64,000 nt of DNA. Origin: Deltaproteobacteria bacterium. GTDB lineage: Bacteria > Myxococcota_A > UBA796 > GCA-2862545. Shown one piece after another: positions 1 to 64,000 of this stretch. How positions within the stretch are numbered: position 1 is the first letter of the stretch; every line of letters starts with the position of its first letter. Below the pieces are notes generated by a model. The model was given only the letters and a program-made list of their open reading frames with translations, ran no database searches and had not been told where the DNA came from. Position numbers and translations under genes: made by a program. The stretch covers positions 62,001 to 126,000 of the forward strand of contig REDI01000028.1 in the NCBI GenBank assembly GCA_007693595.1. Reading direction: 5' to 3'.

Positions 1-1
1 G

Positions 2-550
2 ATGCCGATCCGGCAGCGGGCGGGAGCCTTGGGTGATCGGCCGCATATGATGCACGGCCTCGTTGGCGGCATGATGGACCGCAAACTCTACGCGGCGGTC
101 TCCTACGAGATGCCGGTAAACTATGGGCAAGGTAGCTTTCCCTTTGTTGCCGAGGCCCGCTTCGGGTGGTGGGACAACTTCTTTGGCGAGCCCGAGCGGC
201 GAGGGGCCTTCGGCGCGATCGCGGGCACCGCGATCACCTACGTCGGCGTGCGCTGGGTCCACGACTACTTCCGAGGGAGCGGGCGGGAGTGGGCTGGGAC
301 GGGAAGCGCCGGTGGCCTGGTGCTCGGCTACACCCGGTCCGCCCCGTTCGGCAAGCTCACCATCGTCTCCGACAGCCACTTCTCGCTCTACCTCCTCGGC
401 TGGAGCGAGCGCCCGGACTTTCCACTCGGCCTGCTGAATCAGCGTATTTCCGTGGGGTTCGACCCCGTCTTTCTCGATGTACGCTTCCGCTTCGATCCCG
501 GCACAGGCGATGAGATCTCGGTCGGGCTGTCCATGCAGAGCCTCTTCTGA
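2..550 (+). CDS. C-terminal part of a barrel-like outer-membrane protein (5' partial)
   Basis: This reading frame is open to the left edge, so the in-frame ATG at position 2 may be internal and the gene probably begins outside the window. About 180 residues are visible. They alternate polar and aromatic/hydrophobic residues (stretches such as KLYAAVSYEMPV and FGKLTIVSDSHFSLYLLGW), as expected for amphipathic beta strands, and the chain ends in phenylalanine, the usual C-terminal signature of outer-membrane barrels. I recognise no specific family. ppdK follows 72 bp downstream on the same strand with its own ribosome-binding site. The barrel assignment is inferred from composition and the terminal Phe only. 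Confidence 0.5.
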   Translation: MPIRQRAGALGDRPHMMHGLVGGMMDRKLYAAVSYEMPVNYGQGSFPFVAEARFGWWDNFFGEPERRGAFGAIAGTAITYVGVRWVHDYFRGSGREWAGTGSAGGLVLGYTRSAPFGKLTIVSDSHFSLYLLGWSERPDFPLGLLNQRISVGFDPVFLDVRFRFDPGTGDEISVGLSMQSLF

Positions 551-622
551 TCGCTTTGCGGGGTCACGGCCCCTGCCGCGTCGGGGCTGCCTTGATAGAC
601 CCCCCCCGAACGCGGAGGCAGC

Positions 623-3255
<2,633 letters not shown>

Positions 3256-3262
<7 letters not shown>

Positions 3263-3275
3263 GGCGCCTCAGCCC
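3256..3275. terminator. 20-bp perfect palindrome across two convergent stop codons
   Basis: The sequence reads GGGCTGAGGC followed directly by its exact reverse complement GCCTCAGCCC. It contains the TGA of ppdK and the TGA (read as TCA) of the opposing amidohydrolase gene. As RNA it forms an 8-bp GC-rich stem with a GCGC loop in either direction. There is no U-tract, so it would be a pause or bidirectional hairpin rather than a classical intrinsic terminator. Confidence 0.5.
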
Positions 3276-5056
3276 GCCAGCCGCTCCACGCGCAGGGTCG
3301 GGCGGGTGCGCCGACCCGAGCGGAGCACCTGTCCGAAGCCCCGCTCGGTGCCGACGGAGGGGAGCACCTCGCCGTCCCGCACCGCGACCCGCCCGTTCAC
3401 CGCCACCGCCCGGACGAGCTCGGGGTTGCGACGGACCAGGCGAACCAGCCCTTGAAACTCGGGGATGGGGGCTTCGTGAGACGCATGGACCCGCTCATCG
3501 AGGTGGGCCGGGTCGAGCACCACAAGATCGGCCCGCCGGCCTGGTGCCAACACACCCGCGTCGAGGCCGTACCACTGGCCGAGCTCGCCCGTACACCGCT
3601 CGATGGCGCGCTCGATCGACATGATCGGCCGACCTTGCTCCTCGGCCTCCACCACCATGCGCAGCAAGCGGAGCGGGAAGTTGTAGTGCGCCATGTTTCG
3701 CAGGTGAGCCCCCGCATCCGAGAAGCCGATCTGAGCGGCGGGGTGCGAGACGATCCAGCGCAGCACCTCGGGTCGATCGTTGGCGACGACGGTGTACCAG
3801 CGCACGTCGTTTCCGTAGCGAGCGACCAGGTCCAGGAAGACTTCGACGACATCTTGGCCCCGCTCCTGGGCGATCTGAGCGAAGCTCTTGCCGATCAGGG
3901 AGGCGTCGGGACACTCCACGATCTCAGAGGCGTTGAAGTCGCGGTGGAACACCCGAGGGAGGAGCTTGTTCGTCCATTCTTTTCGGAAGCGCTCCCGGTA
4001 GGCTGGATCTTGGATGAGCTTGCTTCGTTCGTCTTGGTCTTGAAGATGGAGCGCGGCGGTGCCGGCTCCGAACTCCTCGAAGACGACGACGTCCATCCCG
4101 TCGGCCCACAGGTCGAAGACCTCGGGGAGCGCCTGCATGCGAAAGTTCGCCCCGAGCGCGTTGACGAAGGTGGCTGCCGATCCCACGATGCGGGCGATCC
4201 AGCGATCGGCGCGGGTGTCCATGAGGCTGATGATGGTGGTCTTGAGGGGCTTGCGCACGATCCCCATGCTCGCCAGGTAGAACATGACCGCGTCGGCCTT
4301 GGTCGTGACGTCGGGCACCGCCTGAAAGACCTTTTCGCGGCGTCGGACCTCGCGTAGCAGGGTGTTGTACTCGCGCCAGCCAGCGTACGTCGAGGGGAGG
4401 GGGCGACTGCGGAAGCGATCGCCGTCCATCTTGTCCCAGCGCAGGGTCATGATCGACAGACCCAGGTAGCCGGTATCGAGGGCCTGCTCGACGAGACCCT
4501 GCATGGTCGCGAGCTCGTCGACGGTCGGGCGCACGCCCTTGGTCAAGCTGCGCTCCAAGCCCATGGCGTGCGCCCGGATGGTGGAGTGCCCACAGTAGCT
4601 CGCCACGTTGGGCCCCAGCGGCAGGCGATCGAGGTGCTCGAGGTACTCCACCTGGTCCTCCCAGTCCCGGTGCCTCTGCAGGATAGGGAGGACGATGTCG
4701 CGCGGAACGGCCTCGACGCGGCAGAACATGTCGGCGAGGTCCTCGTTCTTTCCTACCGCGAGCGAGAGGGAGCAGCTCCCGACGACCACCGTGGTGATCC
4801 CGTGGCGAAGGGACTCCGAGAGGGCAGGGGCCACCTCGATCTCGGCGTCATAGTGGGTGTGCATGTCGACGAAACCCGGCGTGACCCAGCATCCCTCCGC
4901 CTCGACAACCTCGGTCTCAGGCCCGGCCTGGATGCGATCCTGACGGATCGCGACCACTTGGCCATCCTTGACCACCAGGGTTCCCTTGACCGGGGGGTTG
5001 CCCAGGCCATCGAAGATCGAGCCATCGCGAACCAGTAGATCGGGGGCAGCGGACAT
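3269..5056 (-). CDS. D-aminoacylase-family amidohydrolase
   Basis: A 595-residue metal-dependent hydrolase of the N-acyl-D-amino-acid deacylase branch of the amidohydrolase superfamily. The N-terminal small beta domain (LLVRDGSIFDGLGNPP) leads into the metal-binding DMHTHYDAE motif near residue 65. SYCGHSTIRAHAMG follows near 155, FSDAGAH near 450 carries the late catalytic Asp, and the C-terminal ADLVVLDP strand closes the composite domain. Related proteins remove acyl groups from D-amino acids, but many members of this branch have unknown substrates, so no substrate is claimed. The start has a GAGGAG site about 6 bp upstream. It lies 76 bp downstream of an acyl-CoA dehydrogenase gene on the same strand and may be co-transcribed with it. 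Confidence 0.85.
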   Translation of the reverse strand: MSAAPDLLVRDGSIFDGLGNPPVKGTLVVKDGQVVAIRQDRIQAGPETEVVEAEGCWVTPGFVDMHTHYDAEIEVAPALSESLRHGITTVVVGSCSLSLAVGKNEDLADMFCRVEAVPRDIVLPILQRHRDWEDQVEYLEHLDRLPLGPNVASYCGHSTIRAHAMGLERSLTKGVRPTVDELATMQGLVEQALDTGYLGLSIMTLRWDKMDGDRFRSRPLPSTYAGWREYNTLLREVRRREKVFQAVPDVTTKADAVMFYLASMGIVRKPLKTTIISLMDTRADRWIARIVGSAATFVNALGANFRMQALPEVFDLWADGMDVVVFEEFGAGTAALHLQDQDERSKLIQDPAYRERFRKEWTNKLLPRVFHRDFNASEIVECPDASLIGKSFAQIAQERGQDVVEVFLDLVARYGNDVRWYTVVANDRPEVLRWIVSHPAAQIGFSDAGAHLRNMAHYNFPLRLLRMVVEAEEQGRPIMSIERAIERCTGELGQWYGLDAGVLAPGRRADLVVLDPAHLDERVHASHEAPIPEFQGLVRLVRRNPELVRAVAVNGRVAVRDGEVLPSVGTERGFGQVLRSGRRTRPTLRVERLAG

Positions 5057-5132
5057 GGAGCGCTCCTCGTGGGCGAGAGATCCAGCATAGCGTATCCCCC
5101 CAGAGGTCGGGGTCGGCCCGTGGTGAGCGCCG

Positions 5133-6284
5133 CTACGCGCCCAGGCCCCGCGCGATGAGCTCGTTCATGATCTCTTGGGTACCCCCTCCGATAGGGAGCA
5201 GGCGCGCGTCGCGGGCCCAACGCTCGACCTTCGTTTCACGCATATAGCCCATACCGCCGTGGATCTGTACCGCCTGCCAGCAGACCTCTCGCGCGACCAT
5301 GGCGGCGTGGTTCTTCGCCATGAAGACCTCGGGTGAGGCGCCCTTGCCGGCGGCCATCCGGGCAGCGCAGGCGTAGGTGAGGGCCTTGGCCGAGGTGACC
5401 GCGGTGGCCATCTCGGCGATCTTGTGCCGAATCACCTGAAACCTACCGATGGGGCGACCGAAGGCCTCTCGTTGCTTGGCGTAGGCCATCGACTCATCGA
5501 GAGCGGCCTCGGCCAGGGCGTGCCCGTTGACCGCGAGCATCAGCCGCTCTCGCTCAAAGTTCTGCATGAGGGCGACGAAGCCGCTCCCCTCGGGCCCGAT
5601 GCGATGGTCGAGGGGCACCCGGCAACCGGAGAAGCTCAGCTCGGCGGTGTCGCTGGCCCACCAGCCCGTCTTTCGTAGGGCTCGCGAGACCTCAAAGCCG
5701 GGGGTGCCGCGCTGCACGACGAAGAAGGTCAGCCCCGCGTGGGGATCGTCGCCCGTGCGCGCCAGCACAGTGATCAGATCGCCACGAACTCCCGAGGTGA
5801 TGAAGGTCTTGGCGCCATCGAGGACGTAGTGGTCTCCGTCACGGCGCGCCTTGAGGCGGATCCCCGCGACGTCGCTCCCTGTGCCGGGCTCGGTCACCGC
5901 GAGGGCGGCGATCTTCTCGCCGCGGAGGACCGGCGCTACGAAACGCTCCTTCTGATCTTCGGTTCCCAGGGACAGGATCGGCGGGAGCGCGATGGAGAGG
6001 CTGCCTAGGCCCACCGCGGCGCCCGTGCTGCCCGCCCGCAGGAGCTCTTCGGCCACGACCACATCATGCAGGACGTCGCCGCCGCCTCCGCCCAGGGCCT
6101 CGGGAAAGGATGGCGCGAGCAGCCCCGCCTGCGCGGCCTTGAGGTGGAGCGAACGTGGAAACTCGCCAGCCTCCTCCCACGCGGTCGCGTGGGGGGCGAT
6201 CTCTTCGCGGGCGAAGCGCCGGGCCTCTTCGCGCAGCGCGCGGTGGGACTCGTCGAAGTGGTGGCGAAACAGCGAGGTGCGCAT
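5133..6284 (-). CDS. acyl-CoA dehydrogenase, long-chain (LCAD/IVD-like) type
   Basis: A 383-residue FAD flavoprotein oxidising an acyl-CoA to the trans-2-enoyl-CoA and passing electrons to ETF. It shows the flavin/substrate signature LAVTEPGTGSDVAG, the AKQREAFGRPIGRFQ helix and the C-terminal IHGGMGYMRETKVERWARD motif. The position of the usual catalytic Glu (EGT) reads PIGGGTQEIM, as in long-chain and isovaleryl enzymes, which place the base earlier. Here that would be the Glu in AALDESMAY near residue 243. Loss of EGT therefore indicates subfamily, not inactivation. The ATG has an AGGAG site. It is divergent from accA across about 106 bp and precedes the amidohydrolase on the same strand. 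Confidence 0.92.
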   Translation of the reverse strand: MRTSLFRHHFDESHRALREEARRFAREEIAPHATAWEEAGEFPRSLHLKAAQAGLLAPSFPEALGGGGGDVLHDVVVAEELLRAGSTGAAVGLGSLSIALPPILSLGTEDQKERFVAPVLRGEKIAALAVTEPGTGSDVAGIRLKARRDGDHYVLDGAKTFITSGVRGDLITVLARTGDDPHAGLTFFVVQRGTPGFEVSRALRKTGWWASDTAELSFSGCRVPLDHRIGPEGSGFVALMQNFERERLMLAVNGHALAEAALDESMAYAKQREAFGRPIGRFQVIRHKIAEMATAVTSAKALTYACAARMAAGKGASPEVFMAKNHAAMVAREVCWQAVQIHGGMGYMRETKVERWARDARLLPIGGGTQEIMNELIARGLGA

Positions 6285-6390
6285 GAACCGTTCTCCTGAG
6301 CCATGGACCTATCGCGAGCCCAGGTGTTCGTCCCGCGGGGGCGCGTCGCCGCTCGACCGGATACGTGCTGGGCGCTCCACGGAGGCAGCC

Positions 6391-7359
6391 TTGGACATCG
6401 TGCTCGACTTCGAGCGACCCTTGCTCGAACTACACAAGCGCATCGCCCAGCTCCGCGCCCTCGAAGGCGAGGATGGCGTCAACCTCAGCGCGAGCATCGA
6501 GCAGCTCGAGGCCCAGGCCCTCAAGCTGCAAGAGCGCATCTTCACTCGGCTCTCGCCCTGGCAGCGCACCCAGCTCTCCCGTCACCCCAAGCGCCCCTAC
6601 ACCCTCGACTATGTCAAGGACCTCTGCACGGAGTGGCTCGAGCTGCACGGCGACCGCGCCGGCCACGACGACCACGCCCTGATCACCGGCACCGCGCGCT
6701 TCCAAGGGCGACCCGTAGCGATCCTGGGCCATCAGAAGGGCCGCAACACCAAAGAGAACCTCGACCGAAACTTCGGCATGGCTCGGCCCGAGGGCTACCG
6801 CAAGGCGCTGCGGATCATGCACCTCGCCGAGCGCTTCTCCATGCCCATCCTCTGCTTCATCGACACTCCGGGGGCCTTCCCCGGGATCGACGCCGAAGAG
6901 CGCGGTCAGGCCGAGGCGATCGCCCGCAACATCCTCGAGATGAGCCGGCTCACCGTGCCGATCTTCGCGGTGGTGATCGGCGAAGGCGGCTCGGGGGGCG
7001 CCCTCGCGATCGGGGTGGCCAACCGCGTCGTCATGATGGAGAACAGCGTCTACAGCGTGATCAGCCCCGAGGGCTGCGCCGCGATCCTCTGGCGCGACCG
7101 CGCCGAGGGCCCCCGAGCGGCCGAAGCCCTCAAAATCACCGCCAAAGACTGCCTCTCGCTCGGCGTGATCGACGAAGTGGTCCCGGAGCCCGCCGGGGGG
7201 GCCCACCGGCACCCCGAGCAGGCGATCCGCACCCTGGGCGAGTGCCTGGCGCGTCACCTCGAACAGCTCCGTGAGCTCGAGCCCGAAGAGATCCGCGCCG
7301 ACCGCTACGACCGCTTCCGCAAGCTCGGGGCCTTCACCCAGATCCAAGCGTCCGCCTGA
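6391..7359 (+). CDS. accA: acetyl-CoA carboxylase carboxyltransferase, alpha subunit
   Basis: This subunit moves the carboxyl group from carboxybiotin to acetyl-CoA, giving malonyl-CoA, the first committed step of fatty acid synthesis. It works as a heterotetramer with AccD, which is not in the window. The frame stays open far upstream, but I place the start at a TTG because GGAGG sits 5 bp before it and the product becomes 322 residues, the normal AccA length. It begins with the conserved helix LDFERPLLELHKRIAQL. RPEGYRKALRIMHLAERF, FIDTPGAFPG and GEGGSGGALAIG are typical crotonase-fold carboxyltransferase motifs. cmk begins 13 bp downstream, so the two are probably co-transcribed. Confidence 0.95.
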   Translation: MDIVLDFERPLLELHKRIAQLRALEGEDGVNLSASIEQLEAQALKLQERIFTRLSPWQRTQLSRHPKRPYTLDYVKDLCTEWLELHGDRAGHDDHALITGTARFQGRPVAILGHQKGRNTKENLDRNFGMARPEGYRKALRIMHLAERFSMPILCFIDTPGAFPGIDAEERGQAEAIARNILEMSRLTVPIFAVVIGEGGSGGALAIGVANRVVMMENSVYSVISPEGCAAILWRDRAEGPRAAEALKITAKDCLSLGVIDEVVPEPAGGAHRHPEQAIRTLGECLARHLEQLRELEPEEIRADRYDRFRKLGAFTQIQASA

Positions 7360-7372
7360 CTCAGGAGTGTTT

Positions 7373-8074
7373 GTGGGTCACGAGATCACCATCGCCATCG
7401 ACGGCCCCGGTTCCTCAGGCAAGGGAACGGTGGCTCGGGCCGTGGCCCGCGCCCTCGGCTACGCCTACGTCGACACGGGCGCCATGTACCGCTCGGTCGC
7501 GCTGCTGGGGCTGGAGCGCGGGCTGAACATCGAAGACGAGGACCAGATGGCCTCGCTCGCTCGCTCGCTCGACATCCGCTTCACCTGGGACGGCGACGTG
7601 CTGCGGGTCGCCCTGGCCGATCAAGACGTCACCCGCGCGATCCGCGCTGAGGCGGTGGGGCAGGGGGCCAGCCAGGTCAGCGCCTTGCCCGCCGTGCGAC
7701 AGGCCCTCCTCGATCGGCAGCGCGAGCTCGCCGCCGCCGGGGGGGTCGTGATGGATGGCCGCGACATCGGGACCGTCGTCCTACCCGACGCCCAGCTCAA
7801 AGTCTTCCTCGACGCCGATCTCGACGAGCGCGCCCGTCGGCGGCACGAAGAGATCCTGCGCCGAGGTGAGACCACCCCCTTCGAGGTGGTTCGGTCGGAG
7901 CTGCACACCCGAGATGAGCGGGACCGAGGTCGGACCGTCGCCCCGCTTCGCCCCGCACAAGACGCTGTGATCGTAGACTCCACCGAGATGACCATTCGCC
8001 AGGCCGTCGATCGGGTCCTCAGCCTCGCTCAGGAACGACGTCGGGTCGTTGACACCGGGGCCGACCCGCAATAG
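7373..8074 (+). CDS. cmk: cytidylate kinase
   Basis: Phosphorylates CMP and dCMP with ATP for nucleotide synthesis. The product is 233 residues when started at the GTG that follows AGGAG by 5 bp. Upstream codons in the same frame lie inside accA and are not needed. The P-loop GPGSSGKGTV is near residues 10-19, YVDTGAMYRSVAL follows near 34, and VMDGRDIGTVVLP near 127 is the family's CMP-binding signature. The late KVFLDADLDERARRR segment is the lid. Gene order accA-cmk-rpsA resembles the widespread bacterial cmk-rpsA pairing. The assignment is secure. Confidence 0.95.
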   Translation: MGHEITIAIDGPGSSGKGTVARAVARALGYAYVDTGAMYRSVALLGLERGLNIEDEDQMASLARSLDIRFTWDGDVLRVALADQDVTRAIRAEAVGQGASQVSALPAVRQALLDRQRELAAAGGVVMDGRDIGTVVLPDAQLKVFLDADLDERARRRHEEILRRGETTPFEVVRSELHTRDERDRGRTVAPLRPAQDAVIVDSTEMTIRQAVDRVLSLAQERRRVVDTGADPQ

Positions 8075-8115
8075 ACGCGCGCCACGCGCCATCGTGTGCG
8101 CAGGCGTCCCTACCA

Positions 8116-8263
8116 CCTGGAACCTCCAGGGTTCCGAGCACCGCTGGTGTCGACGTCCTGGCTGCGAGCGCGTCGTCCTGGTCCCATGGTGGGCACCGGG
8201 GCGTCCACACCATAGCCGCAGAGACCAGCGGTGCGCGGGAGCTTTTGAGCTCCCTCTAGAAGG
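8116..8263 (+). promoter_or_regulatory. structured rpsA leader with competing hairpins
   Basis: The 193-bp gap before rpsA contains several inverted repeats. CCTGG/CCAGG (8116-8130) and GGAACC/GGTTCC (8119-8135) overlap, so only one can form at a time. CACCGCTGGT (8139-8148) is an exact 10-base complement of ACCAGCGGTG (8224-8233) and could close a 75-nt domain containing a CCCA/TGGG hairpin. GGGAGCT/AGCTCCC (8237-8254) makes a 7-bp stem with a TTTG loop that ends 3 nt before the AGAAGG ribosome site. E. coli S1 represses its own translation through leader hairpins. Whether this leader does the same is inference. Confidence 0.5.
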
Positions 8264-8267
8264 ATGA

Positions 8268-10001
8268 ATGACCGGAATCGAAGAAATCAAGGACCTGCCT
8301 CTCACCCAGCTCGACGATGACCAGTTCAAGGCCGCGTTCGACGACTACATGAGCGGCAAGGGCGTGCGTGAGCAGTCCGTCGTGCAGGGTAAGGTGCTCT
8401 CCATCGGGCCCGACTACGTCACCGTCGACATCAACTACAAGGCCGAAGGCATCGTCTCGACCCACGAGTTCAAGAACGAAGAGGGTGAGCTCACCATCTC
8501 GGTCGGCGACACGGTCGACGTCTACCTCGGCAACACCGACTCCGACGAAGGCGTGCTGAGCCTGTCCAAGGAGAAGGCCGACCTCATGAAGGCCTGGGAA
8601 GAGATCTCGAAGGCCGTCGAGCGCGACGAGGTCGTCACCGGCTCCATCGTCGCCCGCGTCAAGGGCGGGCTCTCGGTCAACATCGGCGTCAAGGCCTTCC
8701 TCCCCGGCTCGCAGGTCGATCTTCGTCCCGTCAAGAACCTCGACAAGCTGATCGGTCAGTCCTACGACTTCAAGATCATCAAGTTCAACAAGAAGCGCGG
8801 CAACATCGTGCTCTCGCGCCGCGTCCTGCTCGAGCAGGAGCGCGAAGAGAAGCGCGCCGAGACCGTCGAGCGCCTGCACGAGGGCTCGATCCTCACCGGC
8901 GTCGTCAAGAACATCACCGACTACGGTGCCTTCATCGATCTCGGCGGCATCGACGGCCTGCTGCACATCACCGACATGAGCTGGGGCCGCATCAACCATC
9001 CCAGCGAGATGTTCGAGGTCGGCCAGTCCGTCGAGATCAAGGTGCTCAAGTTCGATCGCGACAGCCAGCGCGTCAGCCTTGGCTACAAGCAGATCCGCCC
9101 CGACCCCTGGTCCGACGCCGACTTCAAGTACCCCGTCGGCGCCATCGTCCGCGGCACGGTGGTTTCGATCCCCGACTACGGCGCCTTCATCGAGCTCGAA
9201 GACGGCATCGAGGGCCTGGTCCATATCTCTGAGATGACCTGGAACAAGCGCATCAAGCACCCCTCCAAGCTCGTCGACGTCGGCGACACCATCGAGGCCA
9301 AGGTCTTGGGGATCGACGTCGAGAACAAGCGGATCAGCCTGGGCATGAAGCAGCTCGAAGAGAACCCCTGGGATCTCGTCGAGCAACAGTACCCGGTCGG
9401 CTCGCTCATCAAGGGCGAGGTCCGCAACATCACCGACTTCGGCGTCTTCGTCGCGGTCGACGAGGGCATCGACGGCTTGGTCCACATCTCAGACCTCTCT
9501 TGGAGCCAGCGCGTGCGTCACCCCTCCGAGGTCTACAAGAAGGGGGATATGGTCGAGGCCCGCGTACTCGCCATCGACAAAGAGAACGAGCGCTTCAGCC
9601 TGGGCATCAAGCAGCTCACCGACGACCCCTGGTACACGATCCACAGCCGCTACTTCCTCGGCCACGTGGTCGAGGGCCCGGTGGTTCACTGTGCGGACTT
9701 CGGTGTCTTCGTCGAGGTCGAAGACGGCATCGAAGGGTTGGTCCACGTCTCGGAGCTCAATATCGAAGGCGAGGACTGGCAGGACCAGTACCCGATCGGC
9801 AAGGTCCTCAAGGCGCAGGTCATCCACATCGACAACCACGATCGCAAGATCAGCCTGTCGGAGCGTGGCGCCGACGAAGCGGTCGAGGGCAAGCCCGGCG
9901 ACTTCATGGAAGCGCAGAGCAGCAGCAGCGCCCGCTTAGGCGACGTCATGGGCGATCTTGGCCGCAAGCTGGCCGAGAAGGAAGCCGACGACACCGTCTG
10001 A
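8268..10001 (+). CDS. rpsA: 30S ribosomal protein S1
   Basis: S1 binds single-stranded mRNA and helps the 30S subunit initiate translation. The 577-residue product has six S1 oligonucleotide-binding domains starting near residues 36, 121, 207, 292, 377 and 464. The first two are the divergent ribosome-docking domains, and the last four carry the clear G-x-V and YGAF/FGVF plus GLVHIS pattern. Two ATGs lie close together: the one at 8268 gives the S1 frame and has AGAAGG upstream, while the one at 8264 is out of frame. Codon use is strongly biased to C/G-ending codons such as AAG, ATC and GTC, as expected for a highly expressed gene. ihfB, often found after rpsA elsewhere, is absent. Confidence 0.97.
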   Translation: MTGIEEIKDLPLTQLDDDQFKAAFDDYMSGKGVREQSVVQGKVLSIGPDYVTVDINYKAEGIVSTHEFKNEEGELTISVGDTVDVYLGNTDSDEGVLSLSKEKADLMKAWEEISKAVERDEVVTGSIVARVKGGLSVNIGVKAFLPGSQVDLRPVKNLDKLIGQSYDFKIIKFNKKRGNIVLSRRVLLEQEREEKRAETVERLHEGSILTGVVKNITDYGAFIDLGGIDGLLHITDMSWGRINHPSEMFEVGQSVEIKVLKFDRDSQRVSLGYKQIRPDPWSDADFKYPVGAIVRGTVVSIPDYGAFIELEDGIEGLVHISEMTWNKRIKHPSKLVDVGDTIEAKVLGIDVENKRISLGMKQLEENPWDLVEQQYPVGSLIKGEVRNITDFGVFVAVDEGIDGLVHISDLSWSQRVRHPSEVYKKGDMVEARVLAIDKENERFSLGIKQLTDDPWYTIHSRYFLGHVVEGPVVHCADFGVFVEVEDGIEGLVHVSELNIEGEDWQDQYPIGKVLKAQVIHIDNHDRKISLSERGADEAVEGKPGDFMEAQSSSSARLGDVMGDLGRKLAEKEADDTV

Positions 10002-10199
10002 GTCTCTCTTCGCTGTGGAACCCGCGCCGTGCGATGGTCTCTTGGGCCTCGCGCGGCGCGCTACGTTGTGGGATCGCCCCTGCGGATTGTGCTCTGGGCG
10101 AGTCGGGGGTAGAGTCGCGGGCGGGCGCGTTGACTGAGGCGGGTTAGGTCTCGCCCCAGTGGCCGCCCAACGCTGAACCCGCCCCGGAGATCCTCACCC

Positions 10200-10502
10200 A
10201 TGAACACCCGCACGGTCCTGATCATCACCGCGCTCGTCGTGGTCGCGGCCCTTGGTACTTCGGCGGCGCTCTTCTGGGTGCAAAACAGCGCCCGTCAGGT
10301 CATGCTCTCGCTCAACCTCGGCTTTACGCAGTTCCAGCTCGTCGAGCCCCTGCCCGTGCCGGTCCTCATGGCGATCTGCTTGGGGGTGGGCCTCGTCCTC
10401 GGGGTCGGCCTGGTGCTCCCGCTCATGGCCCGCGCCTCCGCCAAGGCGCGTCGCGCAGAGCGCAGCGCGGCCCTCGGCACCGACTATGACAAGGGCTACT
10501 GA
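10200..10502 (+). CDS. LapA-domain (DUF1049-like) small membrane protein
   Basis: A 100-residue inner-membrane protein with two predicted transmembrane helices (about 6-28 and 50-75). Between them, FWVQNS...MLSLNLGFTQFQLVEPLPVPVL matches the layout of LapA/DUF1049 proteins, where a short strand-rich periplasmic loop follows an NxxPV/NS motif. In E. coli LapA works with LapB in controlling LPS synthesis. No lapB is visible here, so that role is only a possibility. In several proteobacteria this domain follows rpsA-ihfB, which supports the identification by position. The tail is basic (ARASAKARRAERS). The 198 bp separating it from rpsA contain no convincing promoter, though a CGCGCCG/CGGCGCG inverted repeat lies early in the gap. 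Confidence 0.6.
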   Translation: MNTRTVLIITALVVVAALGTSAALFWVQNSARQVMLSLNLGFTQFQLVEPLPVPVLMAICLGVGLVLGVGLVLPLMARASAKARRAERSAALGTDYDKGY

Positions 10503-10525
10503 GCGCTCGCCCTCCCGGAGCTTCG

Positions 10526-11926
10526 ATGAGCCCCAAAAAGACCCCGGCGCCGCCGGTCGTTCCGCGACGTTCCAGGGCGCGAAAGCTGCCCTCGACCCGA
10601 GCGCCCAACCCCAGCCGCGAATCTGGACCGGACCGTCCCCCCCCACGCTCCGCGCCCTCCACCGATGCCAGCCCCGCTCGGCTCGCGGCCGCTCGAGCCT
10701 TGCTCGAGGTCGAGGAGGGCGACCACCTCGACGACGCGCTGGCCCGACTGGCGCCTCGAACACCCCGAGATCGAGGGCTCGCGTGGTTCCTCGCCTTGGG
10801 CGTCCTCCAGCGTCGAGGGCAGGTCGACGCTGCCCTCCGCCCCTTCTTGCGTCAGCCCCTCGGGGGGCTGGATCCTGAGCTTCGGGTCAGCCTACGCCTG
10901 GGGACCTTCGAGAAGCTCTTCGGCCGTGCAGCGCCCCACGCGGTCGTCCATCAGGCCGTCGAAGTCGTGCGTGCGCTGGGGCTGGGCCGCGCCTCGGGCA
11001 TGGTCAACGCCGTCTTGCGTAAGGTGCGACCCGCCCAAGATCTCGCCCCCCACGAGGGCGCCGATCACCCGGCCTGGCTCTGGGCTCGCTGGGTCGAGCG
11101 CTACGGCGAGTCCGCCGCACGGGCGTGGTGCGAGCAGAACGGGCGACCGGCTCCTCTGGCCGTGGTGTTCCGCGGCCCCCAGGGACCGCTGGTGGAGCGC
11201 TGGGTGGCCGAAGGGCTCAAGGTGGAGCACGCCCTGGCCGCGGGAGAGCCCGTACCGGGCGCAGCGCTTCTCTTTGGGCACCAAGGCTCCATCACCGAGC
11301 TCCCCGGGTTCGATGAGGGGGCTTTCTGGGTTCAGGATCCCGCAGCGGTCGCGGTGGCGGACTTGGTCGGCGCCGCGCCAGGTCAGCGTGTCCTCGACGC
11401 CTGCGCCTCGCCGGGGGGCAAGACCCTCCGGCTGATCGAGGCCGGCGCGCACGTCACGGCGGTCGACCGCCCCGCTCGCCTCGGTCGCCTGCGCGAGAGC
11501 CTGGAGCGCACGAAAAGCCACGCCGAGGTCGTCGCCCACGACTGGTCGAAGGGTCCCGCCTCGCTGCCTCGCGACTTCGACGCGGTCCTCGTCGATGCTC
11601 CGTGCACCGGCCTCGGTACGGTTCGACGACATCCCGAGATCCGCTGGCGACGTCAGCCCTTGGACCTCATCCACGCCGCCCAAGAGCAACGCGAGATCCT
11701 CCGCGCTGCCGCACACCACGTCCGGCCAGGCGGGGTCCTGGTCTACGCGGTGTGCAGCGCCGAGCCCGAGGAGGGCGACGAGGTCGTACGCGCCTTTCTC
11801 AGGGATCATCCAGACTTCGAGGTCGAGGCCACCCTCAACACGGACCCGCCCTCCCACGAAGAAGACGCCCATGTCGGGGTACGACTCCGCCGCGCCGCCT
11901 CCGTCGAGCTCAAGGCCCGCGCATGA
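10526..11926 (+). CDS. rsmB: 16S rRNA (cytosine-C5) methyltransferase, RsmB-like
   Basis: An SAM-dependent enzyme that methylates a cytosine of 16S rRNA (C967 in E. coli). The basic, Pro-rich first 50 residues are unusual. A NusB-like RNA-binding domain follows (about 52-185), then the Rossmann methyltransferase. Motif I is DACASPGGKTLRL near residue 291. Motif IV, with the PC pair, is VLVDAPCTGLGTVRRHPE near 352. The catalytic-Cys motif VYAVCSAEPEE near 409 differs slightly from the usual YSTCS. Length (466) is near the family norm of about 430. It overlaps mutS by 4 bp (ATGA), indicating translational coupling. A related RsmF-type specificity cannot be excluded, but the NusB domain favours RsmB. 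Confidence 0.88.
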   Translation: MSPKKTPAPPVVPRRSRARKLPSTRAPNPSRESGPDRPPPRSAPSTDASPARLAAARALLEVEEGDHLDDALARLAPRTPRDRGLAWFLALGVLQRRGQVDAALRPFLRQPLGGLDPELRVSLRLGTFEKLFGRAAPHAVVHQAVEVVRALGLGRASGMVNAVLRKVRPAQDLAPHEGADHPAWLWARWVERYGESAARAWCEQNGRPAPLAVVFRGPQGPLVERWVAEGLKVEHALAAGEPVPGAALLFGHQGSITELPGFDEGAFWVQDPAAVAVADLVGAAPGQRVLDACASPGGKTLRLIEAGAHVTAVDRPARLGRLRESLERTKSHAEVVAHDWSKGPASLPRDFDAVLVDAPCTGLGTVRRHPEIRWRRQPLDLIHAAQEQREILRAAAHHVRPGGVLVYAVCSAEPEEGDEVVRAFLRDHPDFEVEATLNTDPPSHEEDAHVGVRLRRAASVELKARA

Positions 11927-14499
11927 CTCCCATGTTCGAGCAATACCACGGCCTAAAGAAGGCCCATCCCGACGCGATCCTCTTCTTTCGCATGGGGGAC
12001 TTCTACGAGGTCTTCTTCGACGATGCGAAGCTCTGCGCCCGAGTGCTCGACATCACCCTGACCTCGCGGAGCAAGAGCGACGACGATCCCATCCCTATGG
12101 CGGGAGTGCCCCACCACGCCGCCACCGCCTACGTGCAGCGGCTCGTCGACGAGGGCTACCGAGTCGCGATCGCCGAGCAAGTCGAAGACCCCGCGACCTC
12201 CAAGGGCCTCGTTCGCCGCGAGGTGGTGCGCGTCGCGACCCCTGGAGTGGTGCTCGATCCCGGCGCTCTCGAGTCGCGGGAGCCCAACCACATGGCCGCG
12301 GTGAGCTGGGACGAGCAGGGCCTCGGAGTCGCGGTCCTCGACCCGAGCACCGGGGATCTTCGCTGTACGCAGGTCGAGACTCTGGCCCAGGCCATCGCCG
12401 AGCTGCATCGCTTCGAGCCCCGCGAGGCCCTGCTGCACCCGAGCCTGGTGGACGATCCCGAGCTGCTCGGGGCCCTCGCCCGACACCGCGCCCTCCACAG
12501 CCGCCTCGACGACGCCCAATGGGCCCCAAGGGCGGCCCTGGAGGCCCTCGGATCGCTCGTACCGGACTCCGCGACATCCGACCCGGCCCTGACCGCCGCC
12601 GGAGCCCTGGTCGCCTATGCCCGTCAGGTCTCGGGCGGCCGCCTCGACAATCTTCACGCCCTGCATCGCTACACGACCGCAGGCTTCATGGTGCTCGACG
12701 ACACCACCCGCCGAAACCTCGAGATCACGAGGACCTTGATCGGGGGACGCCGGAAGGGGAGCCTGCTGGGGCTGCTCGATCGGTGCGCGACGGGCATGGG
12801 GTCGCGCGCCCTGAAGAACTGGCTTGCCTTTCCGCTGCTCGATCGCGGAGCGATCGCCGCTCGTCAGCGGGGCATCGGAGCGCTTCTGAGCGCTGGGCTC
12901 GAGAGGGAGTCCCTGCGCACCTCGCTGCGTCAGGTCGCGGACATCGAGCGCATCCTCGCCCGAGTTGCCCAAGGTACGGCACACGCACGGGACCTGTCCG
13001 CGTTGCGCCGCTCGCTGCTCGCGGTGCCCGATCTGTGCGCCGCCTTGTCCTCCCTGATCGATCTGCAGGACCGACTCCCGCGCGATCCCTGCCAAGATCT
13101 CGGGCGCGAGTTGGATCGACAGCTGGTCGACGATCCCCCGATCTCCCTCACCGAGGGGGGCCTGATCCGACGTGGGGTCCACCCCGAGCTCGACGAAGTG
13201 ACCGAGCTCTCGCAGCATGGACTCGGTGCGATCGACGCCCTGGAAGAGCGAGAGCGGGAGCTGACCGGGATCAGCTCCCTCAAGATCCGAAGCAATAAGG
13301 TCTTCGGCTACTACATCGAGGTGACCCGAGCCAATCTTCACCGCGTGCCCGAAGACCGCTACAAGCGCAAGCAGACCCTCTCGAACGGCGAGCGCTACAT
13401 CACCTACGAGCTCAAAGAGCTCGAAGAGAAGGTCCTTGGGGCCGATGAGCGGCGCAAGCAGCTAGAATACGGTCTCTTTCAAGACCTCCGCGCCCAGGTG
13501 GCCGACCACATGCCCCGGCTCCTCGCCCTCTCTCGGGTGCTCGCCGAGCTCGACGTCGTCGCGGCCCTCGCCGAGGTCGCCGATCGCTGGGGCTGGTGTG
13601 CCCCGACGGTGGTCGACGACCCGGTCCTTCGACTGCGCGCCGCACGTCACCCGGTCGTCGAGGCGAACCTCACCCAGGATCCCTTCGTTCCCAACGACTG
13701 CGATCTCGACACCGAAGATCGACGCCTCATCGTGCTCACCGGCCCCAACATGTCGGGCAAGTCCACCATCATGCGCCAAGTCGCGATCTGCACGCTGCTG
13801 GCGCAGATCGGAAGTTTTGTCCCTGCCGAAGCGGCGACCATCGGGCTGTGCGACCGCGTCTTCACCCGCGTGGGAGCCGCCGACGACCTGGCCCGGGGCC
13901 AGTCGACCTTCATGGTCGAGATGAGCGAGACCGCCGCGATCCTGCACGGCGCCACCCCTCGAAGCCTGGTCATTCTCGACGAGATCGGTCGGGGCACGTC
14001 GACCTACGACGGGCTGGCCATCGCGTGGGCCGTGGCCGAGGACCTCGCCAGCCGGATCGGATGCCGAGCCCTCTTCGCCACCCATTACCACGAGCTGTGC
14101 GAGCTCGCGCAGATCCTACCGGGCGTGGTGAACCAGTCGGTCGCGGTGAGCGAGTGGGGCGACGAGATCGTTTTTCTGCGCACCTTGCGCGAGGGGGGCG
14201 CGAGCCGGAGCTACGGGATCCAGTGCGCGAGGCTCGCGGGCCTGCCCGACCCCACCATCGAGCGCGCGCGTGCGCTCCTGACCCGCTTCGAGCGGAACGC
14301 CCTGCGCAACGACCGGCAGCAGCTCTCGCTCTTCGGCAGCCACCGGCCCGAGCCGAGTCCGGTCCGAAGCGAGCCCGCACCCCAGTCGGCTGATCCCGTG
14401 CGGGAGCTGCTCCAAGGCCTCGATCCCGACACCCTCACGCCCCGCGCAGCCCTCGATCTGCTCTATCAGCTCCGAACCCTGGCTCAGGGCAGCCCATGA
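11923..14499 (+). CDS. mutS: DNA mismatch repair protein MutS
   Basis: Recognises mispairs and small loops and starts mismatch repair. The frame is open further upstream inside rsmB, but the ATG overlapping the rsmB stop gives a normal 858-residue protein whose N-terminus aligns with MutS. The mismatch wedge is FYE at residues 27-29. The lever and clamp domains follow, including the SLKIRSNKVFGYYIEVTRAN signature near 455. The ATPase has Walker A GPNMSGKST near 607 and Walker B LVILDEIGRGTSTYDG near 683. A C-terminal Pro-rich linker leads to a short helix-turn-helix tail. mutL is not in the window. The 4-bp overlap with xerC downstream suggests one transcript from rsmB to xerC. Confidence 0.97.
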   Translation: MTPMFEQYHGLKKAHPDAILFFRMGDFYEVFFDDAKLCARVLDITLTSRSKSDDDPIPMAGVPHHAATAYVQRLVDEGYRVAIAEQVEDPATSKGLVRREVVRVATPGVVLDPGALESREPNHMAAVSWDEQGLGVAVLDPSTGDLRCTQVETLAQAIAELHRFEPREALLHPSLVDDPELLGALARHRALHSRLDDAQWAPRAALEALGSLVPDSATSDPALTAAGALVAYARQVSGGRLDNLHALHRYTTAGFMVLDDTTRRNLEITRTLIGGRRKGSLLGLLDRCATGMGSRALKNWLAFPLLDRGAIAARQRGIGALLSAGLERESLRTSLRQVADIERILARVAQGTAHARDLSALRRSLLAVPDLCAALSSLIDLQDRLPRDPCQDLGRELDRQLVDDPPISLTEGGLIRRGVHPELDEVTELSQHGLGAIDALEERERELTGISSLKIRSNKVFGYYIEVTRANLHRVPEDRYKRKQTLSNGERYITYELKELEEKVLGADERRKQLEYGLFQDLRAQVADHMPRLLALSRVLAELDVVAALAEVADRWGWCAPTVVDDPVLRLRAARHPVVEANLTQDPFVPNDCDLDTEDRRLIVLTGPNMSGKSTIMRQVAICTLLAQIGSFVPAEAATIGLCDRVFTRVGAADDLARGQSTFMVEMSETAAILHGATPRSLVILDEIGRGTSTYDGLAIAWAVAEDLASRIGCRALFATHYHELCELAQILPGVVNQSVAVSEWGDEIVFLRTLREGGASRSYGIQCARLAGLPDPTIERARALLTRFERNALRNDRQQLSLFGSHRPEPSPVRSEPAPQSADPVRELLQGLDPDTLTPRAALDLLYQLRTLAQGSP

Positions 14500-15425
14500 G
14501 CGAGATCGCCCCGGATCTGGAGCTCGCGCTCGAGGGCTTCCGAGGCTGGCTTCGGATCGACCGGGGCTTGTCGGCCCACACGGTCGCGGCCTATCTCGCC
14601 GACGCGCGCCGCTTCGCCGCCTGGCTCACCGCCCGAGGGCACCGTGACCTCCTCGAGGTCGACCACCCCGACATCGTCGCCTACCTCGTCGACCTCACCG
14701 ACGAAGGCCTCGGCCCCAGGAGCCGCAACCGCGCCCGTACAACCTTGCGCCAGTGGTTTCGCTACGCTCAGGATCACGGCTTGCGTCAGGCCGAAGATCC
14801 CACCCAGCTCACCACGGCCGCGCGGACCGTCAAGCCGCTGCCCACCGTGTTGACCACCGAGCAGATCGAGGCACTCCTGAAGGCCCCTGCGGATCCCGGC
14901 CCCCTCGGCCAGCGCGATCGCGCCATGATCCAGGTCATCTACAGTGCGGGCCTGCGGGTGAGCGAGCTGATCAGCCTGTCGCGCAGGAGCGTGGACCTCA
15001 TCGAGGGCCTGATCCAAGTCCGTGGCAAGGGCAGCAAGGACCGCCTCGTGCCGCTAGGGGACCGCGCGGTGTCCGAGATCGTCCGCTACGTTCGACACGT
15101 TCGGCCCAAGCACGACCCCGACATGCGGTGCGGAGTGCTCTTCGTCAGCAAGCGCGGCCAGGGCATGACCCGCCAGAACTTCTGGGATCGCCTCCGACGA
15201 CACGCCCGCGCCGCCGGGATCCGCGGCAAGGTGAGCCCTCACGTCCTGCGCCACAGCTTCGCCACACACCTGCTCGAGCACGGGGCGGATCTTCGCGCGG
15301 TTCAAGCCATGCTCGGTCACGCAGACATCTCGACCACCGAGATCTACACCCACGTCGCGCGCGCCCGCCTCCAGGCGATCCATCAGGCCGCTCACCCCCG
15401 CGGGGGAGGGGATGTGCAGGGTTAG
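14496..15425 (+). CDS. xerC: tyrosine recombinase XerC/XerD
   Basis: A 309-residue site-specific recombinase that resolves chromosome dimers at dif, normally with a partner Xer and FtsK. The N-terminal SAM-like core-binding domain (about 10-100) has GLSAHTVAAYLADARRFAAWL. The catalytic domain has Arg154 (SAGLRVSEL), the HVLRHSFATHLLEHG motif with His249/Arg252, His275 (LGHADIS) and the nucleophile Tyr284 (EIYTHV). The compact length and lack of adjacent phage genes mark it as the housekeeping enzyme rather than an integrase. XerC versus XerD cannot be settled from the sequence alone. Its stop overlaps the stop of the opposing transporter gene. A dif-like sequence lies about 4.4 kb downstream. 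Confidence 0.9.
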   Translation: MSEIAPDLELALEGFRGWLRIDRGLSAHTVAAYLADARRFAAWLTARGHRDLLEVDHPDIVAYLVDLTDEGLGPRSRNRARTTLRQWFRYAQDHGLRQAEDPTQLTTAARTVKPLPTVLTTEQIEALLKAPADPGPLGQRDRAMIQVIYSAGLRVSELISLSRRSVDLIEGLIQVRGKGSKDRLVPLGDRAVSEIVRYVRHVRPKHDPDMRCGVLFVSKRGQGMTRQNFWDRLRRHARAAGIRGKVSPHVLRHSFATHLLEHGADLRAVQAMLGHADISTTEIYTHVARARLQAIHQAAHPRGGGDVQG

Positions 15426-16528
15426 CGCCGCTCCGCTCTAGAGAGAGCGCGTGGGTCGATGGCGGAGGAGTGCTCTTCGGGTAGGTCCGAGGCCTCGGGC
15501 GCGGCCGAAGCTGGGGTGGCGGCGGGGTGATCGACCTCGGGCAAGAAGGCAGCCAGGTAGGGCAGGGCGATCGCGATCAGCACGCTGGCGGCCATGCCTA
15601 CCCCCGCCTTCAAGGCGTCCGAGCCGACCGCGCCGCCCAAGTCTCGCCAAGACCGAAGGTTGAAGTGGATGTTCATCGCGAGCTCGCGCCCGGCGAGGAG
15701 GCCGAGGAAGACCCAGGTAGTGCTCATGGGGAGCTTGTTCGCCTCGCCGAAGACGAGCCACGTGACCCAGCCATCCTTGAAGAGAAGGAGGATAGAGCCA
15801 AACATGAAGTTGATGATCGCCGCGGAGCGAATGTCTTGGGTGTTGGTCTTGCTGTTGACGATCTTCTGGACCGCGCCGCCCCGATTGTAGAAGATGTATG
15901 CCTGAATAGCGATCATGACGAGCATGGCCAGCACGAGATGGTGGAACTCGAGCTTGCGCGGCAAGTAGACGAAGATGTTCGCCAGGTCTTGAATCAACCA
16001 CATCGCCCAGAGATAGGCCGTGCTCGCCCATTGAAGGACGACCCAGAGCTTGGTGGGTTGCTGATCGCTCGTGTCGATGAAGCGCTTCTCGACCACCTTG
16101 GCGATGACCAAGTAGAGCACGACAGCCGCGACGAACGCGACCGCGTAGCCCAGCAGCGACTTGGTGAGCATGCCCCCCAGGTTGCTCACTTGGAAGGCCG
16201 TGAGGATCAAAAACGTGGTGCTCACCGGGATGCCGAAGCGGGTCAGCACCAGCAGAAGCAGGGGAGGGAGCAGGTAGAGCCACGAGAAGGGCTGGGGGAA
16301 CGGGTAGGTCTCGAGCCGTCCGAAGGCGGGGTCCCCGCCGTTGGCCCACCAGCCCCACGTGAGCACCACCGCCATGATGGCCGACGAGAACAGCCACAGG
16401 ACCCACCACGGACGCTTCTCGTTGGAGGCGAGAAAGGTTCCGAGGGTCTGAATGGCGTCGTTGCCGACGATGGCGTAGGAGGCGATGGAGAACCCGATCA
16501 CCATCATTGCCAGCTCGAATAGACCCAT
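15422..16528 (-). CDS. PiT-like inorganic phosphate transporter family membrane protein
   Basis: A 368-residue integral membrane protein with about nine or ten hydrophobic helices. The first helix carries GNDAIQTLGTFLASN, which resembles the GANDxANAxGT signature of PiT (PF01384) transporters. The second half has LPMSTTWVFLGLLAGRELAM, resembling the matching STTxVxxGxxxG repeat, and VSTTFLILTAF recurs in the first half. PiT proteins import phosphate by proton or sodium symport, but this divergent branch also contains uncharacterised members, so phosphate is a probable, unproven substrate. A soluble loop (about 145-185) splits the two halves, and the last 35 residues are polar. It is divergent from nadA across 236 bp. 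Confidence 0.7.
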   Translation of the reverse strand: MGLFELAMMVIGFSIASYAIVGNDAIQTLGTFLASNEKRPWWVLWLFSSAIMAVVLTWGWWANGGDPAFGRLETYPFPQPFSWLYLLPPLLLLVLTRFGIPVSTTFLILTAFQVSNLGGMLTKSLLGYAVAFVAAVVLYLVIAKVVEKRFIDTSDQQPTKLWVVLQWASTAYLWAMWLIQDLANIFVYLPRKLEFHHLVLAMLVMIAIQAYIFYNRGGAVQKIVNSKTNTQDIRSAAIINFMFGSILLLFKDGWVTWLVFGEANKLPMSTTWVFLGLLAGRELAMNIHFNLRSWRDLGGAVGSDALKAGVGMAASVLIAIALPYLAAFLPEVDHPAATPASAAPEASDLPEEHSSAIDPRALSRAERR

Positions 16529-16709
16529 GGGGGAGAGACTCCGAGTCCCTGTGAGGACGACGCAGGTGTTTTAGCCTGACCGCCCCGGACAGAAACCGAG
16601 GGCACGGCGGACGTCGCGCGATCGTTGGGAAGCCTCGAAGGTCGTTACGGGATCGTCACAGAGCTGAGGGCCAGATGTTGCAGAAGGGCGTGAGCGCGCG
16701 ACGGAGGCG

Positions 16710-16738
16710 TTGCCGCGACGGGCTCTGGGTTGTAGATC
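16710..16738 (+). promoter_or_regulatory. candidate sigma-70-like promoter for nadA
   Basis: TTGCCG at 16710-16715 and TAGATC at 16733-16738 are separated by exactly 17 bp, and the nadA ATG begins 26 bp after the -10-like box. The hexamers match the consensus at only 4/6 and 3/6 positions, so this is weak and could be chance in a GC-rich gap. Confidence 0.3.
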
Positions 16739-16764
16739 ATCGACTCCCGCTTCCCGAGGCGCCC

Positions 16765-17724
<960 letters not shown>

Positions 17725-17736
17725 ACGCAGCCTGCC

Positions 17737-19020
17737 TCAGCGACCGAGCCAAGCGGCGACGCCTCGATCCAGGCGCCGTACCAGCTCGGGAATATCCTCG
17801 ACGCTCACCGAGCAGAAGGCGATGCGAAGGGCAGGGGGGCTCGCGCTCGCGACCAAGCCGAGGTCGTGATCGGCGATGAGGTACTGACGCAAGGCGTCGA
17901 GGTCCTCCACCCCGTCCACCCCGATTAGAGCGAAGACGCCCCCGTTGAAGGGGTAGGGATGGAGCGCCGGATTGTCCAGGGCCTCGAGGGCCTGCCGAAG
18001 CACCTGATACCGCTCGGAGAGCATGGCGTGAGCCGCCGCGACCTCGTCTTCGAGCGTAGGTTGTTGCAAGGCATGGAGCACCGCCGCCTGACCGGGTCCG
18101 GTTGGGGAGCCCACGCTGCTCCGCGCGAGCCCCGCGAGCTTGCTCTCGAGGGCGGCCGCGGCGGGGTGCTCAGGATCGAGCGCAGCGGTGAGAAAGCCAA
18201 CCCGGCCCGGAAAGAAGAGCAGCTCCTTGGTGGCCCCGTCGAGCTTGAAGAGGGCGTGGCGCGAGGGCTCGATCGCCGGCGCGAGCTCCCAAAACAAGGA
18301 GCGTTGAAGGGCGGAGGGCTCGTAGATCATGCCCGCATAGGCATCGTCCACGATGATCACGAGCGGGTGCGGGTGCGCCGAGAGTCGCTCGACGATCTGC
18401 CGGGCTTGCGCCGGATCGGGCGTGTAGCCCGTGGGGTTGTGCGGGTAGTTTAAGAGCACAACGGACGGCTCCTCGAGGGAGGAGAGCGCCCGATCGAGCG
18501 GATCGATAGACCAGCGCTGCTCCACGAAGACATCGTAGGAAACCAGCCGACCACCCCGACGAAAGGAGAAGATCTGGTCGTAGTTGCCCCAGCGAGGTCG
18601 GGGCACGACCACCGGACGCCCCGGCTCCACGAAGAGATCCGCCAGGAAAGAGAGGCCCTGGCTCAGCCCCATCAGAAAGAAAGGGGTGGTCGTGAGCGCT
18701 TCGCAGCCCCCCGAGAGCGAGCGCTGCCGGTGAGCCCAGGCCTGCCGAAGCGAAAGATGCCCTGAAGGCGGGCTGTAAAGGTGACTCATGCGGGGGTCGA
18801 GCCCCCCTAGCGCCGCCTCGATCGAGGGGAGCGGGACCGGCGCCCCCGCGCCGTCGGTCACCTGCCCGATCGTGCCATTGTACCGTGTTCCCTTGGCCTG
18901 AGCGGACTGAAAGGGGATCCCCCGCGGAAAGATCGCGCGCCTCCCGAGGTCCGAGAGGGTGGCCCAAGCTCCGGGCAAACCGCTTTGAAAGTCGGCGTTC
19001 AGCTCGTCGAGTGCGGTCAT
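17737..19020 (-). CDS. class I/II PLP-dependent aminotransferase
   Basis: A 427-residue fold-type I aminotransferase. The start is placed at the internal ATG with AGGAGG 5 bp upstream, which drops 13 residues from the longest open frame. MSHLYSPPSGHLSLRQAWAHR is the N-terminal substrate arm, VVLLNYPHNPTGYTPDP contains the conserved NPTG, VIIVDDAYAGMIYE the cofactor Asp/Tyr, and GATKELLFFPGRVGF the PLP Lys (about residue 265) with the nearby Arg. The family includes aspartate, aromatic and alanine aminotransferases. The long insertion around residue 285 (SKLAGLARSSVGSPTGPGQ) suggests a subgroup whose substrate I cannot name. No pathway neighbour decides it. Confidence 0.87.
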   Translation of the reverse strand: MTALDELNADFQSGLPGAWATLSDLGRRAIFPRGIPFQSAQAKGTRYNGTIGQVTDGAGAPVPLPSIEAALGGLDPRMSHLYSPPSGHLSLRQAWAHRQRSLSGGCEALTTTPFFLMGLSQGLSFLADLFVEPGRPVVVPRPRWGNYDQIFSFRRGGRLVSYDVFVEQRWSIDPLDRALSSLEEPSVVLLNYPHNPTGYTPDPAQARQIVERLSAHPHPLVIIVDDAYAGMIYEPSALQRSLFWELAPAIEPSRHALFKLDGATKELLFFPGRVGFLTAALDPEHPAAAALESKLAGLARSSVGSPTGPGQAAVLHALQQPTLEDEVAAAHAMLSERYQVLRQALEALDNPALHPYPFNGGVFALIGVDGVEDLDALRQYLIADHDLGLVASASPPALRIAFCSVSVEDIPELVRRLDRGVAAWLGR

Positions 19021-19191
19021 GAGATCCTCCTGCAGGCCGGCCGTTCGCAGCCCCCGCATTCCTCACCGAATCCGGCGCGCCCTGCAAGCCCGCAGGCCCG
19101 TCTAAGCTTGTAAGGACTCGTGGCAGGCTCCCGCTGGGTCAGCTACCTTGGGACCGACACGGCGTGGTCCCCCTGGGCACGGAGCGAGGCG

Positions 19192-19554
19192 ATGAAGCGG
19201 TTTTGGGACAGACTAGAAGGCGAGCACAAGGGGCTCCTCGGCGTCGTGGCCTTCATGTGGGTCGCCCAGTTCGTGCTCCTCGTATCCCCGATCGACCCGA
19301 TCCCCGATCTGATCCCCGTCTTGGGCTACGTCGACGATCTGTTGCGCCTCATCGCCACGGTGGCGCTCACCGTCTACGCCTACCGGGCTATCGGCTACAA
19401 GTCCTTCGCGGAGCTCGTGCCCCAGGCGCTCCGCCCCTCGGCCGAGGAGCTCAGCAACCCGCTCTCGGGCACCATCTACGAAGAGACGACCCCCGAGCAC
19501 GAAGACATCCCGGGCTATCGACCGTTGAGCCTCTCCGAGCTGCGCTCGCTTTAA
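19192..19554 (+). CDS. YkvA-family (DUF1232) membrane protein
   Basis: A 120-residue protein whose core VSPIDPIPDLIPVLGYVDDLLRL is the DUF1232/YkvA hallmark, a short amphipathic motif containing PIDxxPDxxPxxGxxDD. One or two hydrophobic segments (about 15-35 and 49-66) surround it. The family is widespread and without an established biochemical role. The ATG at 19192 is chosen because GGAGCGAGG stands just upstream. A GTG at 19120 in the same frame would add 24 residues lacking conservation. The C-terminal 40 residues are acidic and probably cytoplasmic. It stands alone, with a divergent neighbour to the left and the gene-poor dif-like region to the right. Confidence 0.8.
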   Translation: MKRFWDRLEGEHKGLLGVVAFMWVAQFVLLVSPIDPIPDLIPVLGYVDDLLRLIATVALTVYAYRAIGYKSFAELVPQALRPSAEELSNPLSGTIYEETTPEHEDIPGYRPLSLSELRSL

Positions 19555-19900
19555 GAGCGCGGGCTCGTACGCCGCCCACGATCCACTCCGGGCTGCCGTT
19601 CACAGCCCCCGACCGGATCGAGACGCCTCGGTTCCGCCCGCACGGCAGAGATCGGGTCGGCCACGCCCACGATGAGGCCCGCCGGTTCGCGGTCCTCTTC
19701 ACGTTCGCGAGGACCCCGCGTTCGGGTCCGACGAAACCCATCCGGGCGCCCGTGCCGCCAGGGGAGACGCCGGACTCCGGGATGGCTCATCCCTGAGACC
19801 GACCGTAATCCTTTACTTGACATAATATACCTTATCAGACATTCCCGATCCGCACCGAATCCACCGGCGTGCGGCCTCCCGCTCTGCTACCCTCGGCCCC
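19555..19900. other. 346-bp intergenic region, the largest gene-free gap
   Basis: No reading frame here resembles a protein and no tRNA-like cloverleaf is apparent. Most of it is GC-rich. The exception is an abrupt AT-rich island at about 19807-19842, described separately as a dif-like site. The last 16 bp before the next gene contain TGCTACCCT (19885-19893), which fits an extended -10 element (TGnTAnnnT) located so that transcription would start almost at the ATG at 19901. No matching -35 box is obvious. Confidence 0.6.
19815..19842 (-). other. dif: candidate dif chromosome-dimer resolution site
   Basis: Read on the minus strand, this 28-bp segment divides as 11 + 6 + 11. The left arm ends GATAA, the centre is GGTATA, and the right arm is TTATGTCAAGT. 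From memory of the E. coli dif site, whose centre is TGTATA and XerD arm TTATGTTAAAT, the centre plus right arm match at 14 of 17 positions and the whole site at 19 of 28. The inner ATAA/TTAT palindrome around a 6-bp centre is the hallmark of Xer sites. The site is intergenic, AT-rich in GC-rich surroundings, and about 4.4 kb from xerC. A chance AT-rich promoter is the main alternative. Confidence 0.6.
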
Positions 19901-21091
19901 ATGAGCCTCTCGCGCCTCGGACGGATCAGCCTACTCACCGCGTGCTGTGTTTCGTGCAGCTCCGGCTTCGCCGTGGGCGTGCCTCACGTCGTGCTCGAGA
20001 CCGAGCGCCTCGATCTGACGGAGCTCCCCGTCGGGCTACAGACCCGAACGCCCATCGGCATCCACAACACGGGAACCGCCTCGGTGCGGGTCCGGGTCGA
20101 GCTCGAGGCCCCCCTGCGGGTCGCGGTCGACGCCTTCACCTTGGCCGCCGATGGGCGCTCGAACATCAACCTCCTCGTCCGTCCTGAGAGCTTCGAGCCC
20201 TTCGAGGGCACCGTGCGAGTGCGCGCCGGCGGCGTCGTGCGCACCATCCAGGTCAGCGGCACCGTCGCCACCGACTTCGATGGCGACGGCTTCGATGCCC
20301 TAGGCGCCGGCGGCGACGACTGCGACGACTTCCGGGCCGACGTCTATCCGGGCGCCCCCGAGGTCTGCGACGGGGTCGACAACAACTGTGATGGCGAGAT
20401 CGACCTCGACGCGATCGACGCCACCACCTCCTTCCGCGACGCCGACGGTGACAGCTACGGCGACCCCTCCATCTCTGAGCGCTCCTGCCTTCAGCCCATC
20501 GGCTACGTCCTCAACAGTGACGACTGCGATGACTCCCGCGCCGACATCAACCCCTCCATGGTCGAGATCACCGACGGCCTGGATCAGAACTGCAACGGCC
20601 TCATCGATGAGCACCTCCTGGTTCCTCGCGCCCTCGCCATCACCGAAGTCCACCTGGGAGATGGCGACGTGCCCGGCTACCTCGAGATCCGAGGGCGATC
20701 TCCCTCGAGGCTCTACCTGGAGCACGTCGCGCTGGCTCACGACGATCAGGTGCTCTCTTTGCCTCCGATCACCCTGGATCGTGGGCAAATCCGGGTGCTG
20801 TGTGGCGTCGAGGATGTCGCAGAGATCGAGGGGCTCCCGTGCGACGGCCCCCTCCCGGGCCCCCTCGGGCCCGACCTTCAGATCTCCATGACAGCCTTGA
20901 GCACCTTCGAGGCCTTGGATCTCGCCCCACTAGCGCTCGATGTCGGCCGCTCGGCGGAGCTGGCGCCCGAGGCCGCGGCCGACGGTCGGAGCGGCGATCC
21001 CGCGGACTGGTGCCCCTCGACGCGACCCCTGGCCGACTCCTCCTTCGGCACCCCCTGGACCCTGGAGGGTCACTGCGAGGGTGAGCCTTGA
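19901..21091 (+). CDS. MopE-like metal-binding-repeat lipoprotein
   Basis: A 396-residue exported protein. The first 20 residues form a lipoprotein-type signal (SLLTACCVSC) with candidate lipobox Cys at 15, 16 or 19. Residues 30-125 look like a beta-sandwich (ASH/NPL-like, with GIHNTGTASVRVRVEL). Two copies of the MopE/'Stigma' metal-binding motif follow: DCDDFRADVYPGAPEVCDG then NNCDGEID near 146-170, and DCDDSRADINPSMVEITDG then QNCNGLID near 207-232, separated by FRDADGDSYG. These Asp/Cys-rich repeats are common in Myxococcota surface proteins and are related to the copper-binding protein MopE. The C-terminal half resembles a lamin-tail-like beta domain. Metal identity is unknown. The next gene starts 4 bp inside its end. 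Confidence 0.8.
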   Translation: MSLSRLGRISLLTACCVSCSSGFAVGVPHVVLETERLDLTELPVGLQTRTPIGIHNTGTASVRVRVELEAPLRVAVDAFTLAADGRSNINLLVRPESFEPFEGTVRVRAGGVVRTIQVSGTVATDFDGDGFDALGAGGDDCDDFRADVYPGAPEVCDGVDNNCDGEIDLDAIDATTSFRDADGDSYGDPSISERSCLQPIGYVLNSDDCDDSRADINPSMVEITDGLDQNCNGLIDEHLLVPRALAITEVHLGDGDVPGYLEIRGRSPSRLYLEHVALAHDDQVLSLPPITLDRGQIRVLCGVEDVAEIEGLPCDGPLPGPLGPDLQISMTALSTFEALDLAPLALDVGRSAELAPEAAADGRSGDPADWCPSTRPLADSSFGTPWTLEGHCEGEP

Positions 21092-21564
21092 GCCCCAAGC
21101 GGGACTGGAACGACGAGCAACCCGTGTTCCTGATCCCCCGGATCCCCGGCACAGGGCTGCTCGCCGGGGTGGGCTTGTCGCTGGTCGCCCTGATGGTCGT
21201 GTCGGCCCTGATGCGATCCCAGACCGAGTCGGACGACGCCCCTCCCCCCAGCCAGGTCGCGGCTCCGGTGGCCGAGGGGGCGCTCACGCTACACCTGAGC
21301 GGCCCAGACGAGCAGATCGATCTCGCCCTGCAAGCCCTCGATCCCGATCCCCTCGGGGCCCAGATGTGGCGATTGACGAGCCCGGGCGCCGCCTTCCTCT
21401 TGCTTCGTGAGCCCGACGGCCTCTGGCTGCATGACCTGACGGCGGCCGATGTCGAGGAGGTCGAGCGGATCTTGGCGCAAGCGGGCGCGAACCTGGAGAT
21501 CGAGCTCAGCGGTCCCGACCCCAGCTCTTCGATGAAGGGTTCGCCAGACGGAAACGCGAGGTAG
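21088..21564 (+). CDS. small single-span membrane protein, unknown function
   Basis: A 158-residue protein beginning at a TTG that overlaps the upstream stop (TTGA), so it is probably translationally coupled to the MopE-like gene. Residues 1-20 are polar and a single hydrophobic helix spans about 22-42 (GTGLLAGVGLSLVALMVVSA). The remainder, probably periplasmic, is acidic and includes ALTLHLSGPDEQIDLALQAL and LTAADVEEVERILAQAGANLE. I recognise no family. Its last 59 bp overlap the 3' end of the opposing propeller gene, so both coding sequences share DNA there. The overlap and the weak ribosome site leave some doubt about its exact extent. Confidence 0.6.
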   Translation: MSPKRDWNDEQPVFLIPRIPGTGLLAGVGLSLVALMVVSALMRSQTESDDAPPPSQVAAPVAEGALTLHLSGPDEQIDLALQALDPDPLGAQMWRLTSPGAAFLLLREPDGLWLHDLTAADVEEVERILAQAGANLEIELSGPDPSSSMKGSPDGNAR

Positions 21565-22762
21565 GCCTCTGCTTGTGGGGCGCCACCGTCGATTCTTGCG
21601 GGGAGAGCATGGCGTAGATGCGCCCCGAGTTGCTCACCACCAGCATCTGACGACCCTCGACGACCGGAGGCGCGGCGACGCCCTGGAGCTTGAAGTCTTC
21701 GCGCCAGGTCCAGAGGGTCTCGCCTACGTCTGGATCGACCAAGGCGAGCACCCCCAAGCCTGAACCGAGGATCAAGCCGGCCTCGGTCGACACGGGACTC
21801 GTCAGAGCCCCTCCCCGGCCGCTGTTCCACGACCAGAGCAGGTTCCCATCTTGGGCATCGAAGGCTCGAAGGACCCCATCGGTGCCCGGATGGAGCAGGG
21901 CGAGCGTCTCGTCGGGGAGCTCGTGAAAGATCGGGGCGCTGGCCGAGCCGGCGTCGAACCGCCAACGAACGGTGGCGTCCTCAGCCTCGAGGGCGACGAG
22001 CGGCCCGGTGTAGCCCGAGGCATAGACCAGTCCTCCGCGCGCCGCGACGGGACCCACGATGTCCGGGTACTGACCTTCACCGACCGTGGCCTCCCAGAGT
22101 CGATCGCCGCCGTCTTTGTCGAGCGCGACCACCACGCCATCCGAGAAGCCGAGCAGGAGCACCGAGCCCGCCGAGACCGGAGCGGGGGCGGCGTAGAGGG
22201 TGAGCTCGGACTTTCGCTCAAGATCCTTCTTTCGTCGATACTGCCAGGCCTGCTCCCCGGAGTTCCTGTCGAGGGCATAGACTAGGTCGTCGACGTCCCG
22301 CAGCACGAGCAGGTCGCCGACCTCGGTGGGGCGCGTCGGCAGGGGGGCTGCACCCTGGTGCTTCCAGACGAGCTCTCCTTCCAGGGTGTAGCACCACGTC
22401 GCGCCGGTCGTGTCCGTGAACCAGACGCGCGTGGCATCGAGCACCGGCTCGGCCTCGACGGCCCCTTCGGCTGGAAACGTCTGCACGACACTGCCGTCGC
22501 GACGGCTGATGACGAAGAGCTCACGGCTCCCCGCAGTACCGAGGTAGGCATGCTCACCCACGATCACGGGACGTGAACGCTCCGCATGGCTCGCCGCGTT
22601 GACCTTCGGGCCCGGAAGGGGTCGCCCCCACTGCATGACGGGAGGCGCCCGGAAGGCGCCTGGGTACAGGGCGGGGGGAACCTGCTCAGAGGGCCCGTCG
22701 ATCGTGCGTACCGTGCGCGGCTCGGGCTGAGCCCAGGCGATCAGGGAGAGAAAGACAATCAC
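21506..22762 (-). CDS. PQQ-type beta-propeller protein, BamB-like
   Basis: A 418-residue exported protein with a short signal (VFLSLIAWAQ) and no lipobox, followed by repeated propeller blades containing AxDxxxGxxxW-type turns: ALDRNSGEQAWQY, ALDKDGGDRLWEA, ALEAEDATVRWRF, AFDAQDGNLLWSW and LVDPDVGETLWTW. PQQ/YVTN repeats form seven- or eight-bladed propellers. In E. coli the gene beside yfgM is bamB, a propeller lipoprotein of the outer-membrane barrel assembly machine. Here the gene overlaps a YfgM-like gene by 4 bp, so a BamB-like role is plausible, although the missing lipid-anchor Cys is a difference. Other propeller functions remain possible. Confidence 0.75.
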   Translation of the reverse strand: MIVFLSLIAWAQPEPRTVRTIDGPSEQVPPALYPGAFRAPPVMQWGRPLPGPKVNAASHAERSRPVIVGEHAYLGTAGSRELFVISRRDGSVVQTFPAEGAVEAEPVLDATRVWFTDTTGATWCYTLEGELVWKHQGAAPLPTRPTEVGDLLVLRDVDDLVYALDRNSGEQAWQYRRKKDLERKSELTLYAAPAPVSAGSVLLLGFSDGVVVALDKDGGDRLWEATVGEGQYPDIVGPVAARGGLVYASGYTGPLVALEAEDATVRWRFDAGSASAPIFHELPDETLALLHPGTDGVLRAFDAQDGNLLWSWNSGRGGALTSPVSTEAGLILGSGLGVLALVDPDVGETLWTWREDFKLQGVAAPPVVEGRQMLVVSNSGRIYAMLSPQESTVAPHKQRPTSRFRLANPSSKSWGRDR

Positions 22763-23700
22763 TCTTCGGGCTCGTCGAGTTCATTCGGCGCCGGGGAGGT
22801 ATCGTCGGGCGCGAGCTCGAGCTCGAGGGCTGGCTCCTCGTCACCGTCGACGGCCGCGGCGGCGTTCACCTCGCCCATCGCCTGATACTCGTCGTCGATG
22901 TCGTCGGCGAAGACGCTCGCGGGCCAGATCTGCTGCAGCTCTTGCAGGGTCGCGATGGCGTCGCCCTTGCGATCGGCGCGGCGATAGGCACGAGCGAGCT
23001 GGAGTGCCGCGTGCTGGCCGAAGAAGCCATGCTGCGGCTTGATCCAAGGGCGAAGGATGGCCTCGGCGGCGTCGAGGTTGCCCGCGCTCAACTCCAGCTG
23101 AGCCAGGGCGAGCTCGGCCGAGAAGCGATGCACCGACTGCCGCGCTTGGCGTGCCTTGTCGAGGGCGGCGCGGCGCGGCTCGTGCTGCTCCGCGAGACGA
23201 TAGAGCTCGGCCGCGTGCAGCGCAGCTTGCGCCCCGCCCGCGCTCGCCCCCCCGTCGCGCGCGATGACCATGAGCTCATCGGCCACTTCGATCAGGATGG
23301 GCTCGGGGTCGACGTCTTCGAGGCCGAACTCGATCATCATGATCTCTAAGGGGACCTGCATGGTGATCGGATAGCGGATCTCCATGTCGTCGTACCCAGG
23401 CGCCCAGAGCAGGCGGGTTCCGGTCTGCTCATAGTACTCGCGCACCGCACGCCGATCGATGAGCGCTCGGTCTATCTTACGGATGGCCGATTCGGTTCGA
23501 GTGGCCAGCTCGCGCTGGGTCTGGGTGGTTTGGTTGTCGTAGATTCCGTAGATCCCGACCGCGGCCAGGATGATCACCACGGCGGCAACCCCGACCCACC
23601 AGTAGCCCAAGAGCACGTTCGTCGCCCACATCTCGAGCCGAAACAGGAGCCCTGCATCGGTCTTGGGCAACGTCAGATCATCGTCAGGCAGTTCCGCCAC
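22759..23700 (-). CDS. YfgM-like membrane-anchored TPR protein
   Basis: A 313-residue protein with a cytoplasmic N-terminus, one transmembrane helix (about 34-54, WWVGVAAVVIILAAVGIYGIY) and a long helical periplasmic part. Helical pairs such as AALHAAELYRLAEQHEPRRAALDKA, SAELALAQLELSAGNLDAAEAILR and AALQLARAYRRADRKGDAIATLQEL have TPR spacing. The tail is acidic (DGDEEPALELELAPDD). This layout matches YfgM/PpiD-type ancillary SecYEG translocon subunits (PF09976), and the coupling to a BamB-like propeller copies the conserved yfgM-bamB order. A central insert (about 90-130, WAPGYDDMEIRYPITMQVP) is not usual for YfgM. It is the first gene of the pair. Confidence 0.65.
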   Translation of the reverse strand: MAELPDDDLTLPKTDAGLLFRLEMWATNVLLGYWWVGVAAVVIILAAVGIYGIYDNQTTQTQRELATRTESAIRKIDRALIDRRAVREYYEQTGTRLLWAPGYDDMEIRYPITMQVPLEIMMIEFGLEDVDPEPILIEVADELMVIARDGGASAGGAQAALHAAELYRLAEQHEPRRAALDKARQARQSVHRFSAELALAQLELSAGNLDAAEAILRPWIKPQHGFFGQHAALQLARAYRRADRKGDAIATLQELQQIWPASVFADDIDDEYQAMGEVNAAAAVDGDEEPALELELAPDDTSPAPNELDEPEE

Positions 23701-23810
23701 GGCTCCTCCGGTTTGGTGGCGGCCGATAACCTGACTGGGGCATGCTTGCGAGGTGACCCTCTTGGCCTTTGGCTACACTTGGTGTATGAAGAGACCACCG
23801 CGGAGCAATC

Positions 23811-24635
23811 GTGACTCGCAACATCCCCTACATCCTCCTCCCCCTCCTCGTTGTCGCCTGCGACGCCTGGCCTCGCTACGGCAACCTCCCTGAAGACTCC
23901 AACCTGATCGACCCCGACCAGGATCCTCGCGAGTTCGTCCTCGTCGACTGGGAACGAACGACCGAAGCCGAGATCGGCGGACCCGACGGCCCCTCCCCCT
24001 CCCCTGTCGACAGTCAGAACGTCGATCTGGGCCTCATGCAGGGAGTGCTGATCGAGGGCGAGCTCGATGGCGTCGGCTGGAACGACTTTTCCCCACGGAT
24101 GCGCGTGACCGGCAGTTGCACCGACGACCCAGAGAACAACTCTGTTCTGCGCGACCCTGGCCAGATCGTCTACGACGAAGACGGCGAGCCCTTGACGAAC
24201 TCGGACTCCGAGGGCTCCGAGGGTTCCGAAGAGTACCTAGGCGACTGGGTCAAGGACGTGGACTACTATCGCTTCACGGTCCTGGGCGACGAAGCCGACA
24301 CCTTCAAGCTCTGCGCTCAGGCGATGGGCCCCGAGGGCGCCGGAGATGACCGGATCGGCTGGGACCTCTTGCTCTACGAGCTCGACGACTGCGACCTGCC
24401 CGGCCCGCCGGTCGAGCGGGTCGAAGGCGGCGTGCTGGGTTCATCCCTCGCGTCTCCGTACTCCGAGTGGGCCCACGGGATCACTCCAGGCCACTACGCG
24501 ATCGTCATCGCGGGCTACGTCGGCCCCGATCAAGACGACAGATACCCCTACCACCTCGGCTTGTCGCTCGTCCCAGACATGGGTGGCGGTGAGCTCTGCC
24601 CTCTCCTCCCCACCGACGACGAGGATGACTCGTGA
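23811..24635 (+). CDS. lipoprotein of unknown function
   Basis: A 274-residue protein starting at GTG. The signal YILLPLLVVACDAWPR has a clear lipobox (VVAC) with Cys17 as the predicted lipid anchor. Asp at the following position would signal inner-membrane retention in enterobacteria, but that rule may not hold here. The mature part is acidic and includes a low-complexity run (SDSEGSEGSEE, about residue 131) encoded by 9-bp repeats. A C-terminal domain with DYYRFTVLGDEADTFKLCAQAM and HYAIVIAGYVGPDQ resembles the pre-peptidase C-terminal (PPC) beta-sandwich found in secreted proteins. Its stop overlaps the next start (GTGA), so the two are coupled. A true function cannot be assigned. Confidence 0.7.
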   Translation: MTRNIPYILLPLLVVACDAWPRYGNLPEDSNLIDPDQDPREFVLVDWERTTEAEIGGPDGPSPSPVDSQNVDLGLMQGVLIEGELDGVGWNDFSPRMRVTGSCTDDPENNSVLRDPGQIVYDEDGEPLTNSDSEGSEGSEEYLGDWVKDVDYYRFTVLGDEADTFKLCAQAMGPEGAGDDRIGWDLLLYELDDCDLPGPPVERVEGGVLGSSLASPYSEWAHGITPGHYAIVIAGYVGPDQDDRYPYHLGLSLVPDMGGGELCPLLPTDDEDDS

Positions 24636-25642
24636 CACGCTCCTCCCTGCTGCTGTCGGCCCTCCTCTGCGCCCCCCTCCTCCCGGTCGCCGCCCTGGCC
24701 GCCCCCGAGAACGTGCGCGAAGTCACCCTCAACGATGGCCGAGTGCTCTACGGCGAAGTCGTCACCACCGAGCCCAGCGGAGTTCGCCTCCGGGTGCCCC
24801 AGGGCGACATCATCGTCCCTTTCCACCAGCTCCAGAATATGCAGAGCGCCATGCCCGAGCGCTACGACTCCCAGCGTCCCTGGGAGTTCGTCGTCGTCGG
24901 GCCCGAGACCGAGCGCGAGTGGGTCGAACGCGCCCTCCGCACCATCCCTCAGACCTTCGTCTCGGGAGATCAGGGCAAGCCCAGCGCGCTCTCCACCTCG
25001 CTCCGCAAGACGGCACAGTCCTGCGCTCCCAGCGACCTCCAGTGCGCCATGGAAGCGGTGCGGCGCGACGACTCCTGGCAGTGGATCGTCACCGTCGAGC
25101 CAGGCCAGGGCGGCACCGCCACCCTCCGCGCTCGCGCCACCACCGACGGCGGCGGCGGGGTGCTCAAGGTCGACGACATCTCGGACCCGACCGTCCTGCT
25201 CAGTGGCCTCGATCGGCTGCTGAACCTCCGCGCGGTCCCCGATCGGAACAAAGCCATCTCGACCATCGCTCCCCACGCCCCGGCGACGGCTCCCAAGGAG
25301 CGTAAACCGCGGCGCTCCACCAGTGGCGCTGGAGCATCGAGCGGTGCCCTGGCGGCCTTTGTGCCCGTCCCCGGCTATACTGCCCTCAAAGATGGTGACA
25401 TGAAGGGGTTCGGAATGGCCATGGCCGTCACCCTGCCCGTGACCGCTGCCTGGGTGGGCGTCACCGGCGGCCAGAGCCAGAGCGCTCCCGAGCACATCGC
25501 CATGTCTGCTGGGGGCTTTTACCTGACCACCGTGGTCGTCAACCAGATCTTCGGAGTCTCGAGCTCTGGACCCACGGTCGGGCTCTCGACCACGCCCTCG
25601 GGACAAGGTGCACAGGTCGGCTTCTCGATGCCGCTCAAGTAG
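24632..25642 (+). CDS. exported protein of unknown function
   Basis: A 336-residue protein started at a GTG overlapping the upstream lipoprotein stop. Residues 1-24 form a Sec signal ending PVAALAAPE. VTLNDGRVLYGEVVTTEPSGVRLRVPQGDIIVPFHQLQ (about 30-67) is a compact beta segment of the type seen in myxobacterial proteins that pair a 'response to G' strand with an SH3-like fold. A mixed region with two Cys (QSCAPSDLQCAMEAV) follows, then a Pro/Ser/Arg linker and two hydrophobic stretches (about 262-285 and 290-312) that may be membrane segments. No known family is recognised. It likely works with the preceding lipoprotein. The end lies 9 bp from the opposing gene's stop. Confidence 0.65.
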   Translation: MTRSSLLLSALLCAPLLPVAALAAPENVREVTLNDGRVLYGEVVTTEPSGVRLRVPQGDIIVPFHQLQNMQSAMPERYDSQRPWEFVVVGPETEREWVERALRTIPQTFVSGDQGKPSALSTSLRKTAQSCAPSDLQCAMEAVRRDDSWQWIVTVEPGQGGTATLRARATTDGGGGVLKVDDISDPTVLLSGLDRLLNLRAVPDRNKAISTIAPHAPATAPKERKPRRSTSGAGASSGALAAFVPVPGYTALKDGDMKGFGMAMAVTLPVTAAWVGVTGGQSQSAPEHIAMSAGGFYLTTVVVNQIFGVSSSGPTVGLSTTPSGQGAQVGFSMPLK

Positions 25643-25651
25643 GATCTGGCC

Positions 25652-26872
25652 CTACGGTTGCTCCGGGAAGTTCAGCTTCACCGAGTCCGCGCCATCGCGG
25701 AGGGTCTTGTTGAGCACGAGAGTGTTTCCAGAGGGATAGACGGCCTTGAAGACGTGGCGGCCCGGCTCGAGATAGACCGTGAACGGGAACTCCCCTAGCT
25801 GACGCGCCCCATCGATGATGAGCCCTGCGCCCTCACCGCCACCCGCCATCTGGACGGTGACCTCGACCCGCGACACGGGTTCGGGTGCCTTGGTGACTTT
25901 GGTCTTGGGCGCGGCGGGAGTCGCCTTGGTGGCTGGGGCTGAAGGCACGGTGGCCTGGGTCGTGCTCGAGGCCGTCTGGACGGGGGGCGCCGGAGCCTCG
26001 GGGCGCGGTTCCGGCTCGGCATCACCCGGCTCGCTCGTAGCTGGCTCGTTGCGCCCTTCGGCAGATGTCTCGACGGCGTGAGCTTCGTCTTCGAGCGCTT
26101 CGTCTTCGAGCGCTTCGTCTTGAAGTACGTCGACCGTGTCTTCTGGCTCATCGCGGTCGGGAGGCTCTTGGGCCTCGCCTTCGCGGGGCTGCAGTCCGAG
26201 CTGCAGTGGAGGCGTGGGATCTTCGGGAAACTCTAAGGGCTCGATCTTCTTGGGTGCGGGTGCCGCGTCGACCGAGACGGAGATGGGATCCGTCGAGGAG
26301 GTCAGCGCTGCCATCATGCTCGCGCCCCCGACCGCGATGGCCAGGCCTCCGAGCACCAGCAGCAATAGCGCGGCTGCTACCCCGATCATCCAGAGCGGAA
26401 CCCCACCCTGCTTGCGCTCTCGAGGAGCTGTCTGAGGAGGAGCGTTGGCGACATACTCTCCTTCGTAGTCCTCAATGGGCTCCTCGGCGTGCCGGCCCAG
26501 CTCTGGCGCCCCAGGGGTAGGATCGGATGTCGCAGGCTCGCGGGCAGGGGGCGGCGGCGCCACGAGAGGGCTGGGTGCGTCGGTGTCTTCGGGAGGCTGG
26601 GCGGAGCGCCGACGACGCCGCTTGGGTAGTTCGATGACCTCGAGGGCACGGAGGGATCCGGCCGCGGCAACAGACGCTCCGGGAGGTGATGCAGAGGCCG
26701 CTTGGCCCGCTCCCGCAGGCTCGGGCACATCGAGGAGGCCCGGTTCCGGCGCGGACAGCAGAGCGTCGTCGGCCATCGAGGACACTGACCCCTCATCGAG
26801 CACCGCTCCATCGTGGAAGCAGAAGTCGACACGGTCCGAATACTCGGATTGGCAGAGCGGACAGACCTTCAT
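25652..26872 (-). CDS. zinc-ribbon, single-span membrane protein with PEGA-like tail
   Basis: A 406-residue protein with three parts. The N-terminus is a zinc ribbon (CPLCQSEYSDRVDFCFHDG, residues 4-22) with CxxC and a third Cys plus His. A Pro/Ala/Glu-rich cytoplasmic region leads to one transmembrane helix (about 161-187, PLWMIGVAAALLLLVLGGLAIAVGG). The periplasmic part is an acidic, low-complexity stalk (EDEALEDEALEDEA and Pro/Thr/Lys stretches) ending in a small beta domain, VTVQMAGGGEGAGLIIDGARQLGEFPFTVYL, resembling PEGA. Such architectures occur in Myxococcota beside or as fragments of Ser/Thr kinases, but no kinase domain is present here. A TATACT hexamer (minus strand, 26917-26922) could be its -10 box. 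Confidence 0.7.
   Translation of the reverse strand: MKVCPLCQSEYSDRVDFCFHDGAVLDEGSVSSMADDALLSAPEPGLLDVPEPAGAGQAASASPPGASVAAAGSLRALEVIELPKRRRRRSAQPPEDTDAPSPLVAPPPPAREPATSDPTPGAPELGRHAEEPIEDYEGEYVANAPPQTAPRERKQGGVPLWMIGVAAALLLLVLGGLAIAVGGASMMAALTSSTDPISVSVDAAPAPKKIEPLEFPEDPTPPLQLGLQPREGEAQEPPDRDEPEDTVDVLQDEALEDEALEDEAHAVETSAEGRNEPATSEPGDAEPEPRPEAPAPPVQTASSTTQATVPSAPATKATPAAPKTKVTKAPEPVSRVEVTVQMAGGGEGAGLIIDGARQLGEFPFTVYLEPGRHVFKAVYPSGNTLVLNKTLRDGADSVKLNFPEQP
26082..26121 (-). repeat. 15-bp coding tandem repeat (2.7 copies)
   Basis: GCTTCGTCTTCGAGC occurs twice in a row (26082-26096 and 26097-26111), followed by its first 10 bases. On the coding strand it encodes EDEAL-type units in the acidic stalk of the zinc-ribbon protein. 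In-frame copy-number change would alter only stalk length. Confidence 0.8.
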
Positions 26873-26955
26873 CGGTGGTTCACGGGGTGCGAATGCTCAA
26901 TGATTGGGTAGACCAGAGTATAGCCGAGTCGGCCGCACAAAGGGGCACGGGACCC

Positions 26956-28098
26956 CTACGCTCGTTGCTGACGGGCCAGGTGGCGGGCGATGACGAGGCG
27001 CTGAACCTGGTTGGTGCCTTCGACGATCTGCATGACCTTCGCGTCGCGCATGTATCGCTCTACAGGGTGTTCCCTGACATATCCGTATCCGCCCAAGACC
27101 TGGACGGCATCGGTCGTCACCTTCATGCAGGTATCGGTCGCGTGCAGCTTGGCCATGGCTGCCGCCAGACTGTGATCGAGACCCGCGTCGCGCAGGGAGG
27201 CCGCTCGATGCACCATGAGGCGCGCGGCATCAGTCTGGGTCGCCATATCGGCGATCATGAAGCCGACGCCCTGGAAGTCGATGATGGGTTGCTTGAACTG
27301 CCTGCGCTCGCACGCATAGGCCGCCGCGTAGCGTGTCGCAGCGCGGGAGAGTCCGACCGCCGTCGCCCCTATCGTGATGCGCCCCGAGTCGAGCGCGGCC
27401 ATCGCGCACCGAAAACCCAGCCCCTCCTCGCCGATCCGAGCGCTCGCTGGGACGCGCACGCCGTCGAGGATGAGCTCGACCGTAGGAGAGGCGCGAAGAC
27501 CCATCTTTCGTTCCTTCTTGCCGAAGCTCAAGCCGGGGGCATCCCCCGGGACCAGAAACGCGCTCACCCCACGGGCTCCGGGACCTCCGGTACGAGCCAT
27601 GAGGACGTAGACATCGGCGTAGCCTCCGTGCGTGATCCAAAACTTGGTGCCCTGGAGCACGTAGTCGCTGCCATCGCGGGTCGCCGTGGTCTTGAGCGAG
27701 GCAGCATCCGAGCCACTCTCGGGCTCCGAGAGCGCGAAGGCCCCGAGTAGCTGCCCTGAGGCGAGTCCAGGGAGCCAGCGCTCCTGCTGGGAGGGCGTGC
27801 CGAAGCGGGTGAGGATCATCTGCGGCAGGCCGGTCACGGCGACGCTGACCGCGTAGCTGGCGCTGACCGCCGCGATCTCTTCGAGCACGATGGCGTAGTC
27901 GAGGTAGCCGAGTCCAAGACCTCCGTGTGCTTCGGGCGTCGCGATCCCACAGAAGCCCTGCTCACCCATCGCGACGATGAACTCTTTGCGAAAGGTCTCT
28001 TCGTCGTCGTCGTGCTCGAGGGTCTCGGAGAGGAGATCGCGGCAGAAGGTGGCTACGGCCTCCGCCAGGGCGCTTTGGTCATCGGTCAGGGGATACAT
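26956..28098 (-). CDS. acyl-CoA dehydrogenase, short-chain type
   Basis: A 380-residue FAD enzyme oxidising acyl-CoA to enoyl-CoA. FALSEPESGSDAASLKTTA (about 127-145) is the flavin-proximal signature, WITHGGYADVYVLMART follows, and the C-terminus has QVLGGYGYVREHPVERYMRDAKVMQIVEGTNQVQRLVIAR. Here the VEGT motif keeps the classical catalytic Glu (near 364), unlike the LCAD-like paralogue at 5133-6284. The family (SCAD/butyryl-CoA and related) includes enzymes for short and branched acyl-CoAs. It lies 64 bp downstream of the AtoE-like short-chain fatty acid transporter, so uptake and oxidation of short-chain acids is a plausible joint role. Confidence 0.93.
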   Translation of the reverse strand: MYPLTDDQSALAEAVATFCRDLLSETLEHDDDEETFRKEFIVAMGEQGFCGIATPEAHGGLGLGYLDYAIVLEEIAAVSASYAVSVAVTGLPQMILTRFGTPSQQERWLPGLASGQLLGAFALSEPESGSDAASLKTTATRDGSDYVLQGTKFWITHGGYADVYVLMARTGGPGARGVSAFLVPGDAPGLSFGKKERKMGLRASPTVELILDGVRVPASARIGEEGLGFRCAMAALDSGRITIGATAVGLSRAATRYAAAYACERRQFKQPIIDFQGVGFMIADMATQTDAARLMVHRAASLRDAGLDHSLAAAMAKLHATDTCMKVTTDAVQVLGGYGYVREHPVERYMRDAKVMQIVEGTNQVQRLVIARHLARQQRA

Positions 28099-28162
28099 CT
28101 TCGGGCTCCTCGCAAGGGGGGGGCATTATCTCGCGGGTTCGGTCGCCGCGACCCAAGCTCCC

Positions 28163-29563
28163 TCACCAAACCCAGAACAGCTCGCTCGGCAGGGCCACGG
28201 CCACGGCGAGCACGAGCCCAACTACGACGCCCACCACGACGGTGTTTCCTAGTAAGTCCCCAGCCTTGGCCCCCGTGATCCCCAGCAGTGGCAGCGCCCA
28301 GAAGGGCTGGAAGAGGTTGGTCCACTGATCCCCATAGGCCATCGCGAGCACGATGCGGCCGGGATCGAGGCCCGCATCGGCAGCGGCCTGCAACAAGACC
28401 GGCCCCTGCACCGCCCACTGTCCTCCACCGGAAGGCACGAAGAGGTTGATGATCCCTGCACCAAGAAAGGTCGCGAGCGAGAGCCCCAGCGGATCCCCAG
28501 GCAGGGCCGCAGCGAAGCGCTCGAGGAGGCCACCTGCGATCAAGAGCCCCAAGATCCCGCCGTAGAGGGGAAACTGAACGATGATTCCCGCACAGGCTCG
28601 CGCCCCCTCGGCCGCGAGGTGCATATAGCGAGCTGGACTGCCCGCGAGCAGTAGGCCTGCTGAGAAGAAGAACAAGTTGAGGTGGTCGGGGCTCAAGGAA
28701 GCCGCCCCACCCTCTAAGAACCAAGGGAAAAACCAGAGAAGAACGACGAGGGCGACAACCCCGCCAAGCCATGGGCTGTGGTCCAACCACCCAGCGGGCC
28801 CCTCCTCAGCCGGCTCGGGTCGCGACGTGGGCTCCATGGGCGGCGGCGGCGTGAAGCGTTCTGGATCCCGCGGAACGAGCGCGAGGAGGACCGCTGGGAT
28901 CACCAGGAAGAGCATGGCGCTGACCAGGAGGTTCCGTGGCGACAACACGGTGGCGGTGAGCGGGATCTCAGCGGTCCTGGCGGCAAGGTCCGCTCCCACC
29001 ACCTCGATGAGATCCGGGAGGTTGGTCACCTTGAGCGGCGCAGTGCCCGAGAGCCCTCCATGCCAGACCGCAAGCCCCGTGTACCCCGCCGCCGCCAGCG
29101 CGGGATAGTGGACCGCCGTGCCCTGTGCGCTCAGCCGGTGACCGATCTCGCGGGCGAGGAGCGCGCCGCTGATCAGCCCGAGTCCCCAGTGGATCAGCCC
29201 GAGCCCCATCGACACCGCCGCCACCAAGACCACCGCGACGCGAGGCCCCCGCGCCCAGGCTGCGACCCATCGAAGCGCAGCTTGAACCATTGGTGTGCCC
29301 GCAACCGCATAGCCCGTGACCAAGATCAGGCACATCTGCATCGAGAAGCCGAGGAGGGACCACAGCCCCCCAACACGCGCCGGATCCTCGCCGAGTGGAC
29401 TGCCTTGGACCCAGGCCTCGGCCAGCGCGAGCAGATCGAGCTGCCCCTCGGCGAGCCTCATCCCCGCTGCGCCGAGAAAGGCCATGACCGTGAGCAGCAG
29501 AGCCAGCACAAAGGGCTCGGGGATGAGGCCCCGCAAGACCCGCGCGGCGGCGTGCAGGTGCAT
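28163..29563 (-). CDS. AtoE-family short-chain fatty acid transporter
   Basis: A 466-residue inner-membrane transporter with roughly eleven hydrophobic helices. LILVTGYAVAGTPMVQ, GLIHWGLGLISGALLAREIG, YPALAAAGYTGLAVWHGGLSGTAPL and LFVPSGGGQWAVQGPVLLQA are characteristic of the AtoE/TIGR00366 family, which in E. coli is tied to acetoacetate and short-chain fatty acid use. The Pro/Glu-rich loop around 245-265 is presumably cytoplasmic. The start ATG overlaps by one base the stop of the upstream PLP enzyme gene, so these two are in one operon, and the acyl-CoA dehydrogenase follows. The true substrate may be any short acid. Confidence 0.85.
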   Translation of the reverse strand: MHLHAAARVLRGLIPEPFVLALLLTVMAFLGAAGMRLAEGQLDLLALAEAWVQGSPLGEDPARVGGLWSLLGFSMQMCLILVTGYAVAGTPMVQAALRWVAAWARGPRVAVVLVAAVSMGLGLIHWGLGLISGALLAREIGHRLSAQGTAVHYPALAAAGYTGLAVWHGGLSGTAPLKVTNLPDLIEVVGADLAARTAEIPLTATVLSPRNLLVSAMLFLVIPAVLLALVPRDPERFTPPPPMEPTSRPEPAEEGPAGWLDHSPWLGGVVALVVLLWFFPWFLEGGAASLSPDHLNLFFFSAGLLLAGSPARYMHLAAEGARACAGIIVQFPLYGGILGLLIAGGLLERFAAALPGDPLGLSLATFLGAGIINLFVPSGGGQWAVQGPVLLQAAADAGLDPGRIVLAMAYGDQWTNLFQPFWALPLLGITGAKAGDLLGNTVVVGVVVGLVLAVAVALPSELFWVW

Positions 29564-30990
29564 CAGTCCTGGATCAGCTCGGCGAGCGCTCGAAGCGCAT
29601 AGTCGATCTCGTAGGCAAAGTGTGCCCCGCTTCCCGAGAGCCGGATCAGTCCCCCCCGGCCGCCGGGCTCGTCGGCTCGGAAGTCCACGGTGATCCCTAG
29701 CCCCGAGAGATCCGCGAGCAAGGCCGGACCGTCGGCGACCTCGATGGCGATGAAGGCGCCGCGCCGATCGGGATCGGAGGGCCCTCGGACCTTTAGACCC
29801 AGGTCCTCGCTGGCCTGCGCAGCGAACGCGGCCAGCTCCCGTGTGATTCTGCGCGCTCGCTCGACCCCGGCCTTGACCGTACCGTCTTCACTAGCACCCA
29901 GAACCTTGAGCTCGGTGGCCAGCAACACCAGCGGCAGGATGGACGGCGTACCCGTCCGAAGACGTGCCGCGCCTTCGCCCAGTCGAAGGGGCGGAGGCTC
30001 GAAGGCCAGCGGCTCGGCGTGAGCCCACCAGCCGGTCCGGTCGCGCTCGAGCAGCCGAAGCAGCTCGTGTGAAAACCATCCATAGCCCGCCCCCGTGCCC
30101 GCATGAAGCTGCTTGAGGCCGCCACCGAGGACCGCGACTCGAGCGGGGAGCTCCGCGATGTCGACCGGCACCGTGCCATGACCCTGGTAGGCGTCGAGGA
30201 GCAGGACCGCCTCGGGGCAGCGCTCGGACATGGCGCGGCTGATCGCCGCCAGGTCGTGCACGTAGCCAGATCGCCAGTGCACCTGCGAGAGGCTGACGAC
30301 GGTCGTGCCGGGAGTCAGGGCATCGACCACCCACTCCGTTGGCACGCACTCTTGCGCATCTTGAGGGACGATCACCACTTCGGAGCCGGTCCGCTCCGCC
30401 CACCGCTCATGGATATAGTGGCCGGTCGTGAAGTGGGCCTGCGTCGTAAGCAATCGACCGCTGAGGCTGTTGAGGACGGCCGACAAGCCATCGGAGAGGT
30501 TCGAGAACCACGCGATGTCGCCTAGACGCAGGCCAGGGTCCCCGCACATCTCGGCGACGAGGTACCGAAGATCATCGATCAGATCCATCCAGCCCGCATC
30601 GGCGAAGGCATCGACCCCAAAGACTGTGTGCTGGGCAAAGAACTGGTCGAGGGCAGCCCCAGCCGCGACGCTCGGCTTTCCCACCGCGTGATTTGCGAGA
30701 TAGATGCCGAGGTCCAGTCCGGGAAAGAGGCGCCGGTAGTCCAGGTCCTCGGTCGAGGCGTGGATCAGGCCTACCGCGGCGGCCTCGCTGCGTAGATCGT
30801 GGGGGTCCAGACCTTCGAGCTCCAGCCGGCGGAGCCCGCTGAGCACGGGGGACTCCTTGAGGAGGGCCTTGCGCACATCGTCGGGAGCCAGCGCGCGATG
30901 CAGCAAGAGCTGGAGCTCGGTGGTGGTTCGTCCGCGGACCTGGCGCCCGCGCTCGACCTGCGCGTGTGCAATCTGATCCAGTCCGAGCAT
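29563..30990 (-). CDS. kynureninase-fold (class V aminotransferase family) PLP enzyme
   Basis: A 475-residue enzyme. The open frame extends 70 codons upstream, but the ATG preceded by GGGAGG at 30990 begins the conserved part. LANHAVGKPSVAAGAALDQF is the N-terminal substrate segment, and VVSLSQVHWRSGYVHDL and VLLLDAYQGHGTVPVDI (cofactor Asp, His) follow. GGGLKQLHAGTGAGYGWFS carries the PLP Lys near residue 293. The order and the VDAxQ/GAVPVD-like motif resemble kynureninase, which cleaves kynurenine. No other kynurenine-pathway gene is nearby, however, and related class V enzymes have many activities. Coupling to AtoE suggests a catabolic role. The specific reaction is not assigned. Confidence 0.75.
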   Translation of the reverse strand: MLGLDQIAHAQVERGRQVRGRTTTELQLLLHRALAPDDVRKALLKESPVLSGLRRLELEGLDPHDLRSEAAAVGLIHASTEDLDYRRLFPGLDLGIYLANHAVGKPSVAAGAALDQFFAQHTVFGVDAFADAGWMDLIDDLRYLVAEMCGDPGLRLGDIAWFSNLSDGLSAVLNSLSGRLLTTQAHFTTGHYIHERWAERTGSEVVIVPQDAQECVPTEWVVDALTPGTTVVSLSQVHWRSGYVHDLAAISRAMSERCPEAVLLLDAYQGHGTVPVDIAELPARVAVLGGGLKQLHAGTGAGYGWFSHELLRLLERDRTGWWAHAEPLAFEPPPLRLGEGAARLRTGTPSILPLVLLATELKVLGASEDGTVKAGVERARRITRELAAFAAQASEDLGLKVRGPSDPDRRGAFIAIEVADGPALLADLSGLGITVDFRADEPGGRGGLIRLSGSGAHFAYEIDYALRALAELIQD

Positions 30991-31142
30991 CGTTCCTCCC
31001 GGGGTAGCGCGAGCGCCGTGGCGCGCGGGAGCCTGTAAGCGGCGCAGCTGTCCGGGTCGAACGTGGTTGTGCACTCGACCTGCGACCCCCGCGAAGGGGG
31101 TTAGCCTGTCGGACTCCCCTCCCCCCGCGCTCCGAGGTCCCT

Positions 31143-32369
31143 GTGCAGTACGACGTCTTCTTCTCGATCTCTCAGACGCCGGTCGACGGCAACCTTCCAT
31201 CCGAACGTCAGATGTTCTCGAACTTCTTCGAGCAGGTCCAAGCGGCCGACGAGCTCGGCTTTCAGACCGCTTGGATCGCTGAGTCGCACCTCTCTTCCGA
31301 GGTGCAGAAGCGCCATCGGGAGCCCGTCATCCCCCACTGGCAGGGCGAGGTCGGCCTGAACGTCGACTTCCTTCAGCTATCCCACAAGATCTTCGCCAAG
31401 ACCCAGCGCATCCACACCGGCTCTGCCATCCTCAATATCCTGTGTATGGGAGGCCCCATCGCCGCCGCAGAGCGGGTGAGCGCGTTCGGTGCACTGCACG
31501 GTCTGGATCCCGAAGAACATCGAAAGATCCACGTCGGCTTCGCGGGGGGGCGCTTCGATTTCATGAACGCCGCCTCGGGGGTCCGACCTCGCAACGAGGT
31601 CGAGCGGGCCGCGGGGCGGGCCTGGAAGAACGCGATCTTCGGTGAAGCAGCCGAGATCTTCGTGCGCCTCCTCCAAGGCGAGACCCTCTCGAGCGACGAC
31701 CTCCCTCCTCCGCGCCTACGTCGCGAGGGCTTCCGCACCGACACCCAATGGGCGGAGCTCCAAGCGCTCGCGGGGACCCGAAACGATGAGATCGTGCTTG
31801 ACCCGTTCTGGACGTTCGAGCCTCTCAAAATCATTCCCCAGGACTGGCGAAGGGAGCTGCTGCAGCTCATCATCGGCTCCCACGACCCCGCGCTGCAGGA
31901 GCACGTCAACCGCTTCGCGCCGGTGCAAGTCTTCAACCTGTCCATCACCCGGCCCGAGATCATCGAACAGACTCATCGCCGCATGGGCCAAGCTTATCAT
32001 CCGAGTGGTGGTCCCTGGAAGCGCAGCTTCATGCCCCGGACCGTCTTCGTCTTCCTCAACGATGAGCCCGGGCTGGGCCCGGTGGAGCAACGGGAGGCAG
32101 CGCAGGCCGAAGCCCGCCGCGCCCTGGGCGCGTACTGGACCGCGCTCGAGGGCACGTTGGACCCGTCGAAGGTCGAGAAGGCTGCCGACAACGCCCTGAT
32201 CGGGAACGCCGATGATCTGAGCGCCGAGATCGTGCGGCGGTTCCATCCCGAGGATCGACTGATGCTATGGTTCGACTTCTTCAACCACGACAGCGCGCGG
32301 GTGATCCGAAACATGGAGGCCTTCATGACCAAGGTCGCGCCAGCCGTAGAGCACCAGCTCGCCCGTTGA
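31143..32369 (+). CDS. luciferase-like (LLM-class) flavin-dependent oxidoreductase
   Basis: A 408-residue member of the bacterial luciferase superfamily, TIM-barrel enzymes using FMNH2 or F420. The start is a GTG 6 bp after GAGG. The N-terminus has FSNFFEQVQAADELGFQTAWIAESHL, the usual first beta/alpha unit with W and E-H near the flavin. TGSAILNILCMGGPIAAAERVSAFGALHGL follows, then HVGFAGGRFDF, where this family normally has VGxGxGxxDF. The C-terminal segment DDLSAEIVRRFHPEDRLMLWFDFF is the closing helical region. Substrate is unknown. It is divergent from the PLP enzyme gene across about 150 bp containing an ACCCCC/GGGGGT hairpin (31085-31101). Confidence 0.87.
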   Translation: MQYDVFFSISQTPVDGNLPSERQMFSNFFEQVQAADELGFQTAWIAESHLSSEVQKRHREPVIPHWQGEVGLNVDFLQLSHKIFAKTQRIHTGSAILNILCMGGPIAAAERVSAFGALHGLDPEEHRKIHVGFAGGRFDFMNAASGVRPRNEVERAAGRAWKNAIFGEAAEIFVRLLQGETLSSDDLPPPRLRREGFRTDTQWAELQALAGTRNDEIVLDPFWTFEPLKIIPQDWRRELLQLIIGSHDPALQEHVNRFAPVQVFNLSITRPEIIEQTHRRMGQAYHPSGGPWKRSFMPRTVFVFLNDEPGLGPVEQREAAQAEARRALGAYWTALEGTLDPSKVEKAADNALIGNADDLSAEIVRRFHPEDRLMLWFDFFNHDSARVIRNMEAFMTKVAPAVEHQLAR

Positions 32370-32538
32370 ACACAGGCGCACTTCGGGTCTGAGCCTGGGT
32401 GGGACGAGGCCCGAGGGATCGCCAGCCCGAGCACTCTCTTGAGATCCACCCCTGAAACCAACCCTATGGCCGGCCTACCTAGCAATCTTGCGCCAACCTT
32501 AGGTATGATGCGCGCTAATCAGAGCCCCAGGAGATTTC

Positions 32539-33072
32539 ATGCATTGGTTCGTCAGCGCTGACCCGGCCCAACTAGGAACGAGGATCGACGCCTCCTCAGC
32601 CGAAGAGGCCGTCCAAGCGGCGGTGGAGGCCGGCGAGATCGGGCCCGGGGTCGCGGTGATCGTCCGTTGGGACGTGAAGTTTAAGGAAGGCTCTCGCACG
32701 GAGTGGTGGTTTGCGCACACGACCTCCCTGCAGTCTCCGGGCGAGCCTGCCGCCCCATCGGGCAAGGACAAGAAGGCCTCTACCTCCAAAGACGCTGGCA
32801 AGACCGACGACGAGGCGCCCAAGGCAGACGACAAGAAGGCCTCTACCGCCAAGGACGCTGGCAAGACCGACGACAAGGCGCCCAAGGCAGACGACAAGAA
32901 GGCCTCTACCGCCAAGGACGCTGGCAAGACCGACGACAAGGCGCCCAAGGCAGACGACAAGAAGGCCTCTACCGCCAAGGACGCTGGCAAGACCGACGAC
33001 AAGGCGCCCAAGGCAGACGACAAGAAGGCCTCTACCGCCAAGGACGCTGGCAAGACCAAGTCCAAGAAGTAG
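32539..33072 (+). CDS. small N-terminal domain with Lys/Ala/Asp tandem-repeat tail
   Basis: A 177-residue protein with AGGAG 8 bp before its ATG. Residues 1-67 form a compact domain with mixed strands and helix (MHWFVSADPAQ, EEAVQAAVEAGEIGPG, VAVIVRWDVKF, TEWWFAHT). I recognise no family. Residues 77-172 consist of a 21-residue unit, about DKKASTAKDAGKTDDKAPKAD, repeated 4.6 times, then a KSKK end. The tail is highly charged, lacks hydrophobics and is surely disordered. The composition recalls histone H1-like or Lys/Ala-rich nucleic-acid-binding tails, but Asp content is also high, so net charge is modest and DNA binding is uncertain. It stands alone in a gap with its own ribosome site. Confidence 0.75.
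   Translation: MHWFVSADPAQLGTRIDASSAEEAVQAAVEAGEIGPGVAVIVRWDVKFKEGSRTEWWFAHTTSLQSPGEPAAPSGKDKKASTSKDAGKTDDEAPKADDKKASTAKDAGKTDDKAPKADDKKASTAKDAGKTDDKAPKADDKKASTAKDAGKTDDKAPKADDKKASTAKDAGKTKSKK
32767..33054 (+). repeat. 63-bp coding tandem repeat, about 4.6 copies
   Basis: The units begin at 32767, 32830, 32893, 32956 and 33019 (the last partial). Units 2 to 4 and the beginning of unit 5 are identical in nucleotide sequence, including synonymous positions, whereas unit 1 differs at several bases (encoding TSK and DDE in place of TAK and DDK). This points to recent expansion by slippage or unequal recombination from one copy. Confidence 0.9.
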
Positions 33073-33078
33073 CCCGAC

Positions 33079-33996
33079 TCAGACGCTCCACGGCGTAGGA
33101 TCGAGTCGATCCGCCAGATGCTCGAGGAGCAGTCGCACCTTCGCCGCGAGGAAGCGCCCGGGCGGGTAGATGGCCCAGAGACCCGCGCCCGGCATGGTGT
33201 CCCAGTCGCTCAAGACCGAGACCAGGCGCCCCTCACGGAGGAGCTGGCCGACGAAGAAGTCCGGCAAAGCCGCCACTCCGTTGCCCGCCAGCACCGCGTC
33301 GAGCAAGGCGTCTCCGTTATTGCTGGTAAGCCTTGGATTCACACGGACCCGTACCGGCTCTTCGTGAGGGGGCGCGCCGGTTTTGGTGAAGGACCAGCAA
33401 GTCGGGGCCGGTTGCAGGCTGTAGACCATGCAGGGGTGATCTCGGAGGTGATCGGGGTGATGGATCTGCGAGGAAGCGCTCAAGTAGTCGGGGCTGGCCA
33501 CGACATGGGCGCGGATAGGGGCCAGCCGTCGTGCGATAAGGCTTGAGTCGTCGAGGCGTCCGATCCGCAGGGCGAGATCATAGCCCTCGTCGATCAAGTC
33601 TACGGTCCGATCGCTCAGATCCAGCACGACATGGAGATCGGGGTAGTCGTTCATGAAGCCCGCGAGCAGCGGCGCGATGTACCGGGTCCCGAATGAGACG
33701 GGTGCGGAGAGTCGCAGCGTACCGCGCGGGCTGTCCTGGAGCGCCGAGACGGCCCGCTCCGCTTCTTCGAGCTCTTCGATCACGGCGGCGCATCGCTGGA
33801 CGAAGACGCGACCTGCGTCGGTAGGGCTCACCGTGCGAGTGGTGCGGTGGAGGAGCCGAACCCCCAAGCGCTCCTCGAGGGCGCGGATCTGCTTGCTCGC
33901 ATAGGACTTCGAGATCCCAAGCTCGCGCGCGGCGGCCGTATAGCTCCCGTGCTCGACCACATGCACCAAGACCTCGATGTCGGAGAATCGATTCAT
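33079..33996 (-). CDS. LysR-family transcriptional regulator
   Basis: A 305-residue regulator. The N-terminal winged helix-turn-helix (about 3-62) includes FSDIEVLVHVVEHGSYTAAARELGISKSYASKQIRALEERLGVRLLHRTTR, typical of the family. The linker helix and the two-lobed effector domain follow, with LRLSAPVSFGTRYIAPLLAGFMNDYPD starting near 95. Its sequence is closest to the group often called DsdC/GcvA-unlike 'CrgA-type' LysR proteins with the SYASKQI helix. It overlaps the upstream ceramidase-like gene by 4 bp, so it is co-transcribed with it, unusual for LysR regulators that are normally divergent from a target. Effector and targets are unknown. The last gene of a kinase-hydrolase-LysR operon. 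Confidence 0.93.
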   Translation of the reverse strand: MNRFSDIEVLVHVVEHGSYTAAARELGISKSYASKQIRALEERLGVRLLHRTTRTVSPTDAGRVFVQRCAAVIEELEEAERAVSALQDSPRGTLRLSAPVSFGTRYIAPLLAGFMNDYPDLHVVLDLSDRTVDLIDEGYDLALRIGRLDDSSLIARRLAPIRAHVVASPDYLSASSQIHHPDHLRDHPCMVYSLQPAPTCWSFTKTGAPPHEEPVRVRVNPRLTSNNGDALLDAVLAGNGVAALPDFFVGQLLREGRLVSVLSDWDTMPGAGLWAIYPPGRFLAAKVRLLLEHLADRLDPTPWSV

Positions 33997-35504
33997 GCCA
34001 CGCTCTGATCGTCCGCAGTGACCTTGGAGGCGAGCGCGAGGAGCTGGGCCTGGAGCGCCGGGAGCGCCCGCCGACCGAACAGGGTCGAGGCCGCTTCGTA
34101 GCGCTGCGCGCCATACTCGTGCGGGGTTGTCCAGTACCCGGCGTAGGTGCCAGAATACCCTGCGATGACGCAGCCGCTCACGCCTTGAAGCTCTAACGCG
34201 GCCCGCTCGAGGGTGAAGCCTGCCAGAGTGGTTGGCTCGCCCGGAACGGTCAACACCAGGTGATCGCCCACCCGGAGCGCGTTGAGGGGGAGGTTATCGG
34301 GCGCAAGGGCCCCGATGACCCCGCCTAGAGGCACGATTCCAGGCCCGATCCCTCGACTCGCGTCGACTTTGGGGTGCTGGGGGTGGGCCTTGGGATAGGC
34401 GAGCTCAGCGCTGTAGCCCGGCGCATCGACGCCCTGATGAAAGCGCCGCCACGGGCTGCGCGCCCCATCGTTCCGCCCATCGACCGCACCCCCGAGGGTC
34501 GCTAGCCCGTAGCGCGCCGTGCCGAGCTCCTGCGACACCCGCCACTCGATGTAGTCTCCCGCGAGATCGAAGGCCCGCAGGTCGATGTCGGCCAGGACTC
34601 CCCGTGCCACTGCCGCGACCGCACCGCCGATGGCCTGCGCGAGCCCCTCGCCAGGGGTGGCAGGGCGCGCGGGATCCTTGGTTCGAGGGTCGCCTTGGGG
34701 ATCGAGGGGCATCGGGGAGACATCGCCGGTGGATCCGCCGGCGAGCCCGAGCAGAATCCCTCCGCTGGACTCGAAGGCCTGACGGGCGTACCCCGCCCAC
34801 TCCGCCGACCATCGGGGCCAGCCTGGACCGAGCGAGGTGCCGTGGCACGCGAACCACCCGAGCAGCGCGCGGGGTAGATGTCCAGGCGATCCGACCGCGA
34901 GGAGCGTGAGGCGAGGATCGACGCAGCGATCGGGTCGGTCCGACGCGCCCTGGATCCGCAGTGCAGGACCCTGGGCGAAGGCCTCGCGCAGCGCTGAGGG
35001 GTTGCGATCGAAGGCAGACAGCGCGCGGTTGCTGGTAAATCCTTGCACGACGGGCCGGAGCCACGCGATCCCGCCCGGCTCGAGGGTGGCACGGGCGCGC
35101 TCCACCGCTGCGAGGAGGCGATCGCCCAGCCACCCGAGCCGTGAAGGCAGCGGCCATGGCGCGGGAGTGGTCATCGCGTCGAAGAGCGGGTTGCCGTAGA
35201 AGTGCCCTGGCCCGAGGTGGGTGTGGGTGCCGCTGAGGATGAGCTCGTGGGGCTTGAGCCATGGCAGGTGACGCAAGAGATGCCTTCGCAAGGCAAGGCT
35301 GCCACAGTGAAGATCGGCATGGACGAAGAGCGCTCGCCGATCCCCGCGGTCGATCAGGAGGACCGCGGTCGCCGTAAGTCGGGGCTCATCGGGGTGCAGC
35401 CGACCGACCCTGCGGCCGATGGCCGAGTAGCCGGCGGGCCAGCCCGCGCGGTCGGGACTGATGTCTACCCGCCCGATCCCTACCCGACACACGGCCACAG
35501 CCAC
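33993..35504 (-). CDS. neutral/alkaline ceramidase-like hydrolase
   Basis: A 503-residue protein related to the N-terminal domain of neutral/alkaline non-lysosomal ceramidases, zinc amidases releasing sphingosine and fatty acid. VGIGRVDISPDRAGWPAGYS is the family-typical start and FVHADLHCGS the first metal-ligand region. LSGTHTHLGPGH (about 91-102) has the HTHxGPG zinc motif, and GGSTGDVSPMP (near 250) contains the conserved Ser-bearing GDVSP. It lacks an obvious signal peptide and the usual C-terminal Ig-like domain, so it may be cytoplasmic and act on another substrate. It starts 4 bp after the kinase stop and overlaps the LysR gene. Confidence 0.75.
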   Translation of the reverse strand: MAVAVCRVGIGRVDISPDRAGWPAGYSAIGRRVGRLHPDEPRLTATAVLLIDRGDRRALFVHADLHCGSLALRRHLLRHLPWLKPHELILSGTHTHLGPGHFYGNPLFDAMTTPAPWPLPSRLGWLGDRLLAAVERARATLEPGGIAWLRPVVQGFTSNRALSAFDRNPSALREAFAQGPALRIQGASDRPDRCVDPRLTLLAVGSPGHLPRALLGWFACHGTSLGPGWPRWSAEWAGYARQAFESSGGILLGLAGGSTGDVSPMPLDPQGDPRTKDPARPATPGEGLAQAIGGAVAAVARGVLADIDLRAFDLAGDYIEWRVSQELGTARYGLATLGGAVDGRNDGARSPWRRFHQGVDAPGYSAELAYPKAHPQHPKVDASRGIGPGIVPLGGVIGALAPDNLPLNALRVGDHLVLTVPGEPTTLAGFTLERAALELQGVSGCVIAGYSGTYAGYWTTPHEYGAQRYEAASTLFGRRALPALQAQLLALASKVTADDQSVA

Positions 35505-35508
35505 CTCC

Positions 35509-36969
35509 TCAGGACACTTCGTAGAGGTTGATGTAGCGGTTGCCTTGGATACTGATCCGTCCCAGCGGGGTGCAGCTCTGATCCCCGACCTGCTTGGCCC
35601 CGACCTCGGTGAGCAACACCCGGCCGCGATGGGCCGAGAGGTTCATCATCCAGCGCGCCAAGTAGAACGGCCCGGCGAGCTCCCAGCCTTCGGGCGGGCG
35701 GTTGCGGTCGGGGTGCATGCGCGCCACGCCGGGCGCGACCCCGGCGGAGAGGCGGTACCCAGCCTTCTGGCTTGATCTTCGGAGCCGCACGGAGGTCTGG
35801 ACCGCCCGCTGAAGCACGCTCTTCAGCTCATCAGGCGTGGTCCAGACCGCGAGCATCGCCCCCTCGTCGCGCTCCCAGATCTCCCCCCCTGCCTCGGCGA
35901 TCAGCCCGCTCCACTCCTGCGTCAGCGTGGCGAGCGTGGTGCGCGGTGTCGCGAGACTTCGGGGCGGGGGTGTGGCCTCGGCGGCCAACACGACGACCGA
36001 GCGGGGCATGGGCTGCGCGCTGGCGGGCCCCGCCGCGCGACGATCCCCTCGCTCGATCACCCGAGTCACGAAGGAGGAGAGGTCGTTATTCGTCGCGCGG
36101 TGCCCCTCGCGCACCATCAGGGCGCCGAGATCGTCGAGCATGGTCTGCGCGTTGGGGAAGCGATCGCCGCGCCGGCGGGCTAGCGCACGAAGCATGAAGG
36201 CTTCGAGATCTTCCGAGATCTCAGGTCGGATCCCCCGCGGCGAAGGGACCTCGGCCCGCTTGACTCGGGCGAGGGTCTCGTCGCGATTCTTCGCCTTGAA
36301 CAATCGCCGATTCGTGAGCAGCTCGTAAAGCACGATCCCGAGGCTGAAGAGGTCTGAGCGCCCATCGAGGGCCATGCCCTCGATCTGCTCGGGGCTCATA
36401 TACGCGTACTTGCCCCGGATCGTGTCGCTGTCGCTCGACTGGAAAGCCGCTTTACTAATCCCAAAGTCGGTGATCTTCACCTCTCCAGCAAAGCTGATGA
36501 GGATGTTCTGAGGGGAGATGTCGCAGTGGACGATGCGAAGGGGGACCCCTCGCTCGTCGGTACGCTCATGCGCGAAGGAGAGCGCCTTGAGCACCTCAGC
36601 ACAGATGAAGAGGACGAGCGCGATCGGCATGGGCCCGTTGGCCTTGCTCCGCCCGATGAGCCGCGCGAGATCCATGCCGCTGACATACTCCATGGCCATG
36701 AAGTACGAGCCTTCGTACTCGCCTAGATCGAAGACCTGGACGATGTTGACGTGCATCAACTGAACCGCGATACGCGCTTCGTCGATGAAGAGACGCACGA
36801 ACTCGCTGTCGCGGGCAAGGTGAGGAAGGACTTTCTTGATGACAAGGATCTTCTCGAAGCCCGCCATGCCGGTAGCTCGAGCACGCCACACCTCGGCCAT
36901 GCCTCCCGTAGCGATCTTATCGAGAAGGCGGTAGTTTCCGCCAAACTCCTGCTCTGAGTCTTCGGGCAC
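35509..36969 (-). CDS. Ser/Thr protein kinase with C-terminal nucleotide-cyclase-like domain
   Basis: The open frame runs far upstream, but I start it at a GTG with GAGGAG 5 bp before it, giving 486 residues that begin just ahead of the kinase domain (YRLLDKIATGGMAEVWRA, about 12-30). The beta-3 Lys lies in KILVIKKV. The catalytic loop is HCDISPQN (HRD changed to HCD), then ITDFGIS and YMSPEQ. No transmembrane segment is seen. The last 150 residues (IAEAGGEIWERDEGAMLAVW, RLSAGVAPGVARMHP, LAGPFYLARWMMNLSAHRGRVLLTE, LGRISIQGNRYINLYEV) follow the strand order of class III adenylate/guanylate cyclases. The GDG metal site reads DEG, so cyclase activity is doubtful. First gene of a three-gene operon. 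Confidence 0.83.
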   Translation of the reverse strand: MPEDSEQEFGGNYRLLDKIATGGMAEVWRARATGMAGFEKILVIKKVLPHLARDSEFVRLFIDEARIAVQLMHVNIVQVFDLGEYEGSYFMAMEYVSGMDLARLIGRSKANGPMPIALVLFICAEVLKALSFAHERTDERGVPLRIVHCDISPQNILISFAGEVKITDFGISKAAFQSSDSDTIRGKYAYMSPEQIEGMALDGRSDLFSLGIVLYELLTNRRLFKAKNRDETLARVKRAEVPSPRGIRPEISEDLEAFMLRALARRRGDRFPNAQTMLDDLGALMVREGHRATNNDLSSFVTRVIERGDRRAAGPASAQPMPRSVVVLAAEATPPPRSLATPRTTLATLTQEWSGLIAEAGGEIWERDEGAMLAVWTTPDELKSVLQRAVQTSVRLRRSSQKAGYRLSAGVAPGVARMHPDRNRPPEGWELAGPFYLARWMMNLSAHRGRVLLTEVGAKQVGDQSCTPLGRISIQGNRYINLYEVS

Positions 36970-37086
36970 GACAACTCCTCGAGACCCCCTGAGTCGGATG
37001 CCTCGCATCTCGACCCTAGCGCAGGGGAGGTGCCCTCGCCGCCATGCGCGCGTTAGACGTGGAAGCAACCCGAAACTCGGAACGTC

Positions 37087-37560
37087 GTGAACCCGAAAAG
37101 ATCCATGAAGACCGTCGCTAAGCGCCTCTTGGGGCGCTCGCCGTGGTCCGCGCGACGGGCGGGGAGCTGGTGGCCTCGACTTCGAGAGGCTGCGGATCTC
37201 GAACCTCCGCTCGCGCGCGCGGAGCGCTTGGGCCGCGTGGCGGCCGAGCGTGGGTTCGATTGGCCCGATGCCGTCGGGCCGAGGCAGAAAATCGAAGAAG
37301 AGCTCAGAGAGCTGGACCAAGCCATCGCCCGCGGTGACCGCGACGCGATCGCCCATGAGCTCGGCGACGTCCTCTTCTCGGTCGTCAACTTGGGGCGGCA
37401 CCTGCCAGCAGGCGACGTGGCGACCTGTATGGACCGAGCCAACGATCGGTTCGCGCAGCGTTTTTCCTACGTCGAAGAGCAACTCCTGGACCACGGGGGG
37501 CACGCAGATCTCGCGCAGCTCGAGCGGTGGTGGAACGAAGCCAAGGAGGCGGAGCGATGA
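37087..37560 (+). CDS. MazG-like nucleotide pyrophosphohydrolase, single domain
   Basis: A 157-residue protein starting at GTG. ARAERLGRVAAERGFDWPD followed by KIEEELRELDQAIARGDRDAIAHELGDVLFSVVNLGRHL (about 45-105) matches the C-terminal half of MazG, whose EExxE...ExxD acidic residues bind magnesium in house-cleaning NTP pyrophosphohydrolases. NDRFAQRFSYVEEQL and LERWWNEAK end the domain as in full MazG. E. coli MazG has two such domains (about 263 residues); here only one is present, after a basic N-terminal extension of about 40 residues (RSMKTVAKRLLGRSPWSARR). The start is uncertain. Its stop overlaps the fxsA start, and a TPR gene follows. Confidence 0.75.
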   Translation: MNPKRSMKTVAKRLLGRSPWSARRAGSWWPRLREAADLEPPLARAERLGRVAAERGFDWPDAVGPRQKIEEELRELDQAIARGDRDAIAHELGDVLFSVVNLGRHLPAGDVATCMDRANDRFAQRFSYVEEQLLDHGGHADLAQLERWWNEAKEAER

Positions 37561-38033
37561 TCTGGAAACTCGCGCTCCTCTTTACGGTCGTGCCTACCGT
37601 CGAGCTGATCCTACTGATCTTTATCGGGACGCAGATCGGGGTGCTCTGGACGACGGCCATCGTCCTCGTGACCGGCTTCACAGGCGCGTGGTTGGCCAAG
37701 CGCGAAGGGTCTGGGATGCTGCGCAAGTTGCGCGCTGACCTCAAGCGCGGGCTGCCTCCAGCCGCTCGGATCGCCGAGGGGGTCATGGTGCTGGTCGGCG
37801 GCCTCTTGCTCGTCACCCCCGGCGTCATGACCGACATCGTCGGCTTCGCGATGATCCTTCCCTTCACCCGGCGCCTGTTGGCCCCGGTTCTGCTCCGCTT
37901 CATCCTTCGTCAGGTCACGGGCGACGACACCCTGGCAGACCAGGTCGAGCTGCGGTTCGACGACGACGAAGAGGATCCGACTCCCCCGCCCTCAGGGCCG
38001 AAGCCGGGCCCTTTCGATCACCCTGTCGCCTGA
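37557..38033 (+). CDS. fxsA: FxsA-family membrane protein
   Basis: A 158-residue inner-membrane protein starting at an ATG overlapping the mazG-like stop, with GGAGG and GGAG just upstream. KLALLFTVVPTVELILLIFIGTQIG (1-25) and TAIVLVTGFTGAWLAKREG (about 32-52), followed by a third hydrophobic segment LVGGLLLVTPGVMTDIVGFAMIL, are the diagnostic FxsA pattern. FxsA is a cytoplasmic-membrane protein that, when overproduced in E. coli, relieves exclusion of phage T7 by the F plasmid; its normal role is unknown. The tail is acidic and Pro-rich. Confidence 0.88.
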   Translation: MIWKLALLFTVVPTVELILLIFIGTQIGVLWTTAIVLVTGFTGAWLAKREGSGMLRKLRADLKRGLPPAARIAEGVMVLVGGLLLVTPGVMTDIVGFAMILPFTRRLLAPVLLRFILRQVTGDDTLADQVELRFDDDEEDPTPPPSGPKPGPFDHPVA

Positions 38034-38047
38034 AATCAGGAGTCTCC

Positions 38048-38554
38048 ATGCCCGATGAGCTGACTTCCTCTCTCGACGACGCCGCGAAGCTCGAGGCGCT
38101 CGGGGAGCGCTTCACCCTCGCCCTCACCCTCATGGATCGGGGGGACATTGACCGCGCCGAGGAGCTCTTTCTCGAGATCCTCAGGGCCGAGCCTAGATTG
38201 CCCGAGCCCCGGATGGAGCTGGCGCGTCTCTTTCTCGACACCGACCGTCTCGAGGACGCCGAGGGGCATGCTCGGCTAGCTTTGGAGCATCTTAAGGCCG
38301 GCGGGCGCTGGACCGACATGCTGCCCGATGGCGTCGTCGAGTCGATCGCCCACGCGCTCCTCGCCGAGATCCTCCGCCGACGCCTCGAAGACGACGACGT
38401 CATCTTTGGTGAGCCCGCCGTCTTCAAGGCTCTGCTCACCGAGTCCCGAGAGCACTTCGCTGCCGCACACCGCCTGGATCCAACCGACGAGACGAGCAAC
38501 TACTACGCAAACTACTTGGGCGCTGGCTCGGGCTCGCCCGCGGGCGATAGCTGA
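38048..38554 (+). CDS. TPR-like cytoplasmic protein
   Basis: A 168-residue helical protein with no signal or membrane segment. ERFTLALTLMDRGDIDRAEELFLEILRAEP and PEPRMELARLFLDTDRLEDAEGHARLAL are two helix-turn-helix units with tetratricopeptide spacing, and HFAAAHRLDPTDETSNYYANY is a final partial unit. Such proteins scaffold protein-protein contacts, and no partner is evident. AGGAG stands 9 bp before the ATG. It follows fxsA by 14 bp, so it is probably the third gene of the same operon. Its last 43 bp overlap the 3' end of the opposing histidine kinase gene. Confidence 0.75.
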   Translation: MPDELTSSLDDAAKLEALGERFTLALTLMDRGDIDRAEELFLEILRAEPRLPEPRMELARLFLDTDRLEDAEGHARLALEHLKAGGRWTDMLPDGVVESIAHALLAEILRRRLEDDDVIFGEPAVFKALLTESREHFAAAHRLDPTDETSNYYANYLGAGSGSPAGDS

Positions 38555-39273
38555 AGTAAGGGCCAACGAACCTCGAATAGGGCGCCCCCTCCAGGATTGT
38601 CGGTCACCTGGAGCTCGCCGCCCTCGGCTTGGACCAGCCGCCGCGAGAGGTGAAGCCCGAGCCCTGTTCCCTCTGCCCCCTTCGTCGAGAACCAGGGCTC
38701 GAAGATCCGACTTCGATCCGCCGGCTCTACCCCTGGGCCTCGATCGCGAACAGCCAGCGTCGCCCAGGACGCTCTCCGCCCGACCGCGATCTCGACCATG
38801 GGCGCGGACGCCTGCGAAGAGGCCTCGATGGCGTTGCGGACCAAGTTGGCCACGACCTGACGGGGGGCGGCAGGTCGGGCCCTGATCTGCACCGGCTCCT
38901 CGGGCAAGAGGAAGGACAGCCGTATCTTCTGCTGACGTGCCTGACGCTCCAGGACGGGACGAACCGCCCCGATCTCGGTGCGCAGGTCGAGCGTCTGGAC
39001 TGGGTGCGCCACATCGAGGAAGCTGGTGTAGAACTCGACGAGGGACTGGAGGTAGCGCACATGCTCGGCCAGCCCATCCCCAAGATCCCCGCTGCGCTCC
39101 AGTAGATAGAGGTAAGACTGAAGCGCGAAGATCGGCTGTCGAAGCTCATGCAGAAGCGACGCGCTCACCGATCCGAGCTCCGCCAGCGATCGTAAGCGCT
39201 CCAAGTCCTCGGGCTCCGGGACGGGTCGCGGCAGGGTCGAGAGAGGCGCCGAGCTCAAGGGATGGCTCCCCAT
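38512..39273 (-). CDS. small cytoplasmic histidine kinase
   Basis: A 253-residue soluble histidine kinase without a recognisable sensor domain. The HisKA helix carries LLHELRQPIFALQSYLYLLE with the phosphorylated His near residue 42. The ATPase has an N box (QVVANLVRNAIEASS, about 139-153), G1/D box (VRDRGPGVEP, about 178) and G2 box (GTGLGLHLSRRLV, about 206), all intact. It is the last gene of the seven-gene minus-strand array and starts 19 bp inside the large Ig lipoprotein gene, suggesting coupled translation. A dedicated response regulator is not adjacent. The receiver-kinase hybrid in the same array is a possible partner. Confidence 0.9.
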   Translation of the reverse strand: MGSHPLSSAPLSTLPRPVPEPEDLERLRSLAELGSVSASLLHELRQPIFALQSYLYLLERSGDLGDGLAEHVRYLQSLVEFYTSFLDVAHPVQTLDLRTEIGAVRPVLERQARQQKIRLSFLLPEEPVQIRARPAAPRQVVANLVRNAIEASSQASAPMVEIAVGRRASWATLAVRDRGPGVEPADRSRIFEPWFSTKGAEGTGLGLHLSRRLVQAEGGELQVTDNPGGGALFEVRWPLLQLSPAGEPEPAPK

Positions 39274-42200
39274 CCTACCGCGAGCTCGACCGACACCGAG
39301 CAGGTCGGCCCGGAGGTGCCTGAGGGGTTGTGCGGGGTGACCGACAGCTCATACACGCCGTCGCGCAAGATCTCGCCCGTCTGATCCCGGCCATCGAATC
39401 GCCACGATCCACCGACCGCCGGCGAGACGAGGAGCCGCTCGCTCCGCCAGAGCTTGCCGTCGTGGTCGCGAACCGCGATCCGCCACGTGCCCTCGTCGAT
39501 CGAGGCGTCGAAAGAAAAGTCGGAGGTGGCGCTGTCGATGCCCAGCCCGTCATCGCCATCGGGCCGAAAGGTGGTCGGCTCGGCAGCGCAGGAGAGATCG
39601 GCCGGGACGGACGCGCTGACATTGCCGAAGCGCCCTTCATAAGGCGCAGCCGACGCGGTACGGAGTGGCTCGATCGCGTTGCCCGCCAGATCCGTGACCC
39701 CCTCGAAGACCCGCAGAGCAAAGCTCCCGAGCGAGGCGTCGATGGAGGAGCTGAGGTGCACGACGACACGATCGGGGGCCTCAAGCGTAACATTGTGGAT
39801 CGTGACCGGGGTGGGGCCCTCGATCTCGAAGTGTGACAGCTCGATCGACGCAGGGTCCAGAGGCTCATCGAAGTGGAGCTCGACGCGATCGACACGCGAG
39901 TGGAAGGCGCCCTCGGGGGACTGCCGGACGACCGAAGGGCCTCTGATGTCGCCCAAGAGGTCGAAAGAGAGCGCGCCTGTTGCGCGCTCCCCGTCGACCC
40001 GAGCGTAGAGGGTGGCGAGCCCTCCGGTGTGGGCCTCGATGAGGTCCAAGTTGGCGCGTACGCTGGCGTCGGGCTCGACCAAGGCGTACAGGCCCGAGCC
40101 TGAAGACATGACCTCGTTGAGATCTCCGCGGGTGGCTCGAAGCTCGACCTCGCCGTGGGTGGCCAGCTCGCCGCGACAGTCGAGCACAGGACCGCCCGTC
40201 AGGACGAGCTCTTCGTCTTGACCCACATGCCTGGGACCGGGTGCCAGCTCGAAGGCGATCGGGCCGGCGGGCCCCCCATCGTCGGGGGCAGCCCACGCTG
40301 TAGCCGAGGCTTCAGCACCACAGATCCCGTCGACTACCAGACCCGAGATCCGGTACTGCCCCACCTGTTCCAGGTGCAGCACGCCCTCGGCCGTGGAGAT
40401 CCAGGCGCGATCGTTGACGGCGATCCGCACGTGCTCTGGCGTTCCTCGGGTGGCCGAGAGCTCGACGGCGAGTGAGCTCGGCTCGGCTTCGTGGCAGACG
40501 ACCGCCTGCGTGTCCCCCTCGAGGGTCAGGAGCGCCTCGGGGCCCGCTTCGTCGCAGCGCGCAGCGATGAGGACCTCGTGCTCCACGCTGACGCCCGAGG
40601 CATGGAGGGTCAGCCGCTCAGGGATCGCGGGCTCGATCGGCGTGAGACGAAAGACGGCCCGCCCCCCGTCGAGGAGGCCAACGGTGGGCTCGACCGCCCC
40701 GGTGGCCGAGGTGAGCTCCAGCGTCGTCGAGCTCGGTACACGGTTGCCGTGCGCGTCGAGCGCTTCGACGTAGAGGTCGACCGACTCCTGCTCGAACCAC
40801 CAGGGCGGTGAACTCATAACGAAGGTCGAGAGTTCACCGGCTCGGACCTCGACGGGCCCGCTCGTACCCAAGACGCGCCCGCCTTGCGAGGCCGTGACCA
40901 CGGTGGTCTGGGCCAGGGTGAGGGTGGCGGAGACCACGACCTCGCCGCTCGCGCCCAGGTGCGCCACTCCCGGACTGAGCGTGGAGGTGTGATCTTGGAG
41001 GTGCACCGAGGGATCGCTCTGTTCGGTGTATCGATTTCCGAACGCGTCGCGCCCGATGAGCTGCAGGTCGAAGGGCTGGCCTGCGATCACCGGGCTGTGT
41101 TGGGCGTTAACCTCGATGGCCGCGAGCTCGGCGTTGGTGACGCGGATGGGGGTGGAGGTTCCCAGGCTGCTCGCGGGCCCGGTCGCCACGAGACGCGCCG
41201 CTTCGGTGGCCGTAAAGAGGCGGCACTCCTGCCGTAGTTCCGCGCTCAACGGGGAGCACTCCGCCTCGGCGAACTCAAGATCGCTCACCACGAAGTCGGA
41301 GGCGGAGAACACCCCTGGTTCGATGAGGTTGAAGTAGGCATCGTGCGGCCGAAGTTGGACTTGAAGACCGGCGCCCGCACGGACGTGATCTCCGGGCTCC
41401 GCCTCGACCTCGATGCCTGCGATGGGGCCGGGCCGCACGTTGTAAGGAAGGCTCGCCCCCGCCAGCCCATCAGCCGGGTCGCGAACGATGAGCAAGACCC
41501 CCCGCTCCGCCAGGGTCGGCAGGATGCTGCAATGAAGCTCCCGCCCGATCCGAACACACCCATCGGTCGAGACATCGCCGACCGTGTCGCGCACCGTGAT
41601 CCGGGTCGGCGGACCCGACCAGGTGGTGACGTTGCCGAAGACGTCGACCGGGCGCGCCCGGACCGTGAGCGATGCCCCAGCGGTGAACTCCTGGCTCGGC
41701 AGCTCGACCGAGAAGCGCTGGACGGGACCCGGCGCGATCTGAAAGCTCTTGGAACTCTGCAGATCCCCGCGGTGCTCGACCTGGAGCTGTTGGGTCGGTG
41801 CGCAGCCGCCGTCGCCGGTCGCGCGGCGCAGGACGAGCGGGACCTGTGTGGTGCCGCGGAGGTCGCGCAGCGAGAGTTCGAGCTCATCGCACGCGTCGCG
41901 AAGGGTGACATCGATGGGAAAGACGGGGTTCTCGACCACCGCACCCTGCGGGTCGGTGACGGTGACCATCGCCACAAAGCTCTGCCCGGCAACCAGCTCG
42001 TCGTCGGTGGAGTCGAGGTGTACCAAGACCCGATAGTCAGCGCGGTCGTACCAATCGAGACGGAGGTTCGCGCTCTCGATCCCGTGCTCGAGCGCCTCGA
42101 GTCGCACGAGCACGCTCGCCGGAGACGAGACCGTGACCGGGATCCGAGCCATGCCGTCCGCGTGGAGCCTCCCAAGGATCGAGGCCCCCGTCTGCCTGCG

Positions 42201-42803
42201 CTCGAAGACCTGGTCCATCAAGACGTCGTCGGGAAAACCGGCCAGAACGGCTCCCGGATCGAGGGGATCGATACGAACCCGTACCTCTAGGGGTTCCGCG
42301 ATCTGCTCCCCATCGGCGTCGAGCGCGTAGGCGTCGATAGTCGCCGTCTGCTCGACCAGCCAGAAGCGCTCATCGTCCTGGGGATCGAGGACCAAGCGCT
42401 GCGCTGGCGTGGCTCGGACCGTGAACGCGCGCGGCAGCACGACTTCGGCCCCGCGGGGGGAGCGGACGGAGAGATCATAGCGGCCTGGCAGCACCCCGGA
42501 AGGCACCCGCGCCGAGATCTGGGTTGGACTGAGTAAGGAGACCTGATCAAGGTTGGCGACCACCTGATCCCCGTCGAGCAGGGCGAGGCGGTGCCGATCG
42601 TCGACCGTCGCCCCCTTGCCACCCGCGTCGGCGGTCATGGAAGGAAAGAAGCCTTCGCCACGCACGATCACATCGATCGATTCCCCGGTCCACCCGCTCG
42701 CCGGCTCCACATGCTGTAGCTCGAGATCCGGCGCCCGCTCGACGCACCCCGCCCCCGCTGCAGTCGCAACGAGGAGCGCGAGGGCGTGGCGCAGAATCGT
42801 CAC
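39255..42803 (-). CDS. giant multi-Ig-domain surface lipoprotein
   Basis: A 1182-residue lipoprotein starting at GTG (AGGAG upstream). The signal LALLVATAAGAGC has a lipobox with Cys19. The chain is almost wholly beta. An IPT/TIG-like domain (VEPASGWTGESIDVIVRGEGFF) comes first, followed by many invasin/BIg-like domains recognisable by recurring phrases such as VFGNVTTWSGPP, DAFGNRYTEQSDP and DAHGNRVPSSTT. A Big_5-like module (SPEGAFHSRVDRVELHFDEPLDPASIELSHFEIEG) comes near 1000 and a FlgD-type Ig domain (GSWRFDGRDQTGEILRDGVYELSV) last. This fits an adhesin or structural surface fibre. It is 32 bp downstream of the barrel-ended protein gene in the same array. Orientation across the outer membrane is not known. 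Confidence 0.8.
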   Translation of the reverse strand: MTILRHALALLVATAAGAGCVERAPDLELQHVEPASGWTGESIDVIVRGEGFFPSMTADAGGKGATVDDRHRLALLDGDQVVANLDQVSLLSPTQISARVPSGVLPGRYDLSVRSPRGAEVVLPRAFTVRATPAQRLVLDPQDDERFWLVEQTATIDAYALDADGEQIAEPLEVRVRIDPLDPGAVLAGFPDDVLMDQVFERRQTGASILGRLHADGMARIPVTVSSPASVLVRLEALEHGIESANLRLDWYDRADYRVLVHLDSTDDELVAGQSFVAMVTVTDPQGAVVENPVFPIDVTLRDACDELELSLRDLRGTTQVPLVLRRATGDGGCAPTQQLQVEHRGDLQSSKSFQIAPGPVQRFSVELPSQEFTAGASLTVRARPVDVFGNVTTWSGPPTRITVRDTVGDVSTDGCVRIGRELHCSILPTLAERGVLLIVRDPADGLAGASLPYNVRPGPIAGIEVEAEPGDHVRAGAGLQVQLRPHDAYFNLIEPGVFSASDFVVSDLEFAEAECSPLSAELRQECRLFTATEAARLVATGPASSLGTSTPIRVTNAELAAIEVNAQHSPVIAGQPFDLQLIGRDAFGNRYTEQSDPSVHLQDHTSTLSPGVAHLGASGEVVVSATLTLAQTTVVTASQGGRVLGTSGPVEVRAGELSTFVMSSPPWWFEQESVDLYVEALDAHGNRVPSSTTLELTSATGAVEPTVGLLDGGRAVFRLTPIEPAIPERLTLHASGVSVEHEVLIAARCDEAGPEALLTLEGDTQAVVCHEAEPSSLAVELSATRGTPEHVRIAVNDRAWISTAEGVLHLEQVGQYRISGLVVDGICGAEASATAWAAPDDGGPAGPIAFELAPGPRHVGQDEELVLTGGPVLDCRGELATHGEVELRATRGDLNEVMSSGSGLYALVEPDASVRANLDLIEAHTGGLATLYARVDGERATGALSFDLLGDIRGPSVVRQSPEGAFHSRVDRVELHFDEPLDPASIELSHFEIEGPTPVTIHNVTLEAPDRVVVHLSSSIDASLGSFALRVFEGVTDLAGNAIEPLRTASAAPYEGRFGNVSASVPADLSCAAEPTTFRPDGDDGLGIDSATSDFSFDASIDEGTWRIAVRDHDGKLWRSERLLVSPAVGGSWRFDGRDQTGEILRDGVYELSVTPHNPSGTSGPTCSVSVELAVGWGAIP

Positions 42804-42835
42804 CGTGAGAACTCCTGGGGCCTCTACTCAAGAGT

Positions 42836-45244
42836 CTAATCGATTCGGAGTCGAAAACCCAGGCTGGCGCCGAGTCCGCCGACCTGCCCCCTAAAGCTGC
42901 TCGCGGTGCCCTGGCTGCGTATCCACTGATATCGACCTTCAAAGAGTAGCTCTACGTCACCCAAAGTCCGCGTCATGCCAACGATCCCGATCAGCCCCGG
43001 GGGCGTGAGGCTCGTTCTCGGCGCGAGCCGCTGATCCTCGAAGCGCTGCTCCGCGCGGAACGGTGCGACCACGAGGCCCCCACCAGCGTGAAGATGAAAA
43101 GGGCCGGCGGGCCGCCGAACCAGACCCGCGATGTGGACCGGGAACAAGACCAACCGCGTCCTCCCCTGCCCCACCGAGGTCTCGATGTCGCGAGAATAGC
43201 CGAGGGAGCTCAAGCCGGCTCGAAAGAGAGCGCCGTGTAAGCGACGCCCCAGCCCGACCTCGACCTCTGCACCCACCACGGGACTCGAGAGCGCGCTCAG
43301 GTTGGTGCTCGCCCCCGCCGAGAGCCCGACGAGCAGGCGCGGCATCCGCGGCAGGAGTCGGATCTCGGTGACCGCTCCTGCCTTCCCCGACGGACTCTCG
43401 ACCCGGAGAGTCACGACCCTTGCCCTGCCTTCGACCGGCGGCCGCCACGGTACGAACAGTCGCCCATCTCGTTGACGTTCCAAGGGCCCCAAGGTCCCCT
43501 CGCTCACCGACACCCTGGGCGTGACCTCCTCGACGGGCCTCCCGCGCCGGTCCAGGAGCTCCAGCCTGAACCTCAACGGCTCGGCTCGCCCGACCTCGGC
43601 CACCCGCTCTTCGTGCAGGATCCGAATCGAGGCGACCTCGCCGCTGCCGATGGAGACCTCGGTTTGAGTGCCGAGCACCTCCAGCGGCACCCTTGGCTGC
43701 ATCGAGGGCCAGACCACGGCCTGCGCTTCGAAGGATCCGCTCTGAGCGCGAGCGATCCCCGTCCGCGTAGGGGCTGGAAACAAGGCGGAAGCCCGTCCGG
43801 CCTCGTCGGTCGAGAGCTCGTAGTGAACGTTGCCCAAGCGGATCGAGACGGGGGCTTCGAGGATCGGCCGTCGCGCGTCATCGAGCACCATGGCGTGGAC
43901 CCTCAGCCCGTCGGGCCCCAAGACGGGGAGAATCCGCAGCTCATCGGGCGGTCCCTTCGAGGCAGGAGGGCGCAGCGAGGCACGAAGGACGTCCACGTCG
44001 CGGTCTTCCGAAGGGATGCGATACTCCGCGCGCAGGGTCGCCCCCTCGATGCGAGGGTCCTCGATGGTGCCCAGTTCGGCAGAGAGCGCCAGATGATCTG
44101 CGCTCAGGCGATCCCCAAGGGCATCCCGAAGGGTCAGCTCGACCGTCGCTCGGGGCCGGTCTGCGCTAAGGGTCGGGGGCTCTACGCGCAGCTCGAGCCG
44201 CTCGGGACGACCCGGAGGGGGCACGAGGAGTCGCGTTGAGGTCCCACCAGGGAGCACGCACGAGATCTCGGCGGGCTGTTCGAAGGGGTCGGCGCCGAGG
44301 GCAGCCACCCACCTTCCCTGGTCGTAGGCATGAACCGGAAGGGGGTGTTCGCCCACCGAGCAAGGTGGCAACGCGCGGCTCGACCAGCGCCCCTCTTCGT
44401 CGGTCGACGCGACGAAGACCACCGGCGCAGGATCGCCCGGGCGCGGGACCCGGTCGGGGAGCAAGAGGGCGGGTGCGAGGGGCTTGGAGGAGAGGAGGAG
44501 CGAGGAGGTCAGCGCGTTGCCTAGATCGTCCGACACCGTCACCGAGGCGCTGGTCTCGCCTGGACGCTGGACAACGCTCAGCCGCGCGCGGCCATCGAGG
44601 TCGACCGTCGCCGGTCCGTAGTGGCGCTCCCCCACTCGAGCGCTCAAGGTGCCTCCCGGCTCCAGATCGAAGGCCAGCGGTACCCTGCGAGAGACGAGAA
44701 CTCGGGTCATCGCGGGCCAGGATGGATCCCCGCGACGACGTAGGGCGAGGAGGACAGCTCGCGCGCCCTGCCCCGAGAGGCGAACCGTAGCCTGAAGCGT
44801 CTCCTCGCCCTCGACGGACACCTCGACCGGCTCGCTGGAGTAGACCTCGATCTCGTCCGCCCGCAGGCCTGGGACCCCATCGAGAGGAACCACCAAGGGC
44901 TCCCCCTCGAAGACCAGGATACGCTCCGGGACCTGGAGGGCGGAGGACGGGCGGGGCTGAACGGGGAGCGTGGTATTAAGACGGTTCTCGCCAACTCGAA
45001 CCCTGAGCTCGACCTGTTCGACCTCGAGAGGAGGCAGCAGGAGGTAGCGCGGGGGGGTCTCGTCGGGAGCCACGGCGACCAGCTCCGTCTCGTCGAGCTC
45101 GATCGCGTCGATGGGTACGACTTGTCCAAAGTCATCGAGGACCAAGGCCTCGACGAGGGTCGGGCGCCCCTGGAGTAGCGGACCTTCCACTGGTACGACC
45201 GTCACGTCGAGTGCCAGCGCGACCCCGAGGAGCCAGAGGATCAT
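42836..45244 (-). CDS. large exported protein with Ig-like repeats and C-terminal beta-barrel
   Basis: The open frame continues upstream, but the ATG overlapping the FecR-like stop is followed by a signal peptide (MILWLLGVALALDV), so the product is taken as 802 residues. Most of it is beta-rich Ig-like sequence (for example ATVELTLRDALGDRLSADHL and APVSIRLGNVHYELSTDEAG, the latter like a carboxypeptidase-regulatory or transthyretin-like domain). The last 150 or so residues have short alternating strands (LLVGLSAGASTNL, VVGAEVEVGLGRRLHGALFRAG, DVELLFEGRYQWI, GGLGASLGFRLRID) typical of a small outer-membrane barrel. The predicted design is a periplasmic or surface Ig stalk anchored by a barrel. 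It lies between the FecR-like and Ig-lipoprotein genes of the array. Confidence 0.75.
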   Translation of the reverse strand: MILWLLGVALALDVTVVPVEGPLLQGRPTLVEALVLDDFGQVVPIDAIELDETELVAVAPDETPPRYLLLPPLEVEQVELRVRVGENRLNTTLPVQPRPSSALQVPERILVFEGEPLVVPLDGVPGLRADEIEVYSSEPVEVSVEGEETLQATVRLSGQGARAVLLALRRRGDPSWPAMTRVLVSRRVPLAFDLEPGGTLSARVGERHYGPATVDLDGRARLSVVQRPGETSASVTVSDDLGNALTSSLLLSSKPLAPALLLPDRVPRPGDPAPVVFVASTDEEGRWSSRALPPCSVGEHPLPVHAYDQGRWVAALGADPFEQPAEISCVLPGGTSTRLLVPPPGRPERLELRVEPPTLSADRPRATVELTLRDALGDRLSADHLALSAELGTIEDPRIEGATLRAEYRIPSEDRDVDVLRASLRPPASKGPPDELRILPVLGPDGLRVHAMVLDDARRPILEAPVSIRLGNVHYELSTDEAGRASALFPAPTRTGIARAQSGSFEAQAVVWPSMQPRVPLEVLGTQTEVSIGSGEVASIRILHEERVAEVGRAEPLRFRLELLDRRGRPVEEVTPRVSVSEGTLGPLERQRDGRLFVPWRPPVEGRARVVTLRVESPSGKAGAVTEIRLLPRMPRLLVGLSAGASTNLSALSSPVVGAEVEVGLGRRLHGALFRAGLSSLGYSRDIETSVGQGRTRLVLFPVHIAGLVRRPAGPFHLHAGGGLVVAPFRAEQRFEDQRLAPRTSLTPPGLIGIVGMTRTLGDVELLFEGRYQWIRSQGTASSFRGQVGGLGASLGFRLRID

Positions 45245-46146
45245 GGGGTGCTCTCGACCCCGCCGCGGAGGGGCGGCGGGCGGGTGTCGCGCTCCAGGCG
45301 GACCGAGTCGGTGACCAGCTCCCCGAAGGGATCGACCGCCTCGACCACGACGACCTGCTGGCCCTCGGTGAGCGGGAGCTCGATCTCGAACCGACCCCTG
45401 GGGTCGGCCTGCACTTGAAAGGTCTTGTCGCCAAGCTGCAGACTGACGGTCGCGCCCGCAACCGTCACGCCCTTGGCGAGGATGGACGGAGCGCGCGTGC
45501 GCCCGCCCTCGGGCCATGCGACATCGAGCACCACCTCGTCGGGAATGGGGCCCAGGGTGGCCGTCCCATCCGGCCACGCCAGGGCTCGCTCCCCAGCGCT
45601 CAGCACAGAGATCCCGCCCAGCCCCTCCGCCGTGGCCGAGCCACGCTCCAGCTCGGCCGCAAAGAGCCCGTCCCGCATGGCGATCCGCACGGCTCCCTCG
45701 CGGGTCTGAACCGCCCTGCCATCGTTCGACACCCGGAGCGAGCGGTCCCCGGCGCGGACCTCGGCGCGGACCTGTCCGTCGGCGAGCTCGACCTCGACGC
45801 CATCGCGGTGGATCTCGCGCACGGTGATCCCCGTCGCTCCATCGAGCCGAAGCTCGATGTCTTCACCAGCCGACAGGATCGCTTCCGCACCGGCCGCCGT
45901 CGAGATGCGGTCTTCCCGCGCGACCCGCTCGCCCTGCCGAGCTGGCTGTCGACGGCCGGAGCCATCGGAGATCTCGACCTGGCCGCGGGTGTAGGTGACC
46001 TTCAGCTCGGGCGCTGGGGAGCCCTCGGACACCCAGGCGTCCACCTCGAGGTTCGAGAGGAGGGTCAAGGTCCCTCCCACCAGGAGCACGAGCCCCACGG
46101 CGACGGCCAACCCTACACTCAGGCTCTTGGTAGCTCGACCCGCCAC
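45241..46146 (-). CDS. FecR-domain membrane protein
   Basis: Started at a GTG that follows GAGGAGG by 7 bp inside the end of the sensor kinase gene, the product has 301 residues. One transmembrane helix (about 10-30, VGLAVAVGLVLLVGGTL) separates a short basic cytoplasmic tip from the periplasmic part. That part has a FecR-like beta domain (VTYTRGQVEISDG, GERVAREDRISTAAGAEAIL, IELRLDGATGITVREI, about 48-160) and a C-terminal Ig-like domain (GVTVAGATVSLQLGDKTFQVQADPRGRFEIELPL). FecR in E. coli relays a periplasmic signal to an ECF sigma factor; no sigma factor is present here, but the kinases in the array could be partners. Confidence 0.8.
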   Translation of the reverse strand: MAGRATKSLSVGLAVAVGLVLLVGGTLTLLSNLEVDAWVSEGSPAPELKVTYTRGQVEISDGSGRRQPARQGERVAREDRISTAAGAEAILSAGEDIELRLDGATGITVREIHRDGVEVELADGQVRAEVRAGDRSLRVSNDGRAVQTREGAVRIAMRDGLFAAELERGSATAEGLGGISVLSAGERALAWPDGTATLGPIPDEVVLDVAWPEGGRTRAPSILAKGVTVAGATVSLQLGDKTFQVQADPRGRFEIELPLTEGQQVVVVEAVDPFGELVTDSVRLERDTRPPPLRGGVESTP

Positions 46147-47942
46147 AGGCCTGCCTCCTCGGGAGCGTTGGGGCTCACCAGCCGACCGCCGCGCGCGGCC
46201 AGGAGTCGACGTGCCCCCCATAAGCCTAGCCCAGCAGCGAGGAAGGCGTCGCGGGTGAGCCCCGCTCCGACGGGCTGCCCAGGTTCCAGGACTACCATGG
46301 CACGCTCCTCGTCGACGCTGACCTCCATCGAGAGTCGAGATCCGCTCGGAAGCCCCGCTCCTACCGCTTGGAGGATCTGGGTCAAGGCGTGCCGTAGATC
46401 CTCGATCGAGACGCCGACCCGGACCTGAGTCGGCTCGCCAGACCAGACGAGCTCGACCCCGCGACGACGGAGCGCCGGTCGGACCAGTCCGATGACTTCG
46501 TCTAGGGCGTGATCCAGGGGAGTGTCAGCCTCGGAGGTGACCTCGCGGTGCTCAGAGAGACGGAGCATCGCGCCGGCGACCTCACGGCAGCGCTGCGCCT
46601 CGCGCTCGGCTTGGCGGATCAGCGGCTCGATCGCCGGCTCGCGCACCCGGTGCCTGAGAAGCTGGAGGCTGCCGATCACCGAGGTGAGAGGATTGTTCAG
46701 GTCGTGGGCCAGGCCTGCGCCGACCTCGGCGATGGCGGCGAGCTGTCCCGCACGCACCAGCTCGGCCTGAGCCGCTTGCAGGTCTCGGGTGCGCTCGTCA
46801 ACCCGGATCTCGAGGGCCCGGTTGGTGGCCTCGACCTCTTCGCGTCGGGCCTGCAGCTCCTCGAGGGTCTCGCTCAAGCGCTGGGCCATCTCGTTGAAGG
46901 CGCGGCCTAGATCTCCGATCTCATCGCCGGGTGCGAGGTCGACCCGCTGACTCAGATCGCCCTCAGCGAGCTGCCGGGTGGCGTCGCGGAGGGTGGCGAT
47001 GGGGCGCGAGAGGGTCCTCGATGCGAGAAAGCCCCCGATGACCGCGACCAGGATCGCAGCCAACAGCGCCAGGGCCAGCCGCAGCCGCAGGCTGACCCAG
47101 GCGGGATCGGGCAGGTCCGGCTCGGTCAACACGACCGTCCAGGGCACGCCGGGCACCGCCGCCAGCGCCCCCCTTCGAGCTTGGCCCTCGAGGGAGAGGC
47201 TCCCTTGACGCTGTTCGAGCAGGGGCCGGAGGAGCTGGCCGTCGACCGCAGGACCATGGCTGAGCACCTGCTCGCCCTGGCGGGTGAACAAGGCCCAGCC
47301 TCGCCCGTCGAAGGTCCGCTCGGCGAGCAGGATGTCGAGGTCGTCGAGCGCCAGGTCGACCGCGAGGGTGAGCGCATCGTCGAAGGGGCTCCGCGCGGCG
47401 AGCACCACCGCCGGGTCCGGATCGGGCGCTCCAGGTCGGGCTGGGGGCGGTCGGTAGGGCAGACCCAGCCGCACCTCACCCGGCGCCTCGGGGCGCGCGA
47501 GGTGCTTCAGGAACGTCTCGGCCCGACGGGAAGAACCCAGCGAGCGACTCGACAGTGGCGCATCGGCCGACAGAGGCGCATCGAGCCACACCGGGGGCAG
47601 CGGTCCGTCCTGTCCCAGGATGGGGCCTTTATCGTCGAGGAGGGCCACGGTGACGACCCCAGGAACGGCCCGATAGACCGAGCGCATCAGCCCGATCTTC
47701 ACCGGATCGGGTCGATCTGCCAGTCCAGGATAGAGCCGGGTCCAGCCCGACACGGCCTGCGCCTTGAGCTGCACCCAGCGCCCAATCTCGTCCGCGAGGG
47801 CGACACATTCACGCTCTAACGCTGCCTTTCTGGCGTTCGCCACCTGTGTCCCGGTGAGCTCCCAAGCTTGGAGGCTGATCACCGCCAGAGGCGCGACCGC
47901 GACCAACATCATCGCCAGCGCGAGCTTTTGCCATAGACGCAT
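46119..47942 (-). CDS. HAMP sensor histidine kinase with degenerate ATPase domain
   Basis: A 607-residue membrane protein. Helix 1 is at about 5-25 and helix 2 near 285-308 (LRLALALLAAILVAVIGGFLAS). The 260-residue periplasmic region between them looks like a Cache-type sensor. A HAMP domain (LSQRVDLAPGDEIGDLGRAFNEM) and coiled coil follow, then HisKA with AGLAHDLNNPLTSVIGS (His about residue 415). The ATPase domain is eroded: the N box reads ALTQILQAVGAG with no Asn, and the DxGxG box is replaced by LEPGQPVGAG, although GLGLWGARRLL resembles G2. It may therefore not bind ATP normally. It precedes the FecR-like gene with a 28-bp overlap. Confidence 0.82.
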   Translation of the reverse strand: MRLWQKLALAMMLVAVAPLAVISLQAWELTGTQVANARKAALERECVALADEIGRWVQLKAQAVSGWTRLYPGLADRPDPVKIGLMRSVYRAVPGVVTVALLDDKGPILGQDGPLPPVWLDAPLSADAPLSSRSLGSSRRAETFLKHLARPEAPGEVRLGLPYRPPPARPGAPDPDPAVVLAARSPFDDALTLAVDLALDDLDILLAERTFDGRGWALFTRQGEQVLSHGPAVDGQLLRPLLEQRQGSLSLEGQARRGALAAVPGVPWTVVLTEPDLPDPAWVSLRLRLALALLAAILVAVIGGFLASRTLSRPIATLRDATRQLAEGDLSQRVDLAPGDEIGDLGRAFNEMAQRLSETLEELQARREEVEATNRALEIRVDERTRDLQAAQAELVRAGQLAAIAEVGAGLAHDLNNPLTSVIGSLQLLRHRVREPAIEPLIRQAEREAQRCREVAGAMLRLSEHREVTSEADTPLDHALDEVIGLVRPALRRRGVELVWSGEPTQVRVGVSIEDLRHALTQILQAVGAGLPSGSRLSMEVSVDEERAMVVLEPGQPVGAGLTRDAFLAAGLGLWGARRLLAARGGRLVSPNAPEEAGLWRVELPRA

Positions 47943-47979
47943 GACAGGGACGTAACCCGCTGCTTTCAGCGCGTAGGGC

Positions 47980-49134
47980 TCAGGCGACCGGCAGCCGGAC
48001 CGTGAAGCACGCGCCGCCCTCGGGCGCCTCGTCGACGTAGATGGTGCCCCGGTACTTGGTGACGAGGCGATAGACGATGTTCAGCCCCAGGCCGGTGCCT
48101 TCGCCAGGCGCCTTGGTCGTGTAGAAGGGATCGAAGATGCGCGAGCGCTTGTCGAGGGGCACGCCGGGGCCATCGTCGCGCACCTCGAGAACCACGAACG
48201 AGGTAGCCTGCGAGAGCGCGACTCGGACCTTCTCGCCTCCGGCCCCTTCGGACGCGTCGAGGGCGTTCTTGATCAGGTTGACCAGGATCTGTTGCAGCTC
48301 GTTCGCTTGAGCCCGGACCGCGAACGGGCCTTCCCCCAGCTCGACCTGTACCTCGGATCGCGCCTGGGTCGATCGCTTGACCAATCGAACGCTATCGGTC
48401 AAGACCTCGGACAGATCGATGGAGGCGAGGTGCGTGTCATCGCTGGTTCGCGCGTAGGAGGTCAGATCGGTCACGATGTCGCGGATCGAGCGGCTGTACG
48501 TCACGATCTCTTCGGCGTAGCCACGCACGATCCCGAGGTCGTCTTCGTCGATCATGGCTTGGGCGAGACCCAGGATCCCGAACAAGGGGGAGCGGATCTC
48601 GTGGGCCACACCCGCCGCCAAGGTGCCGATGCCGGCCAGCTTCTCGGACTGAACGAGCTCTTGCTGGGTCTTCTTGAGCTCGTCCAGAGAGCACTGGAGT
48701 TCCTCGTTCTTGGTCTGGAGGGCCTGGAGAAGCTCGCGGTTCTGGCGCACCATGCGCCGACGCTCAAAGGCCTGGAGAACCTTGCGGCGGACGTCATAGA
48801 TGTCGCGGGGAGGCTTGACGAGGTAGTCGAAGACCCCCAGCTCCATGGCTTGGAGGGCGGTCTCGAGTGAGGCGTAGCCCGTGATGACGATGGCCTCGAC
48901 CTCGGGATCACGGTCGCGGGCGAGACGGATGAGCTCGAGTCCACCGATGTCGGGAAGGTTCTTGTCGGTGAGCAGGACGTCCGCCCCAGCCTCGAGGGCC
49001 TGCCGTCCGGCCTCGCCGGTCGGACAACCGATCACATCGAAGGCGTCTTCATCGAAGATCGAAGTGAGGAGTTGGAGGATGACCGGCTCGTCTTCGACGA
49101 TGACCAAGCGCTCCTGCGTGTCAGGGGTCGCCAT
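47980..49134 (-). CDS. response-regulator receiver / histidine kinase hybrid
   Basis: A 384-residue soluble signalling protein. The receiver domain (about 8-125) begins LVIVEDEPVILQLL, has the phospho-acceptor Asp in VLLTDKNLPDIGGL (about residue 57) and the conserved Lys in DYLVKPP. A coiled coil follows, then HisKA with VAHEIRSPLFGILGLAQ (His about 179). The complete ATPase has NELQQILVNLIKNALDASEG, VRDDGPGVPLDKRSRIFDPFYTTK and GTGLGLNIVYRLV. An N-terminal receiver before a kinase is typical of proteins acting in the middle of a phosphorelay. It sits 37 bp upstream of the degenerate membrane kinase gene and could supply the missing catalytic function. No DNA-binding output domain is present. 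Confidence 0.92.
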   Translation of the reverse strand: MATPDTQERLVIVEDEPVILQLLTSIFDEDAFDVIGCPTGEAGRQALEAGADVLLTDKNLPDIGGLELIRLARDRDPEVEAIVITGYASLETALQAMELGVFDYLVKPPRDIYDVRRKVLQAFERRRMVRQNRELLQALQTKNEELQCSLDELKKTQQELVQSEKLAGIGTLAAGVAHEIRSPLFGILGLAQAMIDEDDLGIVRGYAEEIVTYSRSIRDIVTDLTSYARTSDDTHLASIDLSEVLTDSVRLVKRSTQARSEVQVELGEGPFAVRAQANELQQILVNLIKNALDASEGAGGEKVRVALSQATSFVVLEVRDDGPGVPLDKRSRIFDPFYTTKAPGEGTGLGLNIVYRLVTKYRGTIYVDEAPEGGACFTVRLPVA

Positions 49135-49146
49135 GGACGCTCCGGG

Positions 49147-49743
49147 TCAGTCGCGTTGGTCGACGGTGCCGTCGTAGTTGCTGTCACGCCCGGAGCGCAC
49201 AACCCGACCTTCGGAGTCGAACTTTTCCCAGTGGTCGATGATGCCATCGCCGTTCGTGTCGCGCTCCTTCCGGACCACGCGACCTTCGCGGTAGGTGATG
49301 AAGATGTTGGGACGGCCGTCGTAGGTGGTGTCGATCTCGGTAAACACGCGCTCGGGCTTGCCGTCTCCGTTGACGTCTTGGTAGTGGTCCCAGATGTCGA
49401 TCTTGCCGTCGAAGTCACCGTCGAACTCTTCGAGGGTGAGCATGCCCGAGTCGTCGAACCAGGAGCGCGCGTCGATGGAGCCGTCGCGGTTGAGATCGGT
49501 GTCCTTGCGGACGAGGATCCTGGAGCCGTCACTGCGAACGCGGTAATAGTTGAAGATCTCGGCTTGCCCGTCGTTATTGAGGTCGATCTCCTCGAGGATG
49601 AGGCCGTCGGGCAGGGTACGCTCGCGGACGGCGTCGCGGTGGGGGTTGGCCGAGCGCATGACGTCGCCCGAGTTCTTGTTCTTGCCAGCACACCCCCCGG
49701 TGAGGAGGAGAGCCAAGATCGCGGTGGTGCAGCGCAGACGCAT
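49147..49743 (-). CDS. lipoprotein with dockerin-like calcium loops
   Basis: A 198-residue lipoprotein (signal TTAILALLLTGGC, Cys18). The mature part is almost entirely short repeats of about 18-25 residues containing Asp-rich loops of the DxNxDGxxD type: DLNNDGQAE, DLNRDGSID, DGDFDGKID, DVNGDGKPE, DTNGDGIID and DSNYDGTVD, separated by aromatic strands such as FNYYRVRSDG and IWDHYQDV. These match EF-hand or dockerin calcium sites and suggest a calcium-dependent surface or periplasmic protein. I choose the ATG at 49743 because it begins the signal peptide; the ribosome site there is weak. A promoter-like sequence lies 34 bp upstream, making this the first gene of the seven-gene array. Confidence 0.83.
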   Translation of the reverse strand: MRLRCTTAILALLLTGGCAGKNKNSGDVMRSANPHRDAVRERTLPDGLILEEIDLNNDGQAEIFNYYRVRSDGSRILVRKDTDLNRDGSIDARSWFDDSGMLTLEEFDGDFDGKIDIWDHYQDVNGDGKPERVFTEIDTTYDGRPNIFITYREGRVVRKERDTNGDGIIDHWEKFDSEGRVVRSGRDSNYDGTVDQRD

Positions 49744-49776
49744 GGGCGGGAGGCCTCGAAGGTTGATCACCCCGCC

Positions 49777-49804
49777 ATTGTAGTGCGTTCCGCGCCGGTC
49801 GCAA
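49777..49804 (-). promoter_or_regulatory. sigma-70-like promoter ahead of the seven-gene array
   Basis: On the minus strand TTGCGA (49804-49799) and TACAAT (49782-49777) are 16 bp apart, matching the consensus at 4/6 and 5/6 positions, a good score for such GC-rich DNA. Transcription would start near 49770, about 27 nt before the ATG of the calcium-loop lipoprotein. It lies in the 92-bp gap after trmL, which supports treating trmL as a separate unit. Confidence 0.5.
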
Positions 49805-49835
49805 GACAAAGCCATCACCTTGTCGCGCCGCGCGC

Positions 49836-50315
49836 TCAGCCTGGGTCGTCGACATGCCACCCTGGCCGAACCGAACGCAGCGCGTGATAAACCCCGATGG
49901 CGACCGCGTTGGACAGGTTCAGTGAGCGCACCGCGCCAGGGAGCGGCAGCCGCACCGAGGGGACGCGCGCGATCACCGCATCGGGAAGCCCACGGGTCTC
50001 GCGGCCAAAGAGCAGCACCACCCCCTGGGGATACTCGACTTGGGTGTAGAGGCTGGCTCCTCGGGTCGAGAAGGCGACGACCGGCCGCCCCTCTGCCCAT
50101 CGCCAGAAGGACTCCGCGTCGGAGTGCTCCTGCAGGTCCACGGAAGACCAGTAGTCGAGCCCCGCGCGCCGCACCGCCTTCTCGGAGATGTCGAAGCCCA
50201 GCGGGTGGACCAGGTGAAGGCGCGCTCTCACCCCGGCCGCAAGGCGCGCGATATTTCCCGTGTTGCCTGGGATTTCTGGGTTCATCAACGCGATGTGCAA
50301 GCTCGGATCGTTCAC
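49836..50315 (-). CDS. trmL: tRNA (cytidine(34)/uridine(34)-2'-O)-methyltransferase
   Basis: A SPOUT-class methyltransferase that methylates the 2'-O of the wobble base of certain tRNA-Leu. The GTG at 50315, with GGAG 5 bp upstream, gives 159 residues, the normal length; a longer ATG start would collide with the divergent kinase gene. IALMNPEIPGNTGNIARLAAG near the start binds the tRNA/SAM side. LLFGRETRGLPD and VRLPLPGAVRSLNLSNAVAIGVYHAL are the trefoil-knot SAM motifs 2 and 3. The identification is strong. The gene is upstream of the seven-gene signalling array on the same strand, but that array has its own promoter-like sequence. Confidence 0.95.
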   Translation of the reverse strand: MNDPSLHIALMNPEIPGNTGNIARLAAGVRARLHLVHPLGFDISEKAVRRAGLDYWSSVDLQEHSDAESFWRWAEGRPVVAFSTRGASLYTQVEYPQGVVLLFGRETRGLPDAVIARVPSVRLPLPGAVRSLNLSNAVAIGVYHALRSVRPGWHVDDPG

Positions 50316-50360
50316 GGGGGCTCCGGTCGGTTGGGGAGGCGGGCGCGCTCGCGCCACTCC

Positions 50361-50369
50361 TGCTATCGT
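50361..50369 (+). promoter_or_regulatory. extended -10-like element next to the kinase start
   Basis: TGCTATCGT fits TGnTATnnT. If used, transcription would begin around 50376, only about 4 nt before the kinase ATG at 50380, giving a nearly leaderless mRNA. No -35 match and no ribosome site are seen. A similar arrangement occurs before the gene at 19901 (TGCTACCCT). Confidence 0.3.
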
Positions 50370-50379
50370 CTTGGGCGTC

Positions 50380-51882
50380 ATGGCCCTACCCCCACCCGCA
50401 GATCTCGGTCCCTACCAGCCGGTGCGCATGCTCGCCTCGGGGGCGCAGTCTTCGGTCTGGCTCGCCGACAGCACCCATGGGGAGCTCGCGGTCAAGGTCC
50501 CCCGCACCGAGGAGGGGGTCGAGGCCCTCAAGCGCGAGATCGCTCTCTTCGAGAAGCTCGACCTCCCAGGGCTCGTCCCCTTGGTCGACCACGATCCTGA
50601 CGCGCGCTGGATGGCCATGGAGCGGATCGACGGCTCCCCCATCGATCAGTGGGCGAGCGGCCAGTCCGATCAGGCCATCGTCGAGATCGCACGCTCCCTC
50701 GTGGAGATCTTGCAGGGCCTGCACGCCCAGGGCGTGGTCCACGGCGACCTCAAGCCCGACAACGTGCTGGTCACACCGCAAGGCAAGGTCTATCTCCTGG
50801 ATCTGGGCATCGCGAGCCTCACCGACGAGGCTCGGTCAGGATTCCGCGGGACCCTCGGTTACGCCGCGCCCGAGGTCCTTCAAGGCGAGCCCGCGACCGA
50901 GCGATCCGACCTCTACGGCCTCGGCGCTTTGCTCTATCGCTGCCTCGCGCAACGCGACCCCTTCGAGAGCAACGACCCCTCCGCCCTGGCCTACCTGCCC
51001 ATGGTCACGCTCCCTCTCCCGCCCTCCACCTGGCGACCAGGGCTCCCCTTCGACCTCGAAGAGACCGTGCTCAAGCTGCTCTCCCGAGACCCGGCCAAGC
51101 GACCTCCCGACGCGCGCGCGGTCGAGACTGAGCTTCAGGTCATCGACGAGGAGCCCGCTCACTGGGTGATCGGCATGGAAGAGCAGCGCGACGAGCTCGC
51201 GCGTGCGGTCGTCCGTGCCGCCGACGGCGAGACCCAGGTGGTCTGCGTCTACGGAACGCCGGGGAGCGGTCGTCGAACCTTGATCACCGAGGCGACCCAA
51301 GCAGCGCGCCGGCTCGGCATGGCGGCCGTCGAGCTCCAAGACCTCGACGATACCTTCTTCAAGAAGGCCTTGAGCGGGGCTCAGCCGGTGCTCATCGTCG
51401 CTCGTGGACGTCAGCGGCGCGCGGTCGAGGTCGCTCGCGCCCTTCTCAAGGCCAAGGCCGCCGCCTTGATGCTGTTTCACAGCGAGCGTCCGATCCCCAG
51501 CCTAGGGGATCGGGCCGGCCACCTCAGCCCCCCTCCCCTCGGGCCCGTCGACGTCTCGCGCCTCGCGCGTCACATGCGGGTCGATCCCGCGCTGGCCGAA
51601 CAGGCCTGGCTGACCTGGGCCGGCCACCCAGGAGCGGTGCTGGGGGCCTTGCGGCGAGCCTTGCCTCACTACGACCCCAGCGACACCGAGCACCTCAGCT
51701 CCGAGGCCCTCCAGATCCTCGAGCACCTCGAAGACAAAGGACCGATCGACGTCCACGACCTCGCGGAGCGTTTTCGCATCGATCCACACACCCTGCTCGA
51801 CCACTGCGCCGTGCTGCTGGCAGAGGATCGTGTCGTCGCCGAACAAGGGATGATCTCGCTCGTGGGGGCTTCCCATGGCTGA
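50380..51882 (+). CDS. Ser/Thr kinase fused to degenerate P-loop ATPase-like domain
   Basis: A 500-residue cytoplasmic protein beginning at an ATG just ahead of the kinase domain (YQPVRMLASGAQSSVWLA). The beta-3 Lys is in GELAVKVPR (about 43). The catalytic loop is HGDLKPDN (near 124, HRD replaced by HGD) and the metal loop is DLG rather than DFG, then GTLGYAAPEVL. The C-terminal half (about 265-500) has VCVYGTPGSGRRTLITEA near 286, a Walker A-like loop in which the Lys is Arg, and ends in helical winged-helix-like segments (LQILEHLEDKGPIDVHDLAERFRIDP). It may be an AAA_16/STAND-like regulator unable to hydrolyse ATP normally. It overlaps the acyltransferase gene by 8 bp. Confidence 0.82.
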   Translation: MALPPPADLGPYQPVRMLASGAQSSVWLADSTHGELAVKVPRTEEGVEALKREIALFEKLDLPGLVPLVDHDPDARWMAMERIDGSPIDQWASGQSDQAIVEIARSLVEILQGLHAQGVVHGDLKPDNVLVTPQGKVYLLDLGIASLTDEARSGFRGTLGYAAPEVLQGEPATERSDLYGLGALLYRCLAQRDPFESNDPSALAYLPMVTLPLPPSTWRPGLPFDLEETVLKLLSRDPAKRPPDARAVETELQVIDEEPAHWVIGMEEQRDELARAVVRAADGETQVVCVYGTPGSGRRTLITEATQAARRLGMAAVELQDLDDTFFKKALSGAQPVLIVARGRQRRAVEVARALLKAKAAALMLFHSERPIPSLGDRAGHLSPPPLGPVDVSRLARHMRVDPALAEQAWLTWAGHPGAVLGALRRALPHYDPSDTEHLSSEALQILEHLEDKGPIDVHDLAERFRIDPHTLLDHCAVLLAEDRVVAEQGMISLVGASHG

Positions 51883-53452
51883 GCGCTCCACCCCCCTCTT
51901 TCAGCCTCAACCCGCGGAGCGGTGGATCCACGATCTGCTCCGCCGCGCCCAGCGACGTCTCGACGCCCTCGATGAGGCCGAGCGGGTGGCCGTCCTCGAG
52001 GACGCCCTCTACCAGGAGCGGCAGCGTCTCAAGCGCGAGGACCCCGTCCCCGAAGAGATCGAAGCCCTCGACCGGCTCGCCCACGCCCTCCTCCGCGATG
52101 GGCAGCGAGAGCAGGTCGACGCGGCCCTCACCCTTGTGGCTCGCTGGGGCGACGAGATCCACGGCCGGTTCTCGCCCAGGGTCTATCGCATCGCGACCCG
52201 ACTCCTCCCCAAGGCGATCACAGGCATGCTCTCGGAGCGGCCCCGCTCCCTCTACGGCCTGCGGCACTGGGACCTGAACATCGAGAGACGGCTCCGGGTC
52301 GACGGCGATCTCGCCTTTCTCCAGCAGCTCACGCGCGAGGCCACCCTCATCCTCGCCCCGACCCACGTCTCGAACCTCGACAGCCCGCTGCTCGGCTTGG
52401 CCCTCTACAAGGCAGGACTGCCACCCTTCGTCTACGGCGCAGGGCTCAACCTCTTCGAGAATCCCTTAGTCGGGTGGTGGCTCCGCCGACTCGGCGCGTA
52501 TACCGTCGACCGGAAGAAGCGCGCTGAGCTCTACAAAGACACTCTCAAGGACTACTCCGTCTTGTGCCTGCGAAACGGCTTGCACTCGCTCTTCTTCCCT
52601 GGGGGTACTCGCTGCCGCTCGGGTGAGATCGAGTCCAACCTCAAGAAGGGCTTGCTCGGCACCGGACTTGAGGCCTGGCAAGAGAACCTGGAACAAGGCG
52701 TGGAGCAGCCCGAGATCTACGTCGTCCCCTGCACCCTGTCCTACGAGCTCGTGCTCGAGGCCCCGACCCTCATCGACGACCACCTCGCCGAGGTCGGGCG
52801 TCAGCGATACATCATCGAAGACGATGAGTTCAGCAGCCCGCGGGTGGTCGCGACCTTCTTCAAGCGCCTGCTCGACCTCGACTCCCCGGTCGTGTGCCGC
52901 TTCGGTTCCCCCCTCGATCTGGTGGGCAACCCCATCCCCCGCGATCCCGTGGAGCGGGCCGAGGCCGCCAAGCGCCGTCGCCGCTACGTCACCGATCGCG
53001 ACGGCAAGGTCGAGCGCGACCTCCAACGCGATTTCCGCTACACCGACCGTCTGACCGACGCTCTGGTCCAGGCCTACCGACGTGACTCCCACATCATGAT
53101 CACCCACCTCGTCGCGCGGGTGGCCTGGACGATGCTCAGCGAGCGCCGTCAGACCGATGACCCCTTCCGGCTGGTCCAAGTCGAAGCAGCCGGACGCTTC
53201 CTCGAGCGTCGGGCCCTGCTCCTTCGACTCGAGAAGGCCATGAAGGCCGCGCGTCAAGGCGCCCAGAAGGGACGCTTCCATCACAATCTTCCGCGCACCG
53301 CCACCGAGGTCCTCCAGATCGCCCTGACCCACTTCGCCTCCTTCCACAAGTCGCGGGCCCTCGCGGACCACGGAGACGACGTCGTCATCGAAGATCCACG
53401 GCTCTGTCTTTACTACCAGAACCGTCTCGCCAACCTTCCGCTCGAGGTCTGA
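51875..53452 (+). CDS. PlsB-like glycerol-3-phosphate/DHAP acyltransferase family protein
   Basis: A 525-residue acyltransferase-fold protein. Block I ILAPTHVSNLDSP (near 163) has the catalytic His and Asp four residues apart (HxxxxD). Block II is LRRLGAYTVDRKKR. Block III is LFFPGGTRCRSGEI (near 242), where the usual EGxRSR Glu is Gly. Block IV is YVVPCTLSYELVLE. The spacing and long helical N- and C-terminal regions resemble PlsB and related GPATs, which transfer acyl groups to the sn-1 position of glycerol 3-phosphate. No transmembrane helix is obvious. It is coupled to the kinase upstream and to a GpsA-like gene 2 bp downstream, which supports a glycerolipid connection. Confidence 0.8.
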   Translation: MAERSTPLFQPQPAERWIHDLLRRAQRRLDALDEAERVAVLEDALYQERQRLKREDPVPEEIEALDRLAHALLRDGQREQVDAALTLVARWGDEIHGRFSPRVYRIATRLLPKAITGMLSERPRSLYGLRHWDLNIERRLRVDGDLAFLQQLTREATLILAPTHVSNLDSPLLGLALYKAGLPPFVYGAGLNLFENPLVGWWLRRLGAYTVDRKKRAELYKDTLKDYSVLCLRNGLHSLFFPGGTRCRSGEIESNLKKGLLGTGLEAWQENLEQGVEQPEIYVVPCTLSYELVLEAPTLIDDHLAEVGRQRYIIEDDEFSSPRVVATFFKRLLDLDSPVVCRFGSPLDLVGNPIPRDPVERAEAAKRRRRYVTDRDGKVERDLQRDFRYTDRLTDALVQAYRRDSHIMITHLVARVAWTMLSERRQTDDPFRLVQVEAAGRFLERRALLLRLEKAMKAARQGAQKGRFHHNLPRTATEVLQIALTHFASFHKSRALADHGDDVVIEDPRLCLYYQNRLANLPLEV

Positions 53453-53454
53453 GC

Positions 53455-54354
53455 ATGCGTGTAGGGATCCTCGGCGGTGGGCAGTGGGGTCAGGCGCTCG
53501 CGCGGCTGGTCCTCGCGGCGGGTCATGAGCCCTGGATCGCTTACCACGGCGAAAAACCTCCCCATGTGCTGCCCTCCACCAGCGACCCACCTGCGGTCAC
53601 CGAGGCCTGCGACCTGATCCTGGTCGCGGTGAGCGGGGCCAGGCTCCGGGAGTCGATCCGAATGGCGCGACCTCACCCAGGCAACCGGGTGGTGGTCGCA
53701 GGGCGTGGGATTGAGCCCGGTACCGGCGTGTGGCTCACCGAGGTCGTGCGACAGGAGTGCGATGCGGTCCGCGTGGGTGCACTCGGTGGGCCCGCACCCG
53801 TCGACGAGATCCTCAACGGGGGCCTGTGCGCCGGCGTCATCGCCAGCCCCTACGACGAGGTCTGCAAGCTGGCGGTGGAGGCCCTGCACAGCACCCGCTA
53901 CCGGGTCTATGCCTCCGCCGACCTCGCCGGGATCCAGCTCACGGGCGCCACGGTGCCGGTGCTGGCGGCCCTGATCGGCATGGCCCGCTCCTTGCCTGGT
54001 GCAGGCGTCGGCGTGCACGCCATGGTGCTCTCGCGCGGCCTCGCCGAGACCGGCCGACTCGCGACCGCGATCGGCGCTGAGGAGTCCACCCTCTTCGGCC
54101 TCGCGGGGGTTGGCGACCTCATCGCGGTCCACGCACGTCGGGGTTCGCCCTACTTCGAGGCGGGCGTCGCCCTCGCCGAGCAGCGACCCGCTGACGGCCC
54201 CTGGGGTATCGCCGAGGCCTTGCTCAAGCTCGCCTCGGAGCACCGGGTCGAGCTCCCCCTCACCGAAACCCTGCTGCGCGTGCAACGAGGCGGGGATCCG
54301 GTGGCCGCGATCCACGAGCTCATGAGCCGGCAGAGCGCGCGTGAGCATCGCTGA
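53455..54354 (+). CDS. GpsA-like glycerol-3-phosphate dehydrogenase homologue, catalytic lysines missing
   Basis: A 299-residue protein of the NAD(P)-dependent glycerol-3-phosphate dehydrogenase family, shorter than the usual 330-340. The N-terminal dinucleotide fold GILGGGQWGQALARLVLAAGH (3-23) is intact. The region equivalent to KGxE reads GRGIEPGTG (Lys to Arg), GPxFAxE is GGPAPVDE, and GGAxKNVxAI is TGATVPVLAAL, so both catalytic lysines are lost. SRGLAE near 208 and LAGVGDLIA survive, but the SRNRxxG loop is altered. It probably does not reduce DHAP and may sense or bind a related ligand, or act on another substrate. It overlaps the zincin-like gene by 14 bp. Confidence 0.82.
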   Translation: MRVGILGGGQWGQALARLVLAAGHEPWIAYHGEKPPHVLPSTSDPPAVTEACDLILVAVSGARLRESIRMARPHPGNRVVVAGRGIEPGTGVWLTEVVRQECDAVRVGALGGPAPVDEILNGGLCAGVIASPYDEVCKLAVEALHSTRYRVYASADLAGIQLTGATVPVLAALIGMARSLPGAGVGVHAMVLSRGLAETGRLATAIGAEESTLFGLAGVGDLIAVHARRGSPYFEAGVALAEQRPADGPWGIAEALLKLASEHRVELPLTETLLRVQRGGDPVAAIHELMSRQSAREHR

Positions 54355-54934
54355 GCCCCCGAGCGTCCCGGACCCGCTCGAGGTGATCTGGCGCGCGACC
54401 GCGCGCAGGCTGGGGCTGAGGATCGTTCGGCGACCCGACGTCTTCGCCAGCTATGACGGCTGCGGTACCCTCGCGCTCGCCCAGGACCCAGCCCTCGACC
54501 CCGATGACCACCTCGGGCAGATGATCTTGCATGAGATCTGCCACTGGATCGTCAATGGCGCCGAGTCGTATCACCAGATCGATTGGGGCTTCGCCCCCAC
54601 CGAGGAGCTCGACTGGCGCGAGCGTCCCACCCTGCGCCTCCAGCTCGCGCTCTGCGCTCCCCTGCGCCTCGCTCGTCTCATGGCCCCTACCACCGATGCC
54701 CGAGCGTACTGGGATCGCGTCGCTCATCCTCTCGAGCCGCTCGACGACAGCTCCGAAGAGCACAAGATCGTTGCGCGCACGCGCCTGGCGATCTCTCGGA
54801 CCGCAGGGCCACCGTGGTCTCCCGCCCTCGGCCAGGCCCTGCGCGCCACGGCACAGCTCCACGCGCTGGCCTCCCCCCTCGCAGGGCGACGCTGCATCTG
54901 GAGCCCTTCCCCCCCTACTGGAGCCTCGCCATGA
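54341..54934 (+). CDS. HEXXH zincin-like protein
   Basis: A 197-residue cytoplasmic protein starting at GTG. The motif QMILHEICHWIV near residue 65 contains HEICH (HExxH), the zinc and catalytic-Glu signature of zincin metallopeptidases, and it follows DPDDHLGQ as in several small peptidase-like families (ImmA/SprT types). The rest is helical (LRLQLALCAPLRLARLMA), and a conserved downstream zinc ligand cannot be picked out with confidence. There is no signal peptide. Both ends overlap neighbours (14 bp and 4 bp), placing it firmly in the kinase operon. The function is not known; the metallopeptidase label rests on the motif only. Confidence 0.6.
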   Translation: MSIAEPPSVPDPLEVIWRATARRLGLRIVRRPDVFASYDGCGTLALAQDPALDPDDHLGQMILHEICHWIVNGAESYHQIDWGFAPTEELDWRERPTLRLQLALCAPLRLARLMAPTTDARAYWDRVAHPLEPLDDSSEEHKIVARTRLAISRTAGPPWSPALGQALRATAQLHALASPLAGRRCIWSPSPPTGASP

Positions 54935-55755
54935 GACGCTTCCTCCTCCTCGCCCTGATCTTGAGCGCCTGCCCCAAGGGGGCCTTTCGAGACTATCTGC
55001 CCCAGGTGAGCTTCGACAAGGTCGACTTTGATCGGCCCACCTGGCAGGGAGTCGACGCCGACTTCGTGCTCCGGGTTCGCAACCCCAACCCGATCGGGGT
55101 GGACCTCGACGCCTGGCGATGGGCGCTCGAGCTCCGCGATCAGGCTTTCTTATCCGGCGACGCCCCCGGCGGCGGAACGCTGCCTCCTCGGGGCGAGACC
55201 CCCTTCTCGGTCCCGGTGCGCTTCGACTTCCGCGACATCGTCGAGACCGTGCGCGCCAACCGGGGCCAAGCCGAGGTGCCCTACACCTTCTCCGGCGCGC
55301 TGAGCGTGCAGACCCCCCTCGGCCTCGCCACGGTCCCCTTCCGGCACCGAGGGGAGATCCCTCCGCTCCGCCCCCCGAAGATCCAGCTCCAGACCCTCAG
55401 GGTGGAGCGGATCGATCTGGTGCGCGGTCAGGTGGAGTTGGCCCTGGATCTGGCGGCGATGAGCGAGGGTGGGGGTGCGATGGGCCTCGACAGCTTCGCC
55501 TACACCCTCGGGCTGGGCGGCCGTGAGATCGTGAGCGGCAGCGTACCCCGACTGGGCACGCTCCAAAACGGGGAGTCTCTGCCGCTGTCGATCCCGATCC
55601 GGGTCGGCGTGGTGCAGATCGGATCCTCGGTGCTCTCGAGCTTGCAGCAGAAAGAACCGCTCCAAGCACGCTTGAAGGCAGATCTGTCCGTCGATACTGC
55701 GCTCGGGTCGATCCCGCTGTCCGTCGACGAACAGACCCGAATCCCCGTTCGTTGA
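54931..55755 (+). CDS. LEA type 2 (WHy-domain) lipoprotein
   Basis: A 274-residue lipoprotein: RRFLLLALILSACPKG gives a lipobox (LSAC) with Cys14. After a short linker, two tandem beta domains (about 25-140 and 150-270) repeat the WHy/LEA_2 pattern: VSFDKVDFDRPTWQGVDADFVLRVRNPNPIGVDL has the hallmark NPNPxxV, and PPKIQLQTLRVERIDLVRGQVELALDL begins the second copy, which lacks the NPN. LEA_2 lipoproteins are common in proteobacterial envelopes, with roles in stress or lipid handling still poorly defined. Translation is coupled by ATGA to the zincin-like gene. It is the last gene of the operon and faces the S46 peptidase gene. Confidence 0.8.
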   Translation: MRRFLLLALILSACPKGAFRDYLPQVSFDKVDFDRPTWQGVDADFVLRVRNPNPIGVDLDAWRWALELRDQAFLSGDAPGGGTLPPRGETPFSVPVRFDFRDIVETVRANRGQAEVPYTFSGALSVQTPLGLATVPFRHRGEIPPLRPPKIQLQTLRVERIDLVRGQVELALDLAAMSEGGGAMGLDSFAYTLGLGGREIVSGSVPRLGTLQNGESLPLSIPIRVGVVQIGSSVLSSLQQKEPLQARLKADLSVDTALGSIPLSVDEQTRIPVR

Positions 55756-55771
55756 GGATCGCGATCGCTCA
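55753..55771. terminator. near-perfect inverted repeat spanning two convergent stops
   Basis: TGAG, then the palindrome GATCGCGATC, one extra G, then CTCA. The outer arms contain the stop of the LEA lipoprotein gene and that of the opposing S46 peptidase gene. It could act as a bidirectional hairpin but has no U-tract. A similar but perfect arrangement is at 3256-3275. Confidence 0.35.
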
Positions 55772-57904
55772 GGAAGGGTCCTCGTGCAGGCCGAGCTCCT
55801 TCAGCAGAGCGTCCGATCCTGGCGTTCCGTCGAGCACCCAGCCGAGGTAGCGCACGTCGACGCAGATGGCTCGGGTGAGCCCGGGAAGGAAGACCCAGTC
55901 GCTCGCGATGGACTCCCAGTTTCCGTCGAAGGCCAGCCCCACCAGCCGCCCCTGGCCATCGAGTACCGCCGAGCCAGAGTTTCCCCCTGTTATGTCGAGG
56001 GTTGTGAGAAAGTTGACGGGCACGTCTCCCAGGGCGGGATCGACAAAACGACTCTGACGGGAGCCCTCGGCGTGCGCCACCACCCGCTCGGGCAGGTCGA
56101 AGGGCACAGGCCCTCGCTTGGCGAGGAGGCCCGCCACCGTGGTCTGTGGGAGCGCGAAGAGGCCATCCTCGGGGGAGTACCCCTCGACGTGACCCAGGGT
56201 CAGGCGGAGCGTGCTGTTCGCGTCTTGGTAGAGCACCCGCCCCTGCTCGCGGGTCCAGAGGTTCAGGGCGTCGAACCAGACGGGATCGAGGCGCTGGTGC
56301 GCCCCCGCGTCGGCCTTTCGAGCTTCGCGCCGAGGGCCCGCCCAGATCTCGATAGCCAGCGCGAGCTGCACCCAAGGGTCGTCCGACGCGCGGAGGTCTT
56401 CTAGCTCCAGGTCGAGCAGGGCGAGCCGCGCCTCGGTCTTGGCGAGAGAGGGGTCCGCATAGAGGAGCTCTATGGTCTCCGAGACCCCACCCTGGTCGTC
56501 GATAAAGGCATCGAGGGCTGCGATACGCCCCCCATCGGGGAGCGCCCGATATCGCGTGAGGATCGCCTCAAAGACGTCGCGGTCACTAGGGAGGTGGAGG
56601 GTTCGCTCCATCGCCTCGAAGCGCTGTCGCGTCCGCTCCAGATCGCGGTCCTGGTAGCCGATCTCTCGCTGGATGTCGGGCTTGGGACGATTCTGAGCCC
56701 ACCGGACCGCCTGGGTCGTGACGCCCAGGAGGTCCGCGCTGCGCCCCGCCCAAGTCAACACCAACTCCTTGAGGGCGTCATCCTGCTCACGCGCGATGAG
56801 CTCGTCTTGGGCATCGAGGCTGGCGCGCCACCGCCGCGCGCGGGCGCGGTCCGCATCGACCCAGGCCAGGACCTCGTCCTCACGGGCCTGCTTCGCCTCG
56901 AGGAGCCCCCCGCGCGCCAGACCTGCCAGCAGTCCATCGCTGTTCTTGAGCGCGTTCTTCAGTCTTGAGATGGGAGCACCCAGCCTGGCCGCAGCCTCTG
57001 GATCCCCTCCAGCGTGCCCGTCGAGGATGGCGATGATCTCTTGGAGGACGTCCCGTTGAAGCGGGAGGTAGTCTTCGGCCATCCAGCGCAAGCTCCGCGC
57101 GCGGGCGTGCCGACGGGTGCGGCCGGGGTAGCCCGCGATCATCACGAAGCTCTCGGGGGAGGCCCCCTCGGGATTCACTCGGAGCCAGTGGGGCGGTCGG
57201 AAGGGTTCATTGTTCTCGGCGTGGGGGACGGCTCGACCCTCCGGGCTCACATAGGCTCGAAGGAGCGCGAAGTCTCCCGACTGACGGGGCCACATCCAGT
57301 TGTCGATCTCGCCCCCGAACTGGCCCACGCTCATGGGCGGGGCGTAGACCAGGCGTACATCCTTGATCTCGACGGAGGTTATCAGTCGGAAGGTGCCCCC
57401 CCCGTCGTAGGCCGTCACGCGACACCGACGGTTCTCTTGCATCTCGCAGTCGGCGATCAGGCGCTTCTCGGCCTCTTCCAGGCGCGCGTTGCGCCGCGAG
57501 TCCTTCATGCGCGGCCGAACCCTGGCGAGCATGGCATCGGTCACGTCTTCGATCTTCTCGACTACCCAGAGCCGGCCCGCAGGACCGACGGGCAGCTCTT
57601 CGTCGCGGGAGGTCGCGAGGTAGCCGTCACGGTGTCGGTTCGCTTCGGCCGAGCTGTTGTATTGAAGAAACCCCTCCACGCAGTGATGGTTGGTTGCGAT
57701 CAGGCCATCGGGCGAGACGAAGGAGGCGGAGCAGAAACCCAGGGAGACGATGGCCCCCAAGGGCGCCTGCAGCGGATCGGCGAGGGTCTCGGGATCGATC
57801 TCGAGGCCACGCTCAGCCCACGCGGGCCCGATTTCGGGGAGCTGCTCCGGCAGCCACATCCCTTCATCGGCAAATGATAAGATGGCGAAAAACGCAAGGA
57901 ACAT
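55769..57904 (-). CDS. S46-family dipeptidyl-peptidase (DPP7/DPP11-like)
   Basis: A 711-residue secreted or periplasmic serine peptidase. The signal (FLAFFAILSFADE) is followed by the mature N-terminus GMWLPEQLPEIG. GFCSASFVSPDGLIATNHHCVEG (about 57-79) is the S46 hallmark, containing the catalytic His (73 or 74). ITGGNSGSAVLDGQGRLVGLAFDGN (near 641) has the catalytic Ser (about 643), and the large helical insertion in between is the S46 cap domain that binds the free N-terminus of the substrate. DPP7 and DPP11 differ by a residue near 673 in P. gingivalis numbering that I cannot assign here. Its stop is 13 bp from the LEA lipoprotein stop, and the FIST gene lies 28 bp upstream. Confidence 0.95.
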   Translation of the reverse strand: MFLAFFAILSFADEGMWLPEQLPEIGPAWAERGLEIDPETLADPLQAPLGAIVSLGFCSASFVSPDGLIATNHHCVEGFLQYNSSAEANRHRDGYLATSRDEELPVGPAGRLWVVEKIEDVTDAMLARVRPRMKDSRRNARLEEAEKRLIADCEMQENRRCRVTAYDGGGTFRLITSVEIKDVRLVYAPPMSVGQFGGEIDNWMWPRQSGDFALLRAYVSPEGRAVPHAENNEPFRPPHWLRVNPEGASPESFVMIAGYPGRTRRHARARSLRWMAEDYLPLQRDVLQEIIAILDGHAGGDPEAAARLGAPISRLKNALKNSDGLLAGLARGGLLEAKQAREDEVLAWVDADRARARRWRASLDAQDELIAREQDDALKELVLTWAGRSADLLGVTTQAVRWAQNRPKPDIQREIGYQDRDLERTRQRFEAMERTLHLPSDRDVFEAILTRYRALPDGGRIAALDAFIDDQGGVSETIELLYADPSLAKTEARLALLDLELEDLRASDDPWVQLALAIEIWAGPRREARKADAGAHQRLDPVWFDALNLWTREQGRVLYQDANSTLRLTLGHVEGYSPEDGLFALPQTTVAGLLAKRGPVPFDLPERVVAHAEGSRQSRFVDPALGDVPVNFLTTLDITGGNSGSAVLDGQGRLVGLAFDGNWESIASDWVFLPGLTRAICVDVRYLGWVLDGTPGSDALLKELGLHEDPS

Positions 57905-57932
57905 GACGGGATCCTCAGGTGATCTCTAGGGC

Positions 57933-59099
57933 TTAGTTCCAGCCCTGGGGGGTAAAGCACGCCGCGGATGCGGCGGTATGATGGAGAAAGGTCTGGCCGC
58001 GGATCGGACCGATGGCGGCGCTGCCGACCATGCCCCCGGTCGCCACCCCACCCCAGGCGCGGTGGACCTCGCGAAGGTCGTGGTCGACGTGGCCGAAGTA
58101 GTCCTCGCCGCGGCCTGGCTGCGTGAACAGCAACGCCCCACTTGGCGGGGGCTGGCGAGGCGCCACCTGCTCGAGGGCGCGGCGCATCTCGGCGTGGGCG
58201 CTGGGGGCATCCTTGACGAAGAGGCAGACGCGATCGCCCTGCTCGATGGACCGATCGAGGACCACCACCCCGCTGTCAGGATGGATGCCGACGAGACGTC
58301 GCACCAAGTAGTCCCGCTCCCCCCCGCGCTGCGAGGAGAGCACCCCCACGAGGGGCTCGGCCCGAAAGAGGCTCCGCTCGAGTCCCGAAAGGCGTTCGAA
58401 GGCCTCGGCGAGCACCTTGTGGGCAGGACGACCCTCGAGCTCCTTGAGGAGGTGACTCTTGCCTCGAGTCACCGAGAAGAGAGATCCTGCCCGCCGCGCC
58501 CCCATCGAGACGGTGGGATGCGCGCGAAGGTCACCGCTGAGGCATACCGCCACCAAGCCCCGACGATGGACGAAGCCATCGGCAAAGAGCGCCACATCCG
58601 AAGGTTCTTCCCCGCTGCCCGCCAGTCCTCCGAGCTTGCTCCCATACGGAAAGGCCCGATCGAGCGCTGCCAAGGTCGAGCCGTGGGTACGCTCTCGTGG
58701 CGTGCCAAACAGCAGAAAGCTCGGGGATAAGAGCGGCTCCAAGGGGAGTACGGAACGCCAGCCCTCGACATCTACCCCCTCGCCACGGCTGTCGATGTGC
58801 ACGAGCTGGGCGTCGACCCCTGGGAGGTGGGCCGCGATCACCGACAGGCCCGGCTCGCCGAGGATCTGACGGTCGCTCCCGATCACCCCATGGGCGCTGC
58901 ACCCGGCCACCACCGCTCCTGGAAAGCGCTGCCGAAGCAGCGCGGGGACGGCAGGGAACAGGTCGCGATGGTGCATAGTCGAAAAGGCGAGCAAGAGATC
59001 CGCCCGAGCCCCGACCATGGCCCGCTCCAGCCCCTCGGCCGCCGCACGCACGGCCTGCTCCGTGTCTTCGATAGTGTTGACGGTGCTCGCCCAGCGCAC
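57933..59099 (-). CDS. FIST-domain sensory protein
   Basis: A 388-residue cytoplasmic protein started at a GTG with AGGAGG 5 bp upstream. The N-terminal FIST_N part (LLLAFSTMHHRDLFPAVPALLRQRFPGAVVAGCSAHGVIGS, about 35-75; GSKLGGLAGSGEE) is followed by FIST_C (RDYLVRRLVGIHPDSGVVVLDRSIEQGDRVCLFVKDA, GALLFTQPGRGEDYFG, GVATGGMVGSAAIGPIRGQTFLHHTAA). FIST domains are thought to be small-ligand sensors and often accompany signal-transduction genes. It precedes the S46 peptidase gene by 28 bp, so the pair may link peptide breakdown with sensing, which is inference from position. Confidence 0.92.
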   Translation of the reverse strand: MRWASTVNTIEDTEQAVRAAAEGLERAMVGARADLLLAFSTMHHRDLFPAVPALLRQRFPGAVVAGCSAHGVIGSDRQILGEPGLSVIAAHLPGVDAQLVHIDSRGEGVDVEGWRSVLPLEPLLSPSFLLFGTPRERTHGSTLAALDRAFPYGSKLGGLAGSGEEPSDVALFADGFVHRRGLVAVCLSGDLRAHPTVSMGARRAGSLFSVTRGKSHLLKELEGRPAHKVLAEAFERLSGLERSLFRAEPLVGVLSSQRGGERDYLVRRLVGIHPDSGVVVLDRSIEQGDRVCLFVKDAPSAHAEMRRALEQVAPRQPPPSGALLFTQPGRGEDYFGHVDHDLREVHRAWGGVATGGMVGSAAIGPIRGQTFLHHTAASAACFTPQGWN

Positions 59100-59188
59100 G
59101 CGGCCTCCTGCGGCGGGCCCCCTAACGCGAACGAGACGGGTGCCACGCGAGCTGCCACTTCTGGTAGGCTCCGCTCTGGAGGTAGTCC

Positions 59189-61333
59189 GTGCGCTCGGTC
59201 CTGCTCGTGCTCCTGCTCGCCCCTCCCGCCCTCGCCGGTGGGGGCCGCAACCCGTTCAAGGAGCCCGATGAGTCAGAGTTCTTCAAGCTCGACGACAAGC
59301 TGGTCACCGTCGCGAGCCGGTACGCGCAGAGCGAGCGAAAAGCCCCTAACATCGTCGCCCTGATCGATGCCGACACGATCCGGGATCGCGGCTACCGCAC
59401 CCTGGGCGACGCCCTCCGTGATCTGCCGGGGATCTACTCGTGGATGTCTAGGGAAGGTCGCGAGCTCTCGAGCTTCCGCGGCGTCATGAGCACCGACAAC
59501 AACAAGGTCCTCCTCCTCGTCGATGGTGTGCCCTGGTACGACGGGGTCTACACCCATGCCTGGGTCGACGACTACCTCCCCATCCACCACGTTAAACAGA
59601 TCGAGGTCATCAAGGGTCCGGGCTCCGCGGTCTACGGCACCAACGCCTTTGCGGGTGTCATCAACGTCGTCACGTTCTCGGGCGAAGACCTCAAGGGGGG
59701 TCGGGCTCGGGTCATGGGAGGCAGCCGCACCCGCCTCGATGCGAGTGTCACCGCTGGCGACACCGACGAGATCGCGGGCATACCCATCAGCGTCTCGGCC
59801 TACGCCCGGTACTTCACCCAAGACGGTGAAGCGCCCGACTTCACCCCTCGCGAGCGACCTAACCTGGGGGGCGAGAACCCACGCCGCGGCCTCGCGGTGG
59901 GTACCAACGTCGCGCTCGGCGGTCTGAAGGCCCAGCTTCATCACGTCGACTATCGCCACAAGTACCTCACCTCCGAAGAAGAAGATCTCTTCTCGATCAT
60001 CGGCGGTGACATCGACATGTTCGGGCTCAACTACCACGCCACGATCGTCGATGTCCGCTACGAGGCCGAGCCTCTCCGCGGTCTGCGCGTCACCCCTCGG
60101 ATCTGGTCACAGCGGCACGACAACCCCGGCATGTACGCCTATTGGGGCATTGGGCGCACCGACTCAGGCTCCCTCGACACGCTCGACATGACCGTCGTCG
60201 ACACGCAGAAAGATACCCGTCAATGGGGAACGAGCCTCGACTCCGAGATCCGGCTCCACCCCGACCACGTCTCGGCCGCAGGGATCGGCTTTGACAGCAT
60301 CACCGTGCTCGATCTGCGAGACAGCGAATACCGAAACTTCACTCGAACCCGCGAAGACACCGCCTTTCGCGCACCCACGGGGGCTCGGCTGCGCAACCTG
60401 TATGCCTACGGAGCGCACACCTGGACGATCAGCTCCGCGGTCGAGGTCACCGCGGGCGGCCGCCTCGACCGCCGGGTTCCCTCCAACCCGACAGACGAGA
60501 CAGACGCCGACGCCTTCCGCCTCTTCGCCAGCCCACGGGCGGGTGTCTTGTTGGCACCGACGCCCACTTTCAATGTCAAGCTCCTCTATGGGCGGGCCTT
60601 CCGCCACGCCAGCGTGCGCGAGACCCTGGTGCGCAACGAACCCGGCCCCGACGGGATCTACCCCTTCTCCAACGGCACCCTCAACCTTCGTCCCGAGCAG
60701 GTCGACACCATCGACGCCGAGATGTCGATCGAGCCCAACGAGCAGCTCACCGTGCGCGTCGCCGGGTCCTACTCTCACATCGATCACGAGATCGATAAGA
60801 TCAACCCCCCGAACCAGTACGTCAACATCGAGGGAGGCCTCGACATCGCCACCGCTGAGCTCGAGGCGATCGGCACCGCCGGCCCCGCAACCCTTCGCCT
60901 CGCCTATGCGTTCACCTACGCTCGGTACGGTTCCGTCGGGCCCTACGCCGACCGGGTGCAGTTCGAGTTTCCGCCTCACATGGTCAAGGGCAACCTGACC
61001 CTACGAGCGACCGACCGTCTGAGTTCCACCCTCACAGGCGAGGGCTACAGCACCCGCCCTCGCGCGGTCTGGACCCCCGACGCCCAGCTCCCCGACGGCC
61101 GACCCTTCGGTCTACTCCACCTCGCGATACGCATGAAAGACATCGGTCCCAAGAGAGTGTTCGACATCGTCGGGTCTGTCCGAAACCTCACCGACACGAG
61201 CTTCGACACCGCCATCTCACGCGACGAGATCAATCGCGTCGGAGGCGATCCCGCCGATCCCGTGCCTCGCTACCCTCTACAGCTCGGCGGCTTCCCTCGA
61301 AGCTTCCACGTCGCCCTCGAAGCTCGCCTCTGA
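59189..61333 (+). CDS. TonB-dependent outer-membrane receptor
   Basis: A 714-residue receptor starting at GTG with GGAGG 6 bp upstream. A short signal (SVLLVLLLAPPALAGGG) precedes the plug domain (about 35-165), which has IVALIDADTIRDRGYRTLGDALRDLPGI, VLLLVDGVP and QIEVIKGPGSAVYGTNAFAGVINVVT. The 22-strand barrel fills the rest and ends SFHVALEARL. No clear TonB box is seen near the mature N-terminus. The sequence resembles vitamin B12 and colicin-type receptors (BtuB/FepA group), but substrate cannot be named. An extended -10-like TGGTAGGCT is at 59162-59170. It converges on the substrate-binding protein gene 35 bp away. Confidence 0.93.
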   Translation: MRSVLLVLLLAPPALAGGGRNPFKEPDESEFFKLDDKLVTVASRYAQSERKAPNIVALIDADTIRDRGYRTLGDALRDLPGIYSWMSREGRELSSFRGVMSTDNNKVLLLVDGVPWYDGVYTHAWVDDYLPIHHVKQIEVIKGPGSAVYGTNAFAGVINVVTFSGEDLKGGRARVMGGSRTRLDASVTAGDTDEIAGIPISVSAYARYFTQDGEAPDFTPRERPNLGGENPRRGLAVGTNVALGGLKAQLHHVDYRHKYLTSEEEDLFSIIGGDIDMFGLNYHATIVDVRYEAEPLRGLRVTPRIWSQRHDNPGMYAYWGIGRTDSGSLDTLDMTVVDTQKDTRQWGTSLDSEIRLHPDHVSAAGIGFDSITVLDLRDSEYRNFTRTREDTAFRAPTGARLRNLYAYGAHTWTISSAVEVTAGGRLDRRVPSNPTDETDADAFRLFASPRAGVLLAPTPTFNVKLLYGRAFRHASVRETLVRNEPGPDGIYPFSNGTLNLRPEQVDTIDAEMSIEPNEQLTVRVAGSYSHIDHEIDKINPPNQYVNIEGGLDIATAELEAIGTAGPATLRLAYAFTYARYGSVGPYADRVQFEFPPHMVKGNLTLRATDRLSSTLTGEGYSTRPRAVWTPDAQLPDGRPFGLLHLAIRMKDIGPKRVFDIVGSVRNLTDTSFDTAISRDEINRVGGDPADPVPRYPLQLGGFPRSFHVALEARL

Positions 61334-61368
61334 GCGGTCTTCTTCGCGCACTGGAGCGCAGGGGTAGC

Positions 61369-62292
61369 TCAGCGCACGACCACGTCGACAAAGTCCAGCA
61401 TGAGCGGATCGAGCTCCGCACCAGCCGCTCGCAAGGAGGACAGGCTCAACACCACGTCGACCTCTTCGGGATCGACGATCTCTCCGCGCAGGTAGCGCCC
61501 CTTATCGAGCACCTCACGCACGATGCTCGCCGCTTGTCGGCCCGTGCCTCGGGCATCGGGGACTGTCGCGAACATGCCCCCTGCGCGCACCATGTTCTCG
61601 GTCTCGACCACCAGCGGTCGGCGGGTGCGACGCGTCTCTTCGACGACGAAGCGATAGGTCGGCCTGTCGATCACCGCCCGATCGGGTTGTAGCCAGAAGG
61701 CGTCGACCTTGGGGCCGAGGGTGCGGAGGGCCTGACGAACATCGCGCGGATTGCGCACCCGCTGGACCTCGAGCTCGATGCCGAGGAGCTTGGCGGCCGA
61801 CTCCATGGCCTCGATGCGCGCGTCGGGGATCGAGGGTCCCCTCAGCACCCCGATCTTCTTATAGTCTGGAAAGTAGTTATGAAACTCGCTCACCGCAAGC
61901 TCGGGCCCTGCCACCATCGAGACCCCCGCAGTGCGGGTTCCTTCGATGCCGAACCGCGTCGGAGCGAGGACCGAGGTGTAGACCAGCGGCACCTTGGGCA
62001 GCTGTGTTCGAGCGGTCCAAGCAGCCTTTGCACCCAAGGCGAAGATGACCTCGGGGGGGTCCTTGGCGAGGCGTTTCGCGAGGCCCATCGCGTCGGACTC
62101 GCGGCCACGAAGGTTGTAGACGGTGGCAGGCTCGCCCAGGGCTTCGAGGAACGTCTCGACCGGGTCGGTATACGGCGAGAGATCGTCGGAGACGATCACC
62201 ACCACCCGACTCCCCCAGGCTGGGGTCACGACTGCGACCGAGACGAGGACGGTGACGATCGACAGGAGCAGCGTTCGGACGGCTCGGCTCAT
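61369..62292 (-). CDS. ABC-type substrate-binding protein (DUF534/TrpX-like)
   Basis: A 307-residue periplasmic binding protein with signal LLLSIVTVLVSVAVVTPAWG. The PF04392-type core has VVVIVSDDLSPYTDPVETFLEAL, then PEVIFALGAKAAWTARTQLPKVPLVYTSVLAP, KKIGVLRGPSIPDARIEAMESAAKLLGIELEV and PLVVETENMVRAGGMFATVPDARGTGRQAA. Members of this family include tryptophan-binding TrpX and many orphans linked to two-component or TonB systems. No ABC permease or ATPase is adjacent. It lies 10 bp downstream of the Ser/Thr kinase gene, suggesting a ligand sensor for that kinase, and converges on the TonB receptor. Confidence 0.85.
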   Translation of the reverse strand: MSRAVRTLLLSIVTVLVSVAVVTPAWGSRVVVIVSDDLSPYTDPVETFLEALGEPATVYNLRGRESDAMGLAKRLAKDPPEVIFALGAKAAWTARTQLPKVPLVYTSVLAPTRFGIEGTRTAGVSMVAGPELAVSEFHNYFPDYKKIGVLRGPSIPDARIEAMESAAKLLGIELEVQRVRNPRDVRQALRTLGPKVDAFWLQPDRAVIDRPTYRFVVEETRRTRRPLVVETENMVRAGGMFATVPDARGTGRQAASIVREVLDKGRYLRGEIVDPEEVDVVLSLSSLRAAGAELDPLMLDFVDVVVR

Positions 62293-62302
62293 GGCAGGGA
62301 CC

Positions 62303-64000
62303 TCACTTGGGCGACAGCCGCACCATTCGAGACATTCTTGGATGCAAAGTCACCTTAGCGGGCTCGTGCCCGTCGGCGGTGATGGTCAGATCCCCCGAGG
62401 GCCAATCGAACTGGTCGCCGGTCTTGTAGGGGGTCTTCTTTCCGTCGATGAAGACAGGAACTCCACGGTTTCCAGAGAGAATCGTGAGCTTTCCTGGCTC
62501 TGCGGGCTCGGGCTCAGGCTCGGGAGGGGGGGCGGGCTCTGGCGCCTTGGGGGTCGAGGCGGAGTCCGAGGCCCCGATACGGACGGTCAGCTCCGGCTCG
62601 GGCTCGGGCTCGGAGGGGATCTCGACGATCGAGGGGCTGGGCGTTGGCGAAGGCTCTTCGATGATCGAGACCGCCGGCTGCGACGGGGTCTCGGGCGCGA
62701 CGCGTGGGGACGCGGAGGAGGTCGAGCGGGCGGGGGGGGGCGTTCGCTGCTCGGGCGCGGTCTTGGGCGCTGTGACGCTGGGTGCCGGAGGGGTCGAGGA
62801 GCTGGGTTTGGCTGGCTTGGAGGACTCCTGCGCGGCGGCGGTAGAGCTCCCATCGGACTCGGCGCCCTGCTCCGACTCGTCGGTCTTACGGGCGGGGCTT
62901 CGCTCGGTCGGATCCGGCTCCGGCGGTGCTTGGTTCACCTCGGCGGTAGCCTGGGCATCGGGTTCGGCGGAGAGGAGGGGCGGCAGATAGATGAGCCCCA
63001 CCACCAGGAGGACCACCGCAAGGATCGCGCCTCCTCCGATGAGCAGCGCGGTGGCCATGCCCACCCCAGTGAGGACCATCGTTCGGGTGACGGTGCCCGA
63101 GCCCGAGCTGTCGCCCGGCGGAATCGCGCGGGCGTCCATCGTGCCCGACGCGTCGAGGGCGAAGGGGACCTCGTCGGAGCCCGGATCGCCCGACCTGCCC
63201 AGGGGGATCGGCCCGGACCAGGACTCCATCTTCTGGCGCACCCGAGGCTCCAGATCGGGGTCGAGGGCGTGCAGCCACTCTCGTAGCTCTGCGGTGGTGG
63301 GCAGCCCGCCGAATGCCTCGGCGACCTGGTAGACGGCGCGGCGCATGGTGTCAGCGTCAGGGTAGCGGTCGTCGGGGTCGGCTCGGAGCGCCTTGTTCAC
63401 CACCTGCGCCAGCGCGCGGCCCGACTCGCCCCAGTCGCGCGGTGGGGCGAAGCTCGGGATGCGACCCTGCATGATGCGGAAGAGGATCTGGGTCTGATCC
63501 ATGCCCGCGAAGGGGCCCGCACCCACCAGCATCTCGTAGAGCGTGAGCCCGATGGCGAAGAGGTCGACCCGGTGGTCCAAGGCGTCGCCACCGCTGATCT
63601 GCTCGGGCGCCATGTAGGCGACCTTCCCCTTGAAGTGGTCGGTCTGCGTTCGCTCGAGCCGATCGGAGGCGCGCGCCACGCCGAAGTCGATCAGCTTGAC
63701 CTCGCCGCTGATGCTGACCATGATGTTGCGCGGGTTCACGTCGCGGTGGACAATGTTCATGGATCGACCGTGAGCGTCGGTCCGCGTATGCGCATATTGA
63801 AGCGCATCGAGCACATCATGCATGATCCGCAGCGCCATGCGCACCGGCATGCGCTCCCGTCGCTGCCGAAGGGTGCTCAGGATGACGCGAAGGTCGGTGC
63901 CAGGTACATACTCGAGGGCGAGGTAATACTCCTCGCCGACGCGACCGAAGTCATAGACCTGAGCGATGTGGGTGTGGCGAAGCTCGCTCGTGATGCGCGC
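62303..64000 (-). CDS. membrane Ser/Thr kinase with PEGA-like tail (5' partial)
   Basis: The gene runs off the right edge, so the N-terminus is missing. The ATG at 63850 is internal, because the frame continues with kinase sequence (THIAQVYDFGRVGEEYYLALEY). At least 566 residues are visible. NIVHRDVNPRNIMVS has the catalytic Asp, KLIDFGVAR the DFG, and KGKVAYMAPEQI the activation end. After a charged linker comes one transmembrane helix (about 265 from the visible ATG, GVGMATALLIGGGAILAVVLLVVGLIYL), then a long Pro/Ser/Glu-rich periplasmic stalk. It ends in a PEGA-like domain (KLTILSGNRGVPVFIDGKKTPYKTGD). This is a classical myxobacterial-type receptor kinase. It is co-directional with the substrate-binding protein gene 10 bp downstream. 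Confidence 0.92.
   Translation of the reverse strand, partial: ARITSELRHTHIAQVYDFGRVGEEYYLALEYVPGTDLRVILSTLRQRRERMPVRMALRIMHDVLDALQYAHTRTDAHGRSMNIVHRDVNPRNIMVSISGEVKLIDFGVARASDRLERTQTDHFKGKVAYMAPEQISGGDALDHRVDLFAIGLTLYEMLVGAGPFAGMDQTQILFRIMQGRIPSFAPPRDWGESGRALAQVVNKALRADPDDRYPDADTMRRAVYQVAEAFGGLPTTAELREWLHALDPDLEPRVRQKMESWSGPIPLGRSGDPGSDEVPFALDASGTMDARAIPPGDSSGSGTVTRTMVLTGVGMATALLIGGGAILAVVLLVVGLIYLPPLLSAEPDAQATAEVNQAPPEPDPTERSPARKTDESEQGAESDGSSTAAAQESSKPAKPSSSTPPAPSVTAPKTAPEQRTPPPARSTSSASPRVAPETPSQPAVSIIEEPSPTPSPSIVEIPSEPEPEPELTVRIGASDSASTPKAPEPAPPPEPEPEPAEPGKLTILSGNRGVPVFIDGKKTPYKTGDQFDWPSGDLTITADGHEPAKVTLHPRMSRMVRLSPK

Follow-up and report, generated by a model that had tools for sequence, protein, structure and literature searches.

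An almost certain chromosomal dif site near xerD in a deltaproteobacterial genome

Genes and layout of the 19815–19842 locus

The window, meaning the whole 64,000-nucleotide stretch analysed, is part of a 179.7 kb contig within a 4.92 Mb assembly of 97 contigs. In it, a block of rpsA-, rsmB-, mutS- and xerD-type genes is followed by a 28 bp sequence that is almost certainly the dif site of the chromosome. Such a site is where XerC and XerD resolve joined sister chromosomes ahead of division. The features of the locus were as follows (window coordinates):

8268–10001, plus strand: rpsA-like gene with six S1 domains, in the rpsA-rsmB-mutS-xerD block
10526–11926, plus strand: rsmB-like gene of the same block
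11602–14499, plus strand: mutS (Pfam MutS I–V), ancestral upstream neighbour of xerD; the true start probably lies after 11602
14496–15425, plus strand: xerD, tyrosine recombinase of 309 aa (profile scores and best solved structure)
16675–17724, plus strand: nadA (Pfam NadA and synteny), in this family located in the interval from xerD to dif
17737–19059, minus strand: class I/II aminotransferase, in family f1 the neighbour of dif on the side of xerD
17829–17958, plus strand: nearest KOPS-like octamers left of dif (at 17829 and 17951), directed at dif
19120–19554, plus strand: gene for a small DUF1232 protein, closest to dif on the xerD side
19815–19842, minus strand: almost certain dif site, 28 bp, ATGTCTGATAA-GGTATA-TTATGTCAAGT (uniqueness, conservation and KOPS convergence)
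19815–19825, minus strand: right arm TTATGTCAAGT, predicted to bind XerD, on the side facing xerD; best-conserved part in relatives
19826–19831, minus strand: central hexamer GGTATA, a 6 bp spacer that differs among relatives
19832–19842, minus strand: left arm ATGTCTGATAA, predicted to bind XerC (alignment to E. coli and delta-proteobacterial dif; PMC2731167)
19901–21091, plus strand: gene for a MopE-type metal-binding-repeat protein (Pfam PF11617), closest to dif on the other side
21240–21816, minus strand: nearest KOPS-like octamers right of dif (at 21240 and 21809), directed at dif
21506–22762, minus strand: gene for a BamB-like PQQ beta-propeller; no other neighbour of dif is as constant in the order

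Three genes (nadA, the aminotransferase and the DUF1232 gene) separate xerD from the site. The site itself is intergenic, the DUF1232 and MopE-type genes being about 346 bp apart, and is AT-rich, both as expected of dif. The AT-rich island described in the sequence-only reading is real, as 28-mers with at most 8 G/C occurred at two places in the window only. The other place was a patch at 61853–61886 (28-mer starts at about 61853–61859).

The sequence, strand and 11+6+11 layout given in that reading all agreed with the letters of the window, and its count of identity to E. coli dif was exact: 19 of 28 positions over the whole site and 14 of 17 over the centre and right arm. Across 60 windows of 64 kb simulated with a first-order Markov model, the best identity was 15–18, so 19 of 28 stands above every simulated window. 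A dif-like pattern matched once in the window and never in 100 shuffles. The 11+6+11 layout, the ATAA/TTAT inner dyad and the conserved XerD arm are those of a dif site. Published delta-proteobacterial dif sites have 19–23 of 28 positions in common with this one (PMC2731167). Among them, the Myxococcus and Anaeromyxobacter sites share the TCYGATAA left arm and 19 of 28 positions, but differ in the centre and the outer positions. The arms of dif and the MopE-type gene hint, very tentatively, at a Myxococcota-like affiliation; the 80 loci matched with the XerD alignment came from a mixture of proteobacteria and other groups.

The product of 14496–15425 scored 327.7 bits against the XerD profile TIGR02225 (2 bits below the cut-off of 329.6) and 284.6 bits against the XerC profile TIGR02224, a margin of 43 bits for XerD. 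Its best solved structure was E. coli XerD (1a0p, E 1.3e-66). The catalytic residues R154, K178, H249, R252, H275 and Y284 were invariant in eight relatives. PF00589 had two matches only in the genome, namely xerD and a second Xer-type gene on contig C11, which scored 272.8 bits as XerC (well below the cut-off) and 242.9 bits as XerD. The sequence-only reading had placed xerC about 4.4 kb from the site. The distance holds (4.39 kb), but the name does not: by profile and structure the gene scores best as XerD and is therefore xerD, and the XerC-like gene is on C11. The genome also encodes one FtsK-gamma domain, whose GYNRAARI helix agrees with the solved E. coli and Pseudomonas domains. Thus XerC, XerD and FtsK-gamma, the proteins of a dif system, are all encoded.

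Conservation of the site and convergence of KOPS octamers

When the 23-base core was searched in the whole 4.92 Mb genome with up to three mismatches, the single match was perfect and lay at the site. Among 58 relatives, 37 had exactly one match, and the reversed control had none. A looser pattern matched in 60 of 71 genomes of the class, 58 of them once, again with no match for the reversed control; the 11 genomes lacking a match are at least partly explained by incompleteness or divergence. In a set of 284 genomes from the phylum, a looser pattern matched in 221. One copy per chromosome, kept among relatives, is the pattern of dif. Within the order, the 28 bp core was kept and the flanks were unrelated, as predicted for a protein-bound site and not for a coding or promoter feature. 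The central hexamer varied among relatives (TGTATA, GCGATA, GGGATA, GATATA and others), the behaviour to be expected of a dif centre. These sites give a dif consensus for the order of roughly ACKTCYGATAANNTATATTATGTMAAGT.

The E. coli FtsK-orienting octamer GGGNAGGG converged on the site from both sides. It pointed toward dif 20 times and away 4 times in the window, 50 and 15 times in the whole contig, and 61 and 10 times in 200 kb of a relative (G002). Of 145 octamers surrounding dif in 17 relatives, mostly no more than 10 kb from it, 125 pointed toward the site and 20 away (p about 1e-19, assuming independent sites). The cumulative maximum in the window's contig fell between 79951 and 83240, with dif at 81815 (contig coordinates), confining the sign change to a 3.3 kb interval that includes dif. 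In G002 it fell between 92577 and 95256, with dif at 92840 (coordinates of the 200 kb stretch). Control words in which C or T replaced A pointed toward dif in 53% (GGGNCGGG) and 40% (GGGNTGGG) of cases in the 17 relatives. Two other control words gave 53% (GGCGGG) and 74% (GGGNGGGG), and the latter value shows that some polarity reaches other G-rich words. The B. subtilis-type word GAGAAGGG and the lactococcal GAAGAAG had no significant polarity as orienting words.

GC skew in the 179.7 kb contig was weak and gene-dependent and had no flip at dif. In G002 contig C17 (about 350 kb), the KOPS switch was at dif and the skew changed sign about 77 kb away, so the end points of replication and of segregation may differ. 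The E. coli KOPS word is thus a usable terminus marker in this order where GC skew fails, and the FtsK convergence point is fixed for the order.

Of the checks on the proposed dif, the FtsK-orienting motif was decisive. Together with the uniqueness of the site and its conservation in relatives, KOPS polarity upholds the dif identification, and it strongly supports the proposal that the window holds the terminus in the sense of the FtsK convergence region. With high confidence, we identify the 28-mer as the dif of the chromosome, belonging to a canonical XerC/XerD system with two recombinases, and attribute the nearness of xerD to common descent. Binding, cleavage and recombination at the 28-mer are predicted from sequence. 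XerC would bind the left arm and XerD the right. Septal FtsK would be guided along the DNA by the octamers directed at dif from both sides, and on arrival its gamma domain would activate XerD, which would exchange the first strands across the 6 bp centre. XerC would then complete the exchange, turning a chromosome dimer into two monomers.

Two other identities for the 28-mer were weighed. An attachment site of a prophage or mobile element, or a dif module of plasmid type, in place of the chromosomal dif is very improbable; dif is a known target of Xer-exploiting elements (PMC2731167; PMC5357621), but the single copy per genome, the household genes as flanks, the class-wide conservation and the KOPS switch point all stand against this origin. 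Still more remote is a chance resemblance to dif in a promoter or other regulatory element serving the MopE-type gene. The site does lie about 58 bp upstream of the start codon at 19901 and contains TTGACA (plus strand TTGACAT), but its core is kept beside quite different genes in relatives, at one copy per genome, and this conservation independent of the downstream gene rules out the promoter reading. Neither a sigma-70 promoter nor a terminator was found at the 28-mer. The chromosomal dif remains the identity best matched by these observations.

Linkage of xerD and dif among relatives

In 13 genomes dif lay downstream of xerD on the same contig, with the XerD arm always facing the xerD end. 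Gaps were counted from the end of the xerD match and differ by a few bases from those counted from the stop codon. In family f1 the gaps were 4.4 kb (the genome studied here, G000), 4.4 kb (G020), 4.9 kb (G013) and 1.8 kb (G005); in f2, 21.9 kb (G054). The remaining eight relatives, in three families, had dif 4–724 bp past xerD in one orientation: f3, 724 bp (G022) and 265 bp (G031); f4, 17 bp (G046), 83 bp (G048), 148 bp (G042) and 4 bp (G036); and f6, 58 bp (G034) and 166 bp (G037). In G036 the TAA stop codon of xerD is inside dif, and in G027 the contig carrying dif begins in the last part of xerD, with 36 bp between gene and site.

Most f1 and f2 genomes, and two f4 genomes that belong to a single genus, have lost the linkage. 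In 27 of the remaining entries, xerD cannot be within 5 kb of dif in the ancestral orientation. These include G011, where the contig breaks between the aminotransferase and dif and the expected genes are on either side. Four further entries were left out of the linkage call on account of contig breaks. Single- or long-contig genomes of other classes had xerD and dif, by their listed positions, roughly 1.1–1.7 Mb apart (G141, G191 and G077) or 592 kb apart (G157). When the surroundings of xerD were searched loosely for dif in the outgroup families f7, f8 and f9 and in two other-class genomes, no match was found.

The gene order on the xerD side extends beyond the order. The rpsA-rsmB-mutS-xerD block was present in an f7 genome (G058), and mutS was near xerD in an f8 genome (G064), in G157 and in the Deltaproteobacteria MAG GWB2_55_19; the block is therefore older than the order. 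Within the order, G031 carried rpsA-rsmB-mutS-xerD-dif-bamB-like in one stretch. In G002, rpsA-rsmB-mutS-nadA and xerD were on one contig, and the aminotransferase, dif and the BamB-like gene on another. As a control for retention, genes within 5 kb of dif were counted at 26 loci: xerD was found at 11, the BamB-like gene at 17 and the aminotransferase at nine. The BamB-like gene has no known Xer role. As the xerD linkage was kept no better than the BamB-like linkage, common descent of gene order suffices to explain it. Most likely, the ancestor of the order had mutS-xerD-dif-(MopE)-bamB-like, an arrangement later loosened by insertions (to 4.4 kb in the window) or broken. The linkage of xerD and dif is genuine; it is probably ancestral in the order, and a special function for it is improbable. 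The claim that a recombinase gene is unusually near its target stands for xerD, with adjacency recurring in relatives and no hint that the pair was specially retained.

The recombinase genes of XerCD systems described so far lie scattered (PMC2731167), and a survey found xerC tending to be nearer dif and xerD nearer the origin (PMC3025954). The locus is otherwise like the canonical XerC/XerD-dif and FtsK/KOPS systems of E. coli, Pseudomonas and delta-proteobacteria: a 28 bp site of 11+6+11 with a conserved XerD arm, single-copy, AT-rich and intergenic, with genes for XerC, XerD and FtsK-gamma and converging GGGNAGGG octamers. It differs in that xerD is 4.4 kb off here and abuts dif in relatives, an arrangement for which no description in a two-recombinase system was found in the open-licence papers searched. 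Published descriptions of a recombinase gene linked to its site concern the single-recombinase systems XerS/difSL of streptococci and lactococci and XerH/difH of epsilon-proteobacteria (PMC2731167; PMC5357621; PMC9765430). These share the gene beside the site, a likeness clearest in f3, f4 and f6, but they work with one recombinase, and difSL measures 31 bp around an 11 bp centre; here there are two recombinases, and the dif is canonical at 28 bp. A single-recombinase Xer module was rejected, as the genome has both a XerD-like and a XerC-like recombinase. Adjacency of gene and site, as in such modules, was found in the f3, f4 and f6 relatives; in the window, 4.4 kb and intervening genes separate the two.

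It is also conceivable, though we consider it unlikely, that the conserved 28-mer is dif and that the closeness of xerD marks a selected functional module, as in XerS/difSL and XerH/difH. Recombinase and site would then be kept together so that XerD and its arm could co-evolve or be transferred jointly, or so that Xer proteins bound at dif could regulate xerD. In this unlikely reading, the physical two-recombinase module of the order would have a function such as coupling xerD expression to dif occupancy or ensuring that recombinase and arm are inherited together. The short gaps in the eight f3, f4 and f6 genomes and in G027, with the XerD arm toward xerD, the stop codon within dif in G036, and a like adjacency of about 72 bp in the distant GWB2_55_19 would fit such a module. 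Against it, the linkage is gone from most f1 and f2 genomes and from the two f4 genomes of one genus, xerD is near dif at fewer loci than the unrelated BamB-like gene, and mutS and xerD are linked outside the order with no dif nearby. Common descent therefore remains the preferred account. The adjacency of xerD and dif in several families offers a natural test for function of recombinase-site linkage.

Other dif-like sites

In GWB2_55_19 (L096), a canonical dif at 10949 lay about 72 bp past the xerD stop codon in the orientation seen in the order, which is possibly an independent case of adjacency. In the Acidobacteria MAG AS06rmzACSIP_118 (L077), a dif-like sequence at 13261, ACTTCTGATAAGATATCTTATGTCAACT, lay 2.4 kb past xerD in reversed orientation. 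In G053 the BamB-linked site was on C137, and a weaker second dif-like site was found at C17:57316, 8.5 kb from xerD, which may be a relic, contamination or chance.

Most relatives had one dif-like site; in genomes of the same phylum, ten were found in G114, six in G212 and three in G109. An f15 genome, also of this phylum (G167), contained about 119 occurrences of a repeat of about 95 bp, in which a dif-like core, ATTGCGCATAAGAGACATTATGTTAACT, is followed by a possible hairpin, GGCC...GGGCCTTCATCG. Most siblings of this genome had one dif. The lone site with a different centre at C265:4807 in G167 may be its true dif. The repeats (e.g., L211, L212, L213 and L219–L248) were spaced 0.3–2 kb apart, in one orientation in several contigs and in mixed orientations in others, an array that resembles an integron or a set of dif modules.
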